Of a DNA stretch of 64,000 nt, positions 1-64,000 are shown one piece after another. Position 1 is the stretch's first letter. Each line of letters begins with the position of its first letter. The DNA comes from Parapedobacter koreensis (GTDB taxonomy: Bacteria > Bacteroidota > Bacteroidia > Sphingobacteriales > Sphingobacteriaceae): contig NZ_FNZR01000003.1 in the NCBI RefSeq assembly GCF_900109365.1, positions 682,001 to 746,000 on the forward strand. Reading direction: 5' to 3'. A model generated the notes under the pieces. The model saw only the letters and a program-made list of their open reading frames with translations, did not search any database and had not been told where the DNA came from. A program made the translations under genes and the position numbers.

Positions 1-1
1 C

Positions 2-274
2 AAACGAGTGGATACCGAACCCTACACCGCCTGGAAAGACGGATTTTTCTATTTCGATCGGTTGCCCACGCAGGCTGCTATTGCACAATTGGCGCGATGG
101 TATGATCTTGATGTCATATATGAGGGAAAACTGGCAGACGTGAATATGTTTGCCTATATCGAACGGAACAAGCCGTTAAGTGCCGTGCTCAAAGCGCTGG
201 AAAAAAGCGGGTTGAAATTTAGGGTGAGCCAGTCCGGCAAACGGAACCAATTAATTGTTTTGGGAGAACAATAA
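2..274 (+). CDS. FecR-like anti-sigma factor, C-terminal fragment
   Basis: Only the last 90 codons lie in the window; the reading frame is open to base 2, so the start is upstream. The segment matches the C-terminal DUF4974 part of Bacteroidota FecR-type proteins, an STN-like fold seen here as the run FFYFDRLPTQAAIAQLARWY followed by a short beta-rich tail. In this family the protein spans the inner membrane, receives a signal from the STN domain of a TonB-dependent transporter and controls an ECF sigma factor. The next gene is a SusC with an STN domain, which fits; the sigma gene would be expected just upstream of the window. Family assignment is fairly sure, partnership is inferred from order. 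Confidence 0.85.
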   Translation, partial: KRVDTEPYTAWKDGFFYFDRLPTQAAIAQLARWYDLDVIYEGKLADVNMFAYIERNKPLSAVLKALEKSGLKFRVSQSGKRNQLIVLGEQ

Positions 275-493
275 GCTATTGAACCAAATTTTGATAACCA
301 ATATTGTAAACACTAAAGAGGAACAAGAATGATGAAAACGTAACGACTTACCAAACACAGTTAATGCTATCCACGCAAAAAAACGGATGATGCTGATCAC
401 ATCACCCGCTTAGTTTGTCTGGATCTGATATCCGGCAGTTGTTTGAAAGCGAGCCGAAAACCAATTAGTTAACCATCCAAACAGGACAAATAT

Positions 494-3400
494 ATGATAT
501 TTACACGATGTGTAAAGGCCCGTTATTGGCCTTCTGACCAATTATTACTGATTATGAAGTTAGCGATTTTCTTAACTTTTGCATTTGCATTCCATGCCAT
601 AGCGGAAAGCAAAGCGCAAAAGATTACGCTTAGCGCAAGAAACATCAGCCTTCGCGAGGCGATGAAAGAAATTCAGAAACAACAAGGGTATTCTTTTTTA
701 TTTCGGGGCGATGATATTGCGGACACACGCGTTGATGTCCAATTGATCGAGGTGGATTTTGCCGATGCAATGCGCCAGATCTTGGATAAACGGGGTCTTG
801 ACTGGTCATTGGAGGACGGGATTGTCACCATCATGGCAAAGTCTTTACCTCGATCTGATCAGTTTGCCTCGCCCCATTCATTGCCGCAATTACAACGTAC
901 CATTACTGGCCAGGTTACAGACGAACAGGGTAGTTTGCTGGCTGGGGTGACTGTGACAGTGAAGGGGACACCAGTGGCTGTTACGACAGACGATTCCGGT
1001 CATTACCAAGTAGCTATTCCAACCAACGGAAATACGCTGGTATTTACCATGGTAGGCTTCGAGACTTTGGAGCGGTCAATAGTGGATCAAACCGTGATTG
1101 ATGTTTCAATGAGCGCATCAATAAGTGACTTGGATGAAGTGGTGGTGGTGGGCTATGGTACGCAACGTAAAGGTGATCTTACAGGTTCGATTTCCTCCGT
1201 AACCGCCAAGGAACTGGGCGATAGGGTAGCGACCGATTTGGGTTCGCTGCTGCAAGGGAAAGTGCCGGGGCTGGATGTGTCGCAGGGTGCCATCCGGGTC
1301 CGTGGCGTTACCACGCTCAACAATAGTAATCCGCTTATTATTGTAGACGGCATTTGGGGTGGGGCCTATAATCCGAATAATGTTGAACGCATAGAAGTAT
1401 TGAAAGATGCATCATCAACTGCTATATATGGCGCCAGGGGTGCCAATGGTGTTATCCTTATCACAACTAAAAGTGGCCATCCGGGTCAGTTAAACGTGAC
1501 AGCAAATGTATTTAACGGACTTAACTTTTTCCCCAAGAAATGGGATTTGTTAAATGCAAGCCAATACGTCGATTTTGCCTCCGATGCTGTGCTGAATTCA
1601 GGGGGAACATTACCGGAGAACCTAACGAATCCTGAATCGCGGATTGACGTGACAGACTGGCAAGATGAAATGTATAAAACCGGTCATCAGGTCGAAGTCA
1701 ATCTGGGATTCTCCGGAGGGACAGAGAAAGGCATATATGCGTTATTTGCCGGCTATCGGCACAACGATGGAATCATGCTTGGAAGCGAAGCTTCCAACAA
1801 TTTTTTCCTGCAAGGCAAAAACGAGTTCAGATTGACCAAGTGGTTTAAAGGCGGACTGAATTTGTCCATTGATTATGGAAGGTTTAAGTCCGGTTGGGTC
1901 TTTGGTAGCGAGATATATCAAGGGTTACCTTATATTCCGGTGTATGATCCCGACAATTCGAACGGGTTGGGATACGGTGATTCCAACACACAGCTTGATG
2001 GGACGAACAGCTCCAATGCTGTTGCCTTCGCCAATTTTCATCAAAACGACCGCAACTACATCAATGTACAGCCCGCATTATGGGCCGAAGTTTCGCCTAT
2101 TAAAGGATTGGTTTATCGGTTTCAAGCCTCGGCAGGTATCAACTATGGTGAAGGCTCGCAGTGGAACCCCGATTATGTAATGGGTGGTGGGGTGCAGTCA
2201 TTTACCAGTAAACTAATCAAAGGTAGCTCATACGCACTTTCCCCACTGATCGAAAATACCTTAACGTACGCTACGGTATTGCAAAACCACGAGTTTTCCA
2301 TTATGGCTGGCAATACTTGGCAGAATTTGGGATCAAACGGTGGTTTGGAAGCAGTTGGGTCATTATACGACAATTACAATGTCAAAAATCTATTGTATGC
2401 CACGACTGCCCAAATTACACAGCATACCTACAACAAATGGGCTTACCTGTCTTACTTTGGCCGTCTTAACTATCAATTGAACAACAAATACCTATTTACG
2501 GTCAATATGCGTGCGGACGGCTCCCCGAAATTTGCCCCTGTAAACCGCTGGGGCTATTTCCCTTCCGTAGCTGTTGGCTGGAAAATGCACGAGGAGGAAT
2601 GGTTTAAACAGCTTGCCATATTTGATCAGTTTAAACTTCGGGCCAGCTGGGGCCGTTCGGGTAATGATGCAATCGGTGATTTCATGTACCTTTCCAAGGT
2701 GTGGAATAACAATGTCGTCTACCCGCTTGGGGTCAATGGCGACCGGGCTACGGGTGCAACCGTTATTACCAATTCAGCAGGGGACATCAAATGGGAAACT
2801 ACAGAATCAGTTTCGGCAGGTCTGGATGTTGTACTACTGAAGGGAAAGCTGAGTGCTACTGCCGAATATTTTGACAAGGATACGCGTGATATCCTGTTCA
2901 GTGTACCACGTCCCCCGTCAATGGGTTACGGTGGCAATAACGATTCCGGAGACCCGGTTGTTAATGCAGCCAGTGTCAATAATACCGGTCTTGAGTTTAA
3001 TGTCGGCTATCAGGACCAAGTCAATGCCTTTAGGTATGACATTAGCGCCAATTATACCTACGTACATAATAAAGTAGTTTCATTGGGTGCTGGCCAACCC
3101 TATATGTATAGTTCAGATTATGCCGGTGGGGGAAGCCAAGCTTATGCGCGAACCGATATCGGCTATTCCATCGGTTATTTTTATGGTTTTCAGGCCGATG
3201 GCATCTTTATGAATCAAGAAGAATTGGACGTGGCTAACCAGCTCGCACAATCAAAAGGCCAGGCTTATTTCCAGGGGTCAGAGACAAGGCCCGGAGATGT
3301 ACGGTATAAAGACCTGGACGGGGACGGCGTGATCTCATGAGACAATGACCGCACGCATTTGGGAAATTCCATCCCGGCGCATTACTTTGGCCTTAATCTC

Positions 3401-3883
3401 CAGGTTAGTTACGGTGCTTTTGACTTCAGCGCCAATCTGCAGGGAATAGCCGGAGCTTACCTATTTAATGGCTTTTACCGCTTACGCACCGGCTCGGGGC
3501 TGGGCAACAAAGATGCGTATATACTGAATCGTTGGCGAAGCGAGGCCGAACCGGGTAATGGAATACAGCCAAGGGCTGTGATCGGAGATCCTGCACAAAA
3601 TAACCGGCCTTCCACACTGATGCTGGAAAAAAGCGACTACCTCAAAGTGCGACAGCTGTCTGTGGGCTATTTATTCCCCGAAAAACTCACGGCTAAATGG
3701 GGCATTCCAACGTTGCGGATATATTGTAGTACAAACAACTTGTTTACGTTTACCAAATACAGCCAGGGGTTCGATCCCGATATTGCCGGTTATAACAACA
3801 ACAACTTAGCCAGGGGCATAGACGACCTGGCCACCACGCCCAACCCCCGATCAGTGGTGCTTGGACTTAAATTGAATCTATAA
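494..3883 (+). pseudogene. susC: SusC-like TonB-linked outer membrane transporter, interrupted by an in-frame TGA
   Basis: The outer-membrane half of a SusC/SusD glycan importer. Domains in order: signal region (about residues 1-41, with a second possible start at Met21), STN domain (about 43-112), carboxypeptidase-regulatory-like domain (about 135-210), TonB box DEVVVVGYGTQ and plug (from 214), then the barrel. Codon 949 (3338-3340) is TGA inside the EF-hand-like stretch DGDGVIS-stop-DNDRTHLGN, which is strongly conserved in SusC. The same frame continues for 180 more codons with normal SusC barrel sequence ending LGLKLNL, so a single base change, for instance GGA to TGA, would explain it. 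Without the last strands the product should not fold as a barrel. It could be a recent nonsense mutation or a base-call error; recoding is unlikely. Upstream, 275-493 has no gene, only a five-codon ATG ATG AAA ACG TAA at 329 behind an AAGAGGA motif. Confidence 0.85.
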
Positions 3884-3900
3884 CGCTATACATTAAGAAG

Positions 3901-5457
3901 ATGAAACGCTTTGCAAACAGCATTATCATAGGGGTACTTATCACCATTGTCGTTCAATCGTGTTCCAACAGTATATTGGACTACAACGATCCGAATAATT
4001 ACGATACGAATTCCTATTTCAACACGCCGTCACAGATCAGGGAGGCATCTACGGCTATCTATTCTGGGTTGTTCTTCGATCGGATGATGGGGTGGCGGTG
4101 GCCGGAAATGTTTGACGTATTGGCCAACGAGGCCAATGCCCAACCGCCGGCACGTACGAACGAGGCCAATATCATCGCTTTCCTGCAATACCAGTTCAAT
4201 GGCAACAACGATTGTATATCTGGATACTGGAAGATGCTATACCGCATAATTTTACGGGCTAACCTTACCATCTATAAGGGCAATGAGTACCTTGAAAAAC
4301 ATCAGGATGACAATGCCATGGTAAAAGAGTCGATTGGCGAGGCCTATTTTCTGCGGGGATGGGCCTATACACAGTTGGCATTCTATTGGGGAAGGGTTCC
4401 CTTGCGGACAAGCTATGATCAGACAGGTAATGAAGATGCCAAACGGACAGACACGGAGGAAGAAGTCTGGGCCGTGGCTGAAGCCGATTTTAAACAAGCT
4501 CAAAACCTGTTGCCTCCTTCATGGGATGATAATAACCGCGGACGGGCTACTTCCGGAGCTGCTACGGGATTTTTAGGCAAACTTTATCTGTACACAAAAA
4601 AATATGAGGAGGCAGAAGCTGAATTTAGTAAGATGAACAACTACGCCCTTGTTCCGGCAGACAAATGGTCGGGAATGTTCGGTGAAACCGAAGAAAATGG
4701 TCCCGAAAGCATTTTCGAAATACAGTTCCAGTTTTGGAAAGGCGTTTCCAATACGACGGGAACATTTAACAACCCCGAAGGCAACCCACTGTACGGCAGG
4801 GAAAATTGCCATCAACAGCTGTACGGATGGAATGATTGGAACAACTGGTATTTTCCCGAAAGGCGGGTTATTGACTTCAGGTACAACGATGAATCAGATG
4901 CTGCTTACGTAGACCCAAGGGCAAAACTCACCTTTTACGGTGGAGGTATAGGCGACGATGTTTGGTGCGAAAACTGCACATCGGGGCCCAAGCCATTCAC
5001 CCTGGCTGACGCATATTACAGAAAGTACCTTAATAAGGAATTTAAAGAGACGGAAAATACGGCGGAGAGTTCCAATAACCTTATCCTAATGCGCTATGCC
5101 GATGTGCTGCTAATGCGTGCGGAATGCGCGTTGAAAGGTGCCGCGCCAAACGTACAAAAAGCAATCGCCTTTATCAATGAGGTAAGAATCAGGATTGGGG
5201 CATTCCCCTATGAAAAAAACTATACTGTCGATCAGGCATTCGAGTTGTTGAAAAGAGAGCGCCAGCTTGAATTCATGGGGGAAGCTCAACGTTTTAACGA
5301 TTTAAAACGATGGGGGATACTCAAAGAAACGATGGATCCGGAAATGGCGGCACTCGGAGTTTCTCCAATCGATCCCAAGTATTATTACTTTCCGATTCCC
5401 CAGGTGGAGATTGATAATAATTTCAAATTGGGAACAGTTGATAATGATTGGAATTAG
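3901..5457 (+). CDS. susD: SusD-like glycan-binding lipoprotein (RagB/SusD family)
   Basis: The cell-surface lid of the SusC transporter, binding the oligosaccharide. The N-terminus is a lipoprotein signal with the lipidated Cys at residue 21 in VVQSC. The body shows SusD features: TPR-like helices in the N-terminal half (AYFLRGWAYTQLAFYWGRVPL near 150-170, the usual SusD spot) and the C-terminal hallmark LKRERQLEFMGEAQRFNDLKRWG followed by the FPIP motif near the end. Length 518 aa is typical. It starts 17 bases after the susC frame ends and is 9 bases before the next gene, so all are one transcription unit. If the susC stop is real, this protein would have lost its partner unless another SusC substitutes. 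Confidence 0.93.
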   Translation: MKRFANSIIIGVLITIVVQSCSNSILDYNDPNNYDTNSYFNTPSQIREASTAIYSGLFFDRMMGWRWPEMFDVLANEANAQPPARTNEANIIAFLQYQFNGNNDCISGYWKMLYRIILRANLTIYKGNEYLEKHQDDNAMVKESIGEAYFLRGWAYTQLAFYWGRVPLRTSYDQTGNEDAKRTDTEEEVWAVAEADFKQAQNLLPPSWDDNNRGRATSGAATGFLGKLYLYTKKYEEAEAEFSKMNNYALVPADKWSGMFGETEENGPESIFEIQFQFWKGVSNTTGTFNNPEGNPLYGRENCHQQLYGWNDWNNWYFPERRVIDFRYNDESDAAYVDPRAKLTFYGGGIGDDVWCENCTSGPKPFTLADAYYRKYLNKEFKETENTAESSNNLILMRYADVLLMRAECALKGAAPNVQKAIAFINEVRIRIGAFPYEKNYTVDQAFELLKRERQLEFMGEAQRFNDLKRWGILKETMDPEMAALGVSPIDPKYYYFPIPQVEIDNNFKLGTVDNDWN

Positions 5458-5466
5458 ACTCGAAAT

Positions 5467-6174
5467 ATGAAGAATATCGCTAATTTTTTAGTTGCTTTAT
5501 TCCTCTTGTCTATAACGTGGAATAAAGCTCAATCGCAAGAAATACCACGGAGGGTGACTCCTGCGGTTGGAACAAAGCCGCCTTCGGATGCCATAGTTTT
5601 GTTCGATGGACGTGATTTTTCACAGTGGGAAAGCGAAAATTCAGGCAACATCACCTGGGATCTGCGCAGGAGAACGATGGTCGTCAAAGAAGGGGCGGGC
5701 AACATTCAAACCAAGGCTGCCTTCGGCGATTGTCAATTGCACATTGAATGGCGCACTCCAACCAAGGTGGAAGGCGAGGGGCAGGGCCGGGGAAACAGCG
5801 GTATTTTTTTTCAATCGCGCTATGAGCTTCAGGTCTTAGATAGCTATGACAACCCTACGTACTCAGACGGACAGGCCGGAAGTATCTATACCCAATCTCC
5901 TCCATGGGTCAATGCCTCGCGTAAGCCCGGGGAATGGCAATGTTATGATGTCGTATTTATCGCACCAAGATTTAATGATGAAGGTCTGTTGGAGTCGCCG
6001 GCGCGTATAACCGTTTTCCATAATGGCATCGTGGTGCAGCATGATTTTGAAATAAAAGGCAGCACATACGATAGAGACGCCCATTATGAAGTGCATGGTA
6101 AAGCGCCATTAACCCTTCAGGATCATGGAAACCCAGTAAGTTATCGAAACATATGGATAAGAACATTAGAGTAA
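5467..6174 (+). CDS. DUF1080 (3-keto-disaccharide hydrolase-like) secreted protein
   Basis: A 235 aa protein with an N-terminal signal peptide (cleavage likely after KAQSQ, about residue 23) and one DUF1080 domain, a concanavalin-like jelly roll. Visible family features are the opening [11 protein letters not shown], the central [19 protein letters not shown] and the closing SYRNIWIR. Some members hydrolyse 3-keto-glycosides, others probably only bind or process glycans. Its place between SusD and a glycoside hydrolase fits a periplasmic or surface role in handling the imported glycan. The exact reaction cannot be read from sequence. Its last 22 bases overlap the start of the next gene, which points to translational coupling. 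Confidence 0.85.
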
Positions 6175-7571
6175 TACGTGTGATAGTAAGTTTGCTTTTG
6201 GTTGGAATGGGCGTTTCCCAAGTCACATATGCTCAAAATCAGATTAAGAAAGAGCGATTGAAGGTTTCTCCAAATGGACGGTTTTTAGTGTATCAGGACG
6301 GTTCTCCCTTTTTCTGGTTGGGCGATACTGCTTGGGAATTGATCCACCGGCTGGATAGTGCCGAAGTAATCCAATATTTGGATAACCGGAAGGCTAAAGG
6401 CTTCAACGTCATCCAGGCGGTGATCCTTGCAGAGCTGGACGGGCTGCATACCCCGAATGCAAACGGAGACCTGCCGCTTGTGGAAGATGATCCGTCGCAG
6501 CCCAATGAGGCTTATTTTGGGTATGTAGACTGGATTGTCGATCAAGCAGGCAGCAGGGGCATTTACATGGCCTTGCTGCCCACCTGGGGGGATAAACTCA
6601 TGAAATTGGGGTGGGGTATCGGGCCGGAGATTTTTAATGAGCAGCTTGCCGAAGTATATGGGGAATATCTTGGCAGGCGTTATCGGAAAAAATGGAATGT
6701 CATTTGGATCAACGGTGGCGACCGCAATCCTTCCAGTGCGGCGCACGAAAATGTATGGCGATCACTGGCTATGGGTATCGTGAAGGGGGCAGGTGGGTAT
6801 GACGATGCATTGATAAGTTTTCATCCACAACCGGCAGATCCGGGAGGCTCTTCCAATTGGTTCCATAATGACGATTGGCTTGACTTCAACATGCACCAAA
6901 CCGGCCATTGCAACGACGGGACACCATACCTTAAAATAGCCTATGACTATGGGTTGACACCCATCAAACCCACGCTTGATGGAGAACCGCTTTATGAAGA
7001 ACACCCGCTATGCGGCGATCCCGAGAAATATGGTTTTTCAGGCGCCTATCAAATCCGGAAGAAGGCCTATTGGGATGTTTTTTATGGCGCATTTGGTCAT
7101 ACATACGGCTGCCATGCCATTTGGCAGATGTATGACCAGGGACGCCAGCCGATTAATTCACCCCAGCACAATTGGAAGGAGTCGCTGGATTTAGAAGGGG
7201 CGGGGCAGATGATTCACTTAAAAAAGCTGATGCTTTCCAGGCCTTTTTTGGAACGTATCCCCGACCAAACACTGGTGATAACGCCCAATGCTTTTGATGG
7301 CCTGCACGTAAGCGCAACCCGTAGCAAGGATGGAAGTTATGCCATGCTCTATTTCCCGGGCAAAAGGACTGTTGCTGTCAATACCCGATTGCTAAGCGGT
7401 ACAACGCTTAAGGTATGGTGGTACAATCCACGGACAGGGCAGTGTTTGGCAACCGAGACCATTCCAAGGCACGAGGAATTTATAGCCACGCCGCCAAGTC
7501 AACAACCGGACGAAGATTGGGTGCTCATATTGGACGACAGCGATATGAAGTTTAAAGAACCGGGAACTTAG
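6153..7571 (+). CDS. GH140-like glycoside hydrolase (DUF4038 with C-terminal collagen-binding-like domain)
   Basis: A 472 aa secreted protein: signal peptide to about residue 27, a DUF4038 TIM barrel (about 32-375) and a C-terminal beta domain (about 380-465) of the kind named putative collagen-binding domain. The family contains GH140 apiosidases. Typical motifs are [11 protein letters not shown] at the start of the barrel, WINGGDRNP near 185-193 and LDGEPLYEE at 275-283, whose Asp/Glu positions fall where the family's catalytic acids lie. The substrate is not certain: apiose-type side chains of plant pectin are the only well-characterised target, but relatives in other loci act elsewhere. 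It is the only clear glycoside hydrolase in this locus. The ATG at 6153 sits inside the preceding gene; the next in-frame hydrophobic segment supports this start. Confidence 0.85.
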
Positions 7572-7615
7572 CAATGGCGTGAATACCAAGAACCGTTCTA
7601 TTCCGCTGACGAAGG

Positions 7616-7657
7616 AAGAACCCAGGGCAGCACCGGAGAAGTAAGCTGCCTGGTTCT
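7616..7657. terminator. Inverted repeat between convergent transcription units
   Basis: AAGAACCCAGGGCAGC at 7616-7631 is nearly complementary to GCTGCCTGGTTCTT at 7644-7657, giving a 13-14 bp stem with two small bulges and a 12-base loop. It lies between the GH140-like gene (plus) and the DUF4249 gene (minus). A five-T run follows about 14 bases downstream on the plus strand, so it is a likely but not perfect terminator. Confidence 0.55.
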
Positions 7658-7688
7658 TGGCACAATCGCCCTTTTTCCGTGGTTTCCG

Positions 7689-8516
7689 TCACGGTACGCG
7701 TGTTTCCTGTTGCTGTACGGTATGCGCGCTAAAATAACCCAGCGCCCCGCCTTGAAGGTTGCTCACCGGATTAGCTGGTGCGGCTCCGTTTGGATTGCCC
7801 GTGGCGCTGCTCGATAAGCTATAGAAATATTTATATACGGCAGCATCGGTACAAAGCATTTGCACGCGCACGAGATCACCGGATTTAATCTTGTCGTTGC
7901 GCGGATCGTCATCCTCTTCGCCATCTCCAAGGTAAAACAAACTGATGGATTGCGAGTTGCCGTCAATCATGTCGTCATCATAGGCAAAGATGTCGCGTTT
8001 TTTGATGTCGTTCACGTACAGTACAAAACGGTAGTAATTGCGTTCTCCGGCTGGATCAGAGAAATCAATAGTGGGCAGGTTTTCCATTTCGTCAAATAAA
8101 AACTCCTGACGGGTATAGAGGCTATCCATGGAGACTTTTTGCGGCATGTTGGAGCTGGCGCTGAATTGCTCCGTGCCGATTCGCACGGATAGGTGATAGG
8201 TGGTGCCGGAGGTGCCTATCAATGCCGGGGCTGTGTAATGTCCGTTTTCGTCCTCCTGTAGGGTATAAGACGTATTGCCATCGCTTATTTCGACGATGGC
8301 TCCGCTTACACCAGTCCGGCTATTATCCTCGGCAAAATCCTTGGTGCGGCTCACCCATACCTGGCTGCCACCTTCCTGATCAGTGACCGTGCCTTCGATG
8401 ACGTATTTTTTCTCGACACCGTCCAACTGGATGTCGATCTCCTTTTCACAGGATACAACCAGCAGGACCAGGCATAGTAAACTTGAACTTCTTTTTAAAA
8501 ATGGGTAGGTATTCAT
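7689..8516 (-). CDS. DUF4249 outer-membrane lipoprotein
   Basis: A 275 aa protein of the DUF4249 family, which in Bacteroidota is almost always encoded next to a TonB-dependent receptor and may be its accessory surface lipoprotein. The start at 8516 gives MNTYPFLKRSSSLLCLVLLV with the lipobox Cys at residue 23 (VVSC); the frame stays open for 126 more codons upstream, but that stretch overlaps the receptor gene in another frame and has no signal sequence, so it is not used. The body is beta-rich with an Ig-like start (EKKYVIEGTVTDQEGGSQVWVSRT). It lies 13 bases after the receptor, so the two are co-transcribed. Ligand unknown. Confidence 0.85.
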   Translation of the reverse strand: MNTYPFLKRSSSLLCLVLLVVSCEKEIDIQLDGVEKKYVIEGTVTDQEGGSQVWVSRTKDFAEDNSRTGVSGAIVEISDGNTSYTLQEDENGHYTAPALIGTSGTTYHLSVRIGTEQFSASSNMPQKVSMDSLYTRQEFLFDEMENLPTIDFSDPAGERNYYRFVLYVNDIKKRDIFAYDDDMIDGNSQSISLFYLGDGEEDDDPRNDKIKSGDLVRVQMLCTDAAVYKYFYSLSSSATGNPNGAAPANPVSNLQGGALGYFSAHTVQQQETRVP

Positions 8517-8529
8517 CAGGTGTTGCTTT

Positions 8530-10851
8530 TTAGTTAAACTTGAAATTGTAGGATATGGAAGGCACAAAACGGAATAAGGAGATTTGATTGGCGATGGTAC
8601 GGTTGCCGTCGGCACTGTCTTCAAAGGAGATGACATAGGCATTTTCCCTTCCATAGGCATTATACAGGCTAAAGCTAAGCTCCGAACTCCAGCGTTTTTT
8701 CTGCCTGAGCTGCATGGTGGCACCCAAGTCCAGCCGGTGGTAGTCGGGCATGCGATATCCATTGCGTTCGGTATAATAGTAGGCTGTCTCGCCGTCAATG
8801 AGGTATTTGCCCGCAGGGAAGGTGACGGCATCGCCGGTATAAAATACCCAGTTTGCCGAAAATGACCATTTTTTGTTGAGCTGGTACATCGCAACTACTG
8901 CTACGTCATGCGTACGATCTTGCCGGGCATTGTACCACTGATCATTGTTGATGCCATTGATTTGCCGCTCCGTTTTGGATAGTGTATAGCTGATCCAGCC
9001 GGTCAGTTTACCGCTATTTTTCCTCAACAGCCATTCCAGTCCGTATGCCCTGCCTTTGCCAAATAGCAGCTCGCTTTCAACGGCGTTGTTTGACGTAAAG
9101 ACGTTGGCACCGTCGCGATAGTCGATTTGGTGCTGCAGATCTTTATAATAGGTTTCGACATTGAGTTCATAGCGGCCACCGAATAGATTGCGGTAATAGC
9201 CCAGTGCATACTGATCGGCTATTTCGGGCTTGATTACATTCGTGCTTGCCAGCCATTTGTCGGTAGGACTTGCTGTGCTGCTGTTGCTGAGCATATGCAG
9301 GTTTTGCACATTGCGTACATAGGATGCTTTGACCGATGACAGTGGGGTAAGCTGGTAGCTGACAGCAAGACGCGGTTCAACATTGAGATAGGTTTTTACA
9401 AACTCGTTTTTTTCGTAGGATAAGGTATCCGTCACGTTTCCATTGGCGTCCAGTTGATAGAAATCCCCTTCGCCCAAGATACCGAATGCGCTGAGCCGGA
9501 CGCCATAAGTCAGCTGCAACCGATCAGTGGCTTTCCAGGTGTTGCTTGCATAAAGCGCGTTGTCCCACGAATAGCGTTGCTGGAGTCTCGTATCATTGAA
9601 GCTTGACCCGCCAATGGCGGTTACCTCTCCCGGACGGATACGGTGATAGGCGGATTGGAGGCCAAAGCGCACATTGTTCCGGTTATTCGCAAACCACTGA
9701 AACTCCTGCTTGACCTGGTAATCCGTGATGTTGGAGAAAATCTCAAACTCGTCGGCTCCGGTTTTAATGCCGATTTTGTAATCATAGTTGCTGTAAATGA
9801 GGGAGGTGTTGGAAAACAGGCGACTGCTAAAAATATGGTTCCAACGCAAGGTCCCGGTTTTATTACCCCAGTCCAGGTTGAATAAATCGCCGGCACCCAT
9901 GCGATCTTGCCCCAGGTATCCGGATAGGTAAAGCCGATCGTTATTGCCCAGTTGAAAATTAAGCTTGGCATTCAGATCGTAAAAATATAGGGTGTTGTTG
10001 TTTATCGAGGAGTCGTTTGACAACTTCAGAAACATATCGGCATAGGTTCTGCGGCCTGATACCAAAAAAGACGATTTACCTTCCTGTATGGGCCCTTCTA
10101 CATTCAATTTAGCTGATATCAACCCGACGCCACCGCTGATATTGACGTCCTGGTTGTTGCCATCGTTCATCTTGATGTCCAGCACAGACGATAGGCGACC
10201 GCCATACTGGGCGGGCATTCCTCCTTTATACACGGTGAGATCCTTAATGGCATCGGCGTTAAACGTAGAAAAGAAACCCAGCAAATGGGACGCGTTATAG
10301 ACGGTGGCTTCGTCCAGTAAAATCATGTTCTGGTCGGCGCTGCCGCCACGGACAAATAAGCCACTGCCACCATCACCGGCAGATTTGATGCCGGGAAGCA
10401 ACTGGATGACCTTCAGGGCATCGCGTTCGCCAAGCAGAACGGGCACTTGTTTGACGGTCTGCATGCTCACGCGTTCCGCACCCATTTGAGGGCTCGCTAA
10501 ATCTTGTTTGCCGGGGTTGGCTGTAATGACCACTTCGTCCAACGATTGAGCGCTTTGTTCGAGGCTGATGTTGATCGTACTGTCCTTGAAAACGGAGATC
10601 TTGGCAGTATATGGGCTGAAAGACATGAAATTGACCTGAAAGCGGTGGGAGCCCGCTGGAATACGTAGGGCATAAAACCCATATTCATTGGTACTGGTAG
10701 TATAGGTACCATCCACGGAAACGGTTGCACCGATGACGGTTTCGCCATTAACCTTAGATTTTACCGTTCCACTGATGACGACTTGCTGCTGCGCATGGGC
10801 ACCCGCTGTTTGCAGCAGCAGTAAAGAAAGGAAGAAAGCAATGAATTTCAT
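8530..10851 (-). CDS. TonB-dependent receptor with carboxypeptidase-regulatory-like domain
   Basis: A 773 aa outer-membrane receptor. Signal peptide to about residue 20 (AHAQQ), carboxypeptidase-regulatory-like domain about 24-100, TonB-box-like SLDEVVITA around 104-112, plug with the family motif LFVRGGSADQNMILLDE near 165-181, then a barrel that ends in the aromatic-rich FRFVPSISYNFKFN, as expected for outer-membrane insertion. It has no STN domain and is shorter than SusC proteins, so it is not a glycan SusC. Paired with the DUF4249 lipoprotein downstream. The substrate, possibly a metal chelate or peptide, cannot be told. It is divergent from the alkC-like gene with 75 bases between. Confidence 0.9.
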   Translation of the reverse strand: MKFIAFFLSLLLLQTAGAHAQQQVVISGTVKSKVNGETVIGATVSVDGTYTTSTNEYGFYALRIPAGSHRFQVNFMSFSPYTAKISVFKDSTINISLEQSAQSLDEVVITANPGKQDLASPQMGAERVSMQTVKQVPVLLGERDALKVIQLLPGIKSAGDGGSGLFVRGGSADQNMILLDEATVYNASHLLGFFSTFNADAIKDLTVYKGGMPAQYGGRLSSVLDIKMNDGNNQDVNISGGVGLISAKLNVEGPIQEGKSSFLVSGRRTYADMFLKLSNDSSINNNTLYFYDLNAKLNFQLGNNDRLYLSGYLGQDRMGAGDLFNLDWGNKTGTLRWNHIFSSRLFSNTSLIYSNYDYKIGIKTGADEFEIFSNITDYQVKQEFQWFANNRNNVRFGLQSAYHRIRPGEVTAIGGSSFNDTRLQQRYSWDNALYASNTWKATDRLQLTYGVRLSAFGILGEGDFYQLDANGNVTDTLSYEKNEFVKTYLNVEPRLAVSYQLTPLSSVKASYVRNVQNLHMLSNSSTASPTDKWLASTNVIKPEIADQYALGYYRNLFGGRYELNVETYYKDLQHQIDYRDGANVFTSNNAVESELLFGKGRAYGLEWLLRKNSGKLTGWISYTLSKTERQINGINNDQWYNARQDRTHDVAVVAMYQLNKKWSFSANWVFYTGDAVTFPAGKYLIDGETAYYYTERNGYRMPDYHRLDLGATMQLRQKKRWSSELSFSLYNAYGRENAYVISFEDSADGNRTIANQISLFRFVPSISYNFKFN

Positions 10852-10926
10852 ATTATCTACTGTTTTTTAAGCAGACAACTCAAAGCGGGGTTCCCCTTAT
10901 TTTGGTGTTTTTTTTATTTTTACACC

Positions 10927-12009
10927 ATGGAACCACTTAAAGAAATGTTCAACCGCGAGTTTTATGTGAATTTTGCACATACGTTTGGTCATGTCGATAA
11001 AAACTTTCATGTGGATGCCTTTATCGATGATGTCACCCGCGATATGGATACACTTTCGTTGAATGGCCGGCTGCGCAACACATCGCTGGTACTTAAGCGG
11101 CATCTTCCGGAGGATTATAAGCGGGCCATCGCCATCCTTTATGCTGCTGCGCCGTCTTTGCCCACGGGCTACACTGCGCTGGTATTGCCCGATTATGTGG
11201 CTTTATATGGAAAACAACATTTCGATTTGTCCATGGAAGCCCTTCAGTATTTTACGACATTGGGGTCGGCAGAATTCGCTATTCGCGAATTTCTCAAAAC
11301 GGATTTGATTAAAACACTGGATGTCATGCACAAATGGGCCGACGATAGCAACGTCCATGTAAGACGATTAGCCTCCGAAGGGAGTCGACCAAGGCTCCCT
11401 TGGTCCTTTAAGTTGGCAGAAATTATTAAACAACCCACGCTTACCCAGGGTATCCTTGAAAAGTTGAACGCCGACGAAGCGCTTTATGTACGGAAATCCG
11501 TTGCCAATCACCTGAATGACCATGCGAAGGACAATGCTTCCTATATGCTCAACCTCGTTAATAGTTGGGACAAAACAAACAAACACACGTCATGGATCAT
11601 CAAACATGCCATTCGGTCGCTTATCAAACGGGGCGACAAAGATGCACTAAAGATCTTCGGTTTTGAACATGAAACATCGGTGAAGCTGCATAGCCTAACA
11701 ACGGATAAGACCTCCCTGCAATTGGGCGATTCGCTGCATTTCAACTTCGGATTAGGGAGCGAAAGCAAGCAAGCGCAGAAATTAGTCGTTGATTATGCGA
11801 TTCACTATGTCAAAGCATCCGGCTCCCGTACAAAAAAAGTATATAAGTTGAAGGAAGTAACGCTTGCACCCGGACAAACGCTTCAATTCAACAAAAAACA
11901 ACAGTTCCAAGACCTGACCACCCGTAAGCATTACGCGGGAGCGCATCTGCTGGAAATCCTTGTCAACGGAAAAGTGATGGGCTGTATAGAATTCGAGTTG
12001 AGGGCCTGA
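10927..12009 (+). CDS. alkC: AlkC-type DNA alkylation repair glycosylase with Ig-like domain
   Basis: A 360 aa protein related to AlkC, a HEAT-like-repeat DNA glycosylase that excises 3-methyladenine-type lesions without base flipping. The diagnostic AlkC segment HVRRLASEGSRPRLPW is at about residues 143-158, inside an alpha-helical repeat region (about 1-260). The last 95 or so residues are beta-rich and Ig-like (from LHSLTTDKTSLQLGDSLHF to the end), as in the AlkC subgroup whose tail helps grip DNA. The ATG is preceded by TATTTTTA, one base off the -7 consensus, only five bases upstream, so the transcript may have almost no leader. Monocistronic; no ada-like gene is near. Confidence 0.87.
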   Translation: MEPLKEMFNREFYVNFAHTFGHVDKNFHVDAFIDDVTRDMDTLSLNGRLRNTSLVLKRHLPEDYKRAIAILYAAAPSLPTGYTALVLPDYVALYGKQHFDLSMEALQYFTTLGSAEFAIREFLKTDLIKTLDVMHKWADDSNVHVRRLASEGSRPRLPWSFKLAEIIKQPTLTQGILEKLNADEALYVRKSVANHLNDHAKDNASYMLNLVNSWDKTNKHTSWIIKHAIRSLIKRGDKDALKIFGFEHETSVKLHSLTTDKTSLQLGDSLHFNFGLGSESKQAQKLVVDYAIHYVKASGSRTKKVYKLKEVTLAPGQTLQFNKKQQFQDLTTRKHYAGAHLLEILVNGKVMGCIEFELRA

Positions 12010-12228
12010 TCAAGTTTTCACGCTTTTTCGTATGCAGCCTTAAGTGGTGCAATATTGAATGGCTTATTCCGCCAATTTTGGAATCCCTGAAAATTGACGT
12101 ATCGTTCCTTTGGTGCTTTGCAAAAAAAATAGCATATTTAGTTCCGTTTTCGGATCACGTGTAATTCGGCAATAGGCTGTATCGCGTATTGATCATTTTT
12201 TGACCATTATAGATTACAACACATTGTT

Positions 12229-13362
12229 TTGAAATTAGCTATTGTTAAAGAAACCAAAACCGCCGAAAGCCGGGTGGCCATTACGCCGGACGTGGTGAAA
12301 TCACTGGTTAAGGCAGGATTCACCTGTCTGATAGAAAGCAGCGCAGGTATGGCCTCAGGCTTTGGCGACCATGCGTATGAACAAGCGGGTGGCGCCATCG
12401 TTGCAGATAAGGCCACATTGCTCCAGCAGGCAGACGCATTGCTCAAAGTCAACGCCCCTACATTCGAAGAGCTGGAAGCGCTACGCGAAGAAAGCGTGAC
12501 CATCTCTTTCCTGTATGCTTATACCGTGCCTGATCTGGTGAATCACTGTCTCCGCAGACGGATATCGGCTTTTGCCATGGATGCAGTACCCCGTATATCG
12601 AGGGCGCAAAAAATGGATGCGCTGAGTTCACAGGCCAATCTTGCAGGTTATAAGACGGTCATCCTCGGGGCCAATGCTTTGGGAAAGATTTTTCCACTGA
12701 TGATGACCGCCGCGGGAACGATTACTCCCGCAAAAGTACTGATTTTTGGGGCGGGGGTGGCCGGATTGCAGGCTGTTGCCACAGCCAAGCGGCTTGGTGC
12801 CGTTGTGGAAGTGACTGATGTGCGTCCCGAAACCAAGGAACAGGTCGAGTCTTTGGGCGGTAGGTTTATCCAAGTGGAAGATGGTGGTGTACAGACCGAA
12901 GGCGGCTATGCCAAAGCGGTTTCCGACGAGTATCTCCAGAAACAAAAAGACTTGGTGGCCAAACATGTGGCCGAAGCCGATCTGGTCATTGCCACGGCGC
13001 TCGTCATCGGCAAAAAAGCACCCATATTGGTCACCGAAGAAATGGTCAAAACCATGAAAGCCGGATCGGTGATCGTGGACATGGCTGTTGAGTCAGGGGG
13101 CAACTGTGCATTGAGCGAATATGGTAGCACGGTGGTTAAACACGGTGTCACCATCATCGGGGAAGCAAATCTACCGGCCCTGCTGCCCGTCAATGCCAGT
13201 GAATTGTATGCCAGGAATATCAGCACACTTTTACTCCATTTGGCCGATAAAGAGGGATTCAAGTGGGAACTGGATGAGGAAATCACGAAAGGTGCGCTGA
13301 TCATCCACCGGGGAACATTGGTGCATGCATTTACCAAGGAATTACTAAACAAATCGTCATGA
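12229..13362 (+). CDS. pntAA: NAD(P) transhydrogenase alpha subunit, NAD-binding part
   Basis: The soluble NAD(H)-binding part (domain I) of the proton-translocating transhydrogenase that makes NADPH from NADH at the cost of proton motive force. 377 aa, with KLAIVKETKTAESRVAITPD at the start as in alanine dehydrogenase/PntA, the Rossmann motif GAGVAGLQAVATAKRLGA near 173-190 and ending before any membrane segment, so the alpha chain is split as in many bacteria. The start is TTG at 12229; no ATG or GTG precedes the conserved KLAIVKE, so TTG is the real start. It overlaps pntAB by the four bases ATGA. The 219-base gap upstream shows no clear promoter. Confidence 0.95.
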   Translation: MKLAIVKETKTAESRVAITPDVVKSLVKAGFTCLIESSAGMASGFGDHAYEQAGGAIVADKATLLQQADALLKVNAPTFEELEALREESVTISFLYAYTVPDLVNHCLRRRISAFAMDAVPRISRAQKMDALSSQANLAGYKTVILGANALGKIFPLMMTAAGTITPAKVLIFGAGVAGLQAVATAKRLGAVVEVTDVRPETKEQVESLGGRFIQVEDGGVQTEGGYAKAVSDEYLQKQKDLVAKHVAEADLVIATALVIGKKAPILVTEEMVKTMKAGSVIVDMAVESGGNCALSEYGSTVVKHGVTIIGEANLPALLPVNASELYARNISTLLLHLADKEGFKWELDEEITKGALIIHRGTLVHAFTKELLNKSS

Positions 13363-13646
13363 CAGCAGACACCCTTATCATTTTGCTTTACATCGTTGTA
13401 TTGTCCGGCTTCATCGGCTTCGAGCTGATTTCTAAAATCCCACCCACATTGCATACCCCGCTGCTTTCTGCCACCAATGCCATTGCGGGAGTTACCATCG
13501 TAGGTGCATTACTGGCTTCCGGAGCCATGGGGTGGTCCGTCAGCAAAATGCTGGGCATCGCGGCCTTATTCTTGGCTACGATCAATGTCGTCAGTGGCTA
13601 TGTTGTCACGGATAGGATGTTGCAAATGTTCAAAAAGAAAAAATAA
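13359..13646 (+). CDS. pntAB: NAD(P) transhydrogenase alpha subunit, short membrane part
   Basis: A 95 aa membrane protein with three hydrophobic helices (about 4-20, 34-60 and 62-84), the usual size for the separate PntAB chain. The motif GFIGFELISKIPPTLHTPLLSATNAI is typical: the segment after the first helix contacts domain I and the loop HTPLMS/ATNAI is conserved. It supplies part of the proton channel with PntB. It starts inside the pntAA stop codon (ATGA) and is followed after 5 bases by pntB, so the three chains are made together. Confidence 0.95.
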   Translation: MTADTLIILLYIVVLSGFIGFELISKIPPTLHTPLLSATNAIAGVTIVGALLASGAMGWSVSKMLGIAALFLATINVVSGYVVTDRMLQMFKKKK

Positions 13647-13651
13647 CCGTC

Positions 13652-15052
13652 ATGGAAGCCACCTTGATTATATTCATACATATCGCATATTTGGTGGCCG
13701 CCATCTTATTTATTGTGGGGATCAAATTGCTCGGTAAGGCACCCACGGCGCGCAAAGGTAACGGATTGTCCATGCTCGCCATGCTCATTGCCATAGTGGC
13801 TACCTTAGCGTATCAGCAGGTCCTGAGTTACACGGAAATCGCCATCACCGTCCTTTTGGCCTCATCCATCGGCGTGTTTGCCGGCCGTAAGGTGGCGATG
13901 ACAGCCATGCCCGAAATGATCGCCCTGCTCAATGGTTTTGGTGGTCTTGCTTCGGCTTTCGTATCCATGTCCCAATATTGGCGTTTGACACAGGAAACCA
14001 ATCAGGGAATCCCGGCAGTGATGGGTATTACCGTAGCACTAAGCGTGCTCATAGGAGCGGTCACCTTTTCCGGGTCGATGGTTGCATTCGGGAAGCTTAG
14101 AGGAATTATCAACGGCCGCGCAGTGGTCTTCGCCGGACAGCATTTAATGAATGGCTTGTTACTTATCGGTGCAGTTGTCCTTTCGGTGTTCATGATTGTT
14201 GATGCAGCTTCCAGTGTATGGGTTATCAGTATGCTCGCACTCGCACTGCTGTTGGGCATTTTGGCTGTCATCCCCATCGGTGGCGCAGACATGCCCGTGG
14301 TCATCGCGCTGCTCAACTCCTACACCGGTGTTGCGGCAGCAGCGACGGGCTTCGTACTGGAAAATCAGGTGCTGATCATCACGGGTGCACTGGTAGGGAC
14401 CGCAGGGCTTATACTTACGCAGATCATGTGCAAAGCGATGAACCGGTCGTTGAAAAACGTGGTGCTGGGAGGATTTGGTCAAACGGCTTCCACTGCGGAG
14501 GATGAATCAGGTGATATCGTGATTAAAGAAGTAGGCGTTGAAGAAAGTGCCATGCTGTTTGACGCGGTATCATCCGTGATCATTGTACCGGGATACGGTA
14601 TGGCCGTAGCACAGGCGCAGCACATCGTCAGGGAATTGAGTGAGCAGCTTGAGAAGCGCGGCATATCCGTCAAATTTGCCATACATCCAGTGGCGGGGCG
14701 GATGCCCGGCCACATGAACGTATTACTGGCTGAAGCCAATATTCCGTATGACAAACTCGTGGAAATGGAGCGGATCAATGACGAGTTTGCGCAGACCGAT
14801 ATCGCACTGATCATCGGTGCGAATGACGTCGTCAATCCAGCCGCTAAAACCAATCCCAGCAGCCCAATATTTGGGATGCCCGTGCTCGATGTGGAAAAAG
14901 CACAGACTGTCATCGTTTGCAAACGCAGTATGAATGCAGGCTATGCCGGTATCGAAAATGAGCTCTTTGGCTATCCCAATTGTTTGATGCTCTTTGGCGA
15001 TGCCAAGGCGACCATTACCGAGGTGGTAGGTGAACTCAAAGGAATGGATTAG
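13652..15052 (+). CDS. pntB: NAD(P) transhydrogenase beta subunit
   Basis: A 466 aa protein combining eight or nine membrane helices (about residues 1-265, containing the proton path) and the cytosolic NADP(H)-binding domain III (about 285-466). Domain III motifs are intact: GYGMAVAQAQHIVREL, HPVAGRMPGHMNVLLAEA, GANDVVNPAA and the KRSMNAGYAGIENELF lid. Length and order match the family. Together with PntAA and PntAB it feeds NADPH to biosynthesis; the neighbouring glucokinase 23 bases downstream suggests a shared transcript with sugar entry into metabolism, but that link is only positional. Confidence 0.96.
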   Translation: MEATLIIFIHIAYLVAAILFIVGIKLLGKAPTARKGNGLSMLAMLIAIVATLAYQQVLSYTEIAITVLLASSIGVFAGRKVAMTAMPEMIALLNGFGGLASAFVSMSQYWRLTQETNQGIPAVMGITVALSVLIGAVTFSGSMVAFGKLRGIINGRAVVFAGQHLMNGLLLIGAVVLSVFMIVDAASSVWVISMLALALLLGILAVIPIGGADMPVVIALLNSYTGVAAAATGFVLENQVLIITGALVGTAGLILTQIMCKAMNRSLKNVVLGGFGQTASTAEDESGDIVIKEVGVEESAMLFDAVSSVIIVPGYGMAVAQAQHIVRELSEQLEKRGISVKFAIHPVAGRMPGHMNVLLAEANIPYDKLVEMERINDEFAQTDIALIIGANDVVNPAAKTNPSSPIFGMPVLDVEKAQTVIVCKRSMNAGYAGIENELFGYPNCLMLFGDAKATITEVVGELKGMD

Positions 15053-15075
15053 GCTTTTTTGAAATAAGAAATACC

Positions 15076-16110
15076 ATGTCATACGCACTCTATTTGCCAA
15101 AAAAACGGAACATGGACATCCAAGGACAGCAGATCCTCGCCGCCGATATCGGTGGTACTAAGACCAGCTTGGGGCTGTTTGAGGTACAGGGGGAGGCGCT
15201 TTTGCTGCTACGCGAGGCCACCTTTCCGTCCAAGGCGCATGCCACATTTGAAGAAATTGTCAAAACGTTCAGCAAGGACCTGCCTGTTCCCCCTATACTG
15301 TCTATCGGAGTTGCCGGGCCCGTTTTGGACAATGCTGTGAAGTTGACCAATTTATCCTGGGCACTTGACGGCAAGCTTTTGGAACGCGATCTTGGCATCA
15401 ACCGTGTTGTCCTCATCAATGATTTGGAGGCAACAGCCTATGGCTTGGCAGGCTTGGCGCAGGAGGATGTAGCCACGGTGTTTGACAATGGCGGGACCCG
15501 GCGGGGCAATATGGCCATCTTAGCTCCCGGTACGGGGTTGGGTGAAGCTGGCATTTTCTGGGACGGCGAGGCTTATCGGCCATTTGCTACCGAAGGCGGG
15601 CATAGTGATTTTGCACCCCGGACAGCACTTGATCTGGAATTATGGGACTACTTAAGGAGGATGAGCGATATGGTGAGCTGGGAACACGTGGTATCCGGTC
15701 CAGGCATTTACAGCATTTACTGTTTCCTACGTGATGCGAAGGGGCATAAAGAGCCCGCTTGGCTAACGGAAAATTTTAAGAATGACAGCAATCCGGCTGC
15801 AGTGATCAGCCATGCTGCGATGCGCGAGCTGGATGCTACGTGCATCATGTCGATGGAATTGTTCGTGAGCTACATGGCCCGCGAGGCTACGAGCTTAGTA
15901 CTGAAACATAAGGCCACGGGTGGTTTGTTGTTAGGAGGTGGTATACCGCCCAGGATTTTTCCGCTATTGCGCAAAGACTTGTTTCGCCAACAGTTTATCC
16001 AAAATTCCCGCATGACCGGACTGTTGCAGCGCGTACCGATAGAAGTGATATTGAACAGCAAAGCCGCACTCATTGGAGCTGCCTATTACGGGGCCTATGG
16101 GCAGTATTAA
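15076..16110 (+). CDS. glk: Glucokinase (Glk family)
   Basis: ATP-dependent glucose phosphorylation in the cytosol. 344 aa with ADIGGTKTSLGLFE (phosphate-binding loop, about 23-36), IGVAGPVLDNAVKLTNLSWALDG (glucose site, about 77-99), LINDLEATAYGLAGL with the catalytic Asp, and APGTGLGEAGIFWDG plus EGGHSDFAP (adenosine and sugar contacts). This is the Glk family, not ROK: no CXCGXXGC zinc motif is present. The start at 15076 keeps a 22-residue lead-in that Bacteroidota glucokinases usually have; Met13 at 15112 is a possible alternative. It follows pntB by 23 bases. Confidence 0.93.
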   Translation: MSYALYLPKKRNMDIQGQQILAADIGGTKTSLGLFEVQGEALLLLREATFPSKAHATFEEIVKTFSKDLPVPPILSIGVAGPVLDNAVKLTNLSWALDGKLLERDLGINRVVLINDLEATAYGLAGLAQEDVATVFDNGGTRRGNMAILAPGTGLGEAGIFWDGEAYRPFATEGGHSDFAPRTALDLELWDYLRRMSDMVSWEHVVSGPGIYSIYCFLRDAKGHKEPAWLTENFKNDSNPAAVISHAAMRELDATCIMSMELFVSYMAREATSLVLKHKATGGLLLGGGIPPRIFPLLRKDLFRQQFIQNSRMTGLLQRVPIEVILNSKAALIGAAYYGAYGQY

Positions 16111-16131
16111 TTTTTGTCCGGCCAGGTTTGA

Positions 16132-17913
16132 CTAGATCACCGCAGGCGTTATCTCCTCTTTGCGTTCGCCAATCTGTTGCCTCCACATGGCATAGTATAA
16201 CCCTTTTGTCTCGAGCAATTCGTCGTGGCTACCCGATTCCGCGATTTTCCCTTTTTCCAATACAACGATGCGGTCGGCATGCATGATGGTCGATAGGCGA
16301 TGGGCAATCATGATGGTGATGTGTTGCCGCTCAGCCGTGATATGGCGGATCGTATTGGCGATCTCTTCCTCCGTGATAGAGTCTAATGCCGAGGTGGCTT
16401 CATCAAAAATCATCAGGTGAGGTTGCCGTAGTAAGGCCCGAGCGATGGAAAGCCGCTGCCTTTCACCCCCCGATAGCTTCAGTCCACCCTCGCCAATCAC
16501 CGTGTCCAGCCCCTTGTCCGCCCGAACAAGGATGTTTTGTCCGGCTGCTTTGCGTATTACGTCCATTATCTGTTCATCCGTCGCATCCGGATTTACAAAG
16601 AGTAGGTTTTCACGGATTGTGCCCGAAAATAACTGTGTATCCTGTGTCACAAAGCCAATCTGGTGACGGAACCCATCAAAGTCTATGCGGTCGCCCCGAA
16701 AATCGTTATAGAAAATATGTCCTTCACTGGGGTGATATAGACCTACGAGCAACTTCACCAGTGTCGTCTTACCCGCACCGGAGGGGCCTACAAAAGCGAC
16801 TGTTTCCCCGCGCTTTACCTCGAAAGAAATCCCTTCCAGTGCCGGTCTGGTGGCCGATTGGTGCTGAAAGCGTACGTCTTCAAACCGTAAGCTGGTCACC
16901 GCATTTATCTTTTCGGGATTGGCTGGCTGAAACTCGGGCTTCCGGTTGAATAGATCCTGCAGGTTATTTAAGGAAGCTTCTGCTTCGCGATATGATAGGA
17001 TGATGTTGCCCAGTTCCTGTAAGGGGCCAAAGATGAAAAACGAATAGAACTGCATCATCATCATTTGCCCTACAGTGATCTGATTCCTGAACACGAAAAA
17101 CAACAATGCAAACATGATGCATTGTTGCAGGAAGTTGACGAATGTACCCTGCACAAAGCTTACTGCCCGTATGCTTTTCACCTTGCGCAGCTCCAAATTC
17201 AGGATTTTCATGGTCGTGGTATTCAGCCGCTGTACCTCCTGTTGGGTAAGCCCCAGGCTCTTTACCAATTCGATATTGCGGAGCGATTCGGTGGTGGAAC
17301 CGGCCAATGCATTCGTTTCTTTGAGGATATTTTTCTGGATAAACTTGATTTTCCTGCTCAGGTAGCTGGTCAAAAAAGCCAGTGTCACCGCGCCAATCAA
17401 GTAGATCAACGGCAGCGAAGGGCTTAGTCGAAACGATACAACTACTACGAAAACGATACCCACAATCGTGGCAAACAGCACATTGACAAAATTGGTGATG
17501 AATTTTTCGCAATCTGCCCGTACCTTCTGCAGCACGGACAGGGTTTCACCGCTGCGCTGATCTTCAAAATCCTGAAAGGGTAGCCGCAGCGCATGCCGTA
17601 GACCGTCCGTATACAGGCGGGCGCCGAATTTCTGAATGACGACATTTACGACATAATCCTGAAAGGCCTTGGCAATGCGGGATACCATGGCTACGCCAAT
17701 GATCAGCAGCAGACCGATTATTATGCCCTTAAAGAAAACGGTGTCAGCACCCTGCGCTCGGAAATCGGCAGCCCTGTTGGCATAGGGGTCAATGATCAGG
17801 TTGCCCAGAATGTATGGGTTCAGTAGGGAGAAAATCTGGTTAATGGCGGCCAGCAACAGGGCTACGAAGATGAGGCCCTTATGCCTGCTCAAGTACGATA
17901 ATAGTAATTTCAT
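16132..17913 (-). CDS. ABC exporter, fused permease-ATPase
   Basis: A 593 aa half-transporter: six membrane helices (about 1-310) and one ATP-binding domain. Walker A GPSGAGKTTL is at about 376-385, the signature LSGGERQRLS at about 476, Walker B MIFDEATSALD around 500, and the switch His in IAHRLSTI. It works as a homodimer or with another half. The resemblance is to MsbA-like/lipid and peptide exporters, but no neighbour indicates the cargo. Convergent with glk, 21 bases apart. Confidence 0.92.
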   Translation of the reverse strand: MKLLLSYLSRHKGLIFVALLLAAINQIFSLLNPYILGNLIIDPYANRAADFRAQGADTVFFKGIIIGLLLIIGVAMVSRIAKAFQDYVVNVVIQKFGARLYTDGLRHALRLPFQDFEDQRSGETLSVLQKVRADCEKFITNFVNVLFATIVGIVFVVVVSFRLSPSLPLIYLIGAVTLAFLTSYLSRKIKFIQKNILKETNALAGSTTESLRNIELVKSLGLTQQEVQRLNTTTMKILNLELRKVKSIRAVSFVQGTFVNFLQQCIMFALLFFVFRNQITVGQMMMMQFYSFFIFGPLQELGNIILSYREAEASLNNLQDLFNRKPEFQPANPEKINAVTSLRFEDVRFQHQSATRPALEGISFEVKRGETVAFVGPSGAGKTTLVKLLVGLYHPSEGHIFYNDFRGDRIDFDGFRHQIGFVTQDTQLFSGTIRENLLFVNPDATDEQIMDVIRKAAGQNILVRADKGLDTVIGEGGLKLSGGERQRLSIARALLRQPHLMIFDEATSALDSITEEEIANTIRHITAERQHITIMIAHRLSTIMHADRIVVLEKGKIAESGSHDELLETKGLYYAMWRQQIGERKEEITPAVI

Positions 17914-18033
17914 TGTTTAATGTAGTCTGCGTATAACAAGAAGCAATCGACGATAAAAAAAGGAGGCAATTTTGCGGCCATTTTCCAGTATGTCAGCTAA
18001 AATAGAAATGAACGGCCGTTTTGTCATCCCATC

Positions 18034-19173
18034 CTATTCCGTTTTGTTCCAATAGATCTTCAGGTTGTTGGTTGAGCGGCCAAATGCGATGATATCAGGT
18101 TTTCCGTCGCCGTCCATGTCTGCAATTTGGAGGCCCTCACAAGCGATACCTCCACGATCTATCCAATAGACATCCATCGCTTCCCAGTATGGGTTAAACG
18201 GCACATACAACTTGATGCCGAAGTGACCATCCTTATTTGGTTTTCGCCACCCAGCCACAATCTGGTCGCGTCCTAAATCCAACAGATCGGCCATTCCCAA
18301 CCCATGCCCTTCACTCATCTTCCGTTCGAGCACTACCCGCCCGATTTTGTCGTACACCAGCAGACTGTCGGTAAGTCCCGGTGTATAGACCGTCACCATA
18401 TTACCATGGAACGGTTCAATAGCAGCAAAAACATGAGCATTTCGGCTTGCTACGCGGCCCATGCGAGCTTCACTGATCTGCCTTCCCCGCGCCAGCCAGT
18501 CAGCAGTGTTACGCACCCAATGCCCGTCTTTAAAGAAGAAACCCATCACGCCGCCATCGCCATTGACATAAAAGACCTCCCTATCGCCATAGTCGTACAC
18601 ATCCAGATGATATACTTTTGGCATGGGCTGCGAGATAACCCGATGTTGCCATGGCATAGCTGGATCTGTCGGTTTTTCGTACGCCAATATGTTTGCGGCC
18701 TGTCTTTGACCTTCCCCGTTTCTCCCGGGATCCAGTGGCACTACAATCAACTGGCAGCTGCTGTGATTTACTTTCACCCAATGCATCCGGTACACCGCCG
18801 GGCTGTGGCGAAGTACTAGCGGTGTCCACAATTGGGTCGGATCATTCGGACGGATGAGGTAATATACGGATTCCGATCCCACAGCGATTTCTACCTTCCC
18901 ATCGCCGTCTATGTCACGGGCGGCTATACAGAAATGGTCGTATTCGGTCAGATTATCTACCATGATGAAGCGCTTCCAATCTCCATTGCGATACCAGACA
19001 AGCTGGGATTTATCAGCGAGCAAGATGTCCGGTTTGCCGTCACCATCCACATCGCCGATCGCCAGATCATGCCCAATGCTGACTTGATCATCAATGATTT
19101 CAGCAGCGAAACGAGGTTCTTTGCCAAGCAGGGAAGTGACGCCAAAAAAAGCAATCAAAGACTGGTAAAACAT
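18034..19173 (-). CDS. FG-GAP/VCBS repeat secreted protein
   Basis: A 379 aa protein with a short signal peptide (MFYQSLIAFFGVTSLLG) and at least three calcium-type repeats: IGDVDGDGKPDILLAD near the start, ARDIDGDGKVEIAVGSE about 60 residues on and IADMDGDGKPDIIAFGR near the C-terminus. These DxDxDG loops belong to beta-propeller blades. The frame is open to an upstream ATG at 19245, but a good -7 box at 19187-19194 lies between the two, so the start at 19173 is chosen. Function unknown; such proteins are often surface-bound or bind sugars and proteins. Confidence 0.78.
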   Translation of the reverse strand: MFYQSLIAFFGVTSLLGKEPRFAAEIIDDQVSIGHDLAIGDVDGDGKPDILLADKSQLVWYRNGDWKRFIMVDNLTEYDHFCIAARDIDGDGKVEIAVGSESVYYLIRPNDPTQLWTPLVLRHSPAVYRMHWVKVNHSSCQLIVVPLDPGRNGEGQRQAANILAYEKPTDPAMPWQHRVISQPMPKVYHLDVYDYGDREVFYVNGDGGVMGFFFKDGHWVRNTADWLARGRQISEARMGRVASRNAHVFAAIEPFHGNMVTVYTPGLTDSLLVYDKIGRVVLERKMSEGHGLGMADLLDLGRDQIVAGWRKPNKDGHFGIKLYVPFNPYWEAMDVYWIDRGGIACEGLQIADMDGDGKPDIIAFGRSTNNLKIYWNKTE

Positions 19174-19186
19174 AATCGAGTAAATA

Positions 19187-19194
19187 CAAAGATA
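19187..19194 (-). promoter_or_regulatory. -7 promoter box for the FG-GAP gene
   Basis: Minus-strand TATCTTTG matches the Bacteroidota primary-sigma -7 consensus TAnnTTTG and lies 13 bases before the chosen start at 19173. No clear -33 TTG/TTTG at normal spacing. Confidence 0.5.
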
Positions 19195-19343
19195 AAACTT
19201 AATGGCATCGATTTGTTGACGAAGTTTTGCTGGATACAGGAACATCCTTTAATCGCTGATTACGTGTAGCGTTTGCATGGTTTTCGACGTTTTAGAAGAA
19301 ATACTTGTCTATTCACTAATCCATTTAAACTCAATCCATCATT

Positions 19344-20033
19344 ATGAGCACTAAAGCGCTGGTTTCTCTTTTTGTTTTCATATTTATTTCCGTCAGTTGT
19401 TTTGCCCAAGTAAAATGGGATGTCAAAGCTGGGCTGAATTATTCCAACATAACAGCCAAAGACCGGGATGGAAATAAAGCAAACACATCATCACAGCCGG
19501 GGATTTATCTCGGGCTGGGAGCAGGTGTTCGCTTATCAAGCCAGTTTTCTATTCAACCTTCATTCATCTATGCAAGGCGCGGATTTAAGCAGGAGGGATC
19601 ATCCCATATTGGTTGGGGAGAAGATTTCCAGGCCAACGTATCTTACCTGGAATTGCCCGTGGATCTGCTATATAGCCCAAAAATTGGTCCCGGCAACTTG
19701 TTGTTGGCCGTGGGGCCTTACTTGGGATATGGAACTGGGGGTAAATGGAAGACGAAAGGGACGGTATTGATCGGCGATATCGTGATAGACGGAAATGGAG
19801 AAGTAGCTTTTCAAAATGATAATTCTTATGGAGGCATGAATACCTATGTTTATGCCAGACCTTGGGATTATGGAGCACATTTCAGAATTGGGTATTCGAT
19901 TTTTAACCAATACACCCTGTCGTTTGACATACAACAAGGTATAGCCGATCTGCAACCAAGATGGGCAGATTACCAGCCCAGTAGCACAGTAAGGAATCGG
20001 TCTATGGGCGTATCCGTCGGCTATAGCTTTTAG
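19344..20033 (+). CDS. PorT-like outer-membrane beta-barrel protein
   Basis: A 229 aa protein with a cleaved signal peptide (cut after SCFA, about residue 21) and alternating strands typical of the small eight-stranded outer-membrane barrel domain (PorT/OmpA-like fold): VKWDVKAGLNYSNIT at the start, GIYLGLGAGVRLSSQFSIQPSFIYARRG, YLELPVDLLYSP and the C-terminal SMGVSVGYSF ending in Phe. Such barrels are abundant in Bacteroidota and mostly uncharacterised. Divergent from the FG-GAP gene with 170 bases between. The next gene follows after 85 bases and may or may not share its transcript. Confidence 0.82.
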   Translation: MSTKALVSLFVFIFISVSCFAQVKWDVKAGLNYSNITAKDRDGNKANTSSQPGIYLGLGAGVRLSSQFSIQPSFIYARRGFKQEGSSHIGWGEDFQANVSYLELPVDLLYSPKIGPGNLLLAVGPYLGYGTGGKWKTKGTVLIGDIVIDGNGEVAFQNDNSYGGMNTYVYARPWDYGAHFRIGYSIFNQYTLSFDIQQGIADLQPRWADYQPSSTVRNRSMGVSVGYSF

Positions 20034-20118
20034 CAGATTTTGCTACTCCTTATTTTCTCACTATTTTAGCCGTTAAGAATAGTCGAAGATTGAATTTTGT
20101 AATTAAAAAAATAAGGAT

Positions 20119-20907
20119 ATGCGAAGTGGTTTGTTAGCCATTGTATGTACGGTTTTGTTCGTTTGGGACGCCTCTGGGCAAGATGAGGCGGATCAGGCCA
20201 AGTATGAGTTAATTCGGGAAACAATTAATTTTCTGGCAACAGATAAAGCGGTTTCGCAGGACACCGCATTTAGGATATCCTGTGAAACGCTGGATTATGA
20301 CTGCTTCAAACAACAGTTGTCCAGTAAACCCATAGCGGGAATCGATCGGTGGTACGACAGCTGGCGTTCCATGGCAGCCACAGACGAGGCAGCGTTGGTT
20401 GCTCTGCGGAACCAAGTATTTGCGGATATCTTCGAACGGCCGGGAAAAGGCTATCGAAAGCAACTGGCTGGTTACGAAGGGTACATCTCCCGCATCGAAG
20501 GCTTGCTGCATCCGCCTGTGGATGAACCAATGGAACAAATCGCTACAGATACAGTTCCGGATTCACTCCTTAACTTGGCGGAATCTCAGTCAACCTATCC
20601 TGAACAACTTACCGATCAAAACGACAACCCTGAAAAAGAAGATACCATGATTGCTTATCTCGCCCTCGCCATTGGCATCATTGCATTAATCATTGCTGCC
20701 CGGCCCATCTTGAAGAAAAAAGAGCAGCAGACGCCTGTTCATTTTGGATTACCTGAGCAGCTGGACGAATTAGCTGTTCGAATGAAACGCTTGGAACAGA
20801 AAATAGCGGATAGCCAAATAAAAGATGAAGCTATCGCCAGTTTGACGGAGATCATGGAGTCGGTGGAAAAACGGGTGGTGGAATTGGAAAATAGTTCCAA
20901 GGTTTGA
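20119..20907 (+). CDS. Unrecognised protein with signal peptide, one membrane helix and coiled coil
   Basis: I do not recognise the family. The 262 aa product has an N-terminal signal peptide (to about residue 20, ASGQ), a periplasmic region of about 150 residues with two Cys near 56 and 62, one membrane helix (MIAYLALAIGIIALIIAARPIL, about 176-197) and a cytosolic tail with heptad pattern (LDELAVRMKRLEQKIADSQ to the end) likely to form a coiled coil. A type I membrane topology is therefore predicted. A near -7 box, GAATTTTG, sits 20 bases upstream at 20092-20099. No operon partner gives a role. Confidence 0.7.
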   Translation: MRSGLLAIVCTVLFVWDASGQDEADQAKYELIRETINFLATDKAVSQDTAFRISCETLDYDCFKQQLSSKPIAGIDRWYDSWRSMAATDEAALVALRNQVFADIFERPGKGYRKQLAGYEGYISRIEGLLHPPVDEPMEQIATDTVPDSLLNLAESQSTYPEQLTDQNDNPEKEDTMIAYLALAIGIIALIIAARPILKKKEQQTPVHFGLPEQLDELAVRMKRLEQKIADSQIKDEAIASLTEIMESVEKRVVELENSSKV

Positions 20908-20954
20908 GCGCATGCGTTAAGTATCCGATATGCAGCAATAAAGCACTGTCGTAA

Positions 20955-21080
20955 AGAGTCGTCAGGAACGGCCCAGAATGGGAAACACGCATCGAAGTGG
21001 ATGTGGTTTGTGAGTTCCAATACCAGGGAAATACCTATCGCATATTGGCAAAATCACAACAGATACATGAAACTTCCTAA
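20955..21080 (+). other. Possible gene remnant (42 open codons without a start)
   Basis: Between the preceding gene and the metallophosphoesterase, the plus strand is open from after a TAA to a TAA at 21078. The translation includes WETRIEVDVVCEFQYQGNT and has the look of beta-sheet protein, but it has no ATG, GTG or TTG start in frame. It may be a decayed 3-prime end of an old gene, or chance. Confidence 0.2.
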
Positions 21081-21098
21081 GGTAGCTGTATCTCGTCA

Positions 21099-22358
21099 CT
21101 AAGTAGCCTGTGGTGCTTCAACCAACTCCAGCAAGGCAATTTCGGGCGGTATGCCCAGTCGGCCCTGGTAGCCGAGGAAACCAAAGCCCCGATTGACGTA
21201 CAACGACTGGCGACCCCGGCGATACAGGCCTGCCCATTGCCTATATAGGTATTGTGCAGGGCTCCACCGGAACCACCGGGATTCGATACCAAACTGCATG
21301 CCATGCGTGTGCCCACTTAAGGTAAGTGCGACCTGCGGATGGGCGTCTACCACTTCGGCTTCCCAATGGGAGGGATCGTGACTGAGTAGGATGATTGGCC
21401 GGTCGGCCACCGTGTCAGATAGGGCTTTGGTCAGGTTGCCATAGCGCGAAAACCCGGCCCGCCCGCTCCAGTTTTCTACTCCGGCGAGGGTAATGGCCTC
21501 GCCACCTTTCTGCAACGTCACCGCTTCATTGATGAGCAGGCGCCATCCCATCTGCTGCTGATAGGCCTTCAGGCGGTGCAGGTTTTCCCGTTTGGCCTCC
21601 GGCGTTGGCCACGATAGGTAGTCGCCATAGTCATGATTGCCCAGGATAGAGTAGACACCCAGTGGTGCACTAAGTTTGGCAAAGGTATCCAGGTAGGGCA
21701 GGACTTCGTCTGCCCGGTTGTTGACGAGGTCACCGGAGAATACGATAAGGTCGGGCTGTTGGGCCATGGCCAAATCTACCCCTTTAGCTACCGCCGCCGA
21801 ATCATCAAAACTCCCTGCATGAATGTCCGTAAGGTGAAGAATCCGTAATCCGTGGAACGCTTTGGGAAGCCCTGCTATCGGTATGGTCACGTTCAAAACT
21901 TGATACCGGTAACGGCGTGTGACGCCATATAGCAAACCGCCGGTGATAGTGCCACCGAGTAACATTGCCAACTGCCCCACGAAGGCACTTCGCGATACCG
22001 TGTTGCCGGATCCAGCAGGAGGTGGTGGAAACCAGGCATCGTGTGCCCACAACAGCACGGCCTTGCCGCCAACGAATAGGTCGCCTAGAAACATGACCGA
22101 TGCCATTACTATTTGCCCAAGGAAGAGCCCGACGAACACGTGTACGGTGTGCATCGCCACGTTACTGGGCCAACCACTGGACGCCCACCGGACAAACAGC
22201 ACAGGGCTGACTAAAGCAGCCACGCTGGCCAGTATGTATAGCAGCAGTACCGTTCGCCTTACCGAAGGGGCCAAGCCCTGGATGCCGTAGCGCACTGCAA
22301 CAAAGCTATAGTACGACAACCAGGCGACGAAAAATAGAGTTAAAAAAAGTGTTCTCAT
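21099..22358 (-). CDS. Membrane-anchored metallophosphoesterase
   Basis: A 419 aa protein with about four N-terminal membrane helices (residues 1-145) and a calcineurin-like phosphoesterase domain. All metal-site motifs are present: LTDIHAG, FSGDLVNNRADE, LGNHDYGDY, LLSHDP and LSGHTHGMQF. This is the YkuE/YaeI-type arrangement; some relatives hydrolyse UDP-diacylglucosamine in lipid A synthesis but many are of unknown substrate. The ATG at 22358 is preferred over a TTG two codons upstream. A GATATTTG box lies 22 bases before the start. Confidence 0.88.
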   Translation of the reverse strand: MRTLFLTLFFVAWLSYYSFVAVRYGIQGLAPSVRRTVLLLYILASVAALVSPVLFVRWASSGWPSNVAMHTVHVFVGLFLGQIVMASVMFLGDLFVGGKAVLLWAHDAWFPPPPAGSGNTVSRSAFVGQLAMLLGGTITGGLLYGVTRRYRYQVLNVTIPIAGLPKAFHGLRILHLTDIHAGSFDDSAAVAKGVDLAMAQQPDLIVFSGDLVNNRADEVLPYLDTFAKLSAPLGVYSILGNHDYGDYLSWPTPEAKRENLHRLKAYQQQMGWRLLINEAVTLQKGGEAITLAGVENWSGRAGFSRYGNLTKALSDTVADRPIILLSHDPSHWEAEVVDAHPQVALTLSGHTHGMQFGIESRWFRWSPAQYLYRQWAGLYRRGRQSLYVNRGFGFLGYQGRLGIPPEIALLELVEAPQAT

Positions 22359-22380
22359 CCGCAATGCTGATAGGAAACGG

Positions 22381-22388
22381 CAAATATC
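22381..22388 (-). promoter_or_regulatory. Likely -7 box for the metallophosphoesterase gene
   Basis: Minus-strand GATATTTG differs from TAnnTTTG only at the first base and is placed 22 bases before the start codon. The same variant occurs before copA at 36434-36441. Confidence 0.35.
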
Positions 22389-22488
22389 GGATGTTGTCCT
22401 TACACGATGCTAATTTTTAGCAAAAAATGGCATTTAGAACAGATTCTTGGTAAACTCGGTCTGTAGCGGCAATACTTGACGTTCTTCC

Positions 22489-22590
22489 TCATTTTTCCTG
22501 CCATTCTTCTGCCGTAATGTGGGGTTTATCCGTATGGGATGCGGTGCGGATCTTACTTTTTCCTGGATACGCCCCGGATCGGCCCCGCAT
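22489..22590 (-). CDS. Possible 33-residue ORF or intergenic repeat element
   Basis: An ATG at 22590 opens 33 codons ending in PHITAEEWQEK. A second minus frame across the same bases is also open and continues to 22430 as ERQVLPLQTEFTKNLF. Neither has a convincing ribosome site. It lies between the TIM-barrel gene and the metallophosphoesterase gene, both on this strand. The sequence looks protein-like but is unrecognised; it might be an interspersed intergenic repeat. Confidence 0.2.
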   Translation of the reverse strand: MRGRSGAYPGKSKIRTASHTDKPHITAEEWQEK

Positions 22591-22643
22591 CCTGCACGGA
22601 AGAAGGCAAAAGAAAGACAAAAGTTTATAGGACGCCGGGGGGG

Positions 22644-23525
22644 CTAGATCGCGGAAACTATGCGATCGAAAACAGCCCGCTGCGCCCGCATGGATCCGAC
22701 TTTATCTGTGGGGTCGGTATGGCATTCCAGTAAAATCCAACCGCCATAATCCATTGCGGCTAGGTTTTCAAGTAGTGCGGTGTAAGGGTAATCGGTACGA
22801 TCGAGCTCACGTACGTGGATGGTATCGCCGAAACGGTGTTTAACCAGGTCGAAATTATATTGGAACCCCTTCCCATGGAGATCCTGCGGATTGCAATTCC
22901 AGCAAAGTGTCGCATTGGGATGGTCGGCGTAATCCATGATGGCCTTGATGTTGGGCAATTCTTGGGTCTCTTCACCATGAACCTCCAGGCGGAGCTGCTG
23001 CCCGAAATCAGCCGCATAAGCGGCAAGTTCGTTTAATGAGGCACCGATTTGCGCCATGGTCTTTTCCCGGGGTACGTCGCGGTGGAAGGCATTGGGCTTG
23101 ACCTTCACACCACTGCCGCCGATATCCGCGCTGAGTTTGATGAATTCCTTTGTACGTACGATGGATGCCTTGAGGGCATTTTGGTCTGGAAAATCATATT
23201 GCTGGTTGGTGCCCATACCAACGATCGCTACGGGGCTGTCGGCGAATTGCTTCCTAATGGCTAGCCTCGCTTGTTTGCTCATTTCTGGTGTGACGTTATG
23301 AGCGTGGTCTACACGTAATTCCACACCCTGCAAGTCGGTATCCGTGCAGTGCTTGATAAGTGTGGGCACATTCCAGTCTTTGCCCCACAGGTAGGTGACA
23401 AATCCCAACTTCATCTTTTTGGCGTCCTTTCTGGGGATATTCGCCATTGCCGAACCGGCGAACAAAGGAATACTGGCCAACAGGGAAGCGGTCTTCAGGA
23501 ATGTTTTTCTACTGATGCTGCGCAT
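22644..23525 (-). CDS. Sugar phosphate isomerase/epimerase (xylose isomerase-like TIM barrel), exported
   Basis: A 293 aa protein. The N-terminus has a twin-arginine-like lead (SISRKTFLKTAS) and a hydrophobic core ending in GSAMA, so export is likely, although the second Arg is replaced by Lys. The remainder is an AP-endonuclease-2/xylose-isomerase-like TIM barrel: GVELRVDHAH near 70, LRLEVHGEE around 180 and GGWILLECHTDP near 270 carry the metal-binding acids and His. Substrate unknown. It has its own -7 box 26 bases upstream, separate from the P-ATPase gene. Confidence 0.82.
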   Translation of the reverse strand: MRSISRKTFLKTASLLASIPLFAGSAMANIPRKDAKKMKLGFVTYLWGKDWNVPTLIKHCTDTDLQGVELRVDHAHNVTPEMSKQARLAIRKQFADSPVAIVGMGTNQQYDFPDQNALKASIVRTKEFIKLSADIGGSGVKVKPNAFHRDVPREKTMAQIGASLNELAAYAADFGQQLRLEVHGEETQELPNIKAIMDYADHPNATLCWNCNPQDLHGKGFQYNFDLVKHRFGDTIHVRELDRTDYPYTALLENLAAMDYGGWILLECHTDPTDKVGSMRAQRAVFDRIVSAI

Positions 23526-23550
23526 GACGAGTTATAATTGGATGGATTAC

Positions 23551-23558
23551 CAAATGTA
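23551..23558 (-). promoter_or_regulatory. -7 promoter box for the TIM-barrel gene
   Basis: Minus-strand TACATTTG fits TAnnTTTG and lies 25 bases before the ATG at 23525, exactly in the gap after the P-ATPase gene. Confidence 0.5.
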
Positions 23559-25592
23559 CTAAAAATTCGGGAATTGCATTCGCTGTATACGAACCGCATT
23601 GCCAATGGCCAATAAGGCTACGCCTACGTCGGCAAAGACGGCCTCCCACATATTGGCCAGCCCCCCGGCACCGAGGATGAGTACGATGGCTTTCACGGCA
23701 AAAGCCAGGACGATGTTTTGCCAGACGATGCGCCGGGTGGCTTTGCCAACGTTGATGGCTACGGGAATCTTGCTGGGTTGGTCGTCCTGAATGACCACGT
23801 CGGCAGTCTCGATGGTGGCATCACTACCGAGCCCGCCCATGGCAATGCCTACATCGCTCAATGCAATGACGGGCGCATCATTTACGCCATCACCAACAAA
23901 AGCGATAATGGATCCGGAAGCTTTCATTTCTTTGATTTTGTTGGCTTTATCTTCGGGTAATAAATCGCCATAGGCATCCGTGATCCCTAACGTATCGGCT
24001 ACGGCCCGGACTACAATAGCCCGATCGCCGCTGAGCATCGTGGGTGTAATGCCAAGTGCTTTCATTTGGTTGATGGCAGCCGCTGCGTCGGGTTTTACCT
24101 CGTCGGCAATGGTGAGATGGCCTGCATACCGGCCGTCATAACCTATCGCAATGACAGTATATGGAATGTCGCCCGTATCTACATTATTATGCATTATCTC
24201 GAATTGGTCGAGCAATTTAAAGTTGCCCACCAGCAGTACTTTGCCTGCCACCAACGCTTTCAATCCGTGGCCGGGTATTTCTTCGACTTGATCCAACCGG
24301 ATAGCCTGATCTACCTGCCCTACATAGTCATGGATGGCTGTTGCCACGGGATGGGTGCTATTGCTTTCCAACGCATTGACCATGGCGAGGATTTCCGCAG
24401 GATCCAATCCATCGCGGATGATGACGTCCTGCACGCGGAATACCCCTTTGGTAAGCGTACCAGTCTTGTCCATCACAACGTGCTTCACGTTGGCCAATGC
24501 ATCAAGGAAATTGCCACCTTTGAATAAGATGCCTCGCCTGCTTGCTGCGCCGATGCCGCCAAAGTAGCCGAGGGGTATCGAAACGACTAATGCGCAGGGA
24601 CAAGAAATAACCAGAAACACCAATGCACGATATAGCCAGTCGTTGAACACGTAATTGGCCACGAAGAAATAAGGCACTACGGTGATCAATAGCGATAGGA
24701 TGACAACAATTGGCGTGTACACCTTGGCAAACTTGCGGATGAATAGTTCCGTAGGAGCCTTCTGAGCGGTTGCATCTTGCACCAGGGAGATAATCTTGCT
24801 GAGTTTGCTATCTGTGTAGGCAGTGGTGATGCGTACCTGGGCTGGCGTATTCAGGTTGATCATGCCAGCCAATACGGTGTCGCCTTTTGCTTTTGTATCG
24901 GGCTTGCTTTCGCCGGTAAGTGCGGCGGTATTGAACGAGGCACTTGCTGACAGGAGCTCACCATCCAGCGCCAGCTTCTCGCCCGGTTTGAGCTGCACCG
25001 TCTGCCCAATGGTGGCTTGCTCGGCCCTGATGGTGCGCGGACGGCCATTATCCATGATGGTCACCTCATCCGGTCGTTGATCGAGCAGGGCCTTGATGTT
25101 TCCTTTGGCCCGCCGTACGGCCAGACTTTGGAGGTTTTCACCAACGGTATAAAACAGCATGACGGCTACGCCTTCTGGGTATTCCCCAATGAAAAAGGCC
25201 CCGACCGTAGCCAAGGTCATCAGGGTAAATTCGGAAAAAAACTCCTTTTTGGCAAAGGCACGGAACATTTCACCGATGACTGGGAGACCGACAGGCAGGT
25301 AGGCGACAATGTACCAGCCCAACCGTGCCCACCCCTCAAAGAAGGTAGGTGCCGGGATCCAGCTATTGTCAAAGGCAAGCCCAAACAGCAACAATACCAA
25401 ACTGACGATGGCGGGAAGAAATAGCTTTAACACATCAGCGTCGTGAGCGTGGACCTCGTGTGTGGCTTCCGGGCCTTGTTTCAACAGATCTGAAGCACCG
25501 GCTTTTTCATACACCTTGTCCTCCAATGTGCAGCAGGTCATATGGCCATGCTCATCATAGGTATGTACGTGGTTCGGATCGGTATTAATCAT
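23559..25592 (-). CDS. Zn/Cd/Pb-type heavy-metal P-type ATPase
   Basis: A 677 aa P1B-ATPase exporting divalent soft metals from the cytosol. No full HMA domain is present; the N-terminus is short and His-rich (HVHTYDEHGH) with a CC pair at about 20-21. Motifs: membrane-site SCPCALVVSIP at about 329, DKTGTLTKG with the phosphorylated Asp near 374, HP in STHPVATAI and GDGVNDAPVIALSDVGIAMG. The CPCALVVS context and the C-terminal Lys and Asp in KAIVLILGAGGLANMWEAVFADVG are those of ZntA-type, not copper-type, pumps. A consensus -7 box precedes it, so it is expressed apart from the pxp genes upstream. Confidence 0.92.
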   Translation of the reverse strand: MINTDPNHVHTYDEHGHMTCCTLEDKVYEKAGASDLLKQGPEATHEVHAHDADVLKLFLPAIVSLVLLLFGLAFDNSWIPAPTFFEGWARLGWYIVAYLPVGLPVIGEMFRAFAKKEFFSEFTLMTLATVGAFFIGEYPEGVAVMLFYTVGENLQSLAVRRAKGNIKALLDQRPDEVTIMDNGRPRTIRAEQATIGQTVQLKPGEKLALDGELLSASASFNTAALTGESKPDTKAKGDTVLAGMINLNTPAQVRITTAYTDSKLSKIISLVQDATAQKAPTELFIRKFAKVYTPIVVILSLLITVVPYFFVANYVFNDWLYRALVFLVISCPCALVVSIPLGYFGGIGAASRRGILFKGGNFLDALANVKHVVMDKTGTLTKGVFRVQDVIIRDGLDPAEILAMVNALESNSTHPVATAIHDYVGQVDQAIRLDQVEEIPGHGLKALVAGKVLLVGNFKLLDQFEIMHNNVDTGDIPYTVIAIGYDGRYAGHLTIADEVKPDAAAAINQMKALGITPTMLSGDRAIVVRAVADTLGITDAYGDLLPEDKANKIKEMKASGSIIAFVGDGVNDAPVIALSDVGIAMGGLGSDATIETADVVIQDDQPSKIPVAINVGKATRRIVWQNIVLAFAVKAIVLILGAGGLANMWEAVFADVGVALLAIGNAVRIQRMQFPNF

Positions 25593-25626
25593 TGTTTACT
25601 TTTTCAAATGGACGCACGGTACCACC

Positions 25627-25634
25627 CAAAGATA
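25627..25634 (-). promoter_or_regulatory. -7 promoter box for the Zn/Cd ATPase gene
   Basis: Minus-strand TATCTTTG, a full TAnnTTTG match, lies 34 bases before the start codon at 25592 in the short gap after the permease gene. Confidence 0.5.
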
Positions 25635-25649
25635 CGGAAAAACCCGACA

Positions 25650-26828
25650 TCATGCCAGTAATTGTACGATGGTTTCATATCCCATCCAGGTCATCAGGAC
25701 AACGACGGCTACCCCGGCAATGCTGAGCCATAGCGGCTGCCTGTACGTGCCTACAATTCCGGGATGGTAAGCCGCAATGAGCATGATGGCCAATGAAAGG
25801 GGTAAAATCAGTCCGTTGAATGCACCGGCCACGATGAGGGTTTTCACGGGTTGGCCGACGATGAGGTATATCATGCAACAAGTCAGGATAAAACCAACAA
25901 TAATGGAATTATTCCATTGTGCGATGCGCGCGTGGAAACTGCGGATAAACGACACCGAAGTATAGGCGGCTCCTACCACGGAAGTAATAGCGGCGGACCA
26001 CATGACCAACCCGAACAATTTATACCCGATTTCGCCGCTGGCCAACTTAAACACGGATGCAGGTGGGTTGGCCGCATCCAGCACGTGGCCAGCGCTAACG
26101 ACTCCCAATGCGGCCAGAAATAAGAGGATACGCATCAACGACGCAATACCAATGGCGCTTAGTGCTCCCCGGTTTACGGCCGGTAGATGACGCTGCCCTG
26201 CGACTCCAGCGTCCAGCAGCCGATGTGCGCCAGCAAATGTAATATAACCACCCACGGTGCCACCAACGATGGTCAGTAAGGCGGTAAAACTAAATGTTTT
26301 GGGGGCTATTGTTTGAATCAACGCTTCACCAACAGGCGGCTTGCTTTGATAAGCGATATAAAGGGTAAGGGCGATCATCAGCACCCCAAGTACTTTGGCA
26401 AACCAGTCCATCGCTTTCCCGGCTTCTTTATAGATAAATATCGCGATGGCAATGCCTGCACTGATGATAGCGCCATGCGCTACATCCAATCCGAGGAGCA
26501 CATTCAATCCCAGGCCTGCCCCAGCGATATTGCCGATGTTGAAGGCCATGCCGCCAAGAAATACCAATGCAGCAATTGCATAGCCCAAACCGGGCAATAC
26601 CCGGTTGGCGACCTGCTGGGCAGGTTGATTGGATACGGTGACGATCCGCCAGATATTTAGCTGGGCAACGGCGTCAATCAAGATGGACAGCAGGATGACA
26701 AAGGCGAAACTTGCACCGAGCTGCGCAGTGAAAACGGCGGTCTGCGTAAGGAATCCGGGACCGATAGCTGATGTGGCCATCAGGAAGGCCGCTCCTAATA
26801 ACACGTTCCAATTGTGTTTATTCATCAT
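25650..26828 (-). CDS. NRAMP-family permease of the 5-oxoprolinase operon (YcsG-like)
   Basis: A 392 aa protein with about eleven membrane helices and the LeuT-like NRAMP fold. In metal-transporting NRAMPs helix 1 carries DPGN and helix 6 carries MPH; here the matching places read SAIGPGFLTQT and GGTVGGYITFAGAH, so the Asp, Asn and Met metal ligands are gone. It is the last gene of the pxpB-pxpC-pxpA block, overlapping pxpA by four bases, as in the Bacillus ycsF-ycsG region. I infer import of 5-oxoproline or a related lactam rather than a metal. General annotation as a Mn/Fe transporter would be misleading. Confidence 0.82.
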   Translation of the reverse strand: MMNKHNWNVLLGAAFLMATSAIGPGFLTQTAVFTAQLGASFAFVILLSILIDAVAQLNIWRIVTVSNQPAQQVANRVLPGLGYAIAALVFLGGMAFNIGNIAGAGLGLNVLLGLDVAHGAIISAGIAIAIFIYKEAGKAMDWFAKVLGVLMIALTLYIAYQSKPPVGEALIQTIAPKTFSFTALLTIVGGTVGGYITFAGAHRLLDAGVAGQRHLPAVNRGALSAIGIASLMRILLFLAALGVVSAGHVLDAANPPASVFKLASGEIGYKLFGLVMWSAAITSVVGAAYTSVSFIRSFHARIAQWNNSIIVGFILTCCMIYLIVGQPVKTLIVAGAFNGLILPLSLAIMLIAAYHPGIVGTYRQPLWLSIAGVAVVVLMTWMGYETIVQLLA

Positions 26829-27544
26829 GAAAATGGGGCTTTAATAGCGATACCGGCCTGCAGGAATGCGTCATGTACGGCTTTGGCAAATGCCGTGGCA
26901 TGGGGAGAATCGCCATGGATACAGAGGGTATCTACTTTTTCAAGTAATATAAATGATTGGTTAATAGCTTGCTGCATATCGGTAATTAATGCATTGGGAC
27001 GGGATCGGGGAGTGAGCGATCCGTCTGCTTCATACCGCCTATCGATAAAGCCTTCGGCAGCTACGCGTATGCCCTTTGCTTGTGCAGCTTTCACCAGGGC
27101 ACTGCCAGCAAGGGCATAAAGTACTAAGTTGCTATCAAAGTCGTGCACGGCCGCCACCAAAGCCTCGGCTAAGTGTATATCCCGCGCTGCCATGTTGTAC
27201 AGTGCACCATGTGGCTTTACGTGGTGAAGGATGCCTCCGGCGGCCTTTGCAAAAGCGGCTAAAGCACCGATTTGGTACAGGGTGATTTGATACGCTTCAC
27301 TCGGCGAAATGGGGCGTTCCTGCCTGCCAAACCCTTCCAAATCCGGCAGCCCGGGATGGGCACCGATGGCTACACCTTGTTGGAGTGCCTGCTGTACGGT
27401 TAGCTCCATCCGCAATGGATCCCCGGCATGGAAGCCACAGGCAATATTGGCTGATGATGCATAGGCAAACAATACGTCGTCCATGGATCCGGGTTGATTG
27501 CCCGGTGTTTCACCCATATCGCAATTCAAATCGATAGTAATCAT
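26825..27544 (-). CDS. pxpA: 5-oxoprolinase subunit A (LamB/YcsF family)
   Basis: Part of the ATP-dependent PxpABC enzyme that opens 5-oxoproline (pyroglutamate) to glutamate. 239 aa, with the family motifs DLNCDMGE at the N-terminus, NIACGFHAGDP near 34-44, GAHPGLPDLEGFGR near 62-75, VKPHGALYN near 108 and EGFIDRRYEADGSL near 160. The ATG at 27544 overlaps the stop of pxpC by one base (TGATG); a TTG one codon upstream is less likely. Stop overlaps the permease start by four bases, so translation is coupled. Confidence 0.95.
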   Translation of the reverse strand: MITIDLNCDMGETPGNQPGSMDDVLFAYASSANIACGFHAGDPLRMELTVQQALQQGVAIGAHPGLPDLEGFGRQERPISPSEAYQITLYQIGALAAFAKAAGGILHHVKPHGALYNMAARDIHLAEALVAAVHDFDSNLVLYALAGSALVKAAQAKGIRVAAEGFIDRRYEADGSLTPRSRPNALITDMQQAINQSFILLEKVDTLCIHGDSPHATAFAKAVHDAFLQAGIAIKAPFS

Positions 27545-28548
27545 CAACGTGCGGTTAGTAGGTTGGTTGCTAAAGCAATTGCCAACTTGCTCAACTGATT
27601 TTCGTGGTGAATATATAATTTTTCAGCTTCGATTCGGCTGATTTCCTTGAAATAAATTATATCGCCCGGTTTAAACTGGGCGCATAATGGCATATCCACC
27701 GCTGCGACCTGCGCAATACGGGGATAGCCACCGGTGGTCTGGCAATCTGCCATCAGCAAGACCAAGCTACCGTTGCCCGTCACCTGGATGGTTCCGGGAG
27801 CCACTGCGGTGGAAAGCAGTTCGCGGCTGACAAACCGATGCGTTGGTGGCCCATCCAGCTGATAGCCCATGCGGTTGCTGGTAGTACTCACCGTAAAAGG
27901 GGACGACAGGAAGTTGACAACGGATTCGCCCCTGAACCAGGTGAACTCATGGGCAGGAACTATGCGCACGGTGTTGCGCTTTTTGGATAAGAACAGCCAA
28001 CGGGCGATACCCCAAGGGGGGTAATTGATCGTTTGCCGTTGCAGACGGCGGAACAATTCCACAGTGATGTCGGTGAGGCTGCTGCATGCCTGCAACATAT
28101 CGCCCCCTTGCAGTGCTCTTCCTTGCAGTCCACCAATGGCCGCCGTGGTATAGGTGCTTCTGCTGCCCAGTGCCTCAGGGACATCCCACCCGCCAGCCAC
28201 GGCAAGGTAGCTGCGGCATCCGGATGGGTTGGTGGCCAAATGGATGTAGGTGCCAGTAGGGATGAACAGTGGCCTGTCTGGTGGCAAGGGCGTTGAATTG
28301 GCTTCCAGGATAGCACCATCGCCCGAATAAGCCAGCAGGATGTCGGTCTCCGCCTGAAACGCGGCATTGCCATAGGTAAACTCGATAACAGCCTGTTCCC
28401 CGGTATTGCCTACCGCGAGGTTGGCAATGCGGGCAGCCAGCCGATCCATCGCACCGGAAATGGGAACTCCCTGCGATAGGTATCCCCAACGGCCCATATC
28501 CTGTATGGTGCTCATCATGCCTGCTTTATGAATACGGATACGCATCAT
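27544..28548 (-). CDS. pxpC: 5-oxoprolinase subunit C (KipA/AHS2 family)
   Basis: 334 aa biotin-dependent-carboxyltransferase-like protein. Recognisable segments are MSTIQDMGRWGYLSQGVPISGAMD at the start, AIEFTYGNAAFQAETDILLAYSGDGA, NRMGYQLDGP and VQVTGNGSLVLLMADCQTTGGYPRIAQV near the end, all typical of the AHS2 domain. The start at 28548 (MMRIRIHKAG) is chosen; an upstream ATG at 28605 would overlap pxpB by 80 bases and adds residues foreign to the family. With PxpB it forms the catalytic core that activates 5-oxoproline with ATP. Confidence 0.94.
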   Translation of the reverse strand: MMRIRIHKAGMMSTIQDMGRWGYLSQGVPISGAMDRLAARIANLAVGNTGEQAVIEFTYGNAAFQAETDILLAYSGDGAILEANSTPLPPDRPLFIPTGTYIHLATNPSGCRSYLAVAGGWDVPEALGSRSTYTTAAIGGLQGRALQGGDMLQACSSLTDITVELFRRLQRQTINYPPWGIARWLFLSKKRNTVRIVPAHEFTWFRGESVVNFLSSPFTVSTTSNRMGYQLDGPPTHRFVSRELLSTAVAPGTIQVTGNGSLVLLMADCQTTGGYPRIAQVAAVDMPLCAQFKPGDIIYFKEISRIEAEKLYIHHENQLSKLAIALATNLLTAR

Positions 28549-29278
28549 GTTTGTAATCAGATTCGAATTGATGGGGAGTGATAGCTTGGAAAACAACGGT
28601 ATCACCGGCTTTCAACAACGTGGGCTGCGCACGGTGGGGATCAAAAAGTCGAAGTGGGGTACGGCCAATAATTTGCCATCCGCCCGGTGTTTCCAGTGAG
28701 TAAATACCGGTCTGTTTTCCGGCAATGCCCACGGACCCGGCAGGCACAGCGCTACGGGGACTGGCTCTGCGCGGCGTTGCCAAACGATCAGGCAATCCAC
28801 CTAAATAGGCAAATCCCGGTGTAAAGCCGATGAGATGTACTCGATAAATGGCTGTACGGTGCAACTGGATAAGCTCATCGGGGGTCATGCCGTGTTCCTG
28901 CGCTACTTCTTCCAAATCGGGGCCAAATCGATCGCCATAGCAGACAGGGATCATAATGGGCATTGCTTCGGCCGCGACAATACCTGTCTCCTTGTACTTA
29001 AGCGTATTCAGGTAATTGAAAATCCGCTCAAAACAATGGATACCTGTGAGGGTGCTGGCTTGGATGACCACCATGGGGTCAAAAAACAGGGTCAATGTGG
29101 TGTAGGCGGGTACGGATGCGCGAAATCCGTCGAACGGGTTGTCGTGCAGCAAGGTGTTGAAGCGGCTAATCTGCTGCAAGTGATCGGCACGCAATTCTTC
29201 GCCGAAATCAAGCGTAACCGCATATTCGCTCAACGCATAGATGACGAATGTATCGGCTTTTTTTCGATATGAATCCAT
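28526..29278 (-). CDS. pxpB: 5-oxoprolinase subunit B (KipI/AHS1 family)
   Basis: 250 aa allophanate-hydrolase-subunit-1-like protein. Family motifs: SEYAVTLDFG near the start, IPVCYGDRFGPDLEEVAQ in the middle, HLIGFTPGFAYLGGLPDRLATPRR near 150-175 and the GSVGIAGKQTGIYSLETPGGWQIIGRT end. It overlaps pxpC by about 23 bases. In Bacillus the homologue KipI also inhibits the sporulation kinase KinA, but in this non-sporulating phylum the metabolic role is the sensible one. First of the pxp set, 62 bases after the TauE-like gene. Confidence 0.94.
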   Translation of the reverse strand: MDSYRKKADTFVIYALSEYAVTLDFGEELRADHLQQISRFNTLLHDNPFDGFRASVPAYTTLTLFFDPMVVIQASTLTGIHCFERIFNYLNTLKYKETGIVAAEAMPIMIPVCYGDRFGPDLEEVAQEHGMTPDELIQLHRTAIYRVHLIGFTPGFAYLGGLPDRLATPRRASPRSAVPAGSVGIAGKQTGIYSLETPGGWQIIGRTPLRLFDPHRAQPTLLKAGDTVVFQAITPHQFESDYKHDAYPYS

Positions 29279-29340
29279 CCTTCCCGTATAAATTAATCAA
29301 TGATAGGAAAAATTCATAAGCGGTCAAAGCGCTGTGGCGG

Positions 29341-30096
29341 CTAAATCAATAAAACAAGCGTGGCGACCACCGTCAAGGCAATCATAAGTGTTCTGAATCG
29401 TTGTTCTGGTAGAATCTTGACCAGTTGGATACCGATGGTGCCGCCAAGGATGATGAAAGGCAGTGCGGTCAAATCAAGCAGAAAGCCTGAGACCGTGAGG
29501 TTATCCCATACGAAGGCTTGCAGCGGAATTTTTAAGTAATTTAACGTCATGATAAACCAGGCTCCAGTGGCGACGAAGGCAAATTTTGGCAAGCGCATGG
29601 CGAGTAGGTATACGGTCAGGATGGGGCCGGCGGCATTGCCAATCATGGTGGAGAACCCCAGCGCTAACCCAATAAATGGAGCGAACCAGCGCGATGCGGT
29701 GATATCTTCGAGTTTGTCGGTCCGGCTGGTGACATACATGGCTCCTATCCCTAATAAAATGCATCCAGCCATCATCACCCGGAAACCGGACTCGGGAACC
29801 TGATGTCCCAGTACCAGCGCGATCACCAAACCCAACAGCGCCCAGGGCATGGGCTTAAAGACGAGTGCGCGATGGAATTTCTTGCGGTAGTAGATAACGG
29901 CCAACAGATCGGCCATGCACAGCATCGGGAGCACAATGCCCGTGGAGTTCTTGGCACCAAACAGCAGTGCGAAAACAGGCACCGTGAGTGTGCCAATATT
30001 GGGGATGCCCGTCTTGGACATGCCGATAAGCGTCGCACAAAAGAAAAATAACGCCCAATCCGAAGTACTGTGAAGCAAATGGGACAGATCAGGCAT
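29341..30096 (-). CDS. TauE/SafE-family anion exporter
   Basis: A 251 aa membrane protein with eight hydrophobic helices and the TauE/SafE pattern: GMSKTGIPNIGTLTVPVFALLFGAKNSTGIVLP in the first third and a related repeat, GFSTMIGNAAGPILTVYLLAMRLPK, in the second half. Members move sulfite, sulfoacetate or other organic anions; the one here is not next to sulfur genes but sits between a HAD phosphatase (eight-base overlap) and the pxp operon. Cargo unknown. Confidence 0.87.
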   Translation of the reverse strand: MPDLSHLLHSTSDWALFFFCATLIGMSKTGIPNIGTLTVPVFALLFGAKNSTGIVLPMLCMADLLAVIYYRKKFHRALVFKPMPWALLGLVIALVLGHQVPESGFRVMMAGCILLGIGAMYVTSRTDKLEDITASRWFAPFIGLALGFSTMIGNAAGPILTVYLLAMRLPKFAFVATGAWFIMTLNYLKIPLQAFVWDNLTVSGFLLDLTALPFIILGGTIGIQLVKILPEQRFRTLMIALTVVATLVLLI

Positions 30097-30757
30097 GGCG
30101 CAGCGTTAGGAGCTGTTTTACCCGTTGGATGTCCACATCATAGTAATCGTTGATATAGTGCTGGCAAGGTGGAAGCTGCTCCCTGGTATGTGAGGTGAGC
30201 ACCCCAACTACTTTGGCACCGGCGTTGATGGCGGCCGATACGCCCGAAAATGAATCTTCAAAAATAACGCAGTTTTCCGGCCGCACGCCGAGGTTGCTGG
30301 CTGACTTGAGGTATATCTGCGGATCGGGCTTATGCGCCGTCACGTCTTCGCTGGCCAAGATCGACTCCATTTGCGATTCAAAGCCCAATCCACCCATGAT
30401 CAAATCAAGGTTGGCGCGCGGTGCCGATGTAGCCACCCCGGTATGGAACCCTTCAGCCTTAAGTGCGGCAAGAAATTCCAGAAATCCATTTATCGGTTTG
30501 ACCTGCGTTTTGTAGATTTCGCGGAAAAGCCCTTCTTTCTCATTCTCCAGGCGGGTGAATTCATCGTCGGTAATGATACGTTTGAAGAAGTAGTTCATGA
30601 TGTAGCTGTTGTGCTTGCCATACATGTGGTCTTCAAATTCCTGCTCGGTATAGGAAACGTTGTACTTATCGAAAAACTGTTTAAATGCTTCTGTGTGATA
30701 AGGGTTGGTATGGGCGATGACTCCATCCATGTCAAAAATGACTGCGTATTTTTCCAT
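30089..30757 (-). CDS. HAD-superfamily phosphatase (beta-phosphoglucomutase-like)
   Basis: 222 aa cytosolic hydrolase. Motif I DMDGVIAHT (nucleophile Asp near 9), motif II VATSAPRANL near 113, the motif III Lys in AHKPDPQIYL and motif IV FEDSFSGVSAAINAGA near 168 are all intact; the cap is of the small helical C1 kind. The protein resembles the beta-phosphoglucomutase/sugar-phosphatase branch; substrate not resolved. It is the first gene of a run HAD-TauE-pxpB-pxpC-pxpA-permease with overlaps or short gaps, and the start codon is only four bases after a consensus -7 box. Confidence 0.88.
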   Translation of the reverse strand: MEKYAVIFDMDGVIAHTNPYHTEAFKQFFDKYNVSYTEQEFEDHMYGKHNSYIMNYFFKRIITDDEFTRLENEKEGLFREIYKTQVKPINGFLEFLAALKAEGFHTGVATSAPRANLDLIMGGLGFESQMESILASEDVTAHKPDPQIYLKSASNLGVRPENCVIFEDSFSGVSAAINAGAKVVGVLTSHTREQLPPCQHYINDYYDVDIQRVKQLLTLRHA

Positions 30758-30761
30758 GGTG

Positions 30762-30789
30762 CAAAGATAGCGCTTTTATCGTGGTTCAA
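30762..30789 (-). promoter_or_regulatory. Promoter of the HAD-TauE-pxp run
   Basis: Minus-strand -7 box TATCTTTG at 30762-30769 and a TTG at 30787-30789, 17 bases upstream. The ATG at 30757 follows the -7 box by four bases, so the mRNA should be leaderless or nearly so. The promoter overlaps the stop of the multicopper oxidase gene. Confidence 0.5.
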
Positions 30790-32912
30790 TACATAAATGT
30801 AAGCCCGCCACCCCAGCCCATATCGCTGTCATAATGGCTGGAAAGCGCAAGGTATTTAGTGAGGATGTATTTGGCTCCAACTGTGTATTCCCGGTCGCTG
30901 TTATACATGCCGCGCAGCCTCAACCGTGCGGTGACGGGGATATCGTCGCGCTGGATTTGCAGGCGTACATAGCCATTGTGGTTTACGCGTAGGTCGGCCA
31001 CGATAAACCACGGAAGGGTGTATTGCACACCGATGTGGAATGCGTCGCGGTCATCCTTCGTGTTGACTTGTCCAAACCAGTTATGGTCTGCATGCCCACC
31101 TTCGCGATACCGCCATTCCCATCCGGCAAAGGCTATCAGGAATTGGTTGCGATCGATATACCTGCCGAAGCGGGTATCTACCTCATAACCTCGGCGGTTG
31201 TTAGGGCCCAGGTGCCAATCAGTCTGCCAAGCCCACCGGGTGTTTTCCAACGCAACGTCGCCGTCGCTGGCATTACTTTCGATACTGATCTCCGCACCCA
31301 GGTAAAAGCGCCGATCATCGGCGTACACGATACGCAGTGCCCGCTCGGGATTGGGGATTTGCGGATTCGGGGGCGAATCTTCATAGCTGAAAATCCGCCC
31401 CATGCCACTCATCATATGATAAAGGATATGACAGTGGAAAAACCAGTCGCCATACGCCTCATCGGCATGTAATTCGAGCGTATCGGTCTCCATGGGCATG
31501 ATGTCCAGTACGTTTTTCAGCGGGGCATGGTCGCCCTGACCATTGACGACACGGAAGAAATGGCCATGTAGGTGCATTGGATGGCGCATCATGGAATTGT
31601 TGGTCAGGACGATGCGGATATTTTCCCCTTTTCGGATAAGGATTTTGTCACTTTCGGAGACGGTCTTGTTGTCCATGGTCCACACGTACCGATTCATGTT
31701 GCCGGTAAGTTCAAAGTGGAGCGTACGAAATGGCTTGTTGGGCAATGTGGTCGGAGAAGGGGATCGCAGCATGGCATAGTTTAGCGTCAGTGGTTGCGTA
31801 CCTTCGGGGTACATCACGGCATTCATGTCCATTTGCTGCAGGCTCATGTTCATGCCCATGTCCTTCATGTTGCCGCCCACGGTCATCATGCCGTTCATCA
31901 TCTTCATTCCTTCGAAATAGTCTAACCGGCCAAGGGGCTGCTTGAGTTGCTTCACGCCGTCGCCCAACCATAGGGAAGCTTGGCCCATACGGTCTTCGGA
32001 CGTGGCCACCAATTCGTAGGCGGTACCATCTGCGGGAACGGAAACCTCCACGTCATAGGTTTCAGACACACCGATGATAAGTCGGTCTACGGTGACGGGT
32101 TCGACATCCGCACCATCCGAAGCCACCACCGTTATCGGCCCGCCCGCATAGGTAAGCCAGAAATAGGTGGACGAACTGCCATTGATGATTCTTACCCGTA
32201 CCTTGTCGCCTTTGCGGTACTTGGCCTGCTGTGCAGTCCGGCCGTTCACGAGGAAACGTTCGTAGTAGACATCGCTCACGTCCATGGCATGCATCCGTTT
32301 CCATTCGTTAGCCAGTTTGGTGCCGAAATGCCCGGATAGCAATCCTTCGCCGTAGTTTTGAGTGGCTCGTTTCTGGATACCATACCAATCCGTGGCGCGG
32401 TGCAGTGATCGCTCAATCTGGTGTGGATTTTCATCGCTCCAGTCACTCAGCAGCATCACTTCCTCGTTTGCCGTTTGCTCTCCCCGTTTATGAATGATGA
32501 AAGCACCATACATACCCACTTGTTCCTGTAGCATCGTGTGTGAATGGTACCAGTAAGTGCCGCTCTGGCGGATGGGAAACCGATAGATGTGTGTGCTCAT
32601 TGGCAGAATAGGGGCGGTGGTGAGATACGGCACACCATCCTGTTCGTTGGGGAGAAGCAACCCATGCCAGTGGATGGATGTCTCGTGGTGCATGTGGTTG
32701 TGCACATGGATTTCGGCAGTGTCCCCTTCGGTAAAATGGAGGGCAGGGGCAGGCAGTTGCCCATTGATGGCAATCGCCTTTCGGGGTTTGCCGGTATAGT
32801 TGACCACCGTATCCGTAATACTCAAGTCATACCGCACCGTGCGTTGCGCAAATGCGGTAGAAGCGCTTGCCAGCAGTAGCGTTAGGTAACCGATATGGCG
32901 GAGTACCTTCAT
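30786..32912 (-). CDS. Multicopper oxidase fused to a CopB-like outer-membrane barrel
   Basis: 708 aa. Signal peptide (to about 22), three cupredoxin domains (about 25-510) and a C-terminal beta-rich domain (about 520-708). Copper ligands are complete: SIHWHGLLLP, YWYHSHTMLQEQ, RHPMHLHGHFFRV and FHCHILYHMMSGM, where Cys and the last Met belong to the type 1 site. A Met-rich stretch, MKDMGMNMSLQQMDM, resembles those of CueO/CopA that collect Cu(I). The C-terminal part has amphipathic strands such as QFLIAFAGWEWRYREGG and ends GGGLTFMY, as outer-membrane barrels do; it matches CopB. Thus oxidase and barrel, usually two genes (copA-copB), are one chain here. The start overlaps the DUF3347 gene by four bases. 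Confidence 0.88.
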   Translation of the reverse strand: MKVLRHIGYLTLLLASASTAFAQRTVRYDLSITDTVVNYTGKPRKAIAINGQLPAPALHFTEGDTAEIHVHNHMHHETSIHWHGLLLPNEQDGVPYLTTAPILPMSTHIYRFPIRQSGTYWYHSHTMLQEQVGMYGAFIIHKRGEQTANEEVMLLSDWSDENPHQIERSLHRATDWYGIQKRATQNYGEGLLSGHFGTKLANEWKRMHAMDVSDVYYERFLVNGRTAQQAKYRKGDKVRVRIINGSSSTYFWLTYAGGPITVVASDGADVEPVTVDRLIIGVSETYDVEVSVPADGTAYELVATSEDRMGQASLWLGDGVKQLKQPLGRLDYFEGMKMMNGMMTVGGNMKDMGMNMSLQQMDMNAVMYPEGTQPLTLNYAMLRSPSPTTLPNKPFRTLHFELTGNMNRYVWTMDNKTVSESDKILIRKGENIRIVLTNNSMMRHPMHLHGHFFRVVNGQGDHAPLKNVLDIMPMETDTLELHADEAYGDWFFHCHILYHMMSGMGRIFSYEDSPPNPQIPNPERALRIVYADDRRFYLGAEISIESNASDGDVALENTRWAWQTDWHLGPNNRRGYEVDTRFGRYIDRNQFLIAFAGWEWRYREGGHADHNWFGQVNTKDDRDAFHIGVQYTLPWFIVADLRVNHNGYVRLQIQRDDIPVTARLRLRGMYNSDREYTVGAKYILTKYLALSSHYDSDMGWGGGLTFMY

Positions 32913-33736
32913 TCGTGCTGGTGACTTTCCGAAGCGCCTGCGCCGATGGTTTCCACGACGCTACCGCAGGTAAGCATCATGTCGCCATAATACGGGTTGC
33001 GGATGGCTTTTTCAGGGCTCAACCAGTTGGCGCCTTTCCCTTGGTTGTACATGGGGCAGTGCTGATAATATACGCTATCGGATGGGAGATTGGCTTTGGT
33101 CAGCGTATACATGCTCTCGGAGAGCGTAGCGAACTTCGCCCGCTGGTCCGCAATGGATTTTGCCTTGCCGACCTCCGCCGTCAAGGACGATGTCTTCTTT
33201 GCTTCAGGGGTGGAAATACCTTCCAATTGCTTTGCCAACGCCTTGGTAAGCGCAGGCACCTCGCTAGGTTTGTTTGCCACCAGCGCATCCTTCAAGGCAA
33301 AATAGGCTTGAAGCACCCCATCTATGGGCTTTGCCATGCCGGTAGACCCGTGTGCATGTGATTCAGTCGAAGGTTGGTTGCCTGCGAGCGCTGCGGCCTG
33401 TGGCGCGCGTGCATACTGGCAGCAGGTTTCCAGCTCTGCGTAGGCTTCCGCTGGAGCAAGGTAGCGTTCATTGTCATAACCGGCATAGGCCACCCGCTTC
33501 AGTACGTCATCAGGCGTGGTAACGGCCGGATCGTAGGTGATAGTGGCCATCTGGGTATCGCCATCCCAGGATACGGCCGCTTCGCCTTTTTTGGAACCGC
33601 TGTTTTCGATGGTTTTTTTGCACAGACCACAGTTGCCGGCGATGCGGACACTCACGGTCTGTGTAGGAGATACCTGCGCTGCCTGTACCAGTACGCTTGC
33701 AAAAAGCAATACCGTTGATAATCCAATTTTATTCAT
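32909..33736 (-). CDS. HMA plus DUF3347 periplasmic copper-binding protein
   Basis: A 275 aa exported protein: signal peptide (MNKIGLSTVLLFASVLVQA), an HMA-like metal domain whose GNCGLCKKTIE gives a CxxC pair, a His-containing linker, and a DUF3347 domain (about 135-275) ending in the family signature YYQHCPMYNQGKGANWLS and YGDMMLTCGSVVETI with Cys, Met and His ligands; the final residues are SHQHE. It probably hands Cu(I) between pump and oxidase in the periplasm. The ATG at 33736 is used; the frame reaches a TTG three codons upstream that lacks support. Follows the small HMA protein by 13 bases. Confidence 0.87.
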   Translation of the reverse strand: MNKIGLSTVLLFASVLVQAAQVSPTQTVSVRIAGNCGLCKKTIENSGSKKGEAAVSWDGDTQMATITYDPAVTTPDDVLKRVAYAGYDNERYLAPAEAYAELETCCQYARAPQAAALAGNQPSTESHAHGSTGMAKPIDGVLQAYFALKDALVANKPSEVPALTKALAKQLEGISTPEAKKTSSLTAEVGKAKSIADQRAKFATLSESMYTLTKANLPSDSVYYQHCPMYNQGKGANWLSPEKAIRNPYYGDMMLTCGSVVETIGAGASESHQHE

Positions 33737-33749
33737 GATAGCCAACGAT

Positions 33750-33968
33750 TTATACAGTTAACGATTCCGCTTTGAATCCGGCTTTGCCGACCGCCGCGAT
33801 GATGGTTTCTTTGGTAGCGGCATTAGCGTCTACGGTCAGTATCTTATTGGGGTTGTCGATGTCTACCTGCCATTTCCCTTCGCCGACGGCTTGATTGAGT
33901 GATGGCGTCACAGCTGCCAGGCAGCCTCCACAATGGATGGTCGTTTTGAATTTGAGTTGCTCGTTCAT
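33750..33968 (-). CDS. Small heavy-metal-associated (HMA) copper chaperone
   Basis: A 72 aa single-domain protein with the ferredoxin-like HMA pattern and the metal motif HCGGC at about residues 12-16, followed by the usual LNQAVGEGKWQVDIDNPNKILTV strands. It resembles CopZ and the soluble HMA domains of copper pumps. No signal peptide, so it acts in the cytosol and most likely delivers Cu(I) to the ATPase encoded 21 bases upstream. Confidence 0.88.
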   Translation of the reverse strand: MNEQLKFKTTIHCGGCLAAVTPSLNQAVGEGKWQVDIDNPNKILTVDANAATKETIIAAVGKAGFKAESLTV

Positions 33969-33989
33969 TTTGTTATGTATTTTGTGTTT

Positions 33990-36413
33990 TTATTTCCATT
34001 TGAGCCGCAGGCTGTTGCCCACCACGCTTACGCTGCTGAGTGCCATGGCAGCCCCGGCAATCATCGGATCCAGTAGAAAGCCATTGATTGGATAAAGCAA
34101 TCCCGCAGCTATGGGGATGCCGATGATATTATAGATAAACGCCCAGAAAAGATTTTGTTTGATAGCAGCCACCGTTTTCCGCGAAAGCTGGATCGCTTGC
34201 GATACCTTGGTCAGATCGCTGGAAATAATGGTCATCTTGGCCACATCCATGGCAATGTCGCTTCCCTTGCCCATGGCAATGCTTACATCGGACTGGGCAA
34301 GGGCATTGCTGTCGTTGATGCCATCGCCTACCATGCCAACTACCTTGCCCTGGGTTTGCAAATCCTTGATGAAATCTGCTTTTTGTGCGGGTAAGACATT
34401 TGCCCGATAATGCAAAATGCCGGTTTGTTTGGCCACGGCCTGTGCGGTTTGTTCATTATCACCGGTCAGCATATATACGTCCACGCCTGCGGATTGCAGG
34501 CGACTGATGGCTTCCACAGACGTGGGTTTTATTTTGTCGGCGATGGCAATGGCGGCTAATAACGCCGTTTCGTCCGCGAAATGGATAACGGTATGGGCCA
34601 GTTCCAACTGTTTCCCTATCCATAGCTTGGCTTCTTCGCCAATGGCTATTCCTCGGTCTTGCAGCAGTACCGCATTGCCAATGAGGTAATTTTTTCCGGC
34701 ATAGGTACCCTGTATCCCTTGTCCGGAGATGTTTGTTATCTCCAAGCCTTGGAGGAATATGGAGTCACCATGCAGTGCATTCACCACAGCGTCAGCCAGG
34801 GGATGTTCAGATGATTTTTCGATACTGTATAGGATATTGCGCAGTTCGTCAGTTTCCAAGGTAAACCAATGCTGTGCCACTACTTCCGGTTTGCCCTCGG
34901 TAATGGTGCCGGTCTTATCAAGGATGATGGTATTAAGTTTTTTTGCCCGTTCGAGGCTTTCGGCATCCTTGATGAGGATGCCCTGCTCGGCGCCTTTGCC
35001 AATACCGACCATGATCGCCGTAGGCGTGGCCAGTCCCAATGCGCAGGGGCAGGCGATGACCAGCACGGTAACCAGGGCCAACAGGCCATGCGTGAAACCT
35101 TCCTGACCATCAAATACCAGCCACAGTACCAGACTTAGGATGGCAATGCCGATAACGATGGGTACGAATATACCAGCAATCTTGTCGACCAACTTCTGCA
35201 CGGGTGCCTTGCTGCCTTGTGCATCCTGCACCAACTTGATGATTTGCCCAAGGAGCGTTTCGCTACCTATTTTCTCGGCCTTGAACTGAAAGCTGCCTTT
35301 TTGGTTGATGGTGCCAGCAAAAACAGGAGAACCCGTTTGCTTCGCTACAGGGACAGGCTCACCACTGATCATGCTTTCATCTACGTAGGAACTGCCGGAG
35401 ACCAACATACCGTCTACGGCTACTTTTTCACCGGGCTTCACCAACAAGATGTCGCCCACCTTTACCTTGGCAACAGGCATTTCCACCTGATGACCGCCGT
35501 GGTGCACCACCGTCACGGTTTTGGGCTGCAGTCCCATCAGCTTCTTGATGGCCGATGAGGTGTTGCCCTTTGCCCGTTCTTCCAATAGCTTGCCCAAGAG
35601 GATAAAAGCGATGACGACACCCGCCGTTTCAAAATACGTGTGGGCATGCAAACCACGGCTGTGCCAGAAATCGGGAAACAGGGTGTTGAACACACTAAAG
35701 AGGTAAGCCACCCCTGTACTCAGTGCAACCAAGGTATCCATGTTTGCCGAGCGGTGTCTGGCCTGTTTGTAAGCTCCGATGAAAAACTGGCGGCCAAAGA
35801 CGAAGATAATGGGTGCAGCAAGCAAACCCATGGCGTAATTGGCCCATCCTTGGCTCATCAAACCGGGTATCATACCTATGATGACCAAAGGAATAGCCAG
35901 CGCGATGGCGCTGACGGTGCGCCGCTTAAGGGATTTAAAATGTGACTGTCGCATCGCATCCAATGAGTCTGCTGCTTCCTCGGTTTCTTCTACCATTAGA
36001 TCGTAGCCGATGGACTGCACGGCTGCCTTTAGCTGCTGGGCGTCGGTAATGCCGGGTATGTACTCCACTTGCGCGGTGGCATTGGCGTAGTTTACCGCGG
36101 CGGCAATCACGCCGGGCTGGGCTACAAGGATAGTTTCGGTGCTGTTGGCACAGGAAGCGCATGACAAATTGAGTACGGGAAACGATTTTTTCACCGTGGG
36201 CACGCCGTATCCAAGATCGCGGATCTTCTTTACCGCCTGCGGTACGGTGGTGGTTGCATCGGCGGCAGTGATGGCCGCGCGTTTATTGTTGAGCTCCACA
36301 TGGTGGTGACCAATCCCCGGCAGTTCGGCCAAGCCCTTGTCTACGATTAGCGCACAATGCTCGCTATCTACGTTTTCAAGCGGTAAATATATGATATCGT
36401 CTGAGCGTTCCAT
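33990..36413 (-). CDS. copA: Copper-exporting P-type ATPase
   Basis: 807 aa P1B-1 ATPase that pumps Cu(I) out of the cytosol. Two N-terminal HMA-like domains: the first (about 10-70) lacks the CxxC pair, with SEHCALIV in its place, and the second (about 77-140) has LSCASCANSTE. Then eight helices with IACPCALGLATPTA near 456, DKTGTITEGKPE with the phosphorylated Asp near 497, SSEHPLADAV and GDGINDSNALAQSDVSIAMG; NIIGIPIAAGLLYP and MALSSVSVVGNSLRL in the last helices are copper-type signatures. First gene of a four-gene copper operon. No CueR or CopY gene is near, so the regulator is elsewhere. Confidence 0.95.
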   Translation of the reverse strand: MERSDDIIYLPLENVDSEHCALIVDKGLAELPGIGHHHVELNNKRAAITAADATTTVPQAVKKIRDLGYGVPTVKKSFPVLNLSCASCANSTETILVAQPGVIAAAVNYANATAQVEYIPGITDAQQLKAAVQSIGYDLMVEETEEAADSLDAMRQSHFKSLKRRTVSAIALAIPLVIIGMIPGLMSQGWANYAMGLLAAPIIFVFGRQFFIGAYKQARHRSANMDTLVALSTGVAYLFSVFNTLFPDFWHSRGLHAHTYFETAGVVIAFILLGKLLEERAKGNTSSAIKKLMGLQPKTVTVVHHGGHQVEMPVAKVKVGDILLVKPGEKVAVDGMLVSGSSYVDESMISGEPVPVAKQTGSPVFAGTINQKGSFQFKAEKIGSETLLGQIIKLVQDAQGSKAPVQKLVDKIAGIFVPIVIGIAILSLVLWLVFDGQEGFTHGLLALVTVLVIACPCALGLATPTAIMVGIGKGAEQGILIKDAESLERAKKLNTIILDKTGTITEGKPEVVAQHWFTLETDELRNILYSIEKSSEHPLADAVVNALHGDSIFLQGLEITNISGQGIQGTYAGKNYLIGNAVLLQDRGIAIGEEAKLWIGKQLELAHTVIHFADETALLAAIAIADKIKPTSVEAISRLQSAGVDVYMLTGDNEQTAQAVAKQTGILHYRANVLPAQKADFIKDLQTQGKVVGMVGDGINDSNALAQSDVSIAMGKGSDIAMDVAKMTIISSDLTKVSQAIQLSRKTVAAIKQNLFWAFIYNIIGIPIAAGLLYPINGFLLDPMIAGAAMALSSVSVVGNSLRLKWK

Positions 36414-36433
36414 GATGCTATGCTTTACAAGGA

Positions 36434-36441
36434 CAAATATC
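36434..36441 (-). promoter_or_regulatory. Likely -7 box of the copper operon
   Basis: Minus-strand GATATTTG, one base from TAnnTTTG, 20 bases before the copA ATG at 36413. Repeats that may be an operator lie directly upstream. Confidence 0.4.
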
Positions 36442-36455
36442 GGTATAACGGGAAA

Positions 36456-36490
36456 GGGAATGTTTACACAATGGTGGGAAATGTTTATAC
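36456..36490 (-). repeat. Paired direct repeats upstream of copA, possible operator
   Basis: Plus-strand GGGAATGTTTACAC at 36456-36469 and GGGAAATGTTTATAC at 36476-36490 are two near copies starting 20 bases apart, about two helical turns. They cover the -33 region and beyond of the putative copA promoter, a normal place for a regulator to bind. Confidence 0.45.
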
Positions 36491-36574
36491 TTTATGGGTA
36501 TCATTGCCAATCATTGAAACCCTTACGGCAAACGATTAACACTATTTAACAAACAACGCAGCAAAAAATAATGT

Positions 36575-36582
36575 TACATTTG
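36575..36582 (+). promoter_or_regulatory. -7 promoter box for the M16 peptidase gene
   Basis: TACATTTG matches TAnnTTTG and is 57 bases before the ATG at 36640. No good -33 TTTG at normal spacing was found. Confidence 0.45.
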
Positions 36583-36639
36583 ACCGCTGGCCCTGTTGTA
36601 TCAAGCAGGTACAGCATCCGTTACACTAAATATTAACTT

Positions 36640-39477
36640 ATGTTATTCAACCAACGATTTACCTATGCAATGGTTGCTTCATTGCTTTTTTTATCATTAT
36701 CTCAAGCATCAGCCAGGTATCGGGATTTGCTCCCGGATAGCTTACGACTGACCGATACGCTGCCCATGGACAGCGGCGTAGTCCGCGGAAAGCTTCCCAA
36801 TGGCCTGGTATATTATATACGGCATAATGAGGAACCGAAAGACCGTGTGGTCATGTATTTGGCCACCAAGGTGGGATCAATACTGGAAAATGAAAACGAA
36901 AAGGGCTTGGCCCACTTTCTGGAGCATATGCAATTCAACGGAACCAAGCATTTTCCCAAGAACGAATTGGTGGACTACCTACAGCGGGCGGGGGTGCGGT
37001 TCGGATCGGACCTGAATGCGTACACCTCATTTGACGAAACGGTATACCAGCTGCCCATTCCTTCGGATGACCCCGAATTGCTTAAAAATGGCTTACAGGT
37101 AATGCGTGATTGGGCGCAGGATGCCCTGCTCGACGGGGAAGAAATAGACAAGGAACGGGGCGTGGTGCTCAATGAAATGCTAGGGGGGAGGGGTGCGCAG
37201 CAACGCATGCGCGACCAGTATTTCCCCATGATTCTCAACCACTCGCGCTATGCCGAGCGCCTGCCCATCGGTACGAAGGAAATCATCGAGGGTTTTGACC
37301 ATGAGACGTTGCGGGCGTTTCACCGTAAATGGTACCGGCCAAACCTACAGGCACTCATCGTTGTAGGAGACATTGATGTATCGGCCATGGAAGCTCAGCT
37401 TAAACCACTGTTTGGCGACCTTAAGAATCCCGTTGATGAGCCTGTGCGTGATGAATATAGCGTCCCGCTCCAAGGCGGTAATCAATTCATGGCAGTGACA
37501 GATCCGGAAATGCCCCAGACCGTGGTGCAGGTCATCGTCAAACATCCCGAGGCCGAGGTGAAAACGGTGGGTGACTACCGGATGCAACTCGTCAAATCGC
37601 TTTTCAACCAGATGGCGGGTGCGCGCTTTGCGGAGCTCACGAGACAGGCCGACCCGCCGTTTATCCAGGGTGGTGGAAGTATCGGCGGATTCCTGCGGGG
37701 GTTGGATGCGTTTACGATGTATTTTGCTTCCAAACCGGGTGAGATCAAGCGGGGTTTTGAGGCGGTGGTGACCGAGTTTGAGCGCATCAAGCGGCATGGT
37801 TTTACATCTACTGAACTGGAACGGGCCAAAAGCAATTTCCTGACCAGTGTGGAATCGGCTTATGCCGAACGCGATAAACGTAAATCAGAGAGCTATGTGG
37901 ATAGCTACCTCAATCATTTCCTGGAAGGAGAAAACGTACTAAGCAACGACGATCGGTATCGCCTGGGCAAGCAACTTATCGGCACCATCACCCTGGAAGA
38001 AGTGAATGCCTTGGGGACACAATATTACGTAGATAGCAACCGGGATGTGCTTATCATGGCTCCGGATAAAGATAAGGCTGGCCTGCCGGATGAAAATACG
38101 GTAAATGGATGGTTTGATGAGCTAAAAGCATTGGATATTACGGCTTACGATGACAATATACAGGATGAGCCACTGTTGGAGCAGCAACCCCAAGCCGGAA
38201 CCGTGATAAATCGGACAGAACGGCCTGAACTGGGCACCACCGAACTCACACTGAGCAACGGTGTGAAAGTTGTGCTGAAACCGACAGATTTCAAAAATGA
38301 TGAAATCAATATCGCGGCATTCAGCCCCGGGGGGACAGCTTTGTACAACGATACCGACTTCCTCTCTGCAACCTATGCAGCTACCGTAGTGGGTGGAAGT
38401 GGCCTCGGGCCATATGATGCTACGCAACTGACGAAATACCTCAGCGGCAAGAAAGTGTCGGTAAGACCTTATATTTCCGAACGCAACGAAGGCTTCAATG
38501 CCTCAAGTGGCAAAAAAGACTTGCAAACCACTTTTGAACTAATCTATGCTTACTTCGTTGCGCCCCGGTTGGATATGGAGGTGTTTCAGGGCTATATGCA
38601 ACGCATAAAAGCTTCGCTGGCCAACAGGCTGGATGATCCGGATGCCGTATTTGCCGACACGATCAACGCGGTGTTGTACAACAACAATATCCGGCGCACC
38701 AGCCTGACCGTGGAGCAGGTTGATCTGATTAATCCTCAGCGGGCCTATGATATTTATAAAGCGCGTTTTGCGGATGCTTCCGACTTCACGGTGACCATCG
38801 TAGGTAGCTTTACGGAGCCTGAAATCACCCCTTTGATACTGCAATACCTCGGAGGTTTACCCGCTGCGGGCCGGAAAGAGCAAGCACCTGACTTGGGCAT
38901 ATACCCTCCGGAGAAGGGCCTGCAACGTACGGTTTACCGGGGTAAAGAACAGAAATCGAGCGTAAGGTTGTACTATTTCGGAAATTACGACTACTCCGAG
39001 GATGAAAACATGCAAATGGATGCCTTGGAGAGTATCCTCAACATCAAATTGATCGAACGGCTCCGGGAAGCGGAGAGCGGTGTGTACGGTGTTTCTGCCA
39101 GTGCTTCTTATGCCAAGTCACCCCGCTATCGGTATTCCTTCGGAATAGCTTATGGTACCAGTCCGGACATGGTGGAACCCCTGATGGTTTCGGCATTCGA
39201 AGAAATCAACAAAATCAAGCAACAAGGGCCCGAGCAAACGGATATCGATAAGTTTATTAATGAACAGAAACGTGTATTGGAAGTACAGTTGCGGGAGAAT
39301 AGTTTTTGGCTGGGACACTTGTCCGGTTCCTATCAGAACAACGAAGACCCGGCTTATATTTTAAATTACCTGGATAAGCTACGCAATGTGACGGTGGAAA
39401 GCGTAAAAACCGTGGCCAACAAGTATCTCGCGGAGGATCGCCTGTTTAAGTTTGTGCTGATGCCGGAAGTACAATGA
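36640..39477 (+). CDS. M16-family zinc metallopeptidase (two-domain, exported)
   Basis: 945 aa peptidase with a signal peptide (to about residue 24, SQASA). The inverted zinc motif HFLEH is at His92, Glu95 and His96, and the distal Glu comes in ERGVVLNEM about 75 residues later. The second half (about 530-945) is the inactive M16 domain that completes the clamshell, as in pitrilysin and PqqL-like proteins. It degrades peptides in the periplasm; some Bacteroidota homologues are thought to process imported peptides or bacteriocin-like substrates, but nothing here decides that. Monocistronic, ended by a strong terminator. Confidence 0.93.
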   Translation: MLFNQRFTYAMVASLLFLSLSQASARYRDLLPDSLRLTDTLPMDSGVVRGKLPNGLVYYIRHNEEPKDRVVMYLATKVGSILENENEKGLAHFLEHMQFNGTKHFPKNELVDYLQRAGVRFGSDLNAYTSFDETVYQLPIPSDDPELLKNGLQVMRDWAQDALLDGEEIDKERGVVLNEMLGGRGAQQRMRDQYFPMILNHSRYAERLPIGTKEIIEGFDHETLRAFHRKWYRPNLQALIVVGDIDVSAMEAQLKPLFGDLKNPVDEPVRDEYSVPLQGGNQFMAVTDPEMPQTVVQVIVKHPEAEVKTVGDYRMQLVKSLFNQMAGARFAELTRQADPPFIQGGGSIGGFLRGLDAFTMYFASKPGEIKRGFEAVVTEFERIKRHGFTSTELERAKSNFLTSVESAYAERDKRKSESYVDSYLNHFLEGENVLSNDDRYRLGKQLIGTITLEEVNALGTQYYVDSNRDVLIMAPDKDKAGLPDENTVNGWFDELKALDITAYDDNIQDEPLLEQQPQAGTVINRTERPELGTTELTLSNGVKVVLKPTDFKNDEINIAAFSPGGTALYNDTDFLSATYAATVVGGSGLGPYDATQLTKYLSGKKVSVRPYISERNEGFNASSGKKDLQTTFELIYAYFVAPRLDMEVFQGYMQRIKASLANRLDDPDAVFADTINAVLYNNNIRRTSLTVEQVDLINPQRAYDIYKARFADASDFTVTIVGSFTEPEITPLILQYLGGLPAAGRKEQAPDLGIYPPEKGLQRTVYRGKEQKSSVRLYYFGNYDYSEDENMQMDALESILNIKLIERLREAESGVYGVSASASYAKSPRYRYSFGIAYGTSPDMVEPLMVSAFEEINKIKQQGPEQTDIDKFINEQKRVLEVQLRENSFWLGHLSGSYQNNEDPAYILNYLDKLRNVTVESVKTVANKYLAEDRLFKFVLMPEVQ

Positions 39478-39493
39478 TCCGGAGGTATCAAAA

Positions 39494-39523
39494 AAAAGCG
39501 CCTTGTGTTTTCAGGGCGCTTTT
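39494..39523. terminator. Bidirectional intrinsic terminator between the peptidase gene and rpoD
   Basis: AAAAGCGCC at 39494-39502 pairs perfectly with GGCGCTTTT at 39515-39523 around a 12-base loop. The A-rich left side and T-rich right side let it work for both convergent genes. Confidence 0.85.
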
Positions 39524-39548
39524 CTATGACAATTGATAAAAAATTCAA

Positions 39549-40409
39549 TTAGCCTAAATAGGATTTCAGTATCCGGCTACGGGATGTATGACGGAGACGT
39601 TGTAACGCTTTGTCTTTAATTTGACGTACACGTTCGCGTGTGAGGTTAAATTTCTCGCCTATTTCTTCCAATGACAATTGGTGGTTGGAACCGAGGCCGA
39701 AGAATAAGACAATGATCTCACGCTCCCGTTCGGTAAGGGTGGCCAATGACCGCTTAATCTCCTCAGAAAGTGATTCGTCAATCAAGGTGCTATCCGTATC
39801 CGGATCGGCATTTTCCAAAACATCAAGCAACGTGTTTTCTTCACCCTGGACAAACGGTGCATCCATGGATACATGGCGACCTGAATTACTCAGTGTATCA
39901 GAAACCTTATCTACCGTAGTCTCTAAAATATCTGCCAATTCCTCTGGTGATGGCTCCCGTTCATACTCCTGCTCCAGTTTGGAGAAGGCTTTGCTTATTT
40001 TGCTTAATGAACCCACCTGATTCAGCGGCAGACGCACGATACGTGATTGCTCTGCGATAGCCTGCAGGATGGATTGCCGAATCCACCAAACAGCATAAGA
40101 AATGAATTTAAATCCCTTGGTCTCGTCAAAACGTTTGGCCGCTTTGATCAGGCCGAGATTCCCTTCATTAATTAAATCACCAAGTGTAAGCCCTTGGTTT
40201 TGATATTGCTTGGCCACAGAGACCACAAAACGCAAATTCGTTTTCGTCAGTCGCTCCAAAGCCGCTTGATCACCTTCCCTGATTTTCTGAGCGAGAATGA
40301 CCTCCTCTTCGGCTGTAATTAAGTCTACTTTACCAATTTCGTGCAAGTACTTGTCTAACGACTGCGACTCGCGGTTGGTAATGGATTGTGTAATTTTGAG
40401 CTGTCTCAT
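39549..40409 (-). CDS. rpoD: Primary RNA polymerase sigma factor (RpoD/SigA type)
   Basis: 286 aa sigma-70 factor with regions 1.2 to 4.2 but no long acidic region 1.1, the compact form that serves as housekeeping sigma in Bacteroidota. Region 2 reads [56 protein letters not shown] (split here over residues about 60-115); region 4.2 is [28 protein letters not shown]. This protein should be what reads the TAnnTTTG boxes seen across the window. It has such a box itself, 36 bases before the start. Confidence 0.96.
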
Positions 40410-40444
40410 TAACTTATTAAGTACCTTCCTTTCTAAAAAGTTTG

Positions 40445-40452
40445 CAAAAATA
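40445..40452 (-). promoter_or_regulatory. Promoter -7 box of rpoD
   Basis: Minus-strand TATTTTTG matches TAnnTTTG; a TTTA about 17 bases further upstream could be the -33 element. The rest of the 257-base gap (40410-40666) is very AT-rich and holds no ORF or RNA gene that I can see. Confidence 0.55.
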
Positions 40453-40666
40453 CGATTTTTCTAATCATATAAACTGATTTTTTTGGAAAAAGTTGTCTGA
40501 TTTAGAGGAAATTATCGGATTTTTTTTCACATAGTTAATGCACAAAAAGCGTTCCAATTAAATCATATAAGCGTGCTATGGATAAATACTTGTTTTCAGA
40601 TAATATATTGAATACTAATTGTTTGTGGTGGGTGCAGTGTGTTTTTTAGACTTGTGTGTGGGTCAA

Positions 40667-41605
40667 TTATGAGACAATTGTGACAGAGGAAGGGCGATAT
40701 CCACGTAAAAAAGCGACAATATCCATTCTTTTTTTTCCGGCTATTTGAAGCTCCTGAATTGCAATATAGCCGTCAGGACATGCGAATTTCAAGAAGGAAA
40801 CCCCGTCAGTAAGGTACGTTCCTGGCGTATGGGTGGTTGGTATGTTTTCCTTCATGGCCTTAAAAATCTTCAGCACTTTCCCGTCTAAGCTTGTGTAAGC
40901 GGTAGGATAGGGGCTCAGCCCCCGAATCAAGTTGTACACATCGTCAACAGGGCGGCTCCAATCAATCGCGCCATCTTCCTTAAAAATCTTGGGAGCATGT
41001 CTGAGCTCGGCATTTACGGGAATGGTATCCTGGGAAATGGGATGAACCTTGCCGCTGGCGATGGCTTTGACCGTCTTGACCAGCAGGTTGGCACCGATGA
41101 CCATCAGCTTGTCATGGAGATCCCCGGCGGTGTCTTCCGGTGCAATGGATACCTTTTCCTGAAACAGCAGATGACCCGTATCGATTTCATGTTGTAAGCG
41201 GAACGTGCTGACTCCGCTTTCTACTTCGCCATTGATGATGGCGTGATTAATCGGGGCTGCCCCCCGGTATTGGGGCAGGAGGGAAGCATGGAGGTTAATG
41301 GTACCAAGCGGCGGCATAGCCCACACCGCCTCTGGCAACATCCGGAAGGCTACCACCACCTGTAAATCAGCCTTGAATGCGCTGAGTTCTGCCAGAAAGT
41401 CAGCGTCACGGAGCTTCACTGGCTGTAATACCGGTATCCCCCGGGCTACCGCATATTGTTTTACCACTGATTGCTGCAACTGTTGCCCCCTGCCCGCCGG
41501 TTTGTCCGGCGCTGTCACAACCGCCACAATGTCTTCTCCGGCTCCAAGCAGTGCTTCCAACGACGCTACGGCAAATTCGGGGGTACCCATAAATATGATG
41601 CGCAT
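40667..41605 (-). CDS. fmt: Methionyl-tRNA formyltransferase
   Basis: Transfers a formyl group from 10-formyl-THF to Met-tRNA(fMet). 312 aa from the ATG at 41605, beginning MRIIFMGTPEFAVASLEALL as in Fmt generally. The catalytic core INLHASLLPQYRGAAPINHAI (Asn, His) and the ETGVSTF/DTGHLLFQEKV segment (Asp) are present, followed by the C-terminal OB-like tRNA-binding domain. The frame extends 28 codons upstream to 41689, but that part overlaps the divergent permease gene and the promoter, so it is rejected. Confidence 0.96.
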   Translation of the reverse strand: MRIIFMGTPEFAVASLEALLGAGEDIVAVVTAPDKPAGRGQQLQQSVVKQYAVARGIPVLQPVKLRDADFLAELSAFKADLQVVVAFRMLPEAVWAMPPLGTINLHASLLPQYRGAAPINHAIINGEVESGVSTFRLQHEIDTGHLLFQEKVSIAPEDTAGDLHDKLMVIGANLLVKTVKAIASGKVHPISQDTIPVNAELRHAPKIFKEDGAIDWSRPVDDVYNLIRGLSPYPTAYTSLDGKVLKIFKAMKENIPTTHTPGTYLTDGVSFLKFACPDGYIAIQELQIAGKKRMDIVAFLRGYRPSSVTIVS

Positions 41606-41628
41606 GGGATTATATTTTTGTAATTGTT

Positions 41629-41644
41629 TATCTTTGCAAAAGTA
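41629..41644. promoter_or_regulatory. Abutting divergent -7 boxes for fmt and the LolE-like gene
   Basis: Plus-strand TATCTTTG at 41629-41636 fits the permease gene (start 41665). The next eight bases, 41637-41644, read TACTTTTG on the minus strand and fit fmt (start 41605). Both match TAnnTTTG. A further plus-strand TATTTTTG lies at 41613-41620. The two boxes touch, so both promoters cannot be occupied at once. Confidence 0.45.
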
Positions 41645-41664
41645 CAAATTATATCGAGAGCGGT

Positions 41665-42885
41665 TTGAATTTCCCATATTTTTTAGCAAGGAGGGTTGCG
41701 GTCAGTGGCAAGCAGACGTTCTCGAAACTCATTGTACGCGTAGCTATCGGGGCAATCGCCTTGGGGGTCGCTGCCATGATGTTGGCAATAGCCGTGTTGA
41801 AAGGTTTTAAGGGCGAAGTGACGGCCAAGCAACGTGGTTTCTTTGGGGATATCTCTTTGAATAAATATGATCTGAATATTTCTTACGAACCGTCGCCATT
41901 CCGGCTTACTCATTCCGAGACCGAAGATTTGAAGGCGATACCCGGCGTATCATCTCTTCGATACTATGCCACCAAAGCTGGCATCATCAATGTCAATGAT
42001 GAAGTGGAAGGCGTGTTGTTCAAAGGCATTGACGGCGCTTATGACCAGCGCTTTTTGATGGGTGTATTGGTGGATGGCTTACCTATTGATTTTGCAGATA
42101 CCACCAAGGCTACAGGCCAAATCCTGATATCGCAATATACCGCAAATAGACTGCAATTGGCCGTGGGTGATGACTTTATCATGTATTTCATCCAAGAACC
42201 CGTCAGGCGGCGTAAATTCCAGATAGCGGGCATCTTTCACACCGGTGTTGAAGAACTGGATAAAACGTATGTGGTGGGTGCACTTTCTTTGATCCGAAGA
42301 CTGAATGATTGGCAAGCAGATGAAGTAGGCGGCTATGAAGTGTCCATCGATGATTTTGGTAAATTACATGAGCTCACCGATGAAATCCAGGATCACCTGC
42401 CCATCCAAGTAGACGCGATTAGCGTGCGGGATCAGTTGCCGGAAATCTTTCAATGGCTGGATTTATTGGATGTCAATACCGTGATTATTTTGATCCTGAT
42501 GATTGTGGTGGCTGTGGTAAACATGATATCGGCCTTGTTAATCATCATTCTGGAGCGCACGCCAATGATTGGCATTTTAAAGGCCCTGGGGTATACGGAT
42601 GGTGGCATACGCAAAGTTTTTCTCTACCAAGCCGCTTACTTGGTAGGATTGGGGTTATTGATCGGAAATGTATTGGGTGGAGGTTTATATTTCTTTCAGT
42701 TGCAAACCCATTATTTCAAATTGGATGAGGCATCTTATTATGTGTCGTATATCCCCGTAAGCATCAGTTTCCTTGAAGCGCTTTTGCTGAATATTGGCAT
42801 CATCATCGTTGCACTTGCAATCTTGTTGGTTCCTTCTTACCTCATTGGTAGAATCAGTCCGATAAAGGCCATCCAATTCCAGTAA
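41665..42885 (+). CDS. FtsX/LolE-type ABC transporter permease
   Basis: 406 aa inner-membrane protein: a first helix (about 22-46, VRVAIGAIALGVAAMMLAIA), a large periplasmic MacB-like domain (about 50-270) and three C-terminal helices (about 275-300, 320-350 and 370-397), the LolC/E and FtsX layout. The C-terminal LERTPMIGILKALGYTDGGIRKVFLYQA loop is the ATPase-contact motif. It probably helps release lipoproteins to LolA, with the ATPase encoded elsewhere. The start is TTG at 41665; no ATG fits the conserved N-terminal NFPYFLARRVA. Confidence 0.87.
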   Translation: MNFPYFLARRVAVSGKQTFSKLIVRVAIGAIALGVAAMMLAIAVLKGFKGEVTAKQRGFFGDISLNKYDLNISYEPSPFRLTHSETEDLKAIPGVSSLRYYATKAGIINVNDEVEGVLFKGIDGAYDQRFLMGVLVDGLPIDFADTTKATGQILISQYTANRLQLAVGDDFIMYFIQEPVRRRKFQIAGIFHTGVEELDKTYVVGALSLIRRLNDWQADEVGGYEVSIDDFGKLHELTDEIQDHLPIQVDAISVRDQLPEIFQWLDLLDVNTVIILILMIVVAVVNMISALLIIILERTPMIGILKALGYTDGGIRKVFLYQAAYLVGLGLLIGNVLGGGLYFFQLQTHYFKLDEASYYVSYIPVSISFLEALLLNIGIIIVALAILLVPSYLIGRISPIKAIQFQ

Positions 42886-42999
42886 ACACGGATGGAAAGC
42901 GTATGCCGACGATGCGATAACGACATTTTTTTGCAACAAAAGCTATTAAATCCCAGAGATTATTCCGTTATTGCCTCGATAACTGAACGAGCCGCGTTT

Positions 43000-43022
43000 G
43001 ATGATTTGCGACAGCAATCATC
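43000..43022. repeat. Hairpin in the gap before the NtrC-type gene
   Basis: GATGATTTGC and GCAATCATC pair with one bulged T around the loop GACA. No T-run follows on either side, so it is not a clear terminator. The rest of the 209-base gap 42886-43094 shows nothing recognisable. Confidence 0.3.
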
Positions 43023-43094
43023 GATAAAATAAAATCGGGCTTTGACCGTTCGATATACGAAGACAAGACATTCAACTTTTTAATCATTTGCTCC

Positions 43095-44465
43095 ATGGCC
43101 AATATTTTGTTGGTAGAAGACGATACCACGTTTGCCGCAATACTTGAAAATTTCTTGAAGAAAAAAGGTTTTGACGTAGTGGTAAAATATAGTGTGAAAG
43201 GTGGCATCGAAGCGCTTAAGAACAGCACATTTCATTTGATTTTACTGGATTACCGATTGGGGGACGGTATTGGCTTGGACGTGGTGGAGGCGCTCCAAGA
43301 ACAAGGGAAGGTCATTCCTTCTATTATCATGACCAGTTTTAACGATGTACGGACTGCCGTAAAAGCAATTCGCCAAGGCGTTTTTGATTACATTACCAAA
43401 CCTGTAAATCCCGATGAATTGCTGATGGTGGTGAATGAAGCACTTGAAGGCAAGTCAAACGAAAAAGAACATGCTTCGGCCCGTAAGCACAACCCCGGAA
43501 TTGACGACAATACGAAAATGGATTTTGTGGAAGGTACCAGCGCAGCGGCACGAAAACTCCATGAATATATTGCCTTAGTGGCGCCAACGGATATGTCCGT
43601 ACTCATCCGTGGTGAGAGCGGCACCGGAAAAGAATATGTAGCCCGCTCCGTCCATCGGCTGAGTACAAGGGCCGATAAACCATTTATTTCCATTGATTGT
43701 GGCACGCTTTCAAAAGAATTGGCTTCCAGTGAGCTTTTTGGCCATATTAAAGGATCGTTCACCGGAGCGTTGAACGATAAAACCGGCCAATTCGTGGAGG
43801 CTTCGGGAGGCACGCTCTTTTTGGATGAAATCGGCAATCTTTCTTATGACGTGCAGGTAAAGTTGCTTCGGGCGTTACAGGAAAAAGTAATACAACCCGT
43901 AGGAGCTAACAAAACCATCAATGTAGATGTCCGCGTCATCGCTGCGACAAATGAAGATCTCTTGGGATCAGGTAAGTTCAGGGAAGACTTGTATCACCGT
44001 ATCAATGAATTTGAAATCATCGTTCCGTCGCTTCGCGATCGACGGGGCGATTTCCAGCAATTTGTCGATTTCTTTATTAAAAAAGCGAATGAAGAGCTCG
44101 GCAGGAACGTAGAAGAGCTATCCAGCGAGGTGACGGAAATCTTCCGTAATTATGACTGGCCGGGAAATCTTAGGGAATTGAAAAATGTGATAAAACGCAT
44201 GGTATTGCTTTCACCGGGTGCTAAAGCTGAAGTAACGGCATTGCCCGAGGAAATGGTATTTGCCATCAAAAACCCTCCTGCCACGATTGAGCAAGCACCC
44301 TCTGCGGAAAACCCCGACCTTCGTTTGCACAGCGAAGCACATGAGCGCAAATTGATTCTGGATGTGCTCCAAAAGGCTAAATACAACAAAAGCAAAGCTG
44401 CCCAAATGCTTAATATAGACCGCAAAACATTATACAATAAGATGGAAAAATACGGAATCGAATAA
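43095..44465 (+). CDS. Sigma-54-dependent response regulator (NtrC family)
   Basis: 456 aa transcription activator: receiver domain (about 1-120, phospho-acceptor Asp52 in LILLDYRLGDG, Lys in TKPVNP), AAA+ domain (about 140-375) and a Fis-type HTH (KAKYNKSKAAQMLNIDRKTLYNKMEKYGI). Walker A is GESGTGKE at 173-180. The sigma-54 contact loop reads GSFTGA at 220-225 instead of GAFTGA; Ser at this position is known in some activators. Arg fingers and the GG-box-like DYDWPGNLREL are present. No histidine kinase gene is adjacent, so its partner is unknown, and its target promoters would carry -24/-12 GG/GC elements. Confidence 0.93.
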   Translation: MANILLVEDDTTFAAILENFLKKKGFDVVVKYSVKGGIEALKNSTFHLILLDYRLGDGIGLDVVEALQEQGKVIPSIIMTSFNDVRTAVKAIRQGVFDYITKPVNPDELLMVVNEALEGKSNEKEHASARKHNPGIDDNTKMDFVEGTSAAARKLHEYIALVAPTDMSVLIRGESGTGKEYVARSVHRLSTRADKPFISIDCGTLSKELASSELFGHIKGSFTGALNDKTGQFVEASGGTLFLDEIGNLSYDVQVKLLRALQEKVIQPVGANKTINVDVRVIAATNEDLLGSGKFREDLYHRINEFEIIVPSLRDRRGDFQQFVDFFIKKANEELGRNVEELSSEVTEIFRNYDWPGNLRELKNVIKRMVLLSPGAKAEVTALPEEMVFAIKNPPATIEQAPSAENPDLRLHSEAHERKLILDVLQKAKYNKSKAAQMLNIDRKTLYNKMEKYGIE

Positions 44466-44489
44466 CCATCCGCTTATTGAATTATTCGC

Positions 44490-44531
44490 AATTATTCATT
44501 GAAATTATTGAATGAATTTCAATGAATAATT
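44490..44531. repeat. Perfect 17-bp inverted repeat before serC
   Basis: AATTATTCATTGAAATT at 44490-44506 is exactly mirrored by AATTTCAATGAATAATT at 44515-44531, loop ATTGAATG. It starts 24 bases after the NtrC-type stop codon and ends two bases before the serC -7 box. It could end the upstream transcript (T-rich sequence follows) or be an operator covering the -33 region. Confidence 0.6.
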
Positions 44532-44533
44532 AT

Positions 44534-44541
44534 TATTTTTG
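44534..44541 (+). promoter_or_regulatory. -7 promoter box of serC-serA
   Basis: TATTTTTG matches TAnnTTTG, 39 bases before the serC ATG. An ATTG at 44507-44510, within the loop of the inverted repeat, is a possible -33 element 23 bases upstream. Confidence 0.5.
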
Positions 44542-44580
44542 CAGCCAATTAAATAAGAAACCTTTCAATTTTAATTAAAA

Positions 44581-45648
44581 ATGAAACATAATTTCGGAGC
44601 GGGACCGTGCATATTGCCTCAAGAGGTTTTTCAAGAAGCTTCCCAAGCGGTATTAAATTTCAATGGTATCGGATTATCTATTTTGGAAATATCGCACCGC
44701 AGTAAAGAATTTGAGGCAGTAATAGCCGAGACGGAACGTTTAGTGCGGGAACTGCTTGCTGTACCTCAGGGTCATTCGATACTTTTCCTGCAAGGGGGGG
44801 CAAGCACTCAATTTGCCATGGTGCCTTTAAATCTGCTGCCTGAGGGTGGTAAGGCTGCGTATTTGGATACGGGAACCTGGGCAAATAAAGCCATCAAGGA
44901 AGCAAAAAAGGTCGGCGAAACCGTCGTAGTGGCGTCGTCGGCAGATGCCAACTATAGCTACATTCCCAGTGCATATGAAATTCCTGCCGATGCAGCGTAT
45001 TTTCATTACACTTCCAATAACACCATTTTCGGAACGGAGATTTTCGATACGCCCAAAAGTACAATCCCACTTGTCTCCGATATGTCATCCGATATCCTGA
45101 GCCGGAAGATCAATGTGTCCGATTATGGGCTCATTTATGCCGGGGCACAGAAAAACATGGGACCAGCAGGGGTGACCTTAGTCATCGTGAAAGACGAGTT
45201 GCTGGGGAAGACTGGTCGTACATTGCCCACTATTTTTGATTACCAATCTCATATCGCAGCAGGGTCGATGTACAATACGCCTCCGGTATTCTCCATCTAT
45301 GTATCAATGCTCAACCTCCGTTGGTTGAAAAGCAAAGGCGGGGTGGAAGTGATCGAGCAAGAAAACATCATTAAAGCCCGTACGCTTTATGAGGAAATCG
45401 ATCGCAATCCGTTGTTCAAAGGGACGGCGGCACCAGCAGACCGTTCGCGGATGAATGTTACATTTGTGACGGAAGACAAAGCCCATGAAGCTGCATTCCT
45501 GGAACTGGCTAAAGAGCGTGGTTTGATAGGGCTCAAAGGCCATCGGAGTGTAGGCGGTTTCCGCGCATCCATCTACAACGCATTGAGCATTACGGGTGTC
45601 AATGCATTGGTAGATGCTATGCAAGAATTTGAAGAAAAAAATAAATAG
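44581..45648 (+). CDS. serC: Phosphoserine aminotransferase
   Basis: PLP enzyme of serine synthesis: 3-phosphohydroxypyruvate plus glutamate to phosphoserine. 355 aa beginning KHNFGAGPCILPQEV, with LFLQGGASTQFAMVPLNLL near 70-88 (cofactor phosphate), the PLP Lys in LIYAGAQKNMGPAGVTLVIV near 190 and the C-terminal HRSVGGFRASIYNALSI with the substrate Arg. It is followed after 41 bases by serA, giving two consecutive steps of the pathway. Also used in pyridoxal phosphate synthesis in some bacteria. Confidence 0.96.
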   Translation: MKHNFGAGPCILPQEVFQEASQAVLNFNGIGLSILEISHRSKEFEAVIAETERLVRELLAVPQGHSILFLQGGASTQFAMVPLNLLPEGGKAAYLDTGTWANKAIKEAKKVGETVVVASSADANYSYIPSAYEIPADAAYFHYTSNNTIFGTEIFDTPKSTIPLVSDMSSDILSRKINVSDYGLIYAGAQKNMGPAGVTLVIVKDELLGKTGRTLPTIFDYQSHIAAGSMYNTPPVFSIYVSMLNLRWLKSKGGVEVIEQENIIKARTLYEEIDRNPLFKGTAAPADRSRMNVTFVTEDKAHEAAFLELAKERGLIGLKGHRSVGGFRASIYNALSITGVNALVDAMQEFEEKNK

Positions 45649-45689
45649 CGGTTGCAAGCTTCATTGCCGCTAAAAAACAGGTTATTCTA

Positions 45690-46637
45690 ATGAAAATATT
45701 AGCAAACGACGGAATAGATCCTTTAGGGAAACAGTTACTTGAAAAGGCTGGGTTTACAGTAGATACAACGCATATACCGCAGGATGATCTTGCTGAAAAA
45801 CTACAGGCTTATGACGCGATTACGGTGCGCAGTGCCACCAAAGTACGCCAAGCACTGATTGATGCGTGCCCAAACTTGAAATTAATCGGCAGGGGCGGGG
45901 TAGGCATGGATAATATTGATGTTGAATATGCGCGCGCTAAGGGGATTGCTGTAGTGAATACGCCGGCGGCTTCTTCATTGTCTGTAGCCGAACTGGTATT
46001 TGCGCATTTGCTGGGCGGTGTCCGGTTTCTTTATGATGCACAACGCAAAATGCCTCAAGAGGGAGACACCAATTTCGGTGGGCTCAAGAAAGCATATGCT
46101 GCGGGAGTTGAATTGCGCGGGAAAACATTGGGCGTCATTGGTTTCGGGCGAATTGGCAAGGAAACGGCCAAAGTAGGATTGGGATTGGGAATGGACGTAA
46201 TTATAAGCGACTTGTTTGAAGCTCCCGAGAAGCTTCCTTTGACATTGTCGGGAGGAACCGTTGTAGAGGTGCCAATCCAGCAAGTAGCACTCACCGAACT
46301 GCTGCAAAGAGCAGATTTTATTTCATTGCACGTGCCCTTCACGGACAAACCGATTATTGGCAAAGATGAATTTGAATTATTGAAGCCCGGAGTAGGCCTG
46401 GTAAACGCTTCGCGCGGCGGTGTCATTGATGAATTGGCACTTATCGATGCGCTTGACAGTGGAAAGGTAGCTTTTGCTGGCTTGGACGTATTCGAGAATG
46501 AGCCCACGCCACGCAAAGCATTGCTGACGCACCCGAAGGTATCGCTCACTCCCCATATTGGCGCAGCCACCAATGAAGCACAGGAACGTATCGGAGAGGA
46601 GCTGGCCAATTTGATCATCGAATCACTTACAAAATAA
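45690..46637 (+). CDS. serA: D-3-phosphoglycerate dehydrogenase, short form
   Basis: First step of serine synthesis, NAD-dependent oxidation of 3-phosphoglycerate. 315 aa with two interleaved domains: GRGGVGMDNIDVEYARAKGI near 70-90, the Rossmann motif GVIGFGRIGKETAKVGLGLGM near 148-168, catalytic Arg in VNASRGGVIDE and the His of LTPHIGAATNEAQERI near 290. The regulatory ACT and intervening domains of Escherichia coli SerA are absent, so serine feedback of that kind is not expected. The pairing with serC supports the role over other 2-hydroxyacid dehydrogenases. Confidence 0.94.
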   Translation: MKILANDGIDPLGKQLLEKAGFTVDTTHIPQDDLAEKLQAYDAITVRSATKVRQALIDACPNLKLIGRGGVGMDNIDVEYARAKGIAVVNTPAASSLSVAELVFAHLLGGVRFLYDAQRKMPQEGDTNFGGLKKAYAAGVELRGKTLGVIGFGRIGKETAKVGLGLGMDVIISDLFEAPEKLPLTLSGGTVVEVPIQQVALTELLQRADFISLHVPFTDKPIIGKDEFELLKPGVGLVNASRGGVIDELALIDALDSGKVAFAGLDVFENEPTPRKALLTHPKVSLTPHIGAATNEAQERIGEELANLIIESLTK

Positions 46638-46675
46638 TTTCAATGCAAAAATGATGGCATGAAGAGCCGTTTGGC

Positions 46676-46683
46676 TATCTTTG
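46676..46683 (+). promoter_or_regulatory. -7 promoter box of lysC-lysA
   Basis: TATCTTTG matches TAnnTTTG and leaves a leader of about 55-60 bases before the lysC ATG at 46745. No -33 element stands out. Confidence 0.5.
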
Positions 46684-46744
46684 TGCCTTTATTTTTATGG
46701 GTGTGTCTTCGGGGCACCACTTATGATAAATACGACTTATCGAT

Positions 46745-48058
46745 ATGAAAGTACTAAAATTCGGAGGAACATCCGTAGGGAGTGCTGGACGCATTAAAGC
46801 CCTCCTTGACATCATCGATACCAGGGAACGCCAAATTGTTGTGCTATCAGCTGTGGCGGGTACGACCAATGCCTTGGTCGAAATAGCCCAGGCTTTCACG
46901 ACGGGGGATAAAGACCGAGCCGCTGCATGTATTGACACGCTACGTGACAACTATAACACATTGATTTCCGAGCTTTTTGCTACGGTAGAGGGTCATCAGA
47001 ACGGCAAAGAACTAATCGATTACCACTTCGGTTTAATCGCTTCGTTTTCCAGTGATCTGTTTACTCCGATTGAGGAAAAAATTATCTTGGCGCAGGGAGA
47101 GTTGATCTCCACGACGCTGTTCCATTTTTACCTGACCGAACTCGGTATCCGTTCTAAATTGTTGCCCGCACTGGACTTCATGAAAATCGATGAGGACAAC
47201 GAACCAAAAATAGATTCCATCCGGGAACAGCTAAATGAATTGTTGCTGCAATCAAATGACCATAACTTCTTTATTACACAGGGTTATATCTGTAGAAATT
47301 CGTTTGGTGAGATCGATAATCTCCGTAGGGGAGGGAGCGACTATACGGCATCGCTTATCGGTGCAGCTATTGGTGCCGATGAAATACAAATCTGGACAGA
47401 TATCGACGGCATGCACAACAATGATCCGCGCATCGTGAAAGGTACAACGCCAATTGCTAACCTGAGTTTTGACGAAGCTGCGGAATTGGCTTACTTTGGG
47501 GCGAAGATATTGCACCCACAGAGCGTTTTCCCCGCCCAGCGCTACAATGTGCCGGTACGGCTGCTGAACACCATGGAACCACAAGCGCCCGGAACCCTGA
47601 TCAATAAAGAAGGAGCGGCAAAAGGAGTGGTTCGTTCGGTGGCGGCCAAAGACGGGATCACGGCCATTCGCATACACTCATCGCGCATGTTGCTTGCTTA
47701 TGGTTTTTTGCGCAGGGTCTTTGAAGTATTCGAACGTTATAAAACGCCAATCGATATGATCACCACATCGGAAGTGGCGATATCATTGACCATAGACGAT
47801 ACCAGATATTTGCCTGAAATTGAAAGTGAGCTCAAGGATTTCGGATCGGTAGCGATTGACAAAGACCAAACGATTGTATGCGTGGTGGGTGATTTTGCGT
47901 TGGATACGCATGGTTATGCATCACGGGTGCTGGACGCTGTAAAGCATATTCCGATACGCATGATTTCATACGGGGGAAGTGATTATAACATTTCGTTATT
48001 GCTACAAACGGCACATAAAGTAGAAGCCTTGCGGTCATTACACAACAGACTCTTTTAA
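46745..48058 (+). CDS. lysC: Aspartate kinase
   Basis: First step of lysine, threonine and methionine synthesis. 437 aa: kinase domain (about 1-290) opening with KVLKFGGTSVGSAGRIKAL and containing RGGSDYTASLIGAAI near 196-211 and WTDIDGMHNNDPR near 217-230, then two ACT domains (about 300-437; ITAIRIHSSRML and IVCVVGDFA). No homoserine dehydrogenase is fused. The ACT pair implies amino-acid feedback; placement 23 bases before lysA suggests that lysine is the effector. Confidence 0.95.
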   Translation: MKVLKFGGTSVGSAGRIKALLDIIDTRERQIVVLSAVAGTTNALVEIAQAFTTGDKDRAAACIDTLRDNYNTLISELFATVEGHQNGKELIDYHFGLIASFSSDLFTPIEEKIILAQGELISTTLFHFYLTELGIRSKLLPALDFMKIDEDNEPKIDSIREQLNELLLQSNDHNFFITQGYICRNSFGEIDNLRRGGSDYTASLIGAAIGADEIQIWTDIDGMHNNDPRIVKGTTPIANLSFDEAAELAYFGAKILHPQSVFPAQRYNVPVRLLNTMEPQAPGTLINKEGAAKGVVRSVAAKDGITAIRIHSSRMLLAYGFLRRVFEVFERYKTPIDMITTSEVAISLTIDDTRYLPEIESELKDFGSVAIDKDQTIVCVVGDFALDTHGYASRVLDAVKHIPIRMISYGGSDYNISLLLQTAHKVEALRSLHNRLF

Positions 48059-48081
48059 CTCACCAAACCCATTGATTGATT

Positions 48082-49245
48082 ATGTTTGACGCAGGACGTA
48101 TAGCCGCATTTTCCCACCAAGAAACCCCGTTTTATTTCTACGATATCACATTATTACAGGAAACCCTGGATACGGCCAAACGGGCCGCAGACGAGTATAA
48201 TTTCCGCGTGCATTATGCGCTTAAGGCAAACTTTAACGATAGGGTGCTTCATGCGGTTTGCCGTACCGGATTTGGTGCTGACTGCGTGAGTGGAAACGAG
48301 GTGAAAAAGGCGGTGGAAATCGGGTTCAAACCCAGCGAGATTGTCTTCGCCGGGGTGGGCAAATCGGATAAAGAAATTACGTACGCCCTGGATCAAAACA
48401 TCTTTGCCTTCAATGTCGAATCCGTGCAGGAATTGCGGATTATTGATGCCATCGCAGGTGATCGCGGCAAAAAGGCCAACGTAGCCCTCCGCATCAATCC
48501 GAATGTGGATGCACAAACGCACCACTACATCACCACGGGATTAGATGAAAATAAATTTGGCATTGCACAGTGGGAATTGGGGGAGGCTATAGAAACGTTA
48601 AGGCAATGTCGGCATATCGAACTGATAGGTATACATTTCCATGTCGGCTCGCAAATAACGGATCTCAATGTGTTCAAAAGCCTTTGCATAAAGGTCAATG
48701 AGCTGAACAATTGGTTTGACGAACGCGGTTTCCGTTTGCATGTGCTTAATGTGGGCGGTGGATTGGGCGTGGATTACCATCAGCCGGACGCTACACCGAT
48801 TCCGGATTTCCGGGCTTATTTTGCGATTTTTGCCAATTTTCTTGAACGTAAACCGGGACAGGAAGTTCATTTTGAGTTGGGCAGGGCACTGGTTTCGCAA
48901 AGCGGTAGCCTAATCAGCCGGGTATTGTATGTGAAAAATGGCATCAAGAAAAATTTCCTGATTCTCGACGCCGGCATGACCGAGTTGATGCGGCCGGCAT
49001 TGTATCAGGCTTACCACCAAATTGAACGGCTTGGTCAAATCGAGACAGCTTCAGAGCCCATACATTATGATGTGGTTGGGCCGATTTGCGAAAGCAGCGA
49101 TTGTTTTGGCAAAGAAGTGCTGCTCCCCAAGTCGGAACGTGGTGATCTCATCGCTATCCGCACAACAGGCGCATACGGAGAAGTGATGGCTTCACGTTAC
49201 AACCTCCGGAATGAAATACGTTATGTATACAGCGACGAAATATAG
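48082..49245 (+). CDS. lysA: Diaminopimelate decarboxylase
   Basis: Last step of lysine synthesis, PLP-dependent decarboxylation of meso-diaminopimelate. 387 aa with the PLP Lys in FRVHYALKANFND near 45-57, HFHVGSQI near 188, LNVGGGLGVDYH near 220 and the catalytic Cys in GPICESSDCFGKEVLLP near 335. The ATG at 48082 is preferred over a TTG two codons earlier. It follows lysC directly and forms a short lysine operon with it. Confidence 0.95.
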   Translation: MFDAGRIAAFSHQETPFYFYDITLLQETLDTAKRAADEYNFRVHYALKANFNDRVLHAVCRTGFGADCVSGNEVKKAVEIGFKPSEIVFAGVGKSDKEITYALDQNIFAFNVESVQELRIIDAIAGDRGKKANVALRINPNVDAQTHHYITTGLDENKFGIAQWELGEAIETLRQCRHIELIGIHFHVGSQITDLNVFKSLCIKVNELNNWFDERGFRLHVLNVGGGLGVDYHQPDATPIPDFRAYFAIFANFLERKPGQEVHFELGRALVSQSGSLISRVLYVKNGIKKNFLILDAGMTELMRPALYQAYHQIERLGQIETASEPIHYDVVGPICESSDCFGKEVLLPKSERGDLIAIRTTGAYGEVMASRYNLRNEIRYVYSDEI

Positions 49246-49265
49246 AGGCATCGTTGCGGTAGTGG

Positions 49266-49886
49266 CTACCCGTTAATCAACGCCAACATTTCGGCCGTGT
49301 TGCGCACATCCAGTTTATGCAGGATGTTTTTGCGGTGTGTCATCACCGTATGGATAGACAGGAACAAAATATTCGCTATTTCTTGGTTGGTATGGCCGTT
49401 GCGTACCAAATCGATGATTTCCAGCTCCCGTTTGGAAAGCCTAAACTTATTCAGGAATTTGTCCCCGAACAGGACGTTCATTTCGTCCGGATTGGGCGTC
49501 TGGTCATAGTCATATTTGTTTTCGCCGTGGTAGATGGTTTTTATAGTGTCAATTAAATGCTGGGCATCAGAGTCTTTACGCAGATACCCATTGATGTCCA
49601 ATTCCCGGCACTTCGCATAAATATGCTCATCTGCATACATGCTTAACACGACAATTTTACTTGGTACTTGGTTTTTTTTCAAGGCACTGATTGTATCCGG
49701 CCCGTTTAAAACAGGCATGTTTAAATCAACCAACACCACGTCGACCGTATTGTTTACTAGGTATTCAACAAGTTCTTTGCCATTGGTGCAGATCTTAGTT
49801 ACCGTTAAAGCGGGATCGGATTGCAAAATAGATGCGATACCTTCTGACATCAGCTTGTGATCATCAGCTATGGCAATTGTTATCAT
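49266..49886 (-). CDS. LuxR/NarL-type response regulator
   Basis: 206 aa: receiver domain with acidic pocket IAIADDHKLMSEGI, phospho-acceptor Asp in VDVVLVDLNMPVLNGPD near 54 and the C-terminal GerE/LuxR HTH (LSKRELEIIDLVRNGHTNQEIANILFLS to NTAEMLALI). It is encoded 23 bases after the histidine kinase and is its obvious partner. Targets unknown. Last gene of a four-gene run that also encodes a 7TM protein and a 169 aa protein. Confidence 0.93.
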   Translation of the reverse strand: MITIAIADDHKLMSEGIASILQSDPALTVTKICTNGKELVEYLVNNTVDVVLVDLNMPVLNGPDTISALKKNQVPSKIVVLSMYADEHIYAKCRELDINGYLRKDSDAQHLIDTIKTIYHGENKYDYDQTPNPDEMNVLFGDKFLNKFRLSKRELEIIDLVRNGHTNQEIANILFLSIHTVMTHRKNILHKLDVRNTAEMLALING

Positions 49887-49909
49887 TGCTAAATTACTAT
49901 GGAATGCAG

Positions 49910-50668
49910 TTACCCTTGTGGAATACGGAGCGTAATATTGGTTCCATTGCCCAACGATGAAACTACTTGGATATCTCCGCCAATAAGCTTCATCCTGTCA
50001 TGCATATTCACAAGCCCTGAACCGTTTTGTACGGTGTTGGTTTCAAAGCCTATCCCATCATCAGCAATGGACAATATACAACTACCTTTTTCCGCTGCTA
50101 ACTTAACAAATATATGTTTAGCTTCAGCATGTTTTATGATATTATTAATGCATTCCTGAAAAATCCGGCTTATCATCACGCGGCTTTGGACATTAACGGG
50201 TTCGCAGTGCCCTTCGTTGTCAAAAGCGGTTTTTACGATGCCGGTTTTATGCACCTTATTGAGTTCCTGTGCAATAAAGTCACTGAGGGAATATTGCTCT
50301 ACGCGGTTGATGTTAAGGTCATGGGATAAGGAGCGAATATCTGTGATGGCTTGGTCGATCAATTGTTTGACATCGGTCTTTTGCTTGGTATCAGGGCGGG
50401 AGAGGTAAAGTTTGATTAGCGACAAAAGCTGGCCTACATTATCATGGAGTTCCTGGCCGACATATTTGAGCGTTTCTTCACGTATTTCCACCTTGGCTTT
50501 TAATACAGCCTGCTCATATTGGGCAATCAGGCGTTGGCGATCTTCAATGGATTTGATTTTTCTTTTCTGGTAGAATATGACCATCACAAACATGAAGGCA
50601 CCCACCAACGCAAGCATCAAACTTCCAAAGAGAAAGGCGATGATAATTTCATTACTGGACGTTTCCAT
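49910..50668 (-). CDS. Sensor histidine kinase (HisKA_3 type) without sensor domain
   Basis: 252 aa. A single membrane helix near the N-terminus (IIIAFLFGSLMLALVGAFMFVMVIF, about 9-33), a coiled linker, the dimerisation box with the phospho-acceptor His in LKYVGQELHDNVGQLLSL near 75, and a HATPase_c domain with ISRIFQECINNIIKHA, IADDGIGFE and NGSGLVNMHDRM. Only about eight residues precede the helix, so there is no extracellular or PAS sensor; it is possible that the 7TM protein encoded 28 bases upstream provides the input. Partner regulator is the next gene. Confidence 0.92.
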   Translation of the reverse strand: METSSNEIIIAFLFGSLMLALVGAFMFVMVIFYQKRKIKSIEDRQRLIAQYEQAVLKAKVEIREETLKYVGQELHDNVGQLLSLIKLYLSRPDTKQKTDVKQLIDQAITDIRSLSHDLNINRVEQYSLSDFIAQELNKVHKTGIVKTAFDNEGHCEPVNVQSRVMISRIFQECINNIIKHAEAKHIFVKLAAEKGSCILSIADDGIGFETNTVQNGSGLVNMHDRMKLIGGDIQVVSSLGNGTNITLRIPQG

Positions 50669-50696
50669 GTTTTAGTGGCGAATGCCTTTTACTAAA

Positions 50697-51362
50697 TTAT
50701 GACACGATTGATTGCTTGTCTTCAGTTTTGTGCACAATAATACCAATGATATACATGGCATACAACAAAAAACCGAATATTCTTGTCATTAAGGGGCCAA
50801 TAAACTGGTTGCTTATGGCCAAATAGTTCCAGATGATGATGGTCAGTGTTCCGCAAAGGTAAAAGAAAAATATTGCGGTGACAATCCAAAACGTAGCATT
50901 GCGAGTAGGATTTATTTCATTTTCAATCGTAGATGAAGTGAGCATTTCATGGAAATAGAGCAAGGAATAAATGACCAATGAAACAGCCATGGCAGTTCGG
51001 GAGTAGGTCATCAATACAAAAAAACCTTGTATAAAAGCGAGGTTTATGAAGTAGAATAACAAGTTTATTGCCGTAGTAATGGCAATAAATTTCCGTTTAG
51101 CCGGATGATTGATGATGTCGTAAAACAACGCGCTGAAATAGGCGATGTTGACCGGCATGGTAAGGTTAAATATGAAATAGTTGGGTTCATGTTGCGTGAA
51201 TACAAACGAGTACAACATAGCCGCTAATTGGTAGATAAATTGGAAGAACAGGAAAAAAGAGAAAAACCTTAGAACGGTAGACCCTAAAATTTTTCTCTTA
51301 TAGAAACTAAGAACTGCTCCCAACAATACTAAAGACAATAAGATAAGTGTAAAGGTATTCAT
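50697..51362 (-). CDS. Unrecognised 7TM membrane protein of a signalling operon
   Basis: 221 aa and almost entirely hydrophobic. I count seven helices: MNTFTLILLSLVLLGAVLSF, then around FFSFFLFFQFIYQLAAML, FNLTMPVNIAYFSALFY, TTAINLLFYFINLAF, SRTAMAVSLVIYSLLYF, FWIVTAIFFFYLCGTLTII and TRIFGFLLYAMYIIGII. I cannot name its family. The start at 51362 is used because upstream residues of the open frame overlap the preceding gene and are not hydrophobic. It lies between the 169 aa gene and a kinase that has no sensor domain, so a role in signal perception is a reasonable inference. Confidence 0.75.
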   Translation of the reverse strand: MNTFTLILLSLVLLGAVLSFYKRKILGSTVLRFFSFFLFFQFIYQLAAMLYSFVFTQHEPNYFIFNLTMPVNIAYFSALFYDIINHPAKRKFIAITTAINLLFYFINLAFIQGFFVLMTYSRTAMAVSLVIYSLLYFHEMLTSSTIENEINPTRNATFWIVTAIFFFYLCGTLTIIIWNYLAISNQFIGPLMTRIFGFLLYAMYIIGIIVHKTEDKQSIVS

Positions 51363-51382
51363 AGGTATTCGGGGACACGCCT

Positions 51383-51892
51383 TTAAAGCAGCGTGCCTTC
51401 TTCGGGGAAAGGAGGTGGGCACATATTCAAATCGTCAGCGGGCAATCCGGCATTCGATGAACTGATGGGCATTATTATTGGCCCGATTTTTCCGTCGGAC
51501 TTATCGGTAGCTTCGCCTTTTTTCGGGATATTCAAGCAATCCACGCTGTTTTCCATCGTCGGGTCTTCCGGGTTTTTGGACTTGGTAGCAACCATGACGA
51601 GCGTATGTGCCAGCTTAAGGTCTGGATTTTTCAGCCGCGAATCGGGGTAATCGTCGGCAATCGCGTAATAAAAACGGACACCGTCTGCTTTATTGATTTC
51701 GAGAAGTTCCAGGATGGCTTCCTTGCTTACCCAAACACTGCGGGGTTCCTCCACCTTTTTCCCGAGTATTTTACTTCTTTCCTTGGCAGCAGGCAATCGC
51801 CTTTGCACATTATAGGCATCAACCATTTCTTTCGCCAGCTTGATGGGAATAAGTGTAAGTTTGCTTTTTTTCCGGTTGTTTGAATCTTCCAT
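51383..51892 (-). CDS. Unrecognised 169 aa protein, first gene of the 7TM/kinase operon
   Basis: A 169 aa soluble-looking protein without signal peptide or membrane helix. The N-terminal two thirds mix helices and strands (KLTLIPIKLAKEMVDAYN, SVWVSKEAILELLEI, VRFYYAIADDYPDSR); the last third is low-complexity, rich in Pro, Ser and Gly, and ends NMCPPPFPEEGTLL. No family recognised. The ATG at 51892 is chosen; the upstream extension to 52018 overlaps rnhA. A GATGTTTG -7-like box with a TTG 20 bases further lies 34 bases upstream, so this gene heads the operon. Confidence 0.7.
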   Translation of the reverse strand: MEDSNNRKKSKLTLIPIKLAKEMVDAYNVQRRLPAAKERSKILGKKVEEPRSVWVSKEAILELLEINKADGVRFYYAIADDYPDSRLKNPDLKLAHTLVMVATKSKNPEDPTMENSVDCLNIPKKGEATDKSDGKIGPIIMPISSSNAGLPADDLNMCPPPFPEEGTLL

Positions 51893-51926
51893 AACAAGGG
51901 TTTTTATGTTCTGCTTTAGACTGTTA

Positions 51927-51957
51927 CAAACATCGAAAAAATGACCATCAATGGCAA
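51927..51957 (-). promoter_or_regulatory. Likely promoter of the 7TM/kinase operon
   Basis: Minus-strand GATGTTTG at 51927-51934 is one base off TAnnTTTG, with TTG at 51955-51957, 20 bases upstream. Leader of about 30 bases to the ATG at 51892. Confidence 0.4.
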
Positions 51958-51978
51958 TACACCAAAATGGGTATTTTA

Positions 51979-52437
51979 TTAGCTGTTGCCGGATTCGAAT
52001 ACGCTGTCTATTTTCCAATGTGCGGAATCAAGCGAGGCCTGAACGGCAAGCTGGTCACAGCGTTCATTTTCAACATGGCCGGCATGTCCCTTTACCCATA
52101 CGAAGCGTACCTTATGCAATTTGTAAACATTGAGGAAGCGCATCCATAAGTCTTTATTTTTTTTGCCCGCAAACCCCTTTTTTACCCAACCATGTACCCA
52201 TCCTTTTTCTACGGCATCAATGACGTATTTTGAATCGGAAAAGACAACGACCTCTTGGCCGGGCTTTTTAAGGGCCTCCAACCCTGTGATGACCGCCAAT
52301 AGCTCCATACGGTTGTTGGTGGTCTTCCGGAAGCCCTCAGCCAGTTCTTTGTAGTGGGGGGGCGACCGGAGGATGACCCCGTAGCCGCCAGGTCCCGGAT
52401 TGCCGCTTGAAGCGCCGTCGGTATATAGCTCAATCAT
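51979..52437 (-). CDS. rnhA: Ribonuclease HI
   Basis: Degrades the RNA strand of RNA-DNA hybrids. 152 aa with all acidic catalytic positions visible: ELYTDGASSGNPGPGGYGVIL (Asp), NNRMELLAVITGLEAL (Glu), VVFSDSKYVIDAV (Asp) and VKGHAGHVENERCDQLA (His, Asp). The handle helix with WVHGWVKKGFAGKKNKDLW is also present, as in the E. coli enzyme. The start at 52437 is set by homology; it lies six bases downstream of a consensus -7 box, so the mRNA may be leaderless. Confidence 0.95.
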   Translation of the reverse strand: MIELYTDGASSGNPGPGGYGVILRSPPHYKELAEGFRKTTNNRMELLAVITGLEALKKPGQEVVVFSDSKYVIDAVEKGWVHGWVKKGFAGKKNKDLWMRFLNVYKLHKVRFVWVKGHAGHVENERCDQLAVQASLDSAHWKIDSVFESGNS

Positions 52438-52443
52438 GGGCAG

Positions 52444-52451
52444 CAAAGGTA
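52444..52451 (-). promoter_or_regulatory. -7 promoter box of rnhA
   Basis: Minus-strand TACCTTTG matches TAnnTTTG and ends six bases before the rnhA ATG. Confidence 0.5.
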
Positions 52452-52470
52452 AGGGATTCAGGTGGAACAC

Positions 52471-52501
52471 TTGTGAAAAAATAGCAGGTTCGCTAAGTTT
52501 G
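52471..52501 (+). promoter_or_regulatory. Promoter of the sirtuin gene
   Basis: TTG at 52471-52473 and TAAGTTTG at 52494-52501 are separated by 20 bases, the best-formed -33/-7 pair in the window. The ATG at 52507 follows five bases later, so the transcript should start at or next to the start codon. Confidence 0.6.
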
Positions 52502-52506
52502 CAAAG

Positions 52507-53202
52507 ATGAAACACGTCGTTGTATTTACGGGAGCTGGCATCTCCGCGGAAAGTGGGCTCAAAACATTTAGGGGCGAAGATGGATTATGGGAAGGCTATC
52601 GGATAGAAGATGTCGCTACACCGGCTGCTTGGGTAAAGGATCCTGAAATGGTGCAGCATTTTTATAACATCCGCCGTAAGTCTGTATTGGAGGCACACCC
52701 CAACGCAGCACATCGGGCGCTGGTAGCGCTGGAAAAAAAATATCGGGTAAGCATCATTACGCAGAATATCGATGATTTGCACGAGCGCGCTGGGTCAAAT
52801 ACCGTACTGCACCTACATGGGCTCATCACCCGTTCGCAGTCGAGCGTCAATCCCAAGCTGACTTATCCGATTAACGGGAGTGAAATCAGTATGGGCGAAC
52901 GCTGTGAATTAGGTAGCCAGTTGCGGCCGCATGTGGTCTGGTTCGGCGAGCCGGTTCCGGCAATGGGGGAGGCCATTGGCATGTGCCGAACAGCCGACAT
53001 TTTCATTATCATCGGCACATCGTTGCAGGTATATCCAGCAGCAGGTTTGCTGGACGAAGCACCGGAAAATGCCGTAAAATATTTTGTCGACCGGCAGGCA
53101 TCGGCGTTGTCAAGAGACCGGGGCCTCATCTGTATCGATGAAAAGGCTACCGTAGGCGTGCCATGGATTGTGGAACAATTGACAGACAGTCAAATGGATT
53201 GA
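52507..53202 (+). CDS. cobB: NAD-dependent deacylase, sirtuin without zinc cysteines
   Basis: 231 aa Sir2 protein removing acyl groups from lysines. NAD-binding motifs are complete: FTGAGISAESGLKTFRGEDG, ITQNIDDLHERAGS and the catalytic His in VLHLHGL. The zinc ribbon is degenerate: between HGL and RPHVVWFGE there is only one Cys (GERCELG) where four are normal, and the stretch is instead filled by polar residues. A Tyr-x-x-Arg in FYNIRRKS corresponds to the class III (SIRT5/CobB) pocket for acidic acyl groups, so desuccinylation is plausible. Divergent from rnhA. Confidence 0.93.
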   Translation: MKHVVVFTGAGISAESGLKTFRGEDGLWEGYRIEDVATPAAWVKDPEMVQHFYNIRRKSVLEAHPNAAHRALVALEKKYRVSIITQNIDDLHERAGSNTVLHLHGLITRSQSSVNPKLTYPINGSEISMGERCELGSQLRPHVVWFGEPVPAMGEAIGMCRTADIFIIIGTSLQVYPAAGLLDEAPENAVKYFVDRQASALSRDRGLICIDEKATVGVPWIVEQLTDSQMD

Positions 53203-53203
53203 G

Positions 53204-53494
53204 TTAATATTCATGCCGTTTGTAGGTTTCGATAAACGACTTGCGCATGTCACTAAAACGCTGCGCAACCGTTCGACTGAATTCTTCATCGATGATTTGA
53301 AATATGCCGTCGACACCATCGGTCACATCGGCTTCCGCAATTTTATAGATCTGTTCAAGCGTACCTTGTTCAAACTTTATGATGAACTTTTGATTCATAG
53401 CAAAAATTGTAATTTTAAAATCAGGATGCGGCAGTTCAGCTATTGTTCTCATGATGGAATCAACAAGGATATGTGAATCCACAAATTTAAACAT
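53204..53494 (-). CDS. Small unrecognised protein (96 aa)
   Basis: A 96 aa soluble protein, two strands then helices: DFKITIFAMNQKFIIKFEQGTLEQIYKI followed by VDGIFQIIDEEFSRTVAQRFSDMRKSF. Codon use and composition look genuine and the frame stops one base after the sirtuin gene ends on the other strand. I do not recognise the family; the pattern of a short antiparallel sheet with a C-terminal amphipathic helix suggests a small regulatory or adaptor protein. Transcribed alone, convergent with the sirtuin gene. Confidence 0.65.
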   Translation of the reverse strand: MFKFVDSHILVDSIMRTIAELPHPDFKITIFAMNQKFIIKFEQGTLEQIYKIAEADVTDGVDGIFQIIDEEFSRTVAQRFSDMRKSFIETYKRHEY

Positions 53495-53601
53495 TTAGGC
53501 TAAATAAATTTCCAAGCTTTTTAGGATACGGCCAAATGAATAAATTATTATTTTATAATTGACGTTATGTTAAATATAAATCAACAAAGACCCCTCAAAG
53601 T

Positions 53602-54057
53602 TTATTTTATGACAACTACAAATTCAACTTCATCTTCTGGCAGACAGCTTTCAGCATTACAGGCAGAGAACGAAACTACACCCCTTATTTTCACTTCCTT
53701 CTGCTTATCCAATTTTATTTTTTGCTGGAACACAACTTCATTGTCAAAATAAGGCACATCCAAATCGAAAACTTTCTCATATTTCGTCTTGGGCCTGGGT
53801 TCCACAGCTTTTCCGATTAACGTATAACCACCATCGGACTCAAAATCAAAAGAGGTTTTTATGGGCCCTCCTTCTGGAACATTAAGGGAATAAATGTGCC
53901 AGCCTTTATCCATCGTTGCCTTTAAAAAAACTACGGCTTCTTTGTCATTTACTTTCTTCGAACCAAATTGCCACTTAACCGGCGTTAAGATTTGACATAG
54001 GCTTGCAGATGAAATAAATGTCAAAATAAAAAATGTTAATGTTAATCTTTTCATCAT
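53602..54057 (-). CDS. DsbD N-terminal-domain-like periplasmic protein
   Basis: 151 aa protein with a signal peptide (to about residue 22) and one Ig-like domain matching the N-terminal (alpha) domain of the thiol reductase DsbD. The redox Cys pair is seen in VVSFSACNAESCLPEDEVEF near the C-terminus. No membrane or thioredoxin part follows, so it must work with a separate membrane partner. It starts at ATG 54057 (or 54054) behind GAGGAG and is 30 bases after cysN, which makes it the likely last gene of the sulfate operon. Role in thiol balance is inferred. Confidence 0.78.
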   Translation of the reverse strand: MMKRLTLTFFILTFISSASLCQILTPVKWQFGSKKVNDKEAVVFLKATMDKGWHIYSLNVPEGGPIKTSFDFESDGGYTLIGKAVEPRPKTKYEKVFDLDVPYFDNEVVFQQKIKLDKQKEVKIRGVVSFSACNAESCLPEDEVEFVVVIK

Positions 54058-54087
54058 ACTCCTCAATTTAAAGTCTTTGCCTCTGGC

Positions 54088-55338
54088 TTAGTCAACTAAT
54101 TCGGTAATCATCAGTGCTGCCACGGTAAGATTATTTCGCATATCGATGAGAATTGCACCACCGTTGGCCTTGTTAGCGATATAGCTGTCAAACGCTAATG
54201 GATCTGCGGATTTAAACTGAATTTTGCCAATGTCATTCAATCCCAAATTCTCAGCCGTCGATTTCTGAAGTGTCTCGACATTGACCCGGTAAACAACGTC
54301 CTGTATCTTGACCTTGGTCGTTTTACCATGCTGCTGAAGCAGGTAAAATTGATTGAGATCAAGTGGTTTGGTGTCCATCCAGCAAATCTCTGCTTCATAG
54401 CGCTGTGAGACCATGGGTTGCTCGGCCTGCTTAACCAACATGTCTCCCCTGCTGATGTCTATATTATCCGCCAAATGGATAATTACTGATGCTCCATTCT
54501 CAGCAGTCTGTAAATCCGCCGCAGCAAATTCGATCCGGCTGATGGTGCTGCTGAACCCGGAAGGTAGGGCCACTATACGGTCGCCGACTTCGAATGTACC
54601 ACCGACTACCCGCCCCGCATAGCCCCGGTAGTCATGTAGTTCGTCGGTCTGCGGACGGACCACCCATTGCACCGGGAAACGAGCTTGTTGGTTGTCTGTC
54701 ATATGGCTAATGTTTACGGTTTCAAGAAAACTCAATAGGGACTTGCCGTTATACCAAGGAATATTTGGCGATTCCGTCGCGATATTATCGCCTTTCAAGG
54801 CACTGACCGGGATGTAATCGACCTGTTTTATGCGGAGACTATCCGTAAGCCGTTCATAATCTGCCATTATCTTGTCGAATACGGCTTTATCATAGTCTAC
54901 CATATCCATTTTATTCACACAGACAAGCACATTGGGAATGGCTAAAAGGGATACCAAGAAAGAATGCCGCCGCGTTTGCTCCACCACGCCTTTGCGGGCG
55001 TCGATCAGGATAATGGCCAAATCTGCATTCGAAGCACCTGTCACCATGTTGCGGGTATACTGGACGTGACCCGGCGCATCGGCAATGATGAATTTACGTT
55101 TCGTTGTCTGGAAATATTTATAGGCAACATCGATGGTAATGCCCTGTTCACGTTCAGCTTTCAATCCGTCAGTCAGGATCGCTAAATCCAAGGTACCATC
55201 GTTATTTTTACGGCTGGCCCGTTGTATAGCTTCCAACTGGTCGTCCAATATCGCATTGGTATCGTATAGTAACCGTCCGATAAGGGTACTTTTCCCATCG
55301 TCTACGCTACCCGCCGTGATGAATTTAAGTATATCCAT
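54088..55338 (-). CDS. cysN: Sulfate adenylyltransferase subunit 1 (GTPase)
   Basis: Regulatory GTPase of ATP sulfurylase, driving APS formation by GTP hydrolysis. 416 aa with G1 GSVDDGKSTLIGRLLYD (10-26), G3 DAPGHVQYTRNMVTGAS and G4 NKMDM motifs, then two beta-barrel domains as in EF-Tu. There is no C-terminal APS-kinase (CysC) fusion, which agrees with direct APS reduction by the CysH here. Follows cysD by 12 bases. Confidence 0.96.
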   Translation of the reverse strand: MDILKFITAGSVDDGKSTLIGRLLYDTNAILDDQLEAIQRASRKNNDGTLDLAILTDGLKAEREQGITIDVAYKYFQTTKRKFIIADAPGHVQYTRNMVTGASNADLAIILIDARKGVVEQTRRHSFLVSLLAIPNVLVCVNKMDMVDYDKAVFDKIMADYERLTDSLRIKQVDYIPVSALKGDNIATESPNIPWYNGKSLLSFLETVNISHMTDNQQARFPVQWVVRPQTDELHDYRGYAGRVVGGTFEVGDRIVALPSGFSSTISRIEFAAADLQTAENGASVIIHLADNIDISRGDMLVKQAEQPMVSQRYEAEICWMDTKPLDLNQFYLLQQHGKTTKVKIQDVVYRVNVETLQKSTAENLGLNDIGKIQFKSADPLAFDSYIANKANGGAILIDMRNNLTVAALMITELVD

Positions 55339-55350
55339 GTTTGCTTCTGT

Positions 55351-56241
55351 TTAAAAATACCCGCTCTTTTTGCGGTCTTCCATGGCCGCCTCAGACACTT
55401 TATCGTCCATCCGTGCGCCGCGCTCGCTGATTTTGGATTGACGGATTTCCTCAATAATATCATCGATGTGGTACGCTTCGGATGGCACTGCCGCGGTGCA
55501 GGTCATATCGCCCACGGTGCGGAAGCGGACTTTACGGTATTCCACCACATCTTCGTGGTCAATATTCAAAAATTCTGCAGCTGCCATGAGCTGGCCATTG
55601 CGCGTAATGACATTGCGCTCATGCGAAAAATAAATGGACGGCAACTGGATATTTTCCCTTCTGATGTAATTCCATACATCCAACTCTGTCCAGTTGCTGA
55701 TGGGAAATACCCGGACATTTTCGCCTTGCTGGATGCGCCCGTTGTAAATATCCCATAGCTCGGGGCGTTGCCGTTTGGGATCCCATTGGCCAAATTCATC
55801 CCGTACAGAGAAAATCCGCTCCTTGGCTCTGGCCTTTTCTTCGTCGCGCCGCGCTCCCCCAATACAGGCGTCAAAGCTGTGTTGTGAGATGGTATCCAGC
55901 AGCGTAACGGTTTGGAGCGCATTCCGGCTTGCATGCTTACCTCGCTGCTCGACTACTTTGCCGGCATTAATGCTATCCTGCACGTAACCTACAATCAATT
56001 TTTCACCCAACCTAGCTATCAATTCATCACGGAATGCAATGGTTTCCGGAAAATTGTGCCCGGTGTCAATATGCACCAGTGGAAACGGGAATTTACCTGG
56101 CCTGAAGGCCTTTTCGGCTAAATGAACCAATGTAATCGAATCCTTTCCACCTGAAAACAATAACGCGGGCTTTTCAAACTGTCCCGCCACTTCCCGAAGG
56201 ATGTATATGGCTTCTGCTTCTAATTGATCTAAGTAATCCAT
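55351..56241 (-). CDS. cysD: Sulfate adenylyltransferase subunit 2
   Basis: Catalytic subunit of ATP sulfurylase: sulfate plus ATP gives APS and pyrophosphate. 296 aa of the PP-loop ATP pyrophosphatase family, with SGGKDS at residues 30-35, HIDTGHNFPET near 60-70 and the ACIGGARRDEEKARAKERIFS segment in the middle. The C-terminal YRKVRFRTVGDMTCTAAVPS and DRKKSGYF ending are the usual CysD signatures. It lies between cysH (60 bases upstream) and cysN. Confidence 0.96.
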   Translation of the reverse strand: MDYLDQLEAEAIYILREVAGQFEKPALLFSGGKDSITLVHLAEKAFRPGKFPFPLVHIDTGHNFPETIAFRDELIARLGEKLIVGYVQDSINAGKVVEQRGKHASRNALQTVTLLDTISQHSFDACIGGARRDEEKARAKERIFSVRDEFGQWDPKRQRPELWDIYNGRIQQGENVRVFPISNWTELDVWNYIRRENIQLPSIYFSHERNVITRNGQLMAAAEFLNIDHEDVVEYRKVRFRTVGDMTCTAAVPSEAYHIDDIIEEIRQSKISERGARMDDKVSEAAMEDRKKSGYF

Positions 56242-56301
56242 GTTTGTTGTTTTCTTGTTATTACCAGCCTCCTTCGGCTGTCAATACGCTGCTAATGCCC
56301 A

Positions 56302-57003
56302 TCATGTGGCATGCAACCCGCATTCTTTTTTGCTTTTGTCTTCCCACCACCAACGGCCGGCCCTGAAATCCTCCCCTTCCCTTACTGATCGGGTGCATGG
56401 TGCGCATCCAATACTCGGGAATCCTTTGTCATGCAACGGGTTGTAAGGAATATGATGTTCTTTTGCGAACTTCCATACCTCGTCAAGCGACCAATTGTAG
56501 ATGGGATGAACTTTGATCAGTTGGTTAGTTGTGTCCCATTCCACTTGGGACATCCCCTGTCTATTATCAGATTGTTCAGACCGAATCCCCGTAATCCAAC
56601 ATGACGCACCTTCCAACGCCCGTTGCAGCGGTTCGATCTTCCGGATACGGCAACATTCCTTTCGGTTTTCAACAGACTCATAGAAACTCGATGGCCCCTT
56701 TTGGCTGATTAATTGTTGCACGGCGTGCGTATCCGGAAAATAGGCTTCGATATCGCCTTTGTAGATTTCTAACGTACGGTTCCATACGTAATAAGTCTCT
56801 GGAAACAAACGCCCGGTCTCCAACGTAAAAACCCGGATAGGTAAATTATTGCTGAAAATAAAATGAGTAATCACTTGGTCTTCAATACCGAAGCTAGTTG
56901 AAAACACAGCCTTCCCAGGAAACCGCTCAGCCAGCGAAGCCAGGGCTTCAACGACTGGTTTGTCATCCACCAATACCTTTATGTCATTTACTAATGCGTC
57001 CAT
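56302..57003 (-). CDS. cysH: Adenylylsulfate reductase, assimilatory, 4Fe-4S type
   Basis: Reduces APS to sulfite and AMP with thioredoxin. 233 aa PP-loop protein with STSFGIEDQVITH near 35-47, the paired Cys117-Cys118 in RKECCRIRK and Cys200-x2-Cys203 in SIGCAPCTR, which together bind a 4Fe-4S cluster and identify an APS-using rather than PAPS-using enzyme. The catalytic Cys228 is in KKECGLHAT at the C-terminus. This fits the absence of cysC in the operon. Overlaps the upstream siroheme gene by 20 bases. Confidence 0.94.
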   Translation of the reverse strand: MDALVNDIKVLVDDKPVVEALASLAERFPGKAVFSTSFGIEDQVITHFIFSNNLPIRVFTLETGRLFPETYYVWNRTLEIYKGDIEAYFPDTHAVQQLISQKGPSSFYESVENRKECCRIRKIEPLQRALEGASCWITGIRSEQSDNRQGMSQVEWDTTNQLIKVHPIYNWSLDEVWKFAKEHHIPYNPLHDKGFPSIGCAPCTRSVREGEDFRAGRWWWEDKSKKECGLHAT

Positions 57004-57586
57004 GTTTTCGTTTTGATGTCAGCAACGATGCAGTGTGGGCATTCAATTCCCGCACCTTATCGGTAAAATCTCCTTTCAATAAATCCCGCAATTGGCTCAT
57101 GTAATGGAGGGTTTCGTCGATTTCCTCCGGTAAAGCTTCATTTAGTAATTCTTTGATTCGTTTTGCGATGGTTGGCGATTTGCCATTCGTAGATATCCCA
57201 AGCTTAAGGTTTCCTTTCTTGACAACCGAGCCGAGGTAAAAATCACATAAATCCGGTTTGTCTGCGACATTGATCAGCAAATGCCGCTTACGGCTTTCTT
57301 GGCGGATATGAGCGTTCAGGGATGGATTATTTGCTGCCACTACCACCAAATCCACGCCGTCCAAATCGGTATCGTCAAAAGCCCGTTCGTATAGATGCAC
57401 AGCGGGGTAATCTACAGTGTACGCCCGCACTTCGGGATTTATTTCCTTAGCCACGACCATAATAGTTGCTTGCGGGCTGTTTCCCAGCAATGCATAGAGT
57501 TTTTCCAACGCTACATTGCCCCCTCCTACAAGGAGGGTACGCAACTGGTTTAGTTGCAGGAAAACGGGAAATAATTGATTATCCAT
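56984..57586 (-). CDS. Precorrin-2 dehydrogenase / siroheme synthase N-terminal type (Met8-like)
   Basis: 200 aa enzyme that oxidises precorrin-2 to sirohydrochlorin and may insert iron. The Rossmann motif LLVGGGNVALEKLYALL is at about 18-34, followed by the family's DLVVVAANNPSLNAHIRQESRKR and the LLINVADKPDLCDFYLGSVVKKGNLKLGISTNGKSPTIAKRIK region in the middle. No methyltransferase domain is fused; that activity is in the next gene upstream. Supplies siroheme for the sulfite reductase of the same operon. Confidence 0.92.
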   Translation of the reverse strand: MDNQLFPVFLQLNQLRTLLVGGGNVALEKLYALLGNSPQATIMVVAKEINPEVRAYTVDYPAVHLYERAFDDTDLDGVDLVVVAANNPSLNAHIRQESRKRHLLINVADKPDLCDFYLGSVVKKGNLKLGISTNGKSPTIAKRIKELLNEALPEEIDETLHYMSQLRDLLKGDFTDKVRELNAHTASLLTSKRKHGRISK

Positions 57587-57601
57587 TCCCTGTGGTATTA
57601 G

Positions 57602-58360
57602 TTATATGGCCACTGCGCGGTGATGATGCAAGGCAAATTGCTCGTGTTTAGCCACGACTTCACCGATTACAATCACCGCAGGGGCTCCGACTTGTTGTTC
57701 CTTTGCACGGGCTACGATGGTATCCATGATGCCCAACACTACCTTTTCATTGGGCAATGAGCCATTTTGGATAATCGCGATTGGAAGGTGCCCCCTTCCC
57801 TCCTGCTGGTAGATTTGTGCAATTTCCGCCAATTTGTTCAATCCCATCAATACGACTACTGTGGCGTCCGTTTTGGCGGCGGTATAAATATCCTTCGCGA
57901 TAACACCCATGGTAGTTGAGCCGGTGATCACCCAAAAGCTTTCGCTTACGCCCCGGTAGGTCAGCGGTATACCCTGTAGCCCAGCTAACGCAATGGAACT
58001 GGATATACCGGGTACCACGGCCGTGGGTATGGTGTATTTTGCGGCATATTCCAATTCTTCTCCCCCCCTGCCAAAGACAAAAGGGTCACCTCCTTTGAGC
58101 CGTACCACATGGCCATGGGCACGGGCATAGGCAACCATCATTTCATTGATTTCCTGTTGGCTGTATGCATGCTGGTTTGCGCGTTTGCCCACAAATACCC
58201 GAAGTGCATTTTCGGGTGCGTAAGCTAATAATTCATCGTTGACTAATGCATCGTAAAGTATCACGTTGGCCGTCGCCAGCGCCTTTAAGCCTTTGAGGCT
58301 AATCAGATCAGTATCTCCCGGTCCAGCCCCTACCAACGTTATTTTGGGATAAAGTTTCAT
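57602..58360 (-). CDS. cobA: Uroporphyrinogen-III C-methyltransferase
   Basis: SAM-dependent double methylation of uroporphyrinogen III to precorrin-2, first committed step to siroheme. 252 aa from the ATG at 58360, beginning KLYPKITLVGAGPGDTDLISLKG; RLKGGDPFVFGRGGEE near 90 and VPGISSSIALAGLQGIPLTYRG near 120 are the classic motifs. An ATG 16 codons earlier at 58408 overlaps the sulfite reductase gene by eight bases and is a possible alternative start. With the Met8-like gene it gives complete siroheme supply except perhaps ferrochelation. Confidence 0.94.
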   Translation of the reverse strand: MKLYPKITLVGAGPGDTDLISLKGLKALATANVILYDALVNDELLAYAPENALRVFVGKRANQHAYSQQEINEMMVAYARAHGHVVRLKGGDPFVFGRGGEELEYAAKYTIPTAVVPGISSSIALAGLQGIPLTYRGVSESFWVITGSTTMGVIAKDIYTAAKTDATVVVLMGLNKLAEIAQIYQQEGRGHLPIAIIQNGSLPNEKVVLGIMDTIVARAKEQQVGAPAVIVIGEVVAKHEQFALHHHRAVAI

Positions 58361-58400
58361 TGTCGTTGTTTGTTTGTGTATAATACCCGCTTGGTTATCA

Positions 58401-60506
58401 CTAAACATTTACGGTATCTTTGACTTCCCTTTTAGCCTTTGTAGCCTCATAAAAATCAATCGCCGCAGCTAAATATTGCCTGGCAAAAACTTCCGAAGGA
58501 TCATGCTTGTTGATTTGAAGTACCCGCTCGCCAAACCCACCGGCAATGGCCAGCTCCCCGGTTTCAACGAAGTGGGCATCGAAGTCCTTGAGGATACCAT
58601 GATGCGAACTGCTGTTGATGCCTTTGTCGAGCAGCAATGCTTTTGCAGCACTGATAAATACGCTATAGGCGTGGTATATGGCATCGGCATACGCCCCCGC
58701 TTGATAGCTCGCATTTGCCCAGTCCAATTTCTCTTTAGCCTCCAAAAGCAACGTTGCCACCAAATCGATGACCACCCCCGCACATTCGCCAACGCCAATT
58801 GCGGTGTGGAACGTTTCCTCGTGCCCCCAGTCTACAAATTCGTCATCCGTCAACGTCGTCAAATCAGCCAGTGGCTTAAGTAAGCGGTAGAAATAATCTT
58901 TTGTCTGGCGATCGTAATAGTCATGGAATAACTCACCTTCCATGCCATGGGCGGCATAATCATCCAAGATGTACCGTAGCACGTCGGTCACCCGTTTGGA
59001 AGGCACTTTGACCACACGATCTGCTGCCCTGCCGAGCCCATCACCGAGTGTACCACCACCCAGCATCACTTGTGCGGCCGGTACCACTTTACCGGATGCC
59101 TTCAACGAACTGCCATGAAACCCAATATGCGCCAACCCGTGCTGTCCACAAGAGTTCATGCACCCGCTGATTTTTATCTTCAATTCACGGTTGAATACGA
59201 GGTCAGCATATTCGTCGTAGATGAGCTGTTCGAGCACCCGAGCCATCTCCGTGCTATTGGAAATGCCCAGGTTGCAGGTATCCGTACCCGGGCAAGTCGT
59301 CACATCGGCTACGCTGTCAAAACCCGGCGCAGCAAGCCCAAGCCTATCCAGCACGTTGAAGACATGAGGCAATGACTGTTCCCGCACGAATTTAAGCAGC
59401 AACCCCTGATTTTGGGTGATGCGTATTTCATCGGCAATGTGTTGCTGTATACCATCGATAAGTTTACGGGCATTTACTGTAGGAAGATCGCCAGTCGGCA
59501 CCTTTACATATACGGAATGAAAACCCACCTGCTTCTGAGAATATACGTTGGTTTTTTTCCATATTTCATAGCGAAATTGATCAATCGGTTCTTCGGCAAC
59601 CTGGAGCACTACGGGGGGCGCCGGCTGTGGTACCGCATCCCAGTCTATGGCAAATGATTTGGTTTTGTTTGCTATTCGCTCTTCGTCGATCAGTCGCAAT
59701 ACCTCTTCGAGTCCCATTTTTTGGATAAGGAACTTGAAGCGGGCTTTATTTCGGTTATTGCGTTCTCCATAGCGATCAAATACGCGGATCACACTTTCAG
59801 CATAAGGGATAAGCTGGTTTTCGGGTAAAAAATCATGTACGACATAAGCAATCATTGGTTGCGCGCCTAACCCACCGCCCAGCATCACCTTGAAGCCCCG
59901 CTCCTCCTGGCCCTCCACAACACGGATTTTGGGAATGAGGCCCAAATCATGCACATAGCTAAACGCGGTATCCCGTTCGCTGGACGAAAAAGCTACCTTG
60001 AATTTGCGTCCCATCTCCTGGCAAATCGGGTTACGGAGAAAATACGAAAATAGCGCATGTGCATAGGGAGACACATCAAAAGGCTCTTCCGGATCAATGC
60101 CCGCATTGGGTGATGCGGTCACATTTCGTACCGTATTACCACAAGCCTCCCGTAAGGTAATGTCGTCTTGGGCAAGCTTAGCCCATAACTCAGGCGTTCT
60201 ATCAAGGCTGACATAATGGATTTGGATGTCCTGCCGTGTGGTCAGGTGCAGGTTATGGCTCGCATATTCATCGGATATGTCGGCTATCCGGAGCAATTGC
60301 TTGAAGGTCACTTTGCCAAAAGGCAACTTAATGCGGACCATCTGTACCCCCGGTTGCCGTTGGCCATATACGCCCCTCGCTAATCGCAAGCTACGGAACT
60401 TTTCTTCTGCGATCTTCCCTTCTTGGTATTCCCTGATTTTGCGTTCGAGTTCGATAATCTCCTTTTCTACTATCGGATTTTCCAACTCCGTCCTAAAACT
60501 TTGCAT
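58401..60506 (-). CDS. Siroheme sulfite reductase with C-terminal HEPN domain
   Basis: Six-electron reduction of sulfite to sulfide. 701 aa: two ferredoxin-like/siroheme repeats (about 50-560) and a C-terminal helical HEPN-like domain (about 575-690, containing AIYHAYSVFISAAKALLLDKG). The 4Fe-4S and siroheme Cys are complete: Cys405 and Cys411 in TTCPGTDTCNLG, Cys449 and Cys453 in SGCMNSCGQHG. Siroheme Arg residues occur in HNLHLTTRQDIQIHYV. Such proteins are also called nitrite reductases, but cysDNH in the operon favours sulfite. The HEPN part lacks the Arg-x4-6-His of RNase HEPNs, so it is probably not a nuclease. First gene of the operon, behind an attenuator. Confidence 0.92.
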   Translation of the reverse strand: MQSFRTELENPIVEKEIIELERKIREYQEGKIAEEKFRSLRLARGVYGQRQPGVQMVRIKLPFGKVTFKQLLRIADISDEYASHNLHLTTRQDIQIHYVSLDRTPELWAKLAQDDITLREACGNTVRNVTASPNAGIDPEEPFDVSPYAHALFSYFLRNPICQEMGRKFKVAFSSSERDTAFSYVHDLGLIPKIRVVEGQEERGFKVMLGGGLGAQPMIAYVVHDFLPENQLIPYAESVIRVFDRYGERNNRNKARFKFLIQKMGLEEVLRLIDEERIANKTKSFAIDWDAVPQPAPPVVLQVAEEPIDQFRYEIWKKTNVYSQKQVGFHSVYVKVPTGDLPTVNARKLIDGIQQHIADEIRITQNQGLLLKFVREQSLPHVFNVLDRLGLAAPGFDSVADVTTCPGTDTCNLGISNSTEMARVLEQLIYDEYADLVFNRELKIKISGCMNSCGQHGLAHIGFHGSSLKASGKVVPAAQVMLGGGTLGDGLGRAADRVVKVPSKRVTDVLRYILDDYAAHGMEGELFHDYYDRQTKDYFYRLLKPLADLTTLTDDEFVDWGHEETFHTAIGVGECAGVVIDLVATLLLEAKEKLDWANASYQAGAYADAIYHAYSVFISAAKALLLDKGINSSSHHGILKDFDAHFVETGELAIAGGFGERVLQINKHDPSEVFARQYLAAAIDFYEATKAKREVKDTVNV

Positions 60507-60533
60507 GGATGTTGTTTAGCTATAATATATCAC

Positions 60534-60559
60534 AAAAAAACCTCCCTAATTAGTGGAGG
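60534..60559 (-). terminator. Attenuator terminator in the sulfur-operon leader
   Basis: On the minus strand CCTCC (60559-60555) pairs with GGAGG (60545-60541) around ACTAATTAG and is followed by seven T (60540-60534), 28 bases before the first start codon at 60506. No gene on this strand lies upstream, so it can only act on the operon's own transcript. Confidence 0.8.
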
Positions 60560-60605
60560 CTGTTGTTTATTGTTGTGTCAGACACGTTGTTATTAAACAG
60601 CCACC
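60555..60605 (-). promoter_or_regulatory. Antiterminator hairpin of the sulfur-operon leader
   Basis: Minus-strand GGTGGCTGTT (60605-60596) pairs with AACAGCCTCC (60564-60555) in nine of ten positions, with one T-T mismatch. The second arm contains the whole CCTCC half of the terminator, so the two hairpins exclude each other. A small GTGTC-GACAC hairpin (60585-60575) sits in the loop. Confidence 0.7.
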
Positions 60606-60606
60606 A

Positions 60607-60657
60607 TTACCTGTGGGCCATATAACAAGGTGCCATCAACTTATTTGTTTGTTTCAT
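60607..60657 (-). CDS. 16-residue leader peptide of the sulfur operon
   Basis: ATG at 60657 opens MKQTNKLMAPCYMAHR and stops at TAA 60609-60607. The single Cys codon (TGT) is at 60627-60625. The stop codon is one base before the antiterminator arm, so a ribosome that finishes the peptide would cover the arm and let the terminator form, while one waiting at the Cys codon would leave it free. The start is about 22-30 bases downstream of the predicted transcript start. No obvious Shine-Dalgarno sequence, which is common in this phylum. Translation is inferred, not shown. Confidence 0.6.
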   Translation of the reverse strand: MKQTNKLMAPCYMAHR

Positions 60658-60685
60658 TTGTCCGATTTCTCTCGTCCTTTGCATG

Positions 60686-60693
60686 CAAATATA
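60686..60693 (-). promoter_or_regulatory. -7 promoter box of the sulfate-assimilation operon
   Basis: Minus-strand TATATTTG matches TAnnTTTG. It gives a leader of about 170-180 bases to the start at 60506. A -33 element is not clear; TTTA lies 26 bases upstream. Confidence 0.55.
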
Positions 60694-60816
60694 CGCAAAG
60701 TATATAGAAGTAGTAGTGTTAAAGTGAAATAAATTACTGGGATTGGAGGGAAATTTACTTAAATGGCTACTGTTTGCTAAAATTCCTTTGGGATCAGAAT
60801 GTCTACCTATTTTGTA

Positions 60817-60824
60817 TATATTTG
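60817..60824 (+). promoter_or_regulatory. -7 promoter box of pstSCAB
   Basis: TATATTTG matches TAnnTTTG. It lies inside the longest possible pstS frame (ATG at 60799) and 25 bases before the ATG at 60850, which supports the later start. Confidence 0.5.
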
Positions 60825-60849
60825 TGCCCTCGACTTTGATGGGCTTAAT

Positions 60850-61836
60850 ATGAGGGTTAATAGTGTACGGTATATATCTATAAATTTAATTATAGCACTC
60901 TTTTTTATCGATATCCAAACGGGATGCGCCCCTAAAAATTCGTCCAGTTGGGATTCCGAAAAGGGGTTACAAGGGACCATCAGCATCTCGGGTGCTTTTG
61001 CGCTTTATCCCCTTGTCGTCATGTGGAGCGAACAGTTCAAAGAAATCCATCCCAATGTCCGCTTCAATATTTCCGCTGGTGGCGCCGGTAAAGGGATTGC
61101 TGATGCATTGAGTGGTATGGTAGATATAGGCTTAGTATCCCGGGATATCCATCAGCAGGAATACGATCGCGGTGCTTATGTCATTAGTGTGGCCAAAGAT
61201 GCTGTGGTCGGAACGCTTAGCACACAAAATCCAAATCTAGCAACCATCTTGGGGCGAGGGATGAAGCAAAAGGAATTGCGGCAGGTGTTTGTAGCGGGCA
61301 GCTACTCAAAATGGAACCAACTGGATCCATCATTTTCTGCCGACGACTTGCACGTGTATGTCCGTTCGGACGCAGCTGGAGCTGCAGAGACTTGGGCAGC
61401 CTTCCTTGGAAAATCACAGGAAGATCTCAAAGGCGTGGGTATTTTCGGGGATCCTGGCATTGCGCAGGCTATCCAGAAAAATCCATTGGCCGTTGGGTTT
61501 AATAACATTAGCTATGTCTATGATCTTAAAACCCGAAAGCAAACCGCCGGCATCCGCGTCATTCCGATAGATTTGAATAATGATGGAACCATTTCCCCAG
61601 CGGAAGATTTCTACGGTACCATCGATAGCCTTACACAAGCCGTGGCAAAGGGCGACTATCCATCGCCACCGGCGCGAAATCTTTCCTTTTTGCTAAAGGG
61701 TAAACCGGACGATTTCGTATTGGTCGAATTTATAAAATTTGTATTGACCAAAGAGGCCCAGTCCATCTTATTGGAGAATGGATACATCCCACTTAATGAA
61801 GAATTGTTGAAGGAAGAACTTACTAAACTGGATTGA
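60850..61836 (+). CDS. pstS: Phosphate ABC transporter substrate-binding lipoprotein
   Basis: Captures phosphate for the PstCAB permease. 328 aa from the ATG at 60850: lipoprotein signal with lipobox IQTGC (Cys about residue 26), then the PBP fold with ISISGAFALYPLVVMWSEQF, ISAGGAGKGIADAL and IGLVSRDIHQQEYDRGAYV, the phosphate-site loops of the PstS-like family (the SGAFAL-type motif rather than the longer Pho-regulon E. coli form). The upstream ATG at 60799 is not used because a promoter box falls between. First of pstSCAB. Confidence 0.92.
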   Translation: MRVNSVRYISINLIIALFFIDIQTGCAPKNSSSWDSEKGLQGTISISGAFALYPLVVMWSEQFKEIHPNVRFNISAGGAGKGIADALSGMVDIGLVSRDIHQQEYDRGAYVISVAKDAVVGTLSTQNPNLATILGRGMKQKELRQVFVAGSYSKWNQLDPSFSADDLHVYVRSDAAGAAETWAAFLGKSQEDLKGVGIFGDPGIAQAIQKNPLAVGFNNISYVYDLKTRKQTAGIRVIPIDLNNDGTISPAEDFYGTIDSLTQAVAKGDYPSPPARNLSFLLKGKPDDFVLVEFIKFVLTKEAQSILLENGYIPLNEELLKEELTKLD

Positions 61837-62732
61837 CATTGAATTGGCGGGTTATTAAAGATAGATTGATTGCAAATGCGATGCTTATCCTATCGATAAC
61901 ATCGGTTTCTTTTGTGTTTTTAATAGGTATCGGTTTATACTGGCGGGCAGCGCCTTTATTTGAAGAGCAGACCCTGCTTTCGCTATTCAGCGGGGACGAA
62001 TGGGCGCCATCTAAAGGCAAATTTGGATTTTATCCATTTATCATGGGCACGCTGTGGGTGACACTGATTGCCATCGTGGTGGCGCTGCCCCTCTGCCTGC
62101 TCACCGCCATCTACCTTGCTGAATATACAAAATCGAGCATCAGAAACATCATCTTGCCATTGGTCAATATCTTAGCAGGTATCCCCCCCGTAATTTACGG
62201 GGTATGGGGGATTTTCTTTATCGTACCCATTGTACGAACGTATGTAGCACCCGTATTCGCCGCCCACTCAAGTGGCTACACGGTACTTACAGGCGGTGTG
62301 GTCCTTGCGGTTATGATATTCCCCATTTTGGTAAGCATCGTGTCCGAGGTGCTACGCACCATCCCTAAGGAACTTAAGGATGCTTCTTTGTCGCTGGGGG
62401 CCACGAAATGGGAAACCATTAAGAAAGTCGTGCTTAAGCAGGCATTGCCCGGCATCGTTGCCGCAACGGTATTGGCGGTATCAAGGGCGTTCGGCGAAAC
62501 CATTGCCGTGCTGATGGTCTGTGGTAATGTACCGGTTGCACCTGCTTCCATGTTTGATGGCGGGTACCCCCTACCGGCACTTATTGCCAACAATTTTGGC
62601 GAAATGATGTCCATACCGCTGTACGACTCGGCATTGATGTTTGCTGCATTGCTATTATTCATTATCATTTTCCTGTTCAATCTCATTTCGCGTATTATCC
62701 TCAATCGCATTGAATCCAAATACAGTTCCTAA
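61833..62732 (+). CDS. pstC: Phosphate ABC transporter permease PstC
   Basis: 299 aa inner-membrane protein with six helices. The permease hallmark VSEVLRTIPKELKDASLSLGATKWETIKKVVLKQALPGI (split over about 168-207) is the EAA loop contacting PstB; SRAFGETIAVLMVCGN follows. It starts at TTG 61833, which overlaps the pstS stop TGA, or at TTG 61839; no ATG fits before the first helix (LIANAMLILSITSVSFVFLIGIGLYW). Overlaps indicate translational coupling. Confidence 0.94.
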   Translation: MTLNWRVIKDRLIANAMLILSITSVSFVFLIGIGLYWRAAPLFEEQTLLSLFSGDEWAPSKGKFGFYPFIMGTLWVTLIAIVVALPLCLLTAIYLAEYTKSSIRNIILPLVNILAGIPPVIYGVWGIFFIVPIVRTYVAPVFAAHSSGYTVLTGGVVLAVMIFPILVSIVSEVLRTIPKELKDASLSLGATKWETIKKVVLKQALPGIVAATVLAVSRAFGETIAVLMVCGNVPVAPASMFDGGYPLPALIANNFGEMMSIPLYDSALMFAALLLFIIIFLFNLISRIILNRIESKYSS

Positions 62733-63583
62733 TGAATATCAAAAAGAGAAAAGCTGAAGAGGTTGTTTTTAAGGCATTGATGGTGAGTGCCTGCGTGGTG
62801 GTCAGCTCAAGTTTGTTTTTGATTGTCGGTACCATTGTAGCCAAAGGGCTACCCTACCTTTCGTGGGACATGGTTTCCAAAGTACCTCAGGGTGGTTTCT
62901 ACATTGGTAAGGAGGGCGGTGTGCTCAATGCCATCATCGGGTCGCTTTATTTAGCTGGCGGTGCTACGGTACTCGGACTGCTGCTTAGCATTCCCATTTC
63001 CATCTACCTCAATATTTACCTGAAAAGCGGGAGTCCGCTAAGTAAGTCAGCCAAGCTGGCTTATGATGTCCTGTTTGGCATCCCATCAATTGTATATGGC
63101 GCTTTTGCATTTAGTATCATGATCTGGTTAGGTGTCCGTGCATCATTGTTCGGGGGTATTATAGCCGTGACGTTATTGATTATCCCGATATTGGTGCGTA
63201 CCTTGGACGAGGTGATTACGACGGTGCCCAAGGAGCTCAAGCATGCTGCCTTGTCTTTGGGGGCTACCCGTTGGGAAGCGGCAAAAGTTATCCTCCGGCA
63301 GATCAAGCCCGGAATTTATACAGCCATACTCTTGGCCTTTGGCCGTGGCATCGGCGATGTGGCTTCCGTACTGTTCACTGCAGGCTTTAGCGACAACATA
63401 CCGAAATATATTGATGAGCCCGCGGCGACATTGCCGTTAGCGATATTTTTTCAATTGGGCAGCCCCATCCCTGAAGTACAAGGACGGGCATATGCATCTG
63501 CGCTTATTCTCACCATCATCATCCTGGCGATTGTAATCGTATCGCACGTCCTTGCTGCTAAACAGACTAAACATAAAATCTAA
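62732..63583 (+). CDS. pstA: Phosphate ABC transporter permease PstA
   Basis: 283 aa, six helices, partner of PstC in the channel. The EAA loop is LDEVITTVPKELKHAALSLGATRWEAAKVILRQIKPGI (about 150-188), then FGRGIGDVASVLFTAGFSDNIP. Its ATG shares one base with the pstC stop (TAATG) and its own stop shares one base with the pstB start in the same way. The gene order S-C-A-B is the standard one. Confidence 0.94.
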   Translation: MNIKKRKAEEVVFKALMVSACVVVSSSLFLIVGTIVAKGLPYLSWDMVSKVPQGGFYIGKEGGVLNAIIGSLYLAGGATVLGLLLSIPISIYLNIYLKSGSPLSKSAKLAYDVLFGIPSIVYGAFAFSIMIWLGVRASLFGGIIAVTLLIIPILVRTLDEVITTVPKELKHAALSLGATRWEAAKVILRQIKPGIYTAILLAFGRGIGDVASVLFTAGFSDNIPKYIDEPAATLPLAIFFQLGSPIPEVQGRAYASALILTIIILAIVIVSHVLAAKQTKHKI

Positions 63584-64000
63584 TGACACCACATCCACTC
63601 ATACGTGTGCGGGATTTGAATGTGCATATTGACGACCATCATATCCTCAAACACATCAACATCAATATTCCCGATAAAAGCGTGACCTCCATTATCGGCC
63701 CTTCGGGCTGTGGCAAAACGACTTTACTAAAGACGTTCAATCGGTTGCTGGACGATACGGCTAATGTCAAGGTGACCGGCAGTGTGCTGGTACATGACGA
63801 AGATATCTATGCCCCGCATGCTGAAGTGACGCATATCCGCAAAAAAATGGGACTCCTCTCGCAACGACCCTTTCCATTGCCCATGTCCATCTATGACAAT
63901 GTCGCCTACGGCCCAAGGATACACGGTATACGGAAAAAATCGGAACTGGATAGTATTGTGGAACAACAGCTAAAAGATACCGGTCTTTGGGAAGAAGTGA
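63583..64000 (+). CDS. pstB: Phosphate ABC transporter ATPase PstB, N-terminal part
   Basis: Starts at ATG 63583 and runs open to the window end (139 codons). It opens LIRVRDLNVHIDDHHILKHIN, with Walker A GPSGCGKTTLLKTFNRL near 42-58 and the Q-loop MGLLSQRPFPLPMSIYDNVAYGPRIHG, the PstB-specific form. Signature and Walker B lie beyond the window. A phoU gene would be expected next. Confidence 0.93.
   Translation, partial: MTPHPLIRVRDLNVHIDDHHILKHININIPDKSVTSIIGPSGCGKTTLLKTFNRLLDDTANVKVTGSVLVHDEDIYAPHAEVTHIRKKMGLLSQRPFPLPMSIYDNVAYGPRIHGIRKKSELDSIVEQQLKDTGLWEEV

Follow-up and report, generated by a model that had tools for sequence, protein, structure and literature searches.

In attenuators of the trp/his type, a leader ORF carries codons for the regulated amino acid, an RNA arm lies at the stop codon of this upstream ORF (uORF), an antiterminator and an intrinsic terminator compete for one arm so that only one of them can form, and a biosynthetic operon follows downstream. 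The leader reported here has all of these features and differs in the amino acid concerned (cysteine), in its phylum (Bacteroidota), in the start of the uORF, which for most relatives coincides with the predicted +1, and in having one to few Cys codons. Short leader ORFs coding for cysteine have been reported elsewhere. Those of mycobacteria are polycysteine leaderless ORFs (Canestrari et al., 2020, doi 10.1111/mmi.14498, as cited in PMC9031893 and PMC13236596) that act by translation attenuation (PMC13236596), and candidates for cysteine-coding leaders in Actinobacteria were on record by 2005, without a conserved terminator hairpin (PMC1262725). The mycobacterial ORFs resemble ours in being short, Cys-coding, often leaderless and situated before sulfur or cysteine genes; in contrast, the present leader possesses an intrinsic terminator and an antiterminator, and it belongs to an unrelated phylum with an unrelated sequence. 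The uORFC-8-2 motif before cysS of Rhodobacterales, for which ribosome-mediated attenuation has been proposed (PMC8632094), likewise combines a uORF containing tandem Cys codons with an intrinsic terminator, but it precedes a cysteinyl-tRNA synthetase gene, is alphaproteobacterial and has another structure. Closest in lineage is Flavobacterium psychrophilum, in which leader-peptide attenuation before amino-acid operons has been described (PMC9723704); this is the same phylum and mechanism class, and we found neither cysteine nor sulfate assimilation named there. Our search of the open-access literature (subscription papers and supplements lay outside it) found no cysteine attenuator in Bacteroidota, in agreement with the sequence-only reading that preceded this work, whose author knew of none. 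The mechanism class is a classical one; the lineage, the gene association and the leaderless uORFs appear to be undescribed.

The window, by which we mean the whole stretch of 64,000 nucleotides that was analyzed, comes from a genome of the Parapedobacter group, and its sulfite reductase is 84% identical to that of P. tibetensis and 75% identical to that of P. indicus. Direct reading placed the leader on the minus strand, with a divergent PstS-like gene to one side and, to the other, the gene for a nitrite/sulfite reductase family hemoprotein (sir; 58401–60506, minus strand), which is the first of the operon and whose best NCBIfam matches were NirA-like and under the equivalog cut-off. The remainder of the operon (53602–58408, minus strand) encodes a uroporphyrinogen-III methyltransferase, a siroheme synthase N-terminal domain, CysH, CysD, CysN and finally a small protein for which no NCBIfam match was found. 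Seven same-strand genes, sulfite reductase included, follow the leader; sulfite reductase, the siroheme genes, cysH, cysD and cysN provide the sulfide from which cysteine is made.

The leader parts, all on the minus strand, were identified by direct reading and folding. A -7 promoter box of the Bacteroidota TAnnTTTG type, TATATTTG, occupies 60686–60693, with a predicted +1 at about 60681. The leader uORF, MKQTNKLMAPCYMAHR with its stop, has 16 codons and runs from the ATG at 60657 to the TAA at 60607 (60607–60657). Its regulatory Cys codon is a TGT at codon 11 (60625–60627), followed by TAT (Tyr) at a position where close relatives have a second Cys codon in the alignment. One base past the uORF stop lies arm 2 (GGTGGCTGTT; 60596–60605), the 5' half of the antiterminator; after a spacer of 31 bases it is followed by arm 3 (AACAGCCTCC; 60555–60564), which is both the 3' half of the antiterminator and the 5' half of the terminator. 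Nine of the ten bases of these arms can pair, the exception being a single U-U mismatch. The intrinsic terminator hairpin (60534–60561) overlaps the CCTCC of arm 3 and has a run of seven Ts at 60540–60534, leaving 27 bases between its end at 60534 and the sulfite reductase ATG at 60506. A simple terminator scan returned no hit for this terminator; the hairpin was seen by folding. Folding without a ribosome further predicted a hairpin, 1:2, between the uORF and arm 2 (60572–60640), which is not conserved and is missing from several relatives (e.g., L084 and L002); in attenuators of the trp/his type, a 1:2 protector hairpin brings about termination when the leader is not translated. The promoter box, the 16-codon ORF with one Cys, the arm and its 9/10 complement, the terminator and the seven-gene operon, all of which had been named from the letters alone, were confirmed by direct reading of the minus strand. 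At the Rfam gathering score no match was obtained in the window, and below that threshold the window stretch and 16 relatives gave chance matches only.

This leader is very probably a ribosome-mediated transcription attenuator that ties the sulfate-assimilation operon to charged tRNA-Cys, as the sequence-only reading had proposed; the conserved Cys-containing uORFs, the alternating stems and the ribosome-block folding described below all support that proposal. The parts, their conservation and coevolution in relatives and the computed switch lead us to infer that the ribosome stalls, that tRNA-Cys is involved and in which direction the response runs, as follows. When Cys-tRNA is short, the ribosome would stall at the leader Cys codon and break the 1:2 hairpin, so that arm 2 (60605–60596) would be free to pair with arm 3 (60564–60555); this pairing would block the terminator and the operon would be read. 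With ample Cys-tRNA, the ribosome would go on to the stop codon and cover arm 2, arm 3 would then fold into the terminator, and transcription would stop before sulfite reductase. On this reading, sulfate assimilation in a large soil and freshwater group of Bacteroidota would gain a specific and testable control by cysteine supply, and amino-acid attenuation of a sulfur operon would be added to a phylum in which such leaders are on record but few have been studied in detail.

The switch was modeled by folding the leaders with the ribosome footprint held unpaired, an assumed span of ~17 nt upstream and 13 nt downstream of the first A-site base. In the window leader, placing the ribosome at the Cys codon made the antiterminator the MFE fold, and with the ribosome at the stop codon the terminator formed; without a ribosome, the 1:2 hairpin sequestered arm 2 and the terminator formed as well. 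Stalls at codons 5 to 14 permitted the antiterminator, and stalls at the last codon or at the stop did not. Of 91 leaders compared, 84 had a stronger antiterminator when the ribosome stood at Cys than when it stood at the stop, a comparison in which the stop-codon block covers arm 2 almost by construction because the arm adjoins the stop. Pairing of the terminator was weaker with the ribosome at Cys, clearly so in the window and by a small amount when averaged over all leaders (9.75 versus 10.45 pairs). At equilibrium, a large part of the terminator persists in both states in most relatives, so that their switch would have to depend on which stem folds first.

The distribution of the element was surveyed in the DNA upstream of orthologous sulfite reductase genes from 80 named genomes, eight other congeners, a phylum-wide spread and another 120 sites in genomes of the family. 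The rule for recognizing a leader was blind to Cys and called for a hairpin with a T-run near the gene together with a uORF shortly after a TAnnTTTG-type box. A layout of promoter, uORF and terminator was found before sir in 99 of 222 non-identical regions, with leaders present in Parapedobacter, Mucilaginibacter, Pedobacter, some other genera of the family and Chitinophaga; the leader of Adhaeribacter (L077) was recognized by eye. In the random fetch of family genomes the element was present in 51 of 120. It was absent from the Sphingobacterium leaders that were read and from many other relatives, and the Flavobacterium-like operons examined contained an operator-like motif only, with no Cys-rich leader and terminator before cysH. 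RNA models gave one strong match per genome, located before sir. Weak second matches were obtained in G078, G082 and G036, and the five that were read proved to be ordinary terminators or to have no leader. The original proposal had been staked in advance on conservation in relatives, and the survey found both the Cys-bearing uORFs and the alternating stems to be conserved.

The spacing between the promoter box and the ATG was exactly four bases in 55 of the 99 leaders. As the TAnnTTTG box is placed at -12 to -5 in the F. psychrophilum study (PMC9723704), this spacing puts the A of the ATG at the predicted +1, and the uORFs of these 55 leaders would be leaderless. Few mRNAs of the phylum lack a leader: they amount to 5.5% in F. 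psychrophilum, and about 3.7% of the 5' UTRs of B. thetaiotaomicron are shorter than 10 nt. The window's own leader does not share the leaderless uORF of the mycobacterial attenuators: its predicted 5' UTR is ~24 nt, and relative to the leader of its congener L002, 24 additional bases precede ATGAAACAA. A second in-frame ATG (60682–60684, minus strand), one base past the -7 box, would make the uORF 25 codons long; because the ATG at 60684 is upstream of the predicted +1 (~60681), the 16-codon ORF is the likely one. Weighing these data, we are somewhat inclined to view the leaders as an undescribed family of Bacteroidota cysteine attenuators in which the sensing ORF is leaderless in most members, so that a ribosome starting at the nascent 5' end would control a terminator ~100 nt downstream, convergent with the mycobacterial system and acting on transcription rather than on translation. 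Such leaderless uORFs pose the question of how ribosomes that initiate in the absence of a 5' UTR remain coupled to RNA polymerase.

Cys was encoded in 93 of the 99 leader uORFs, and two or more Cys codons were present in 82. Shuffled uORFs had a mean of 54.7 Cys codons (sd 7.2, maximum 73), as compared with the 236 among 2043 codons of the actual uORFs, and after thinning to 21 dissimilar leaders an enrichment of about four-fold persisted (46 Cys of 430 codons versus 11.5 in shuffled uORFs, with a maximum of 24 in 1000). Counts of out-of-frame Cys were tried as a control and discarded as uninformative, since a T or C directly behind the ATG creates a "Cys" in frame +1; shuffled uORFs were used instead. 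Both codons occur in the leaders (142 TGT and 94 TGC), which argues that the amino acid rather than the letters has been kept. The Cys codons are mostly situated 4–11 codons ahead of the stop, and the remainder of the peptide varies freely. Tandem Cys codons were found in 66 of the 93 Cys-bearing uORFs. The window uORF has no consecutive Cys codons, its single Cys lying in a PCY where close relatives have PCC or LCC; the peptides of its congeners are MEQTIMPVPCCMALV (L084), MKQTNKITMLCCMAVLK (L002), MKQTNEQKMYCCMPLE (L086) and MKQVSVQEMCNCMPLE (L003). On this alignment, the single Cys of the window is probably a recent, derived loss, from PCC to PCY by a change of the second TGT to TAT. Other single-Cys leaders are L020, L024, L026, L090 and L094. 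In one Mucilaginibacter leader (L017), the arms and terminator are kept and Gly-Leu stands in place of the Cys-Cys of its relatives.

That the window has a single Cys codon, few for classical attenuation, had raised the suspicion that the peptide itself is sensed. The count of one is correct, and the probable TGT to TAT change offers an explanation for it. A peptide sensor, whether it acted as an arrest peptide or through reaction of its cysteines with a thiol, a metal or an oxidant, would stall its own ribosome and operate the same RNA switch, and both the single Cys codon and the closeness of the Cys codons to the C-terminus of the peptide would suit it. However, the surroundings of the Cys residues vary widely between clades (MNFNFIPSKLIAMQIMCCCKTQK, MGYKVSMMMNMCMCCWEHSTD and MKQTNKITMLCCMAVLK), sequence-specific arrest peptides keep more than one type of residue, and both Cys codons are used freely, which makes a peptide sensor very unlikely. 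As Cys is conserved in otherwise dissimilar peptides, the supply of tRNA-Cys is the better candidate for the signal. The expectation that relatives would share a PCYMAHR-like peptide and show compensating changes in the stems held only for its second half: a DNA pattern for the peptide, run against 201 family genomes, matched the window only, and compensating changes were found in Mucilaginibacter.

In the window, the duplex of arm 2 and arm 3 has a dG of -15.6 kcal/mol (p about 0.005 versus shuffles) and ranks among the stronger leaders relative to shuffles. Pairing windows fixed at 25 bases failed to capture those Mucilaginibacter arms that extend over the uORF stop, and a wider window was adopted. 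Arm 2 paired better with the arm 3 of its own leader than with the arm 3 of other leaders, with values of -10.87 versus -9.08 (sd 0.25) for 93 leaders and -10.74 versus -8.57 kcal/mol for the 21 thinned leaders (0 of 20,000 permutations). At one nucleotide of the shared arm in Mucilaginibacter, C is replaced by U in five sequences; the antiterminator partner changed from G to A in four of the five, the fifth forming a G-U pair, and the terminator partner changed from G to A in all five (C-G to U-A), these counts being of sequences and not of independent events. Covariation of a shared nucleotide with both partners is the pattern expected from two alternative stems. The overall covariation score of the Mucilaginibacter antiterminator was modestly above that of shuffles, 40 of 500 of which reached it. 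Within the genus of the window the antiterminator was retained (84% of cells paired), with no two-sided compensating change, and some Pedobacter (L053, L054 and L049) have a weak predicted antiterminator. Intergenic DNA often contains short ORFs and terminators, and in a pattern scan promoter-like and terminator-like sites also arose in shuffles, so the parts could in principle be explained without regulation, as a uORF that arose by chance and the plain terminator of a small transcript. Such an origin is scarcely credible against the four-fold Cys enrichment of thinned leaders over shuffled uORFs, the preference of arms for their own partners, the compensating changes and the fixed spacing from promoter to ATG.

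Losses of the element were seen close to the window. The closest relative, L083 (G028; sir 87% identical), and the congener L087 (G003) keep the promoter and have lost the leader ORF and terminator, and the congener L088 has a leader without in-frame Cys, in which Cys-like letters occur out of frame. Repeated losses in sister species suggest that the attenuator is readily discarded. Since it is dispensable over evolutionary time, we considered that the family may consist of cysteine attenuators and the window copy be a decaying remnant, unresponsive and acting as a weak constitutive terminator; the loss of Cys at one of two positions and the inserted 5' UTR would also fit decay. Against this, the window leader has an intact reading frame, with its stop in place, and has kept the two stems and the run of Ts; its arm duplex is among the stronger relative to shuffles, and single-Cys leaders exist elsewhere, all of which render the remnant explanation unlikely.

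A probable operator, CTACTACTTCTATATAC, lies directly upstream of the -7 box (60700–60716, minus strand), and a related block occurs at the sir promoter of many relatives, including relatives without the attenuator. The sole match without mismatch to the operator pattern TACTNNTTCTATATAC in the genome was the sir promoter, and when two mismatches were allowed in a search for a regulon, the genome counts were not above those of a reversed-pattern control. Besides the window, an operator-like motif was observed in L027, L030, L037, L043, L047 and L150–L160; it reads CTACTA..TATA, or CTATTAA.CTATAGG in Flavobacterium-like operons, and in many relatives a gene for an Rrf2-like regulator is located immediately upstream of sir or cysH. 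The motif and the Rrf2-like neighbor point to a probable second control of the same operon at the level of DNA, from which the control by cysteine supply would be separate.

The divergent PstS-like gene (60800–61836, plus strand) encodes a lipoprotein (...GCAPKN) and is followed by pstC- and pstA-like genes. Its promoter contains a block, CTACCTATTTTGTATATATTTG, similar to the block before sulfite reductase, and the transporter may serve the uptake of sulfate rather than phosphate under a regulator common with sir. A lipoprotein of the CAPK type also reads divergently from sir at Sphingobacterium loci.
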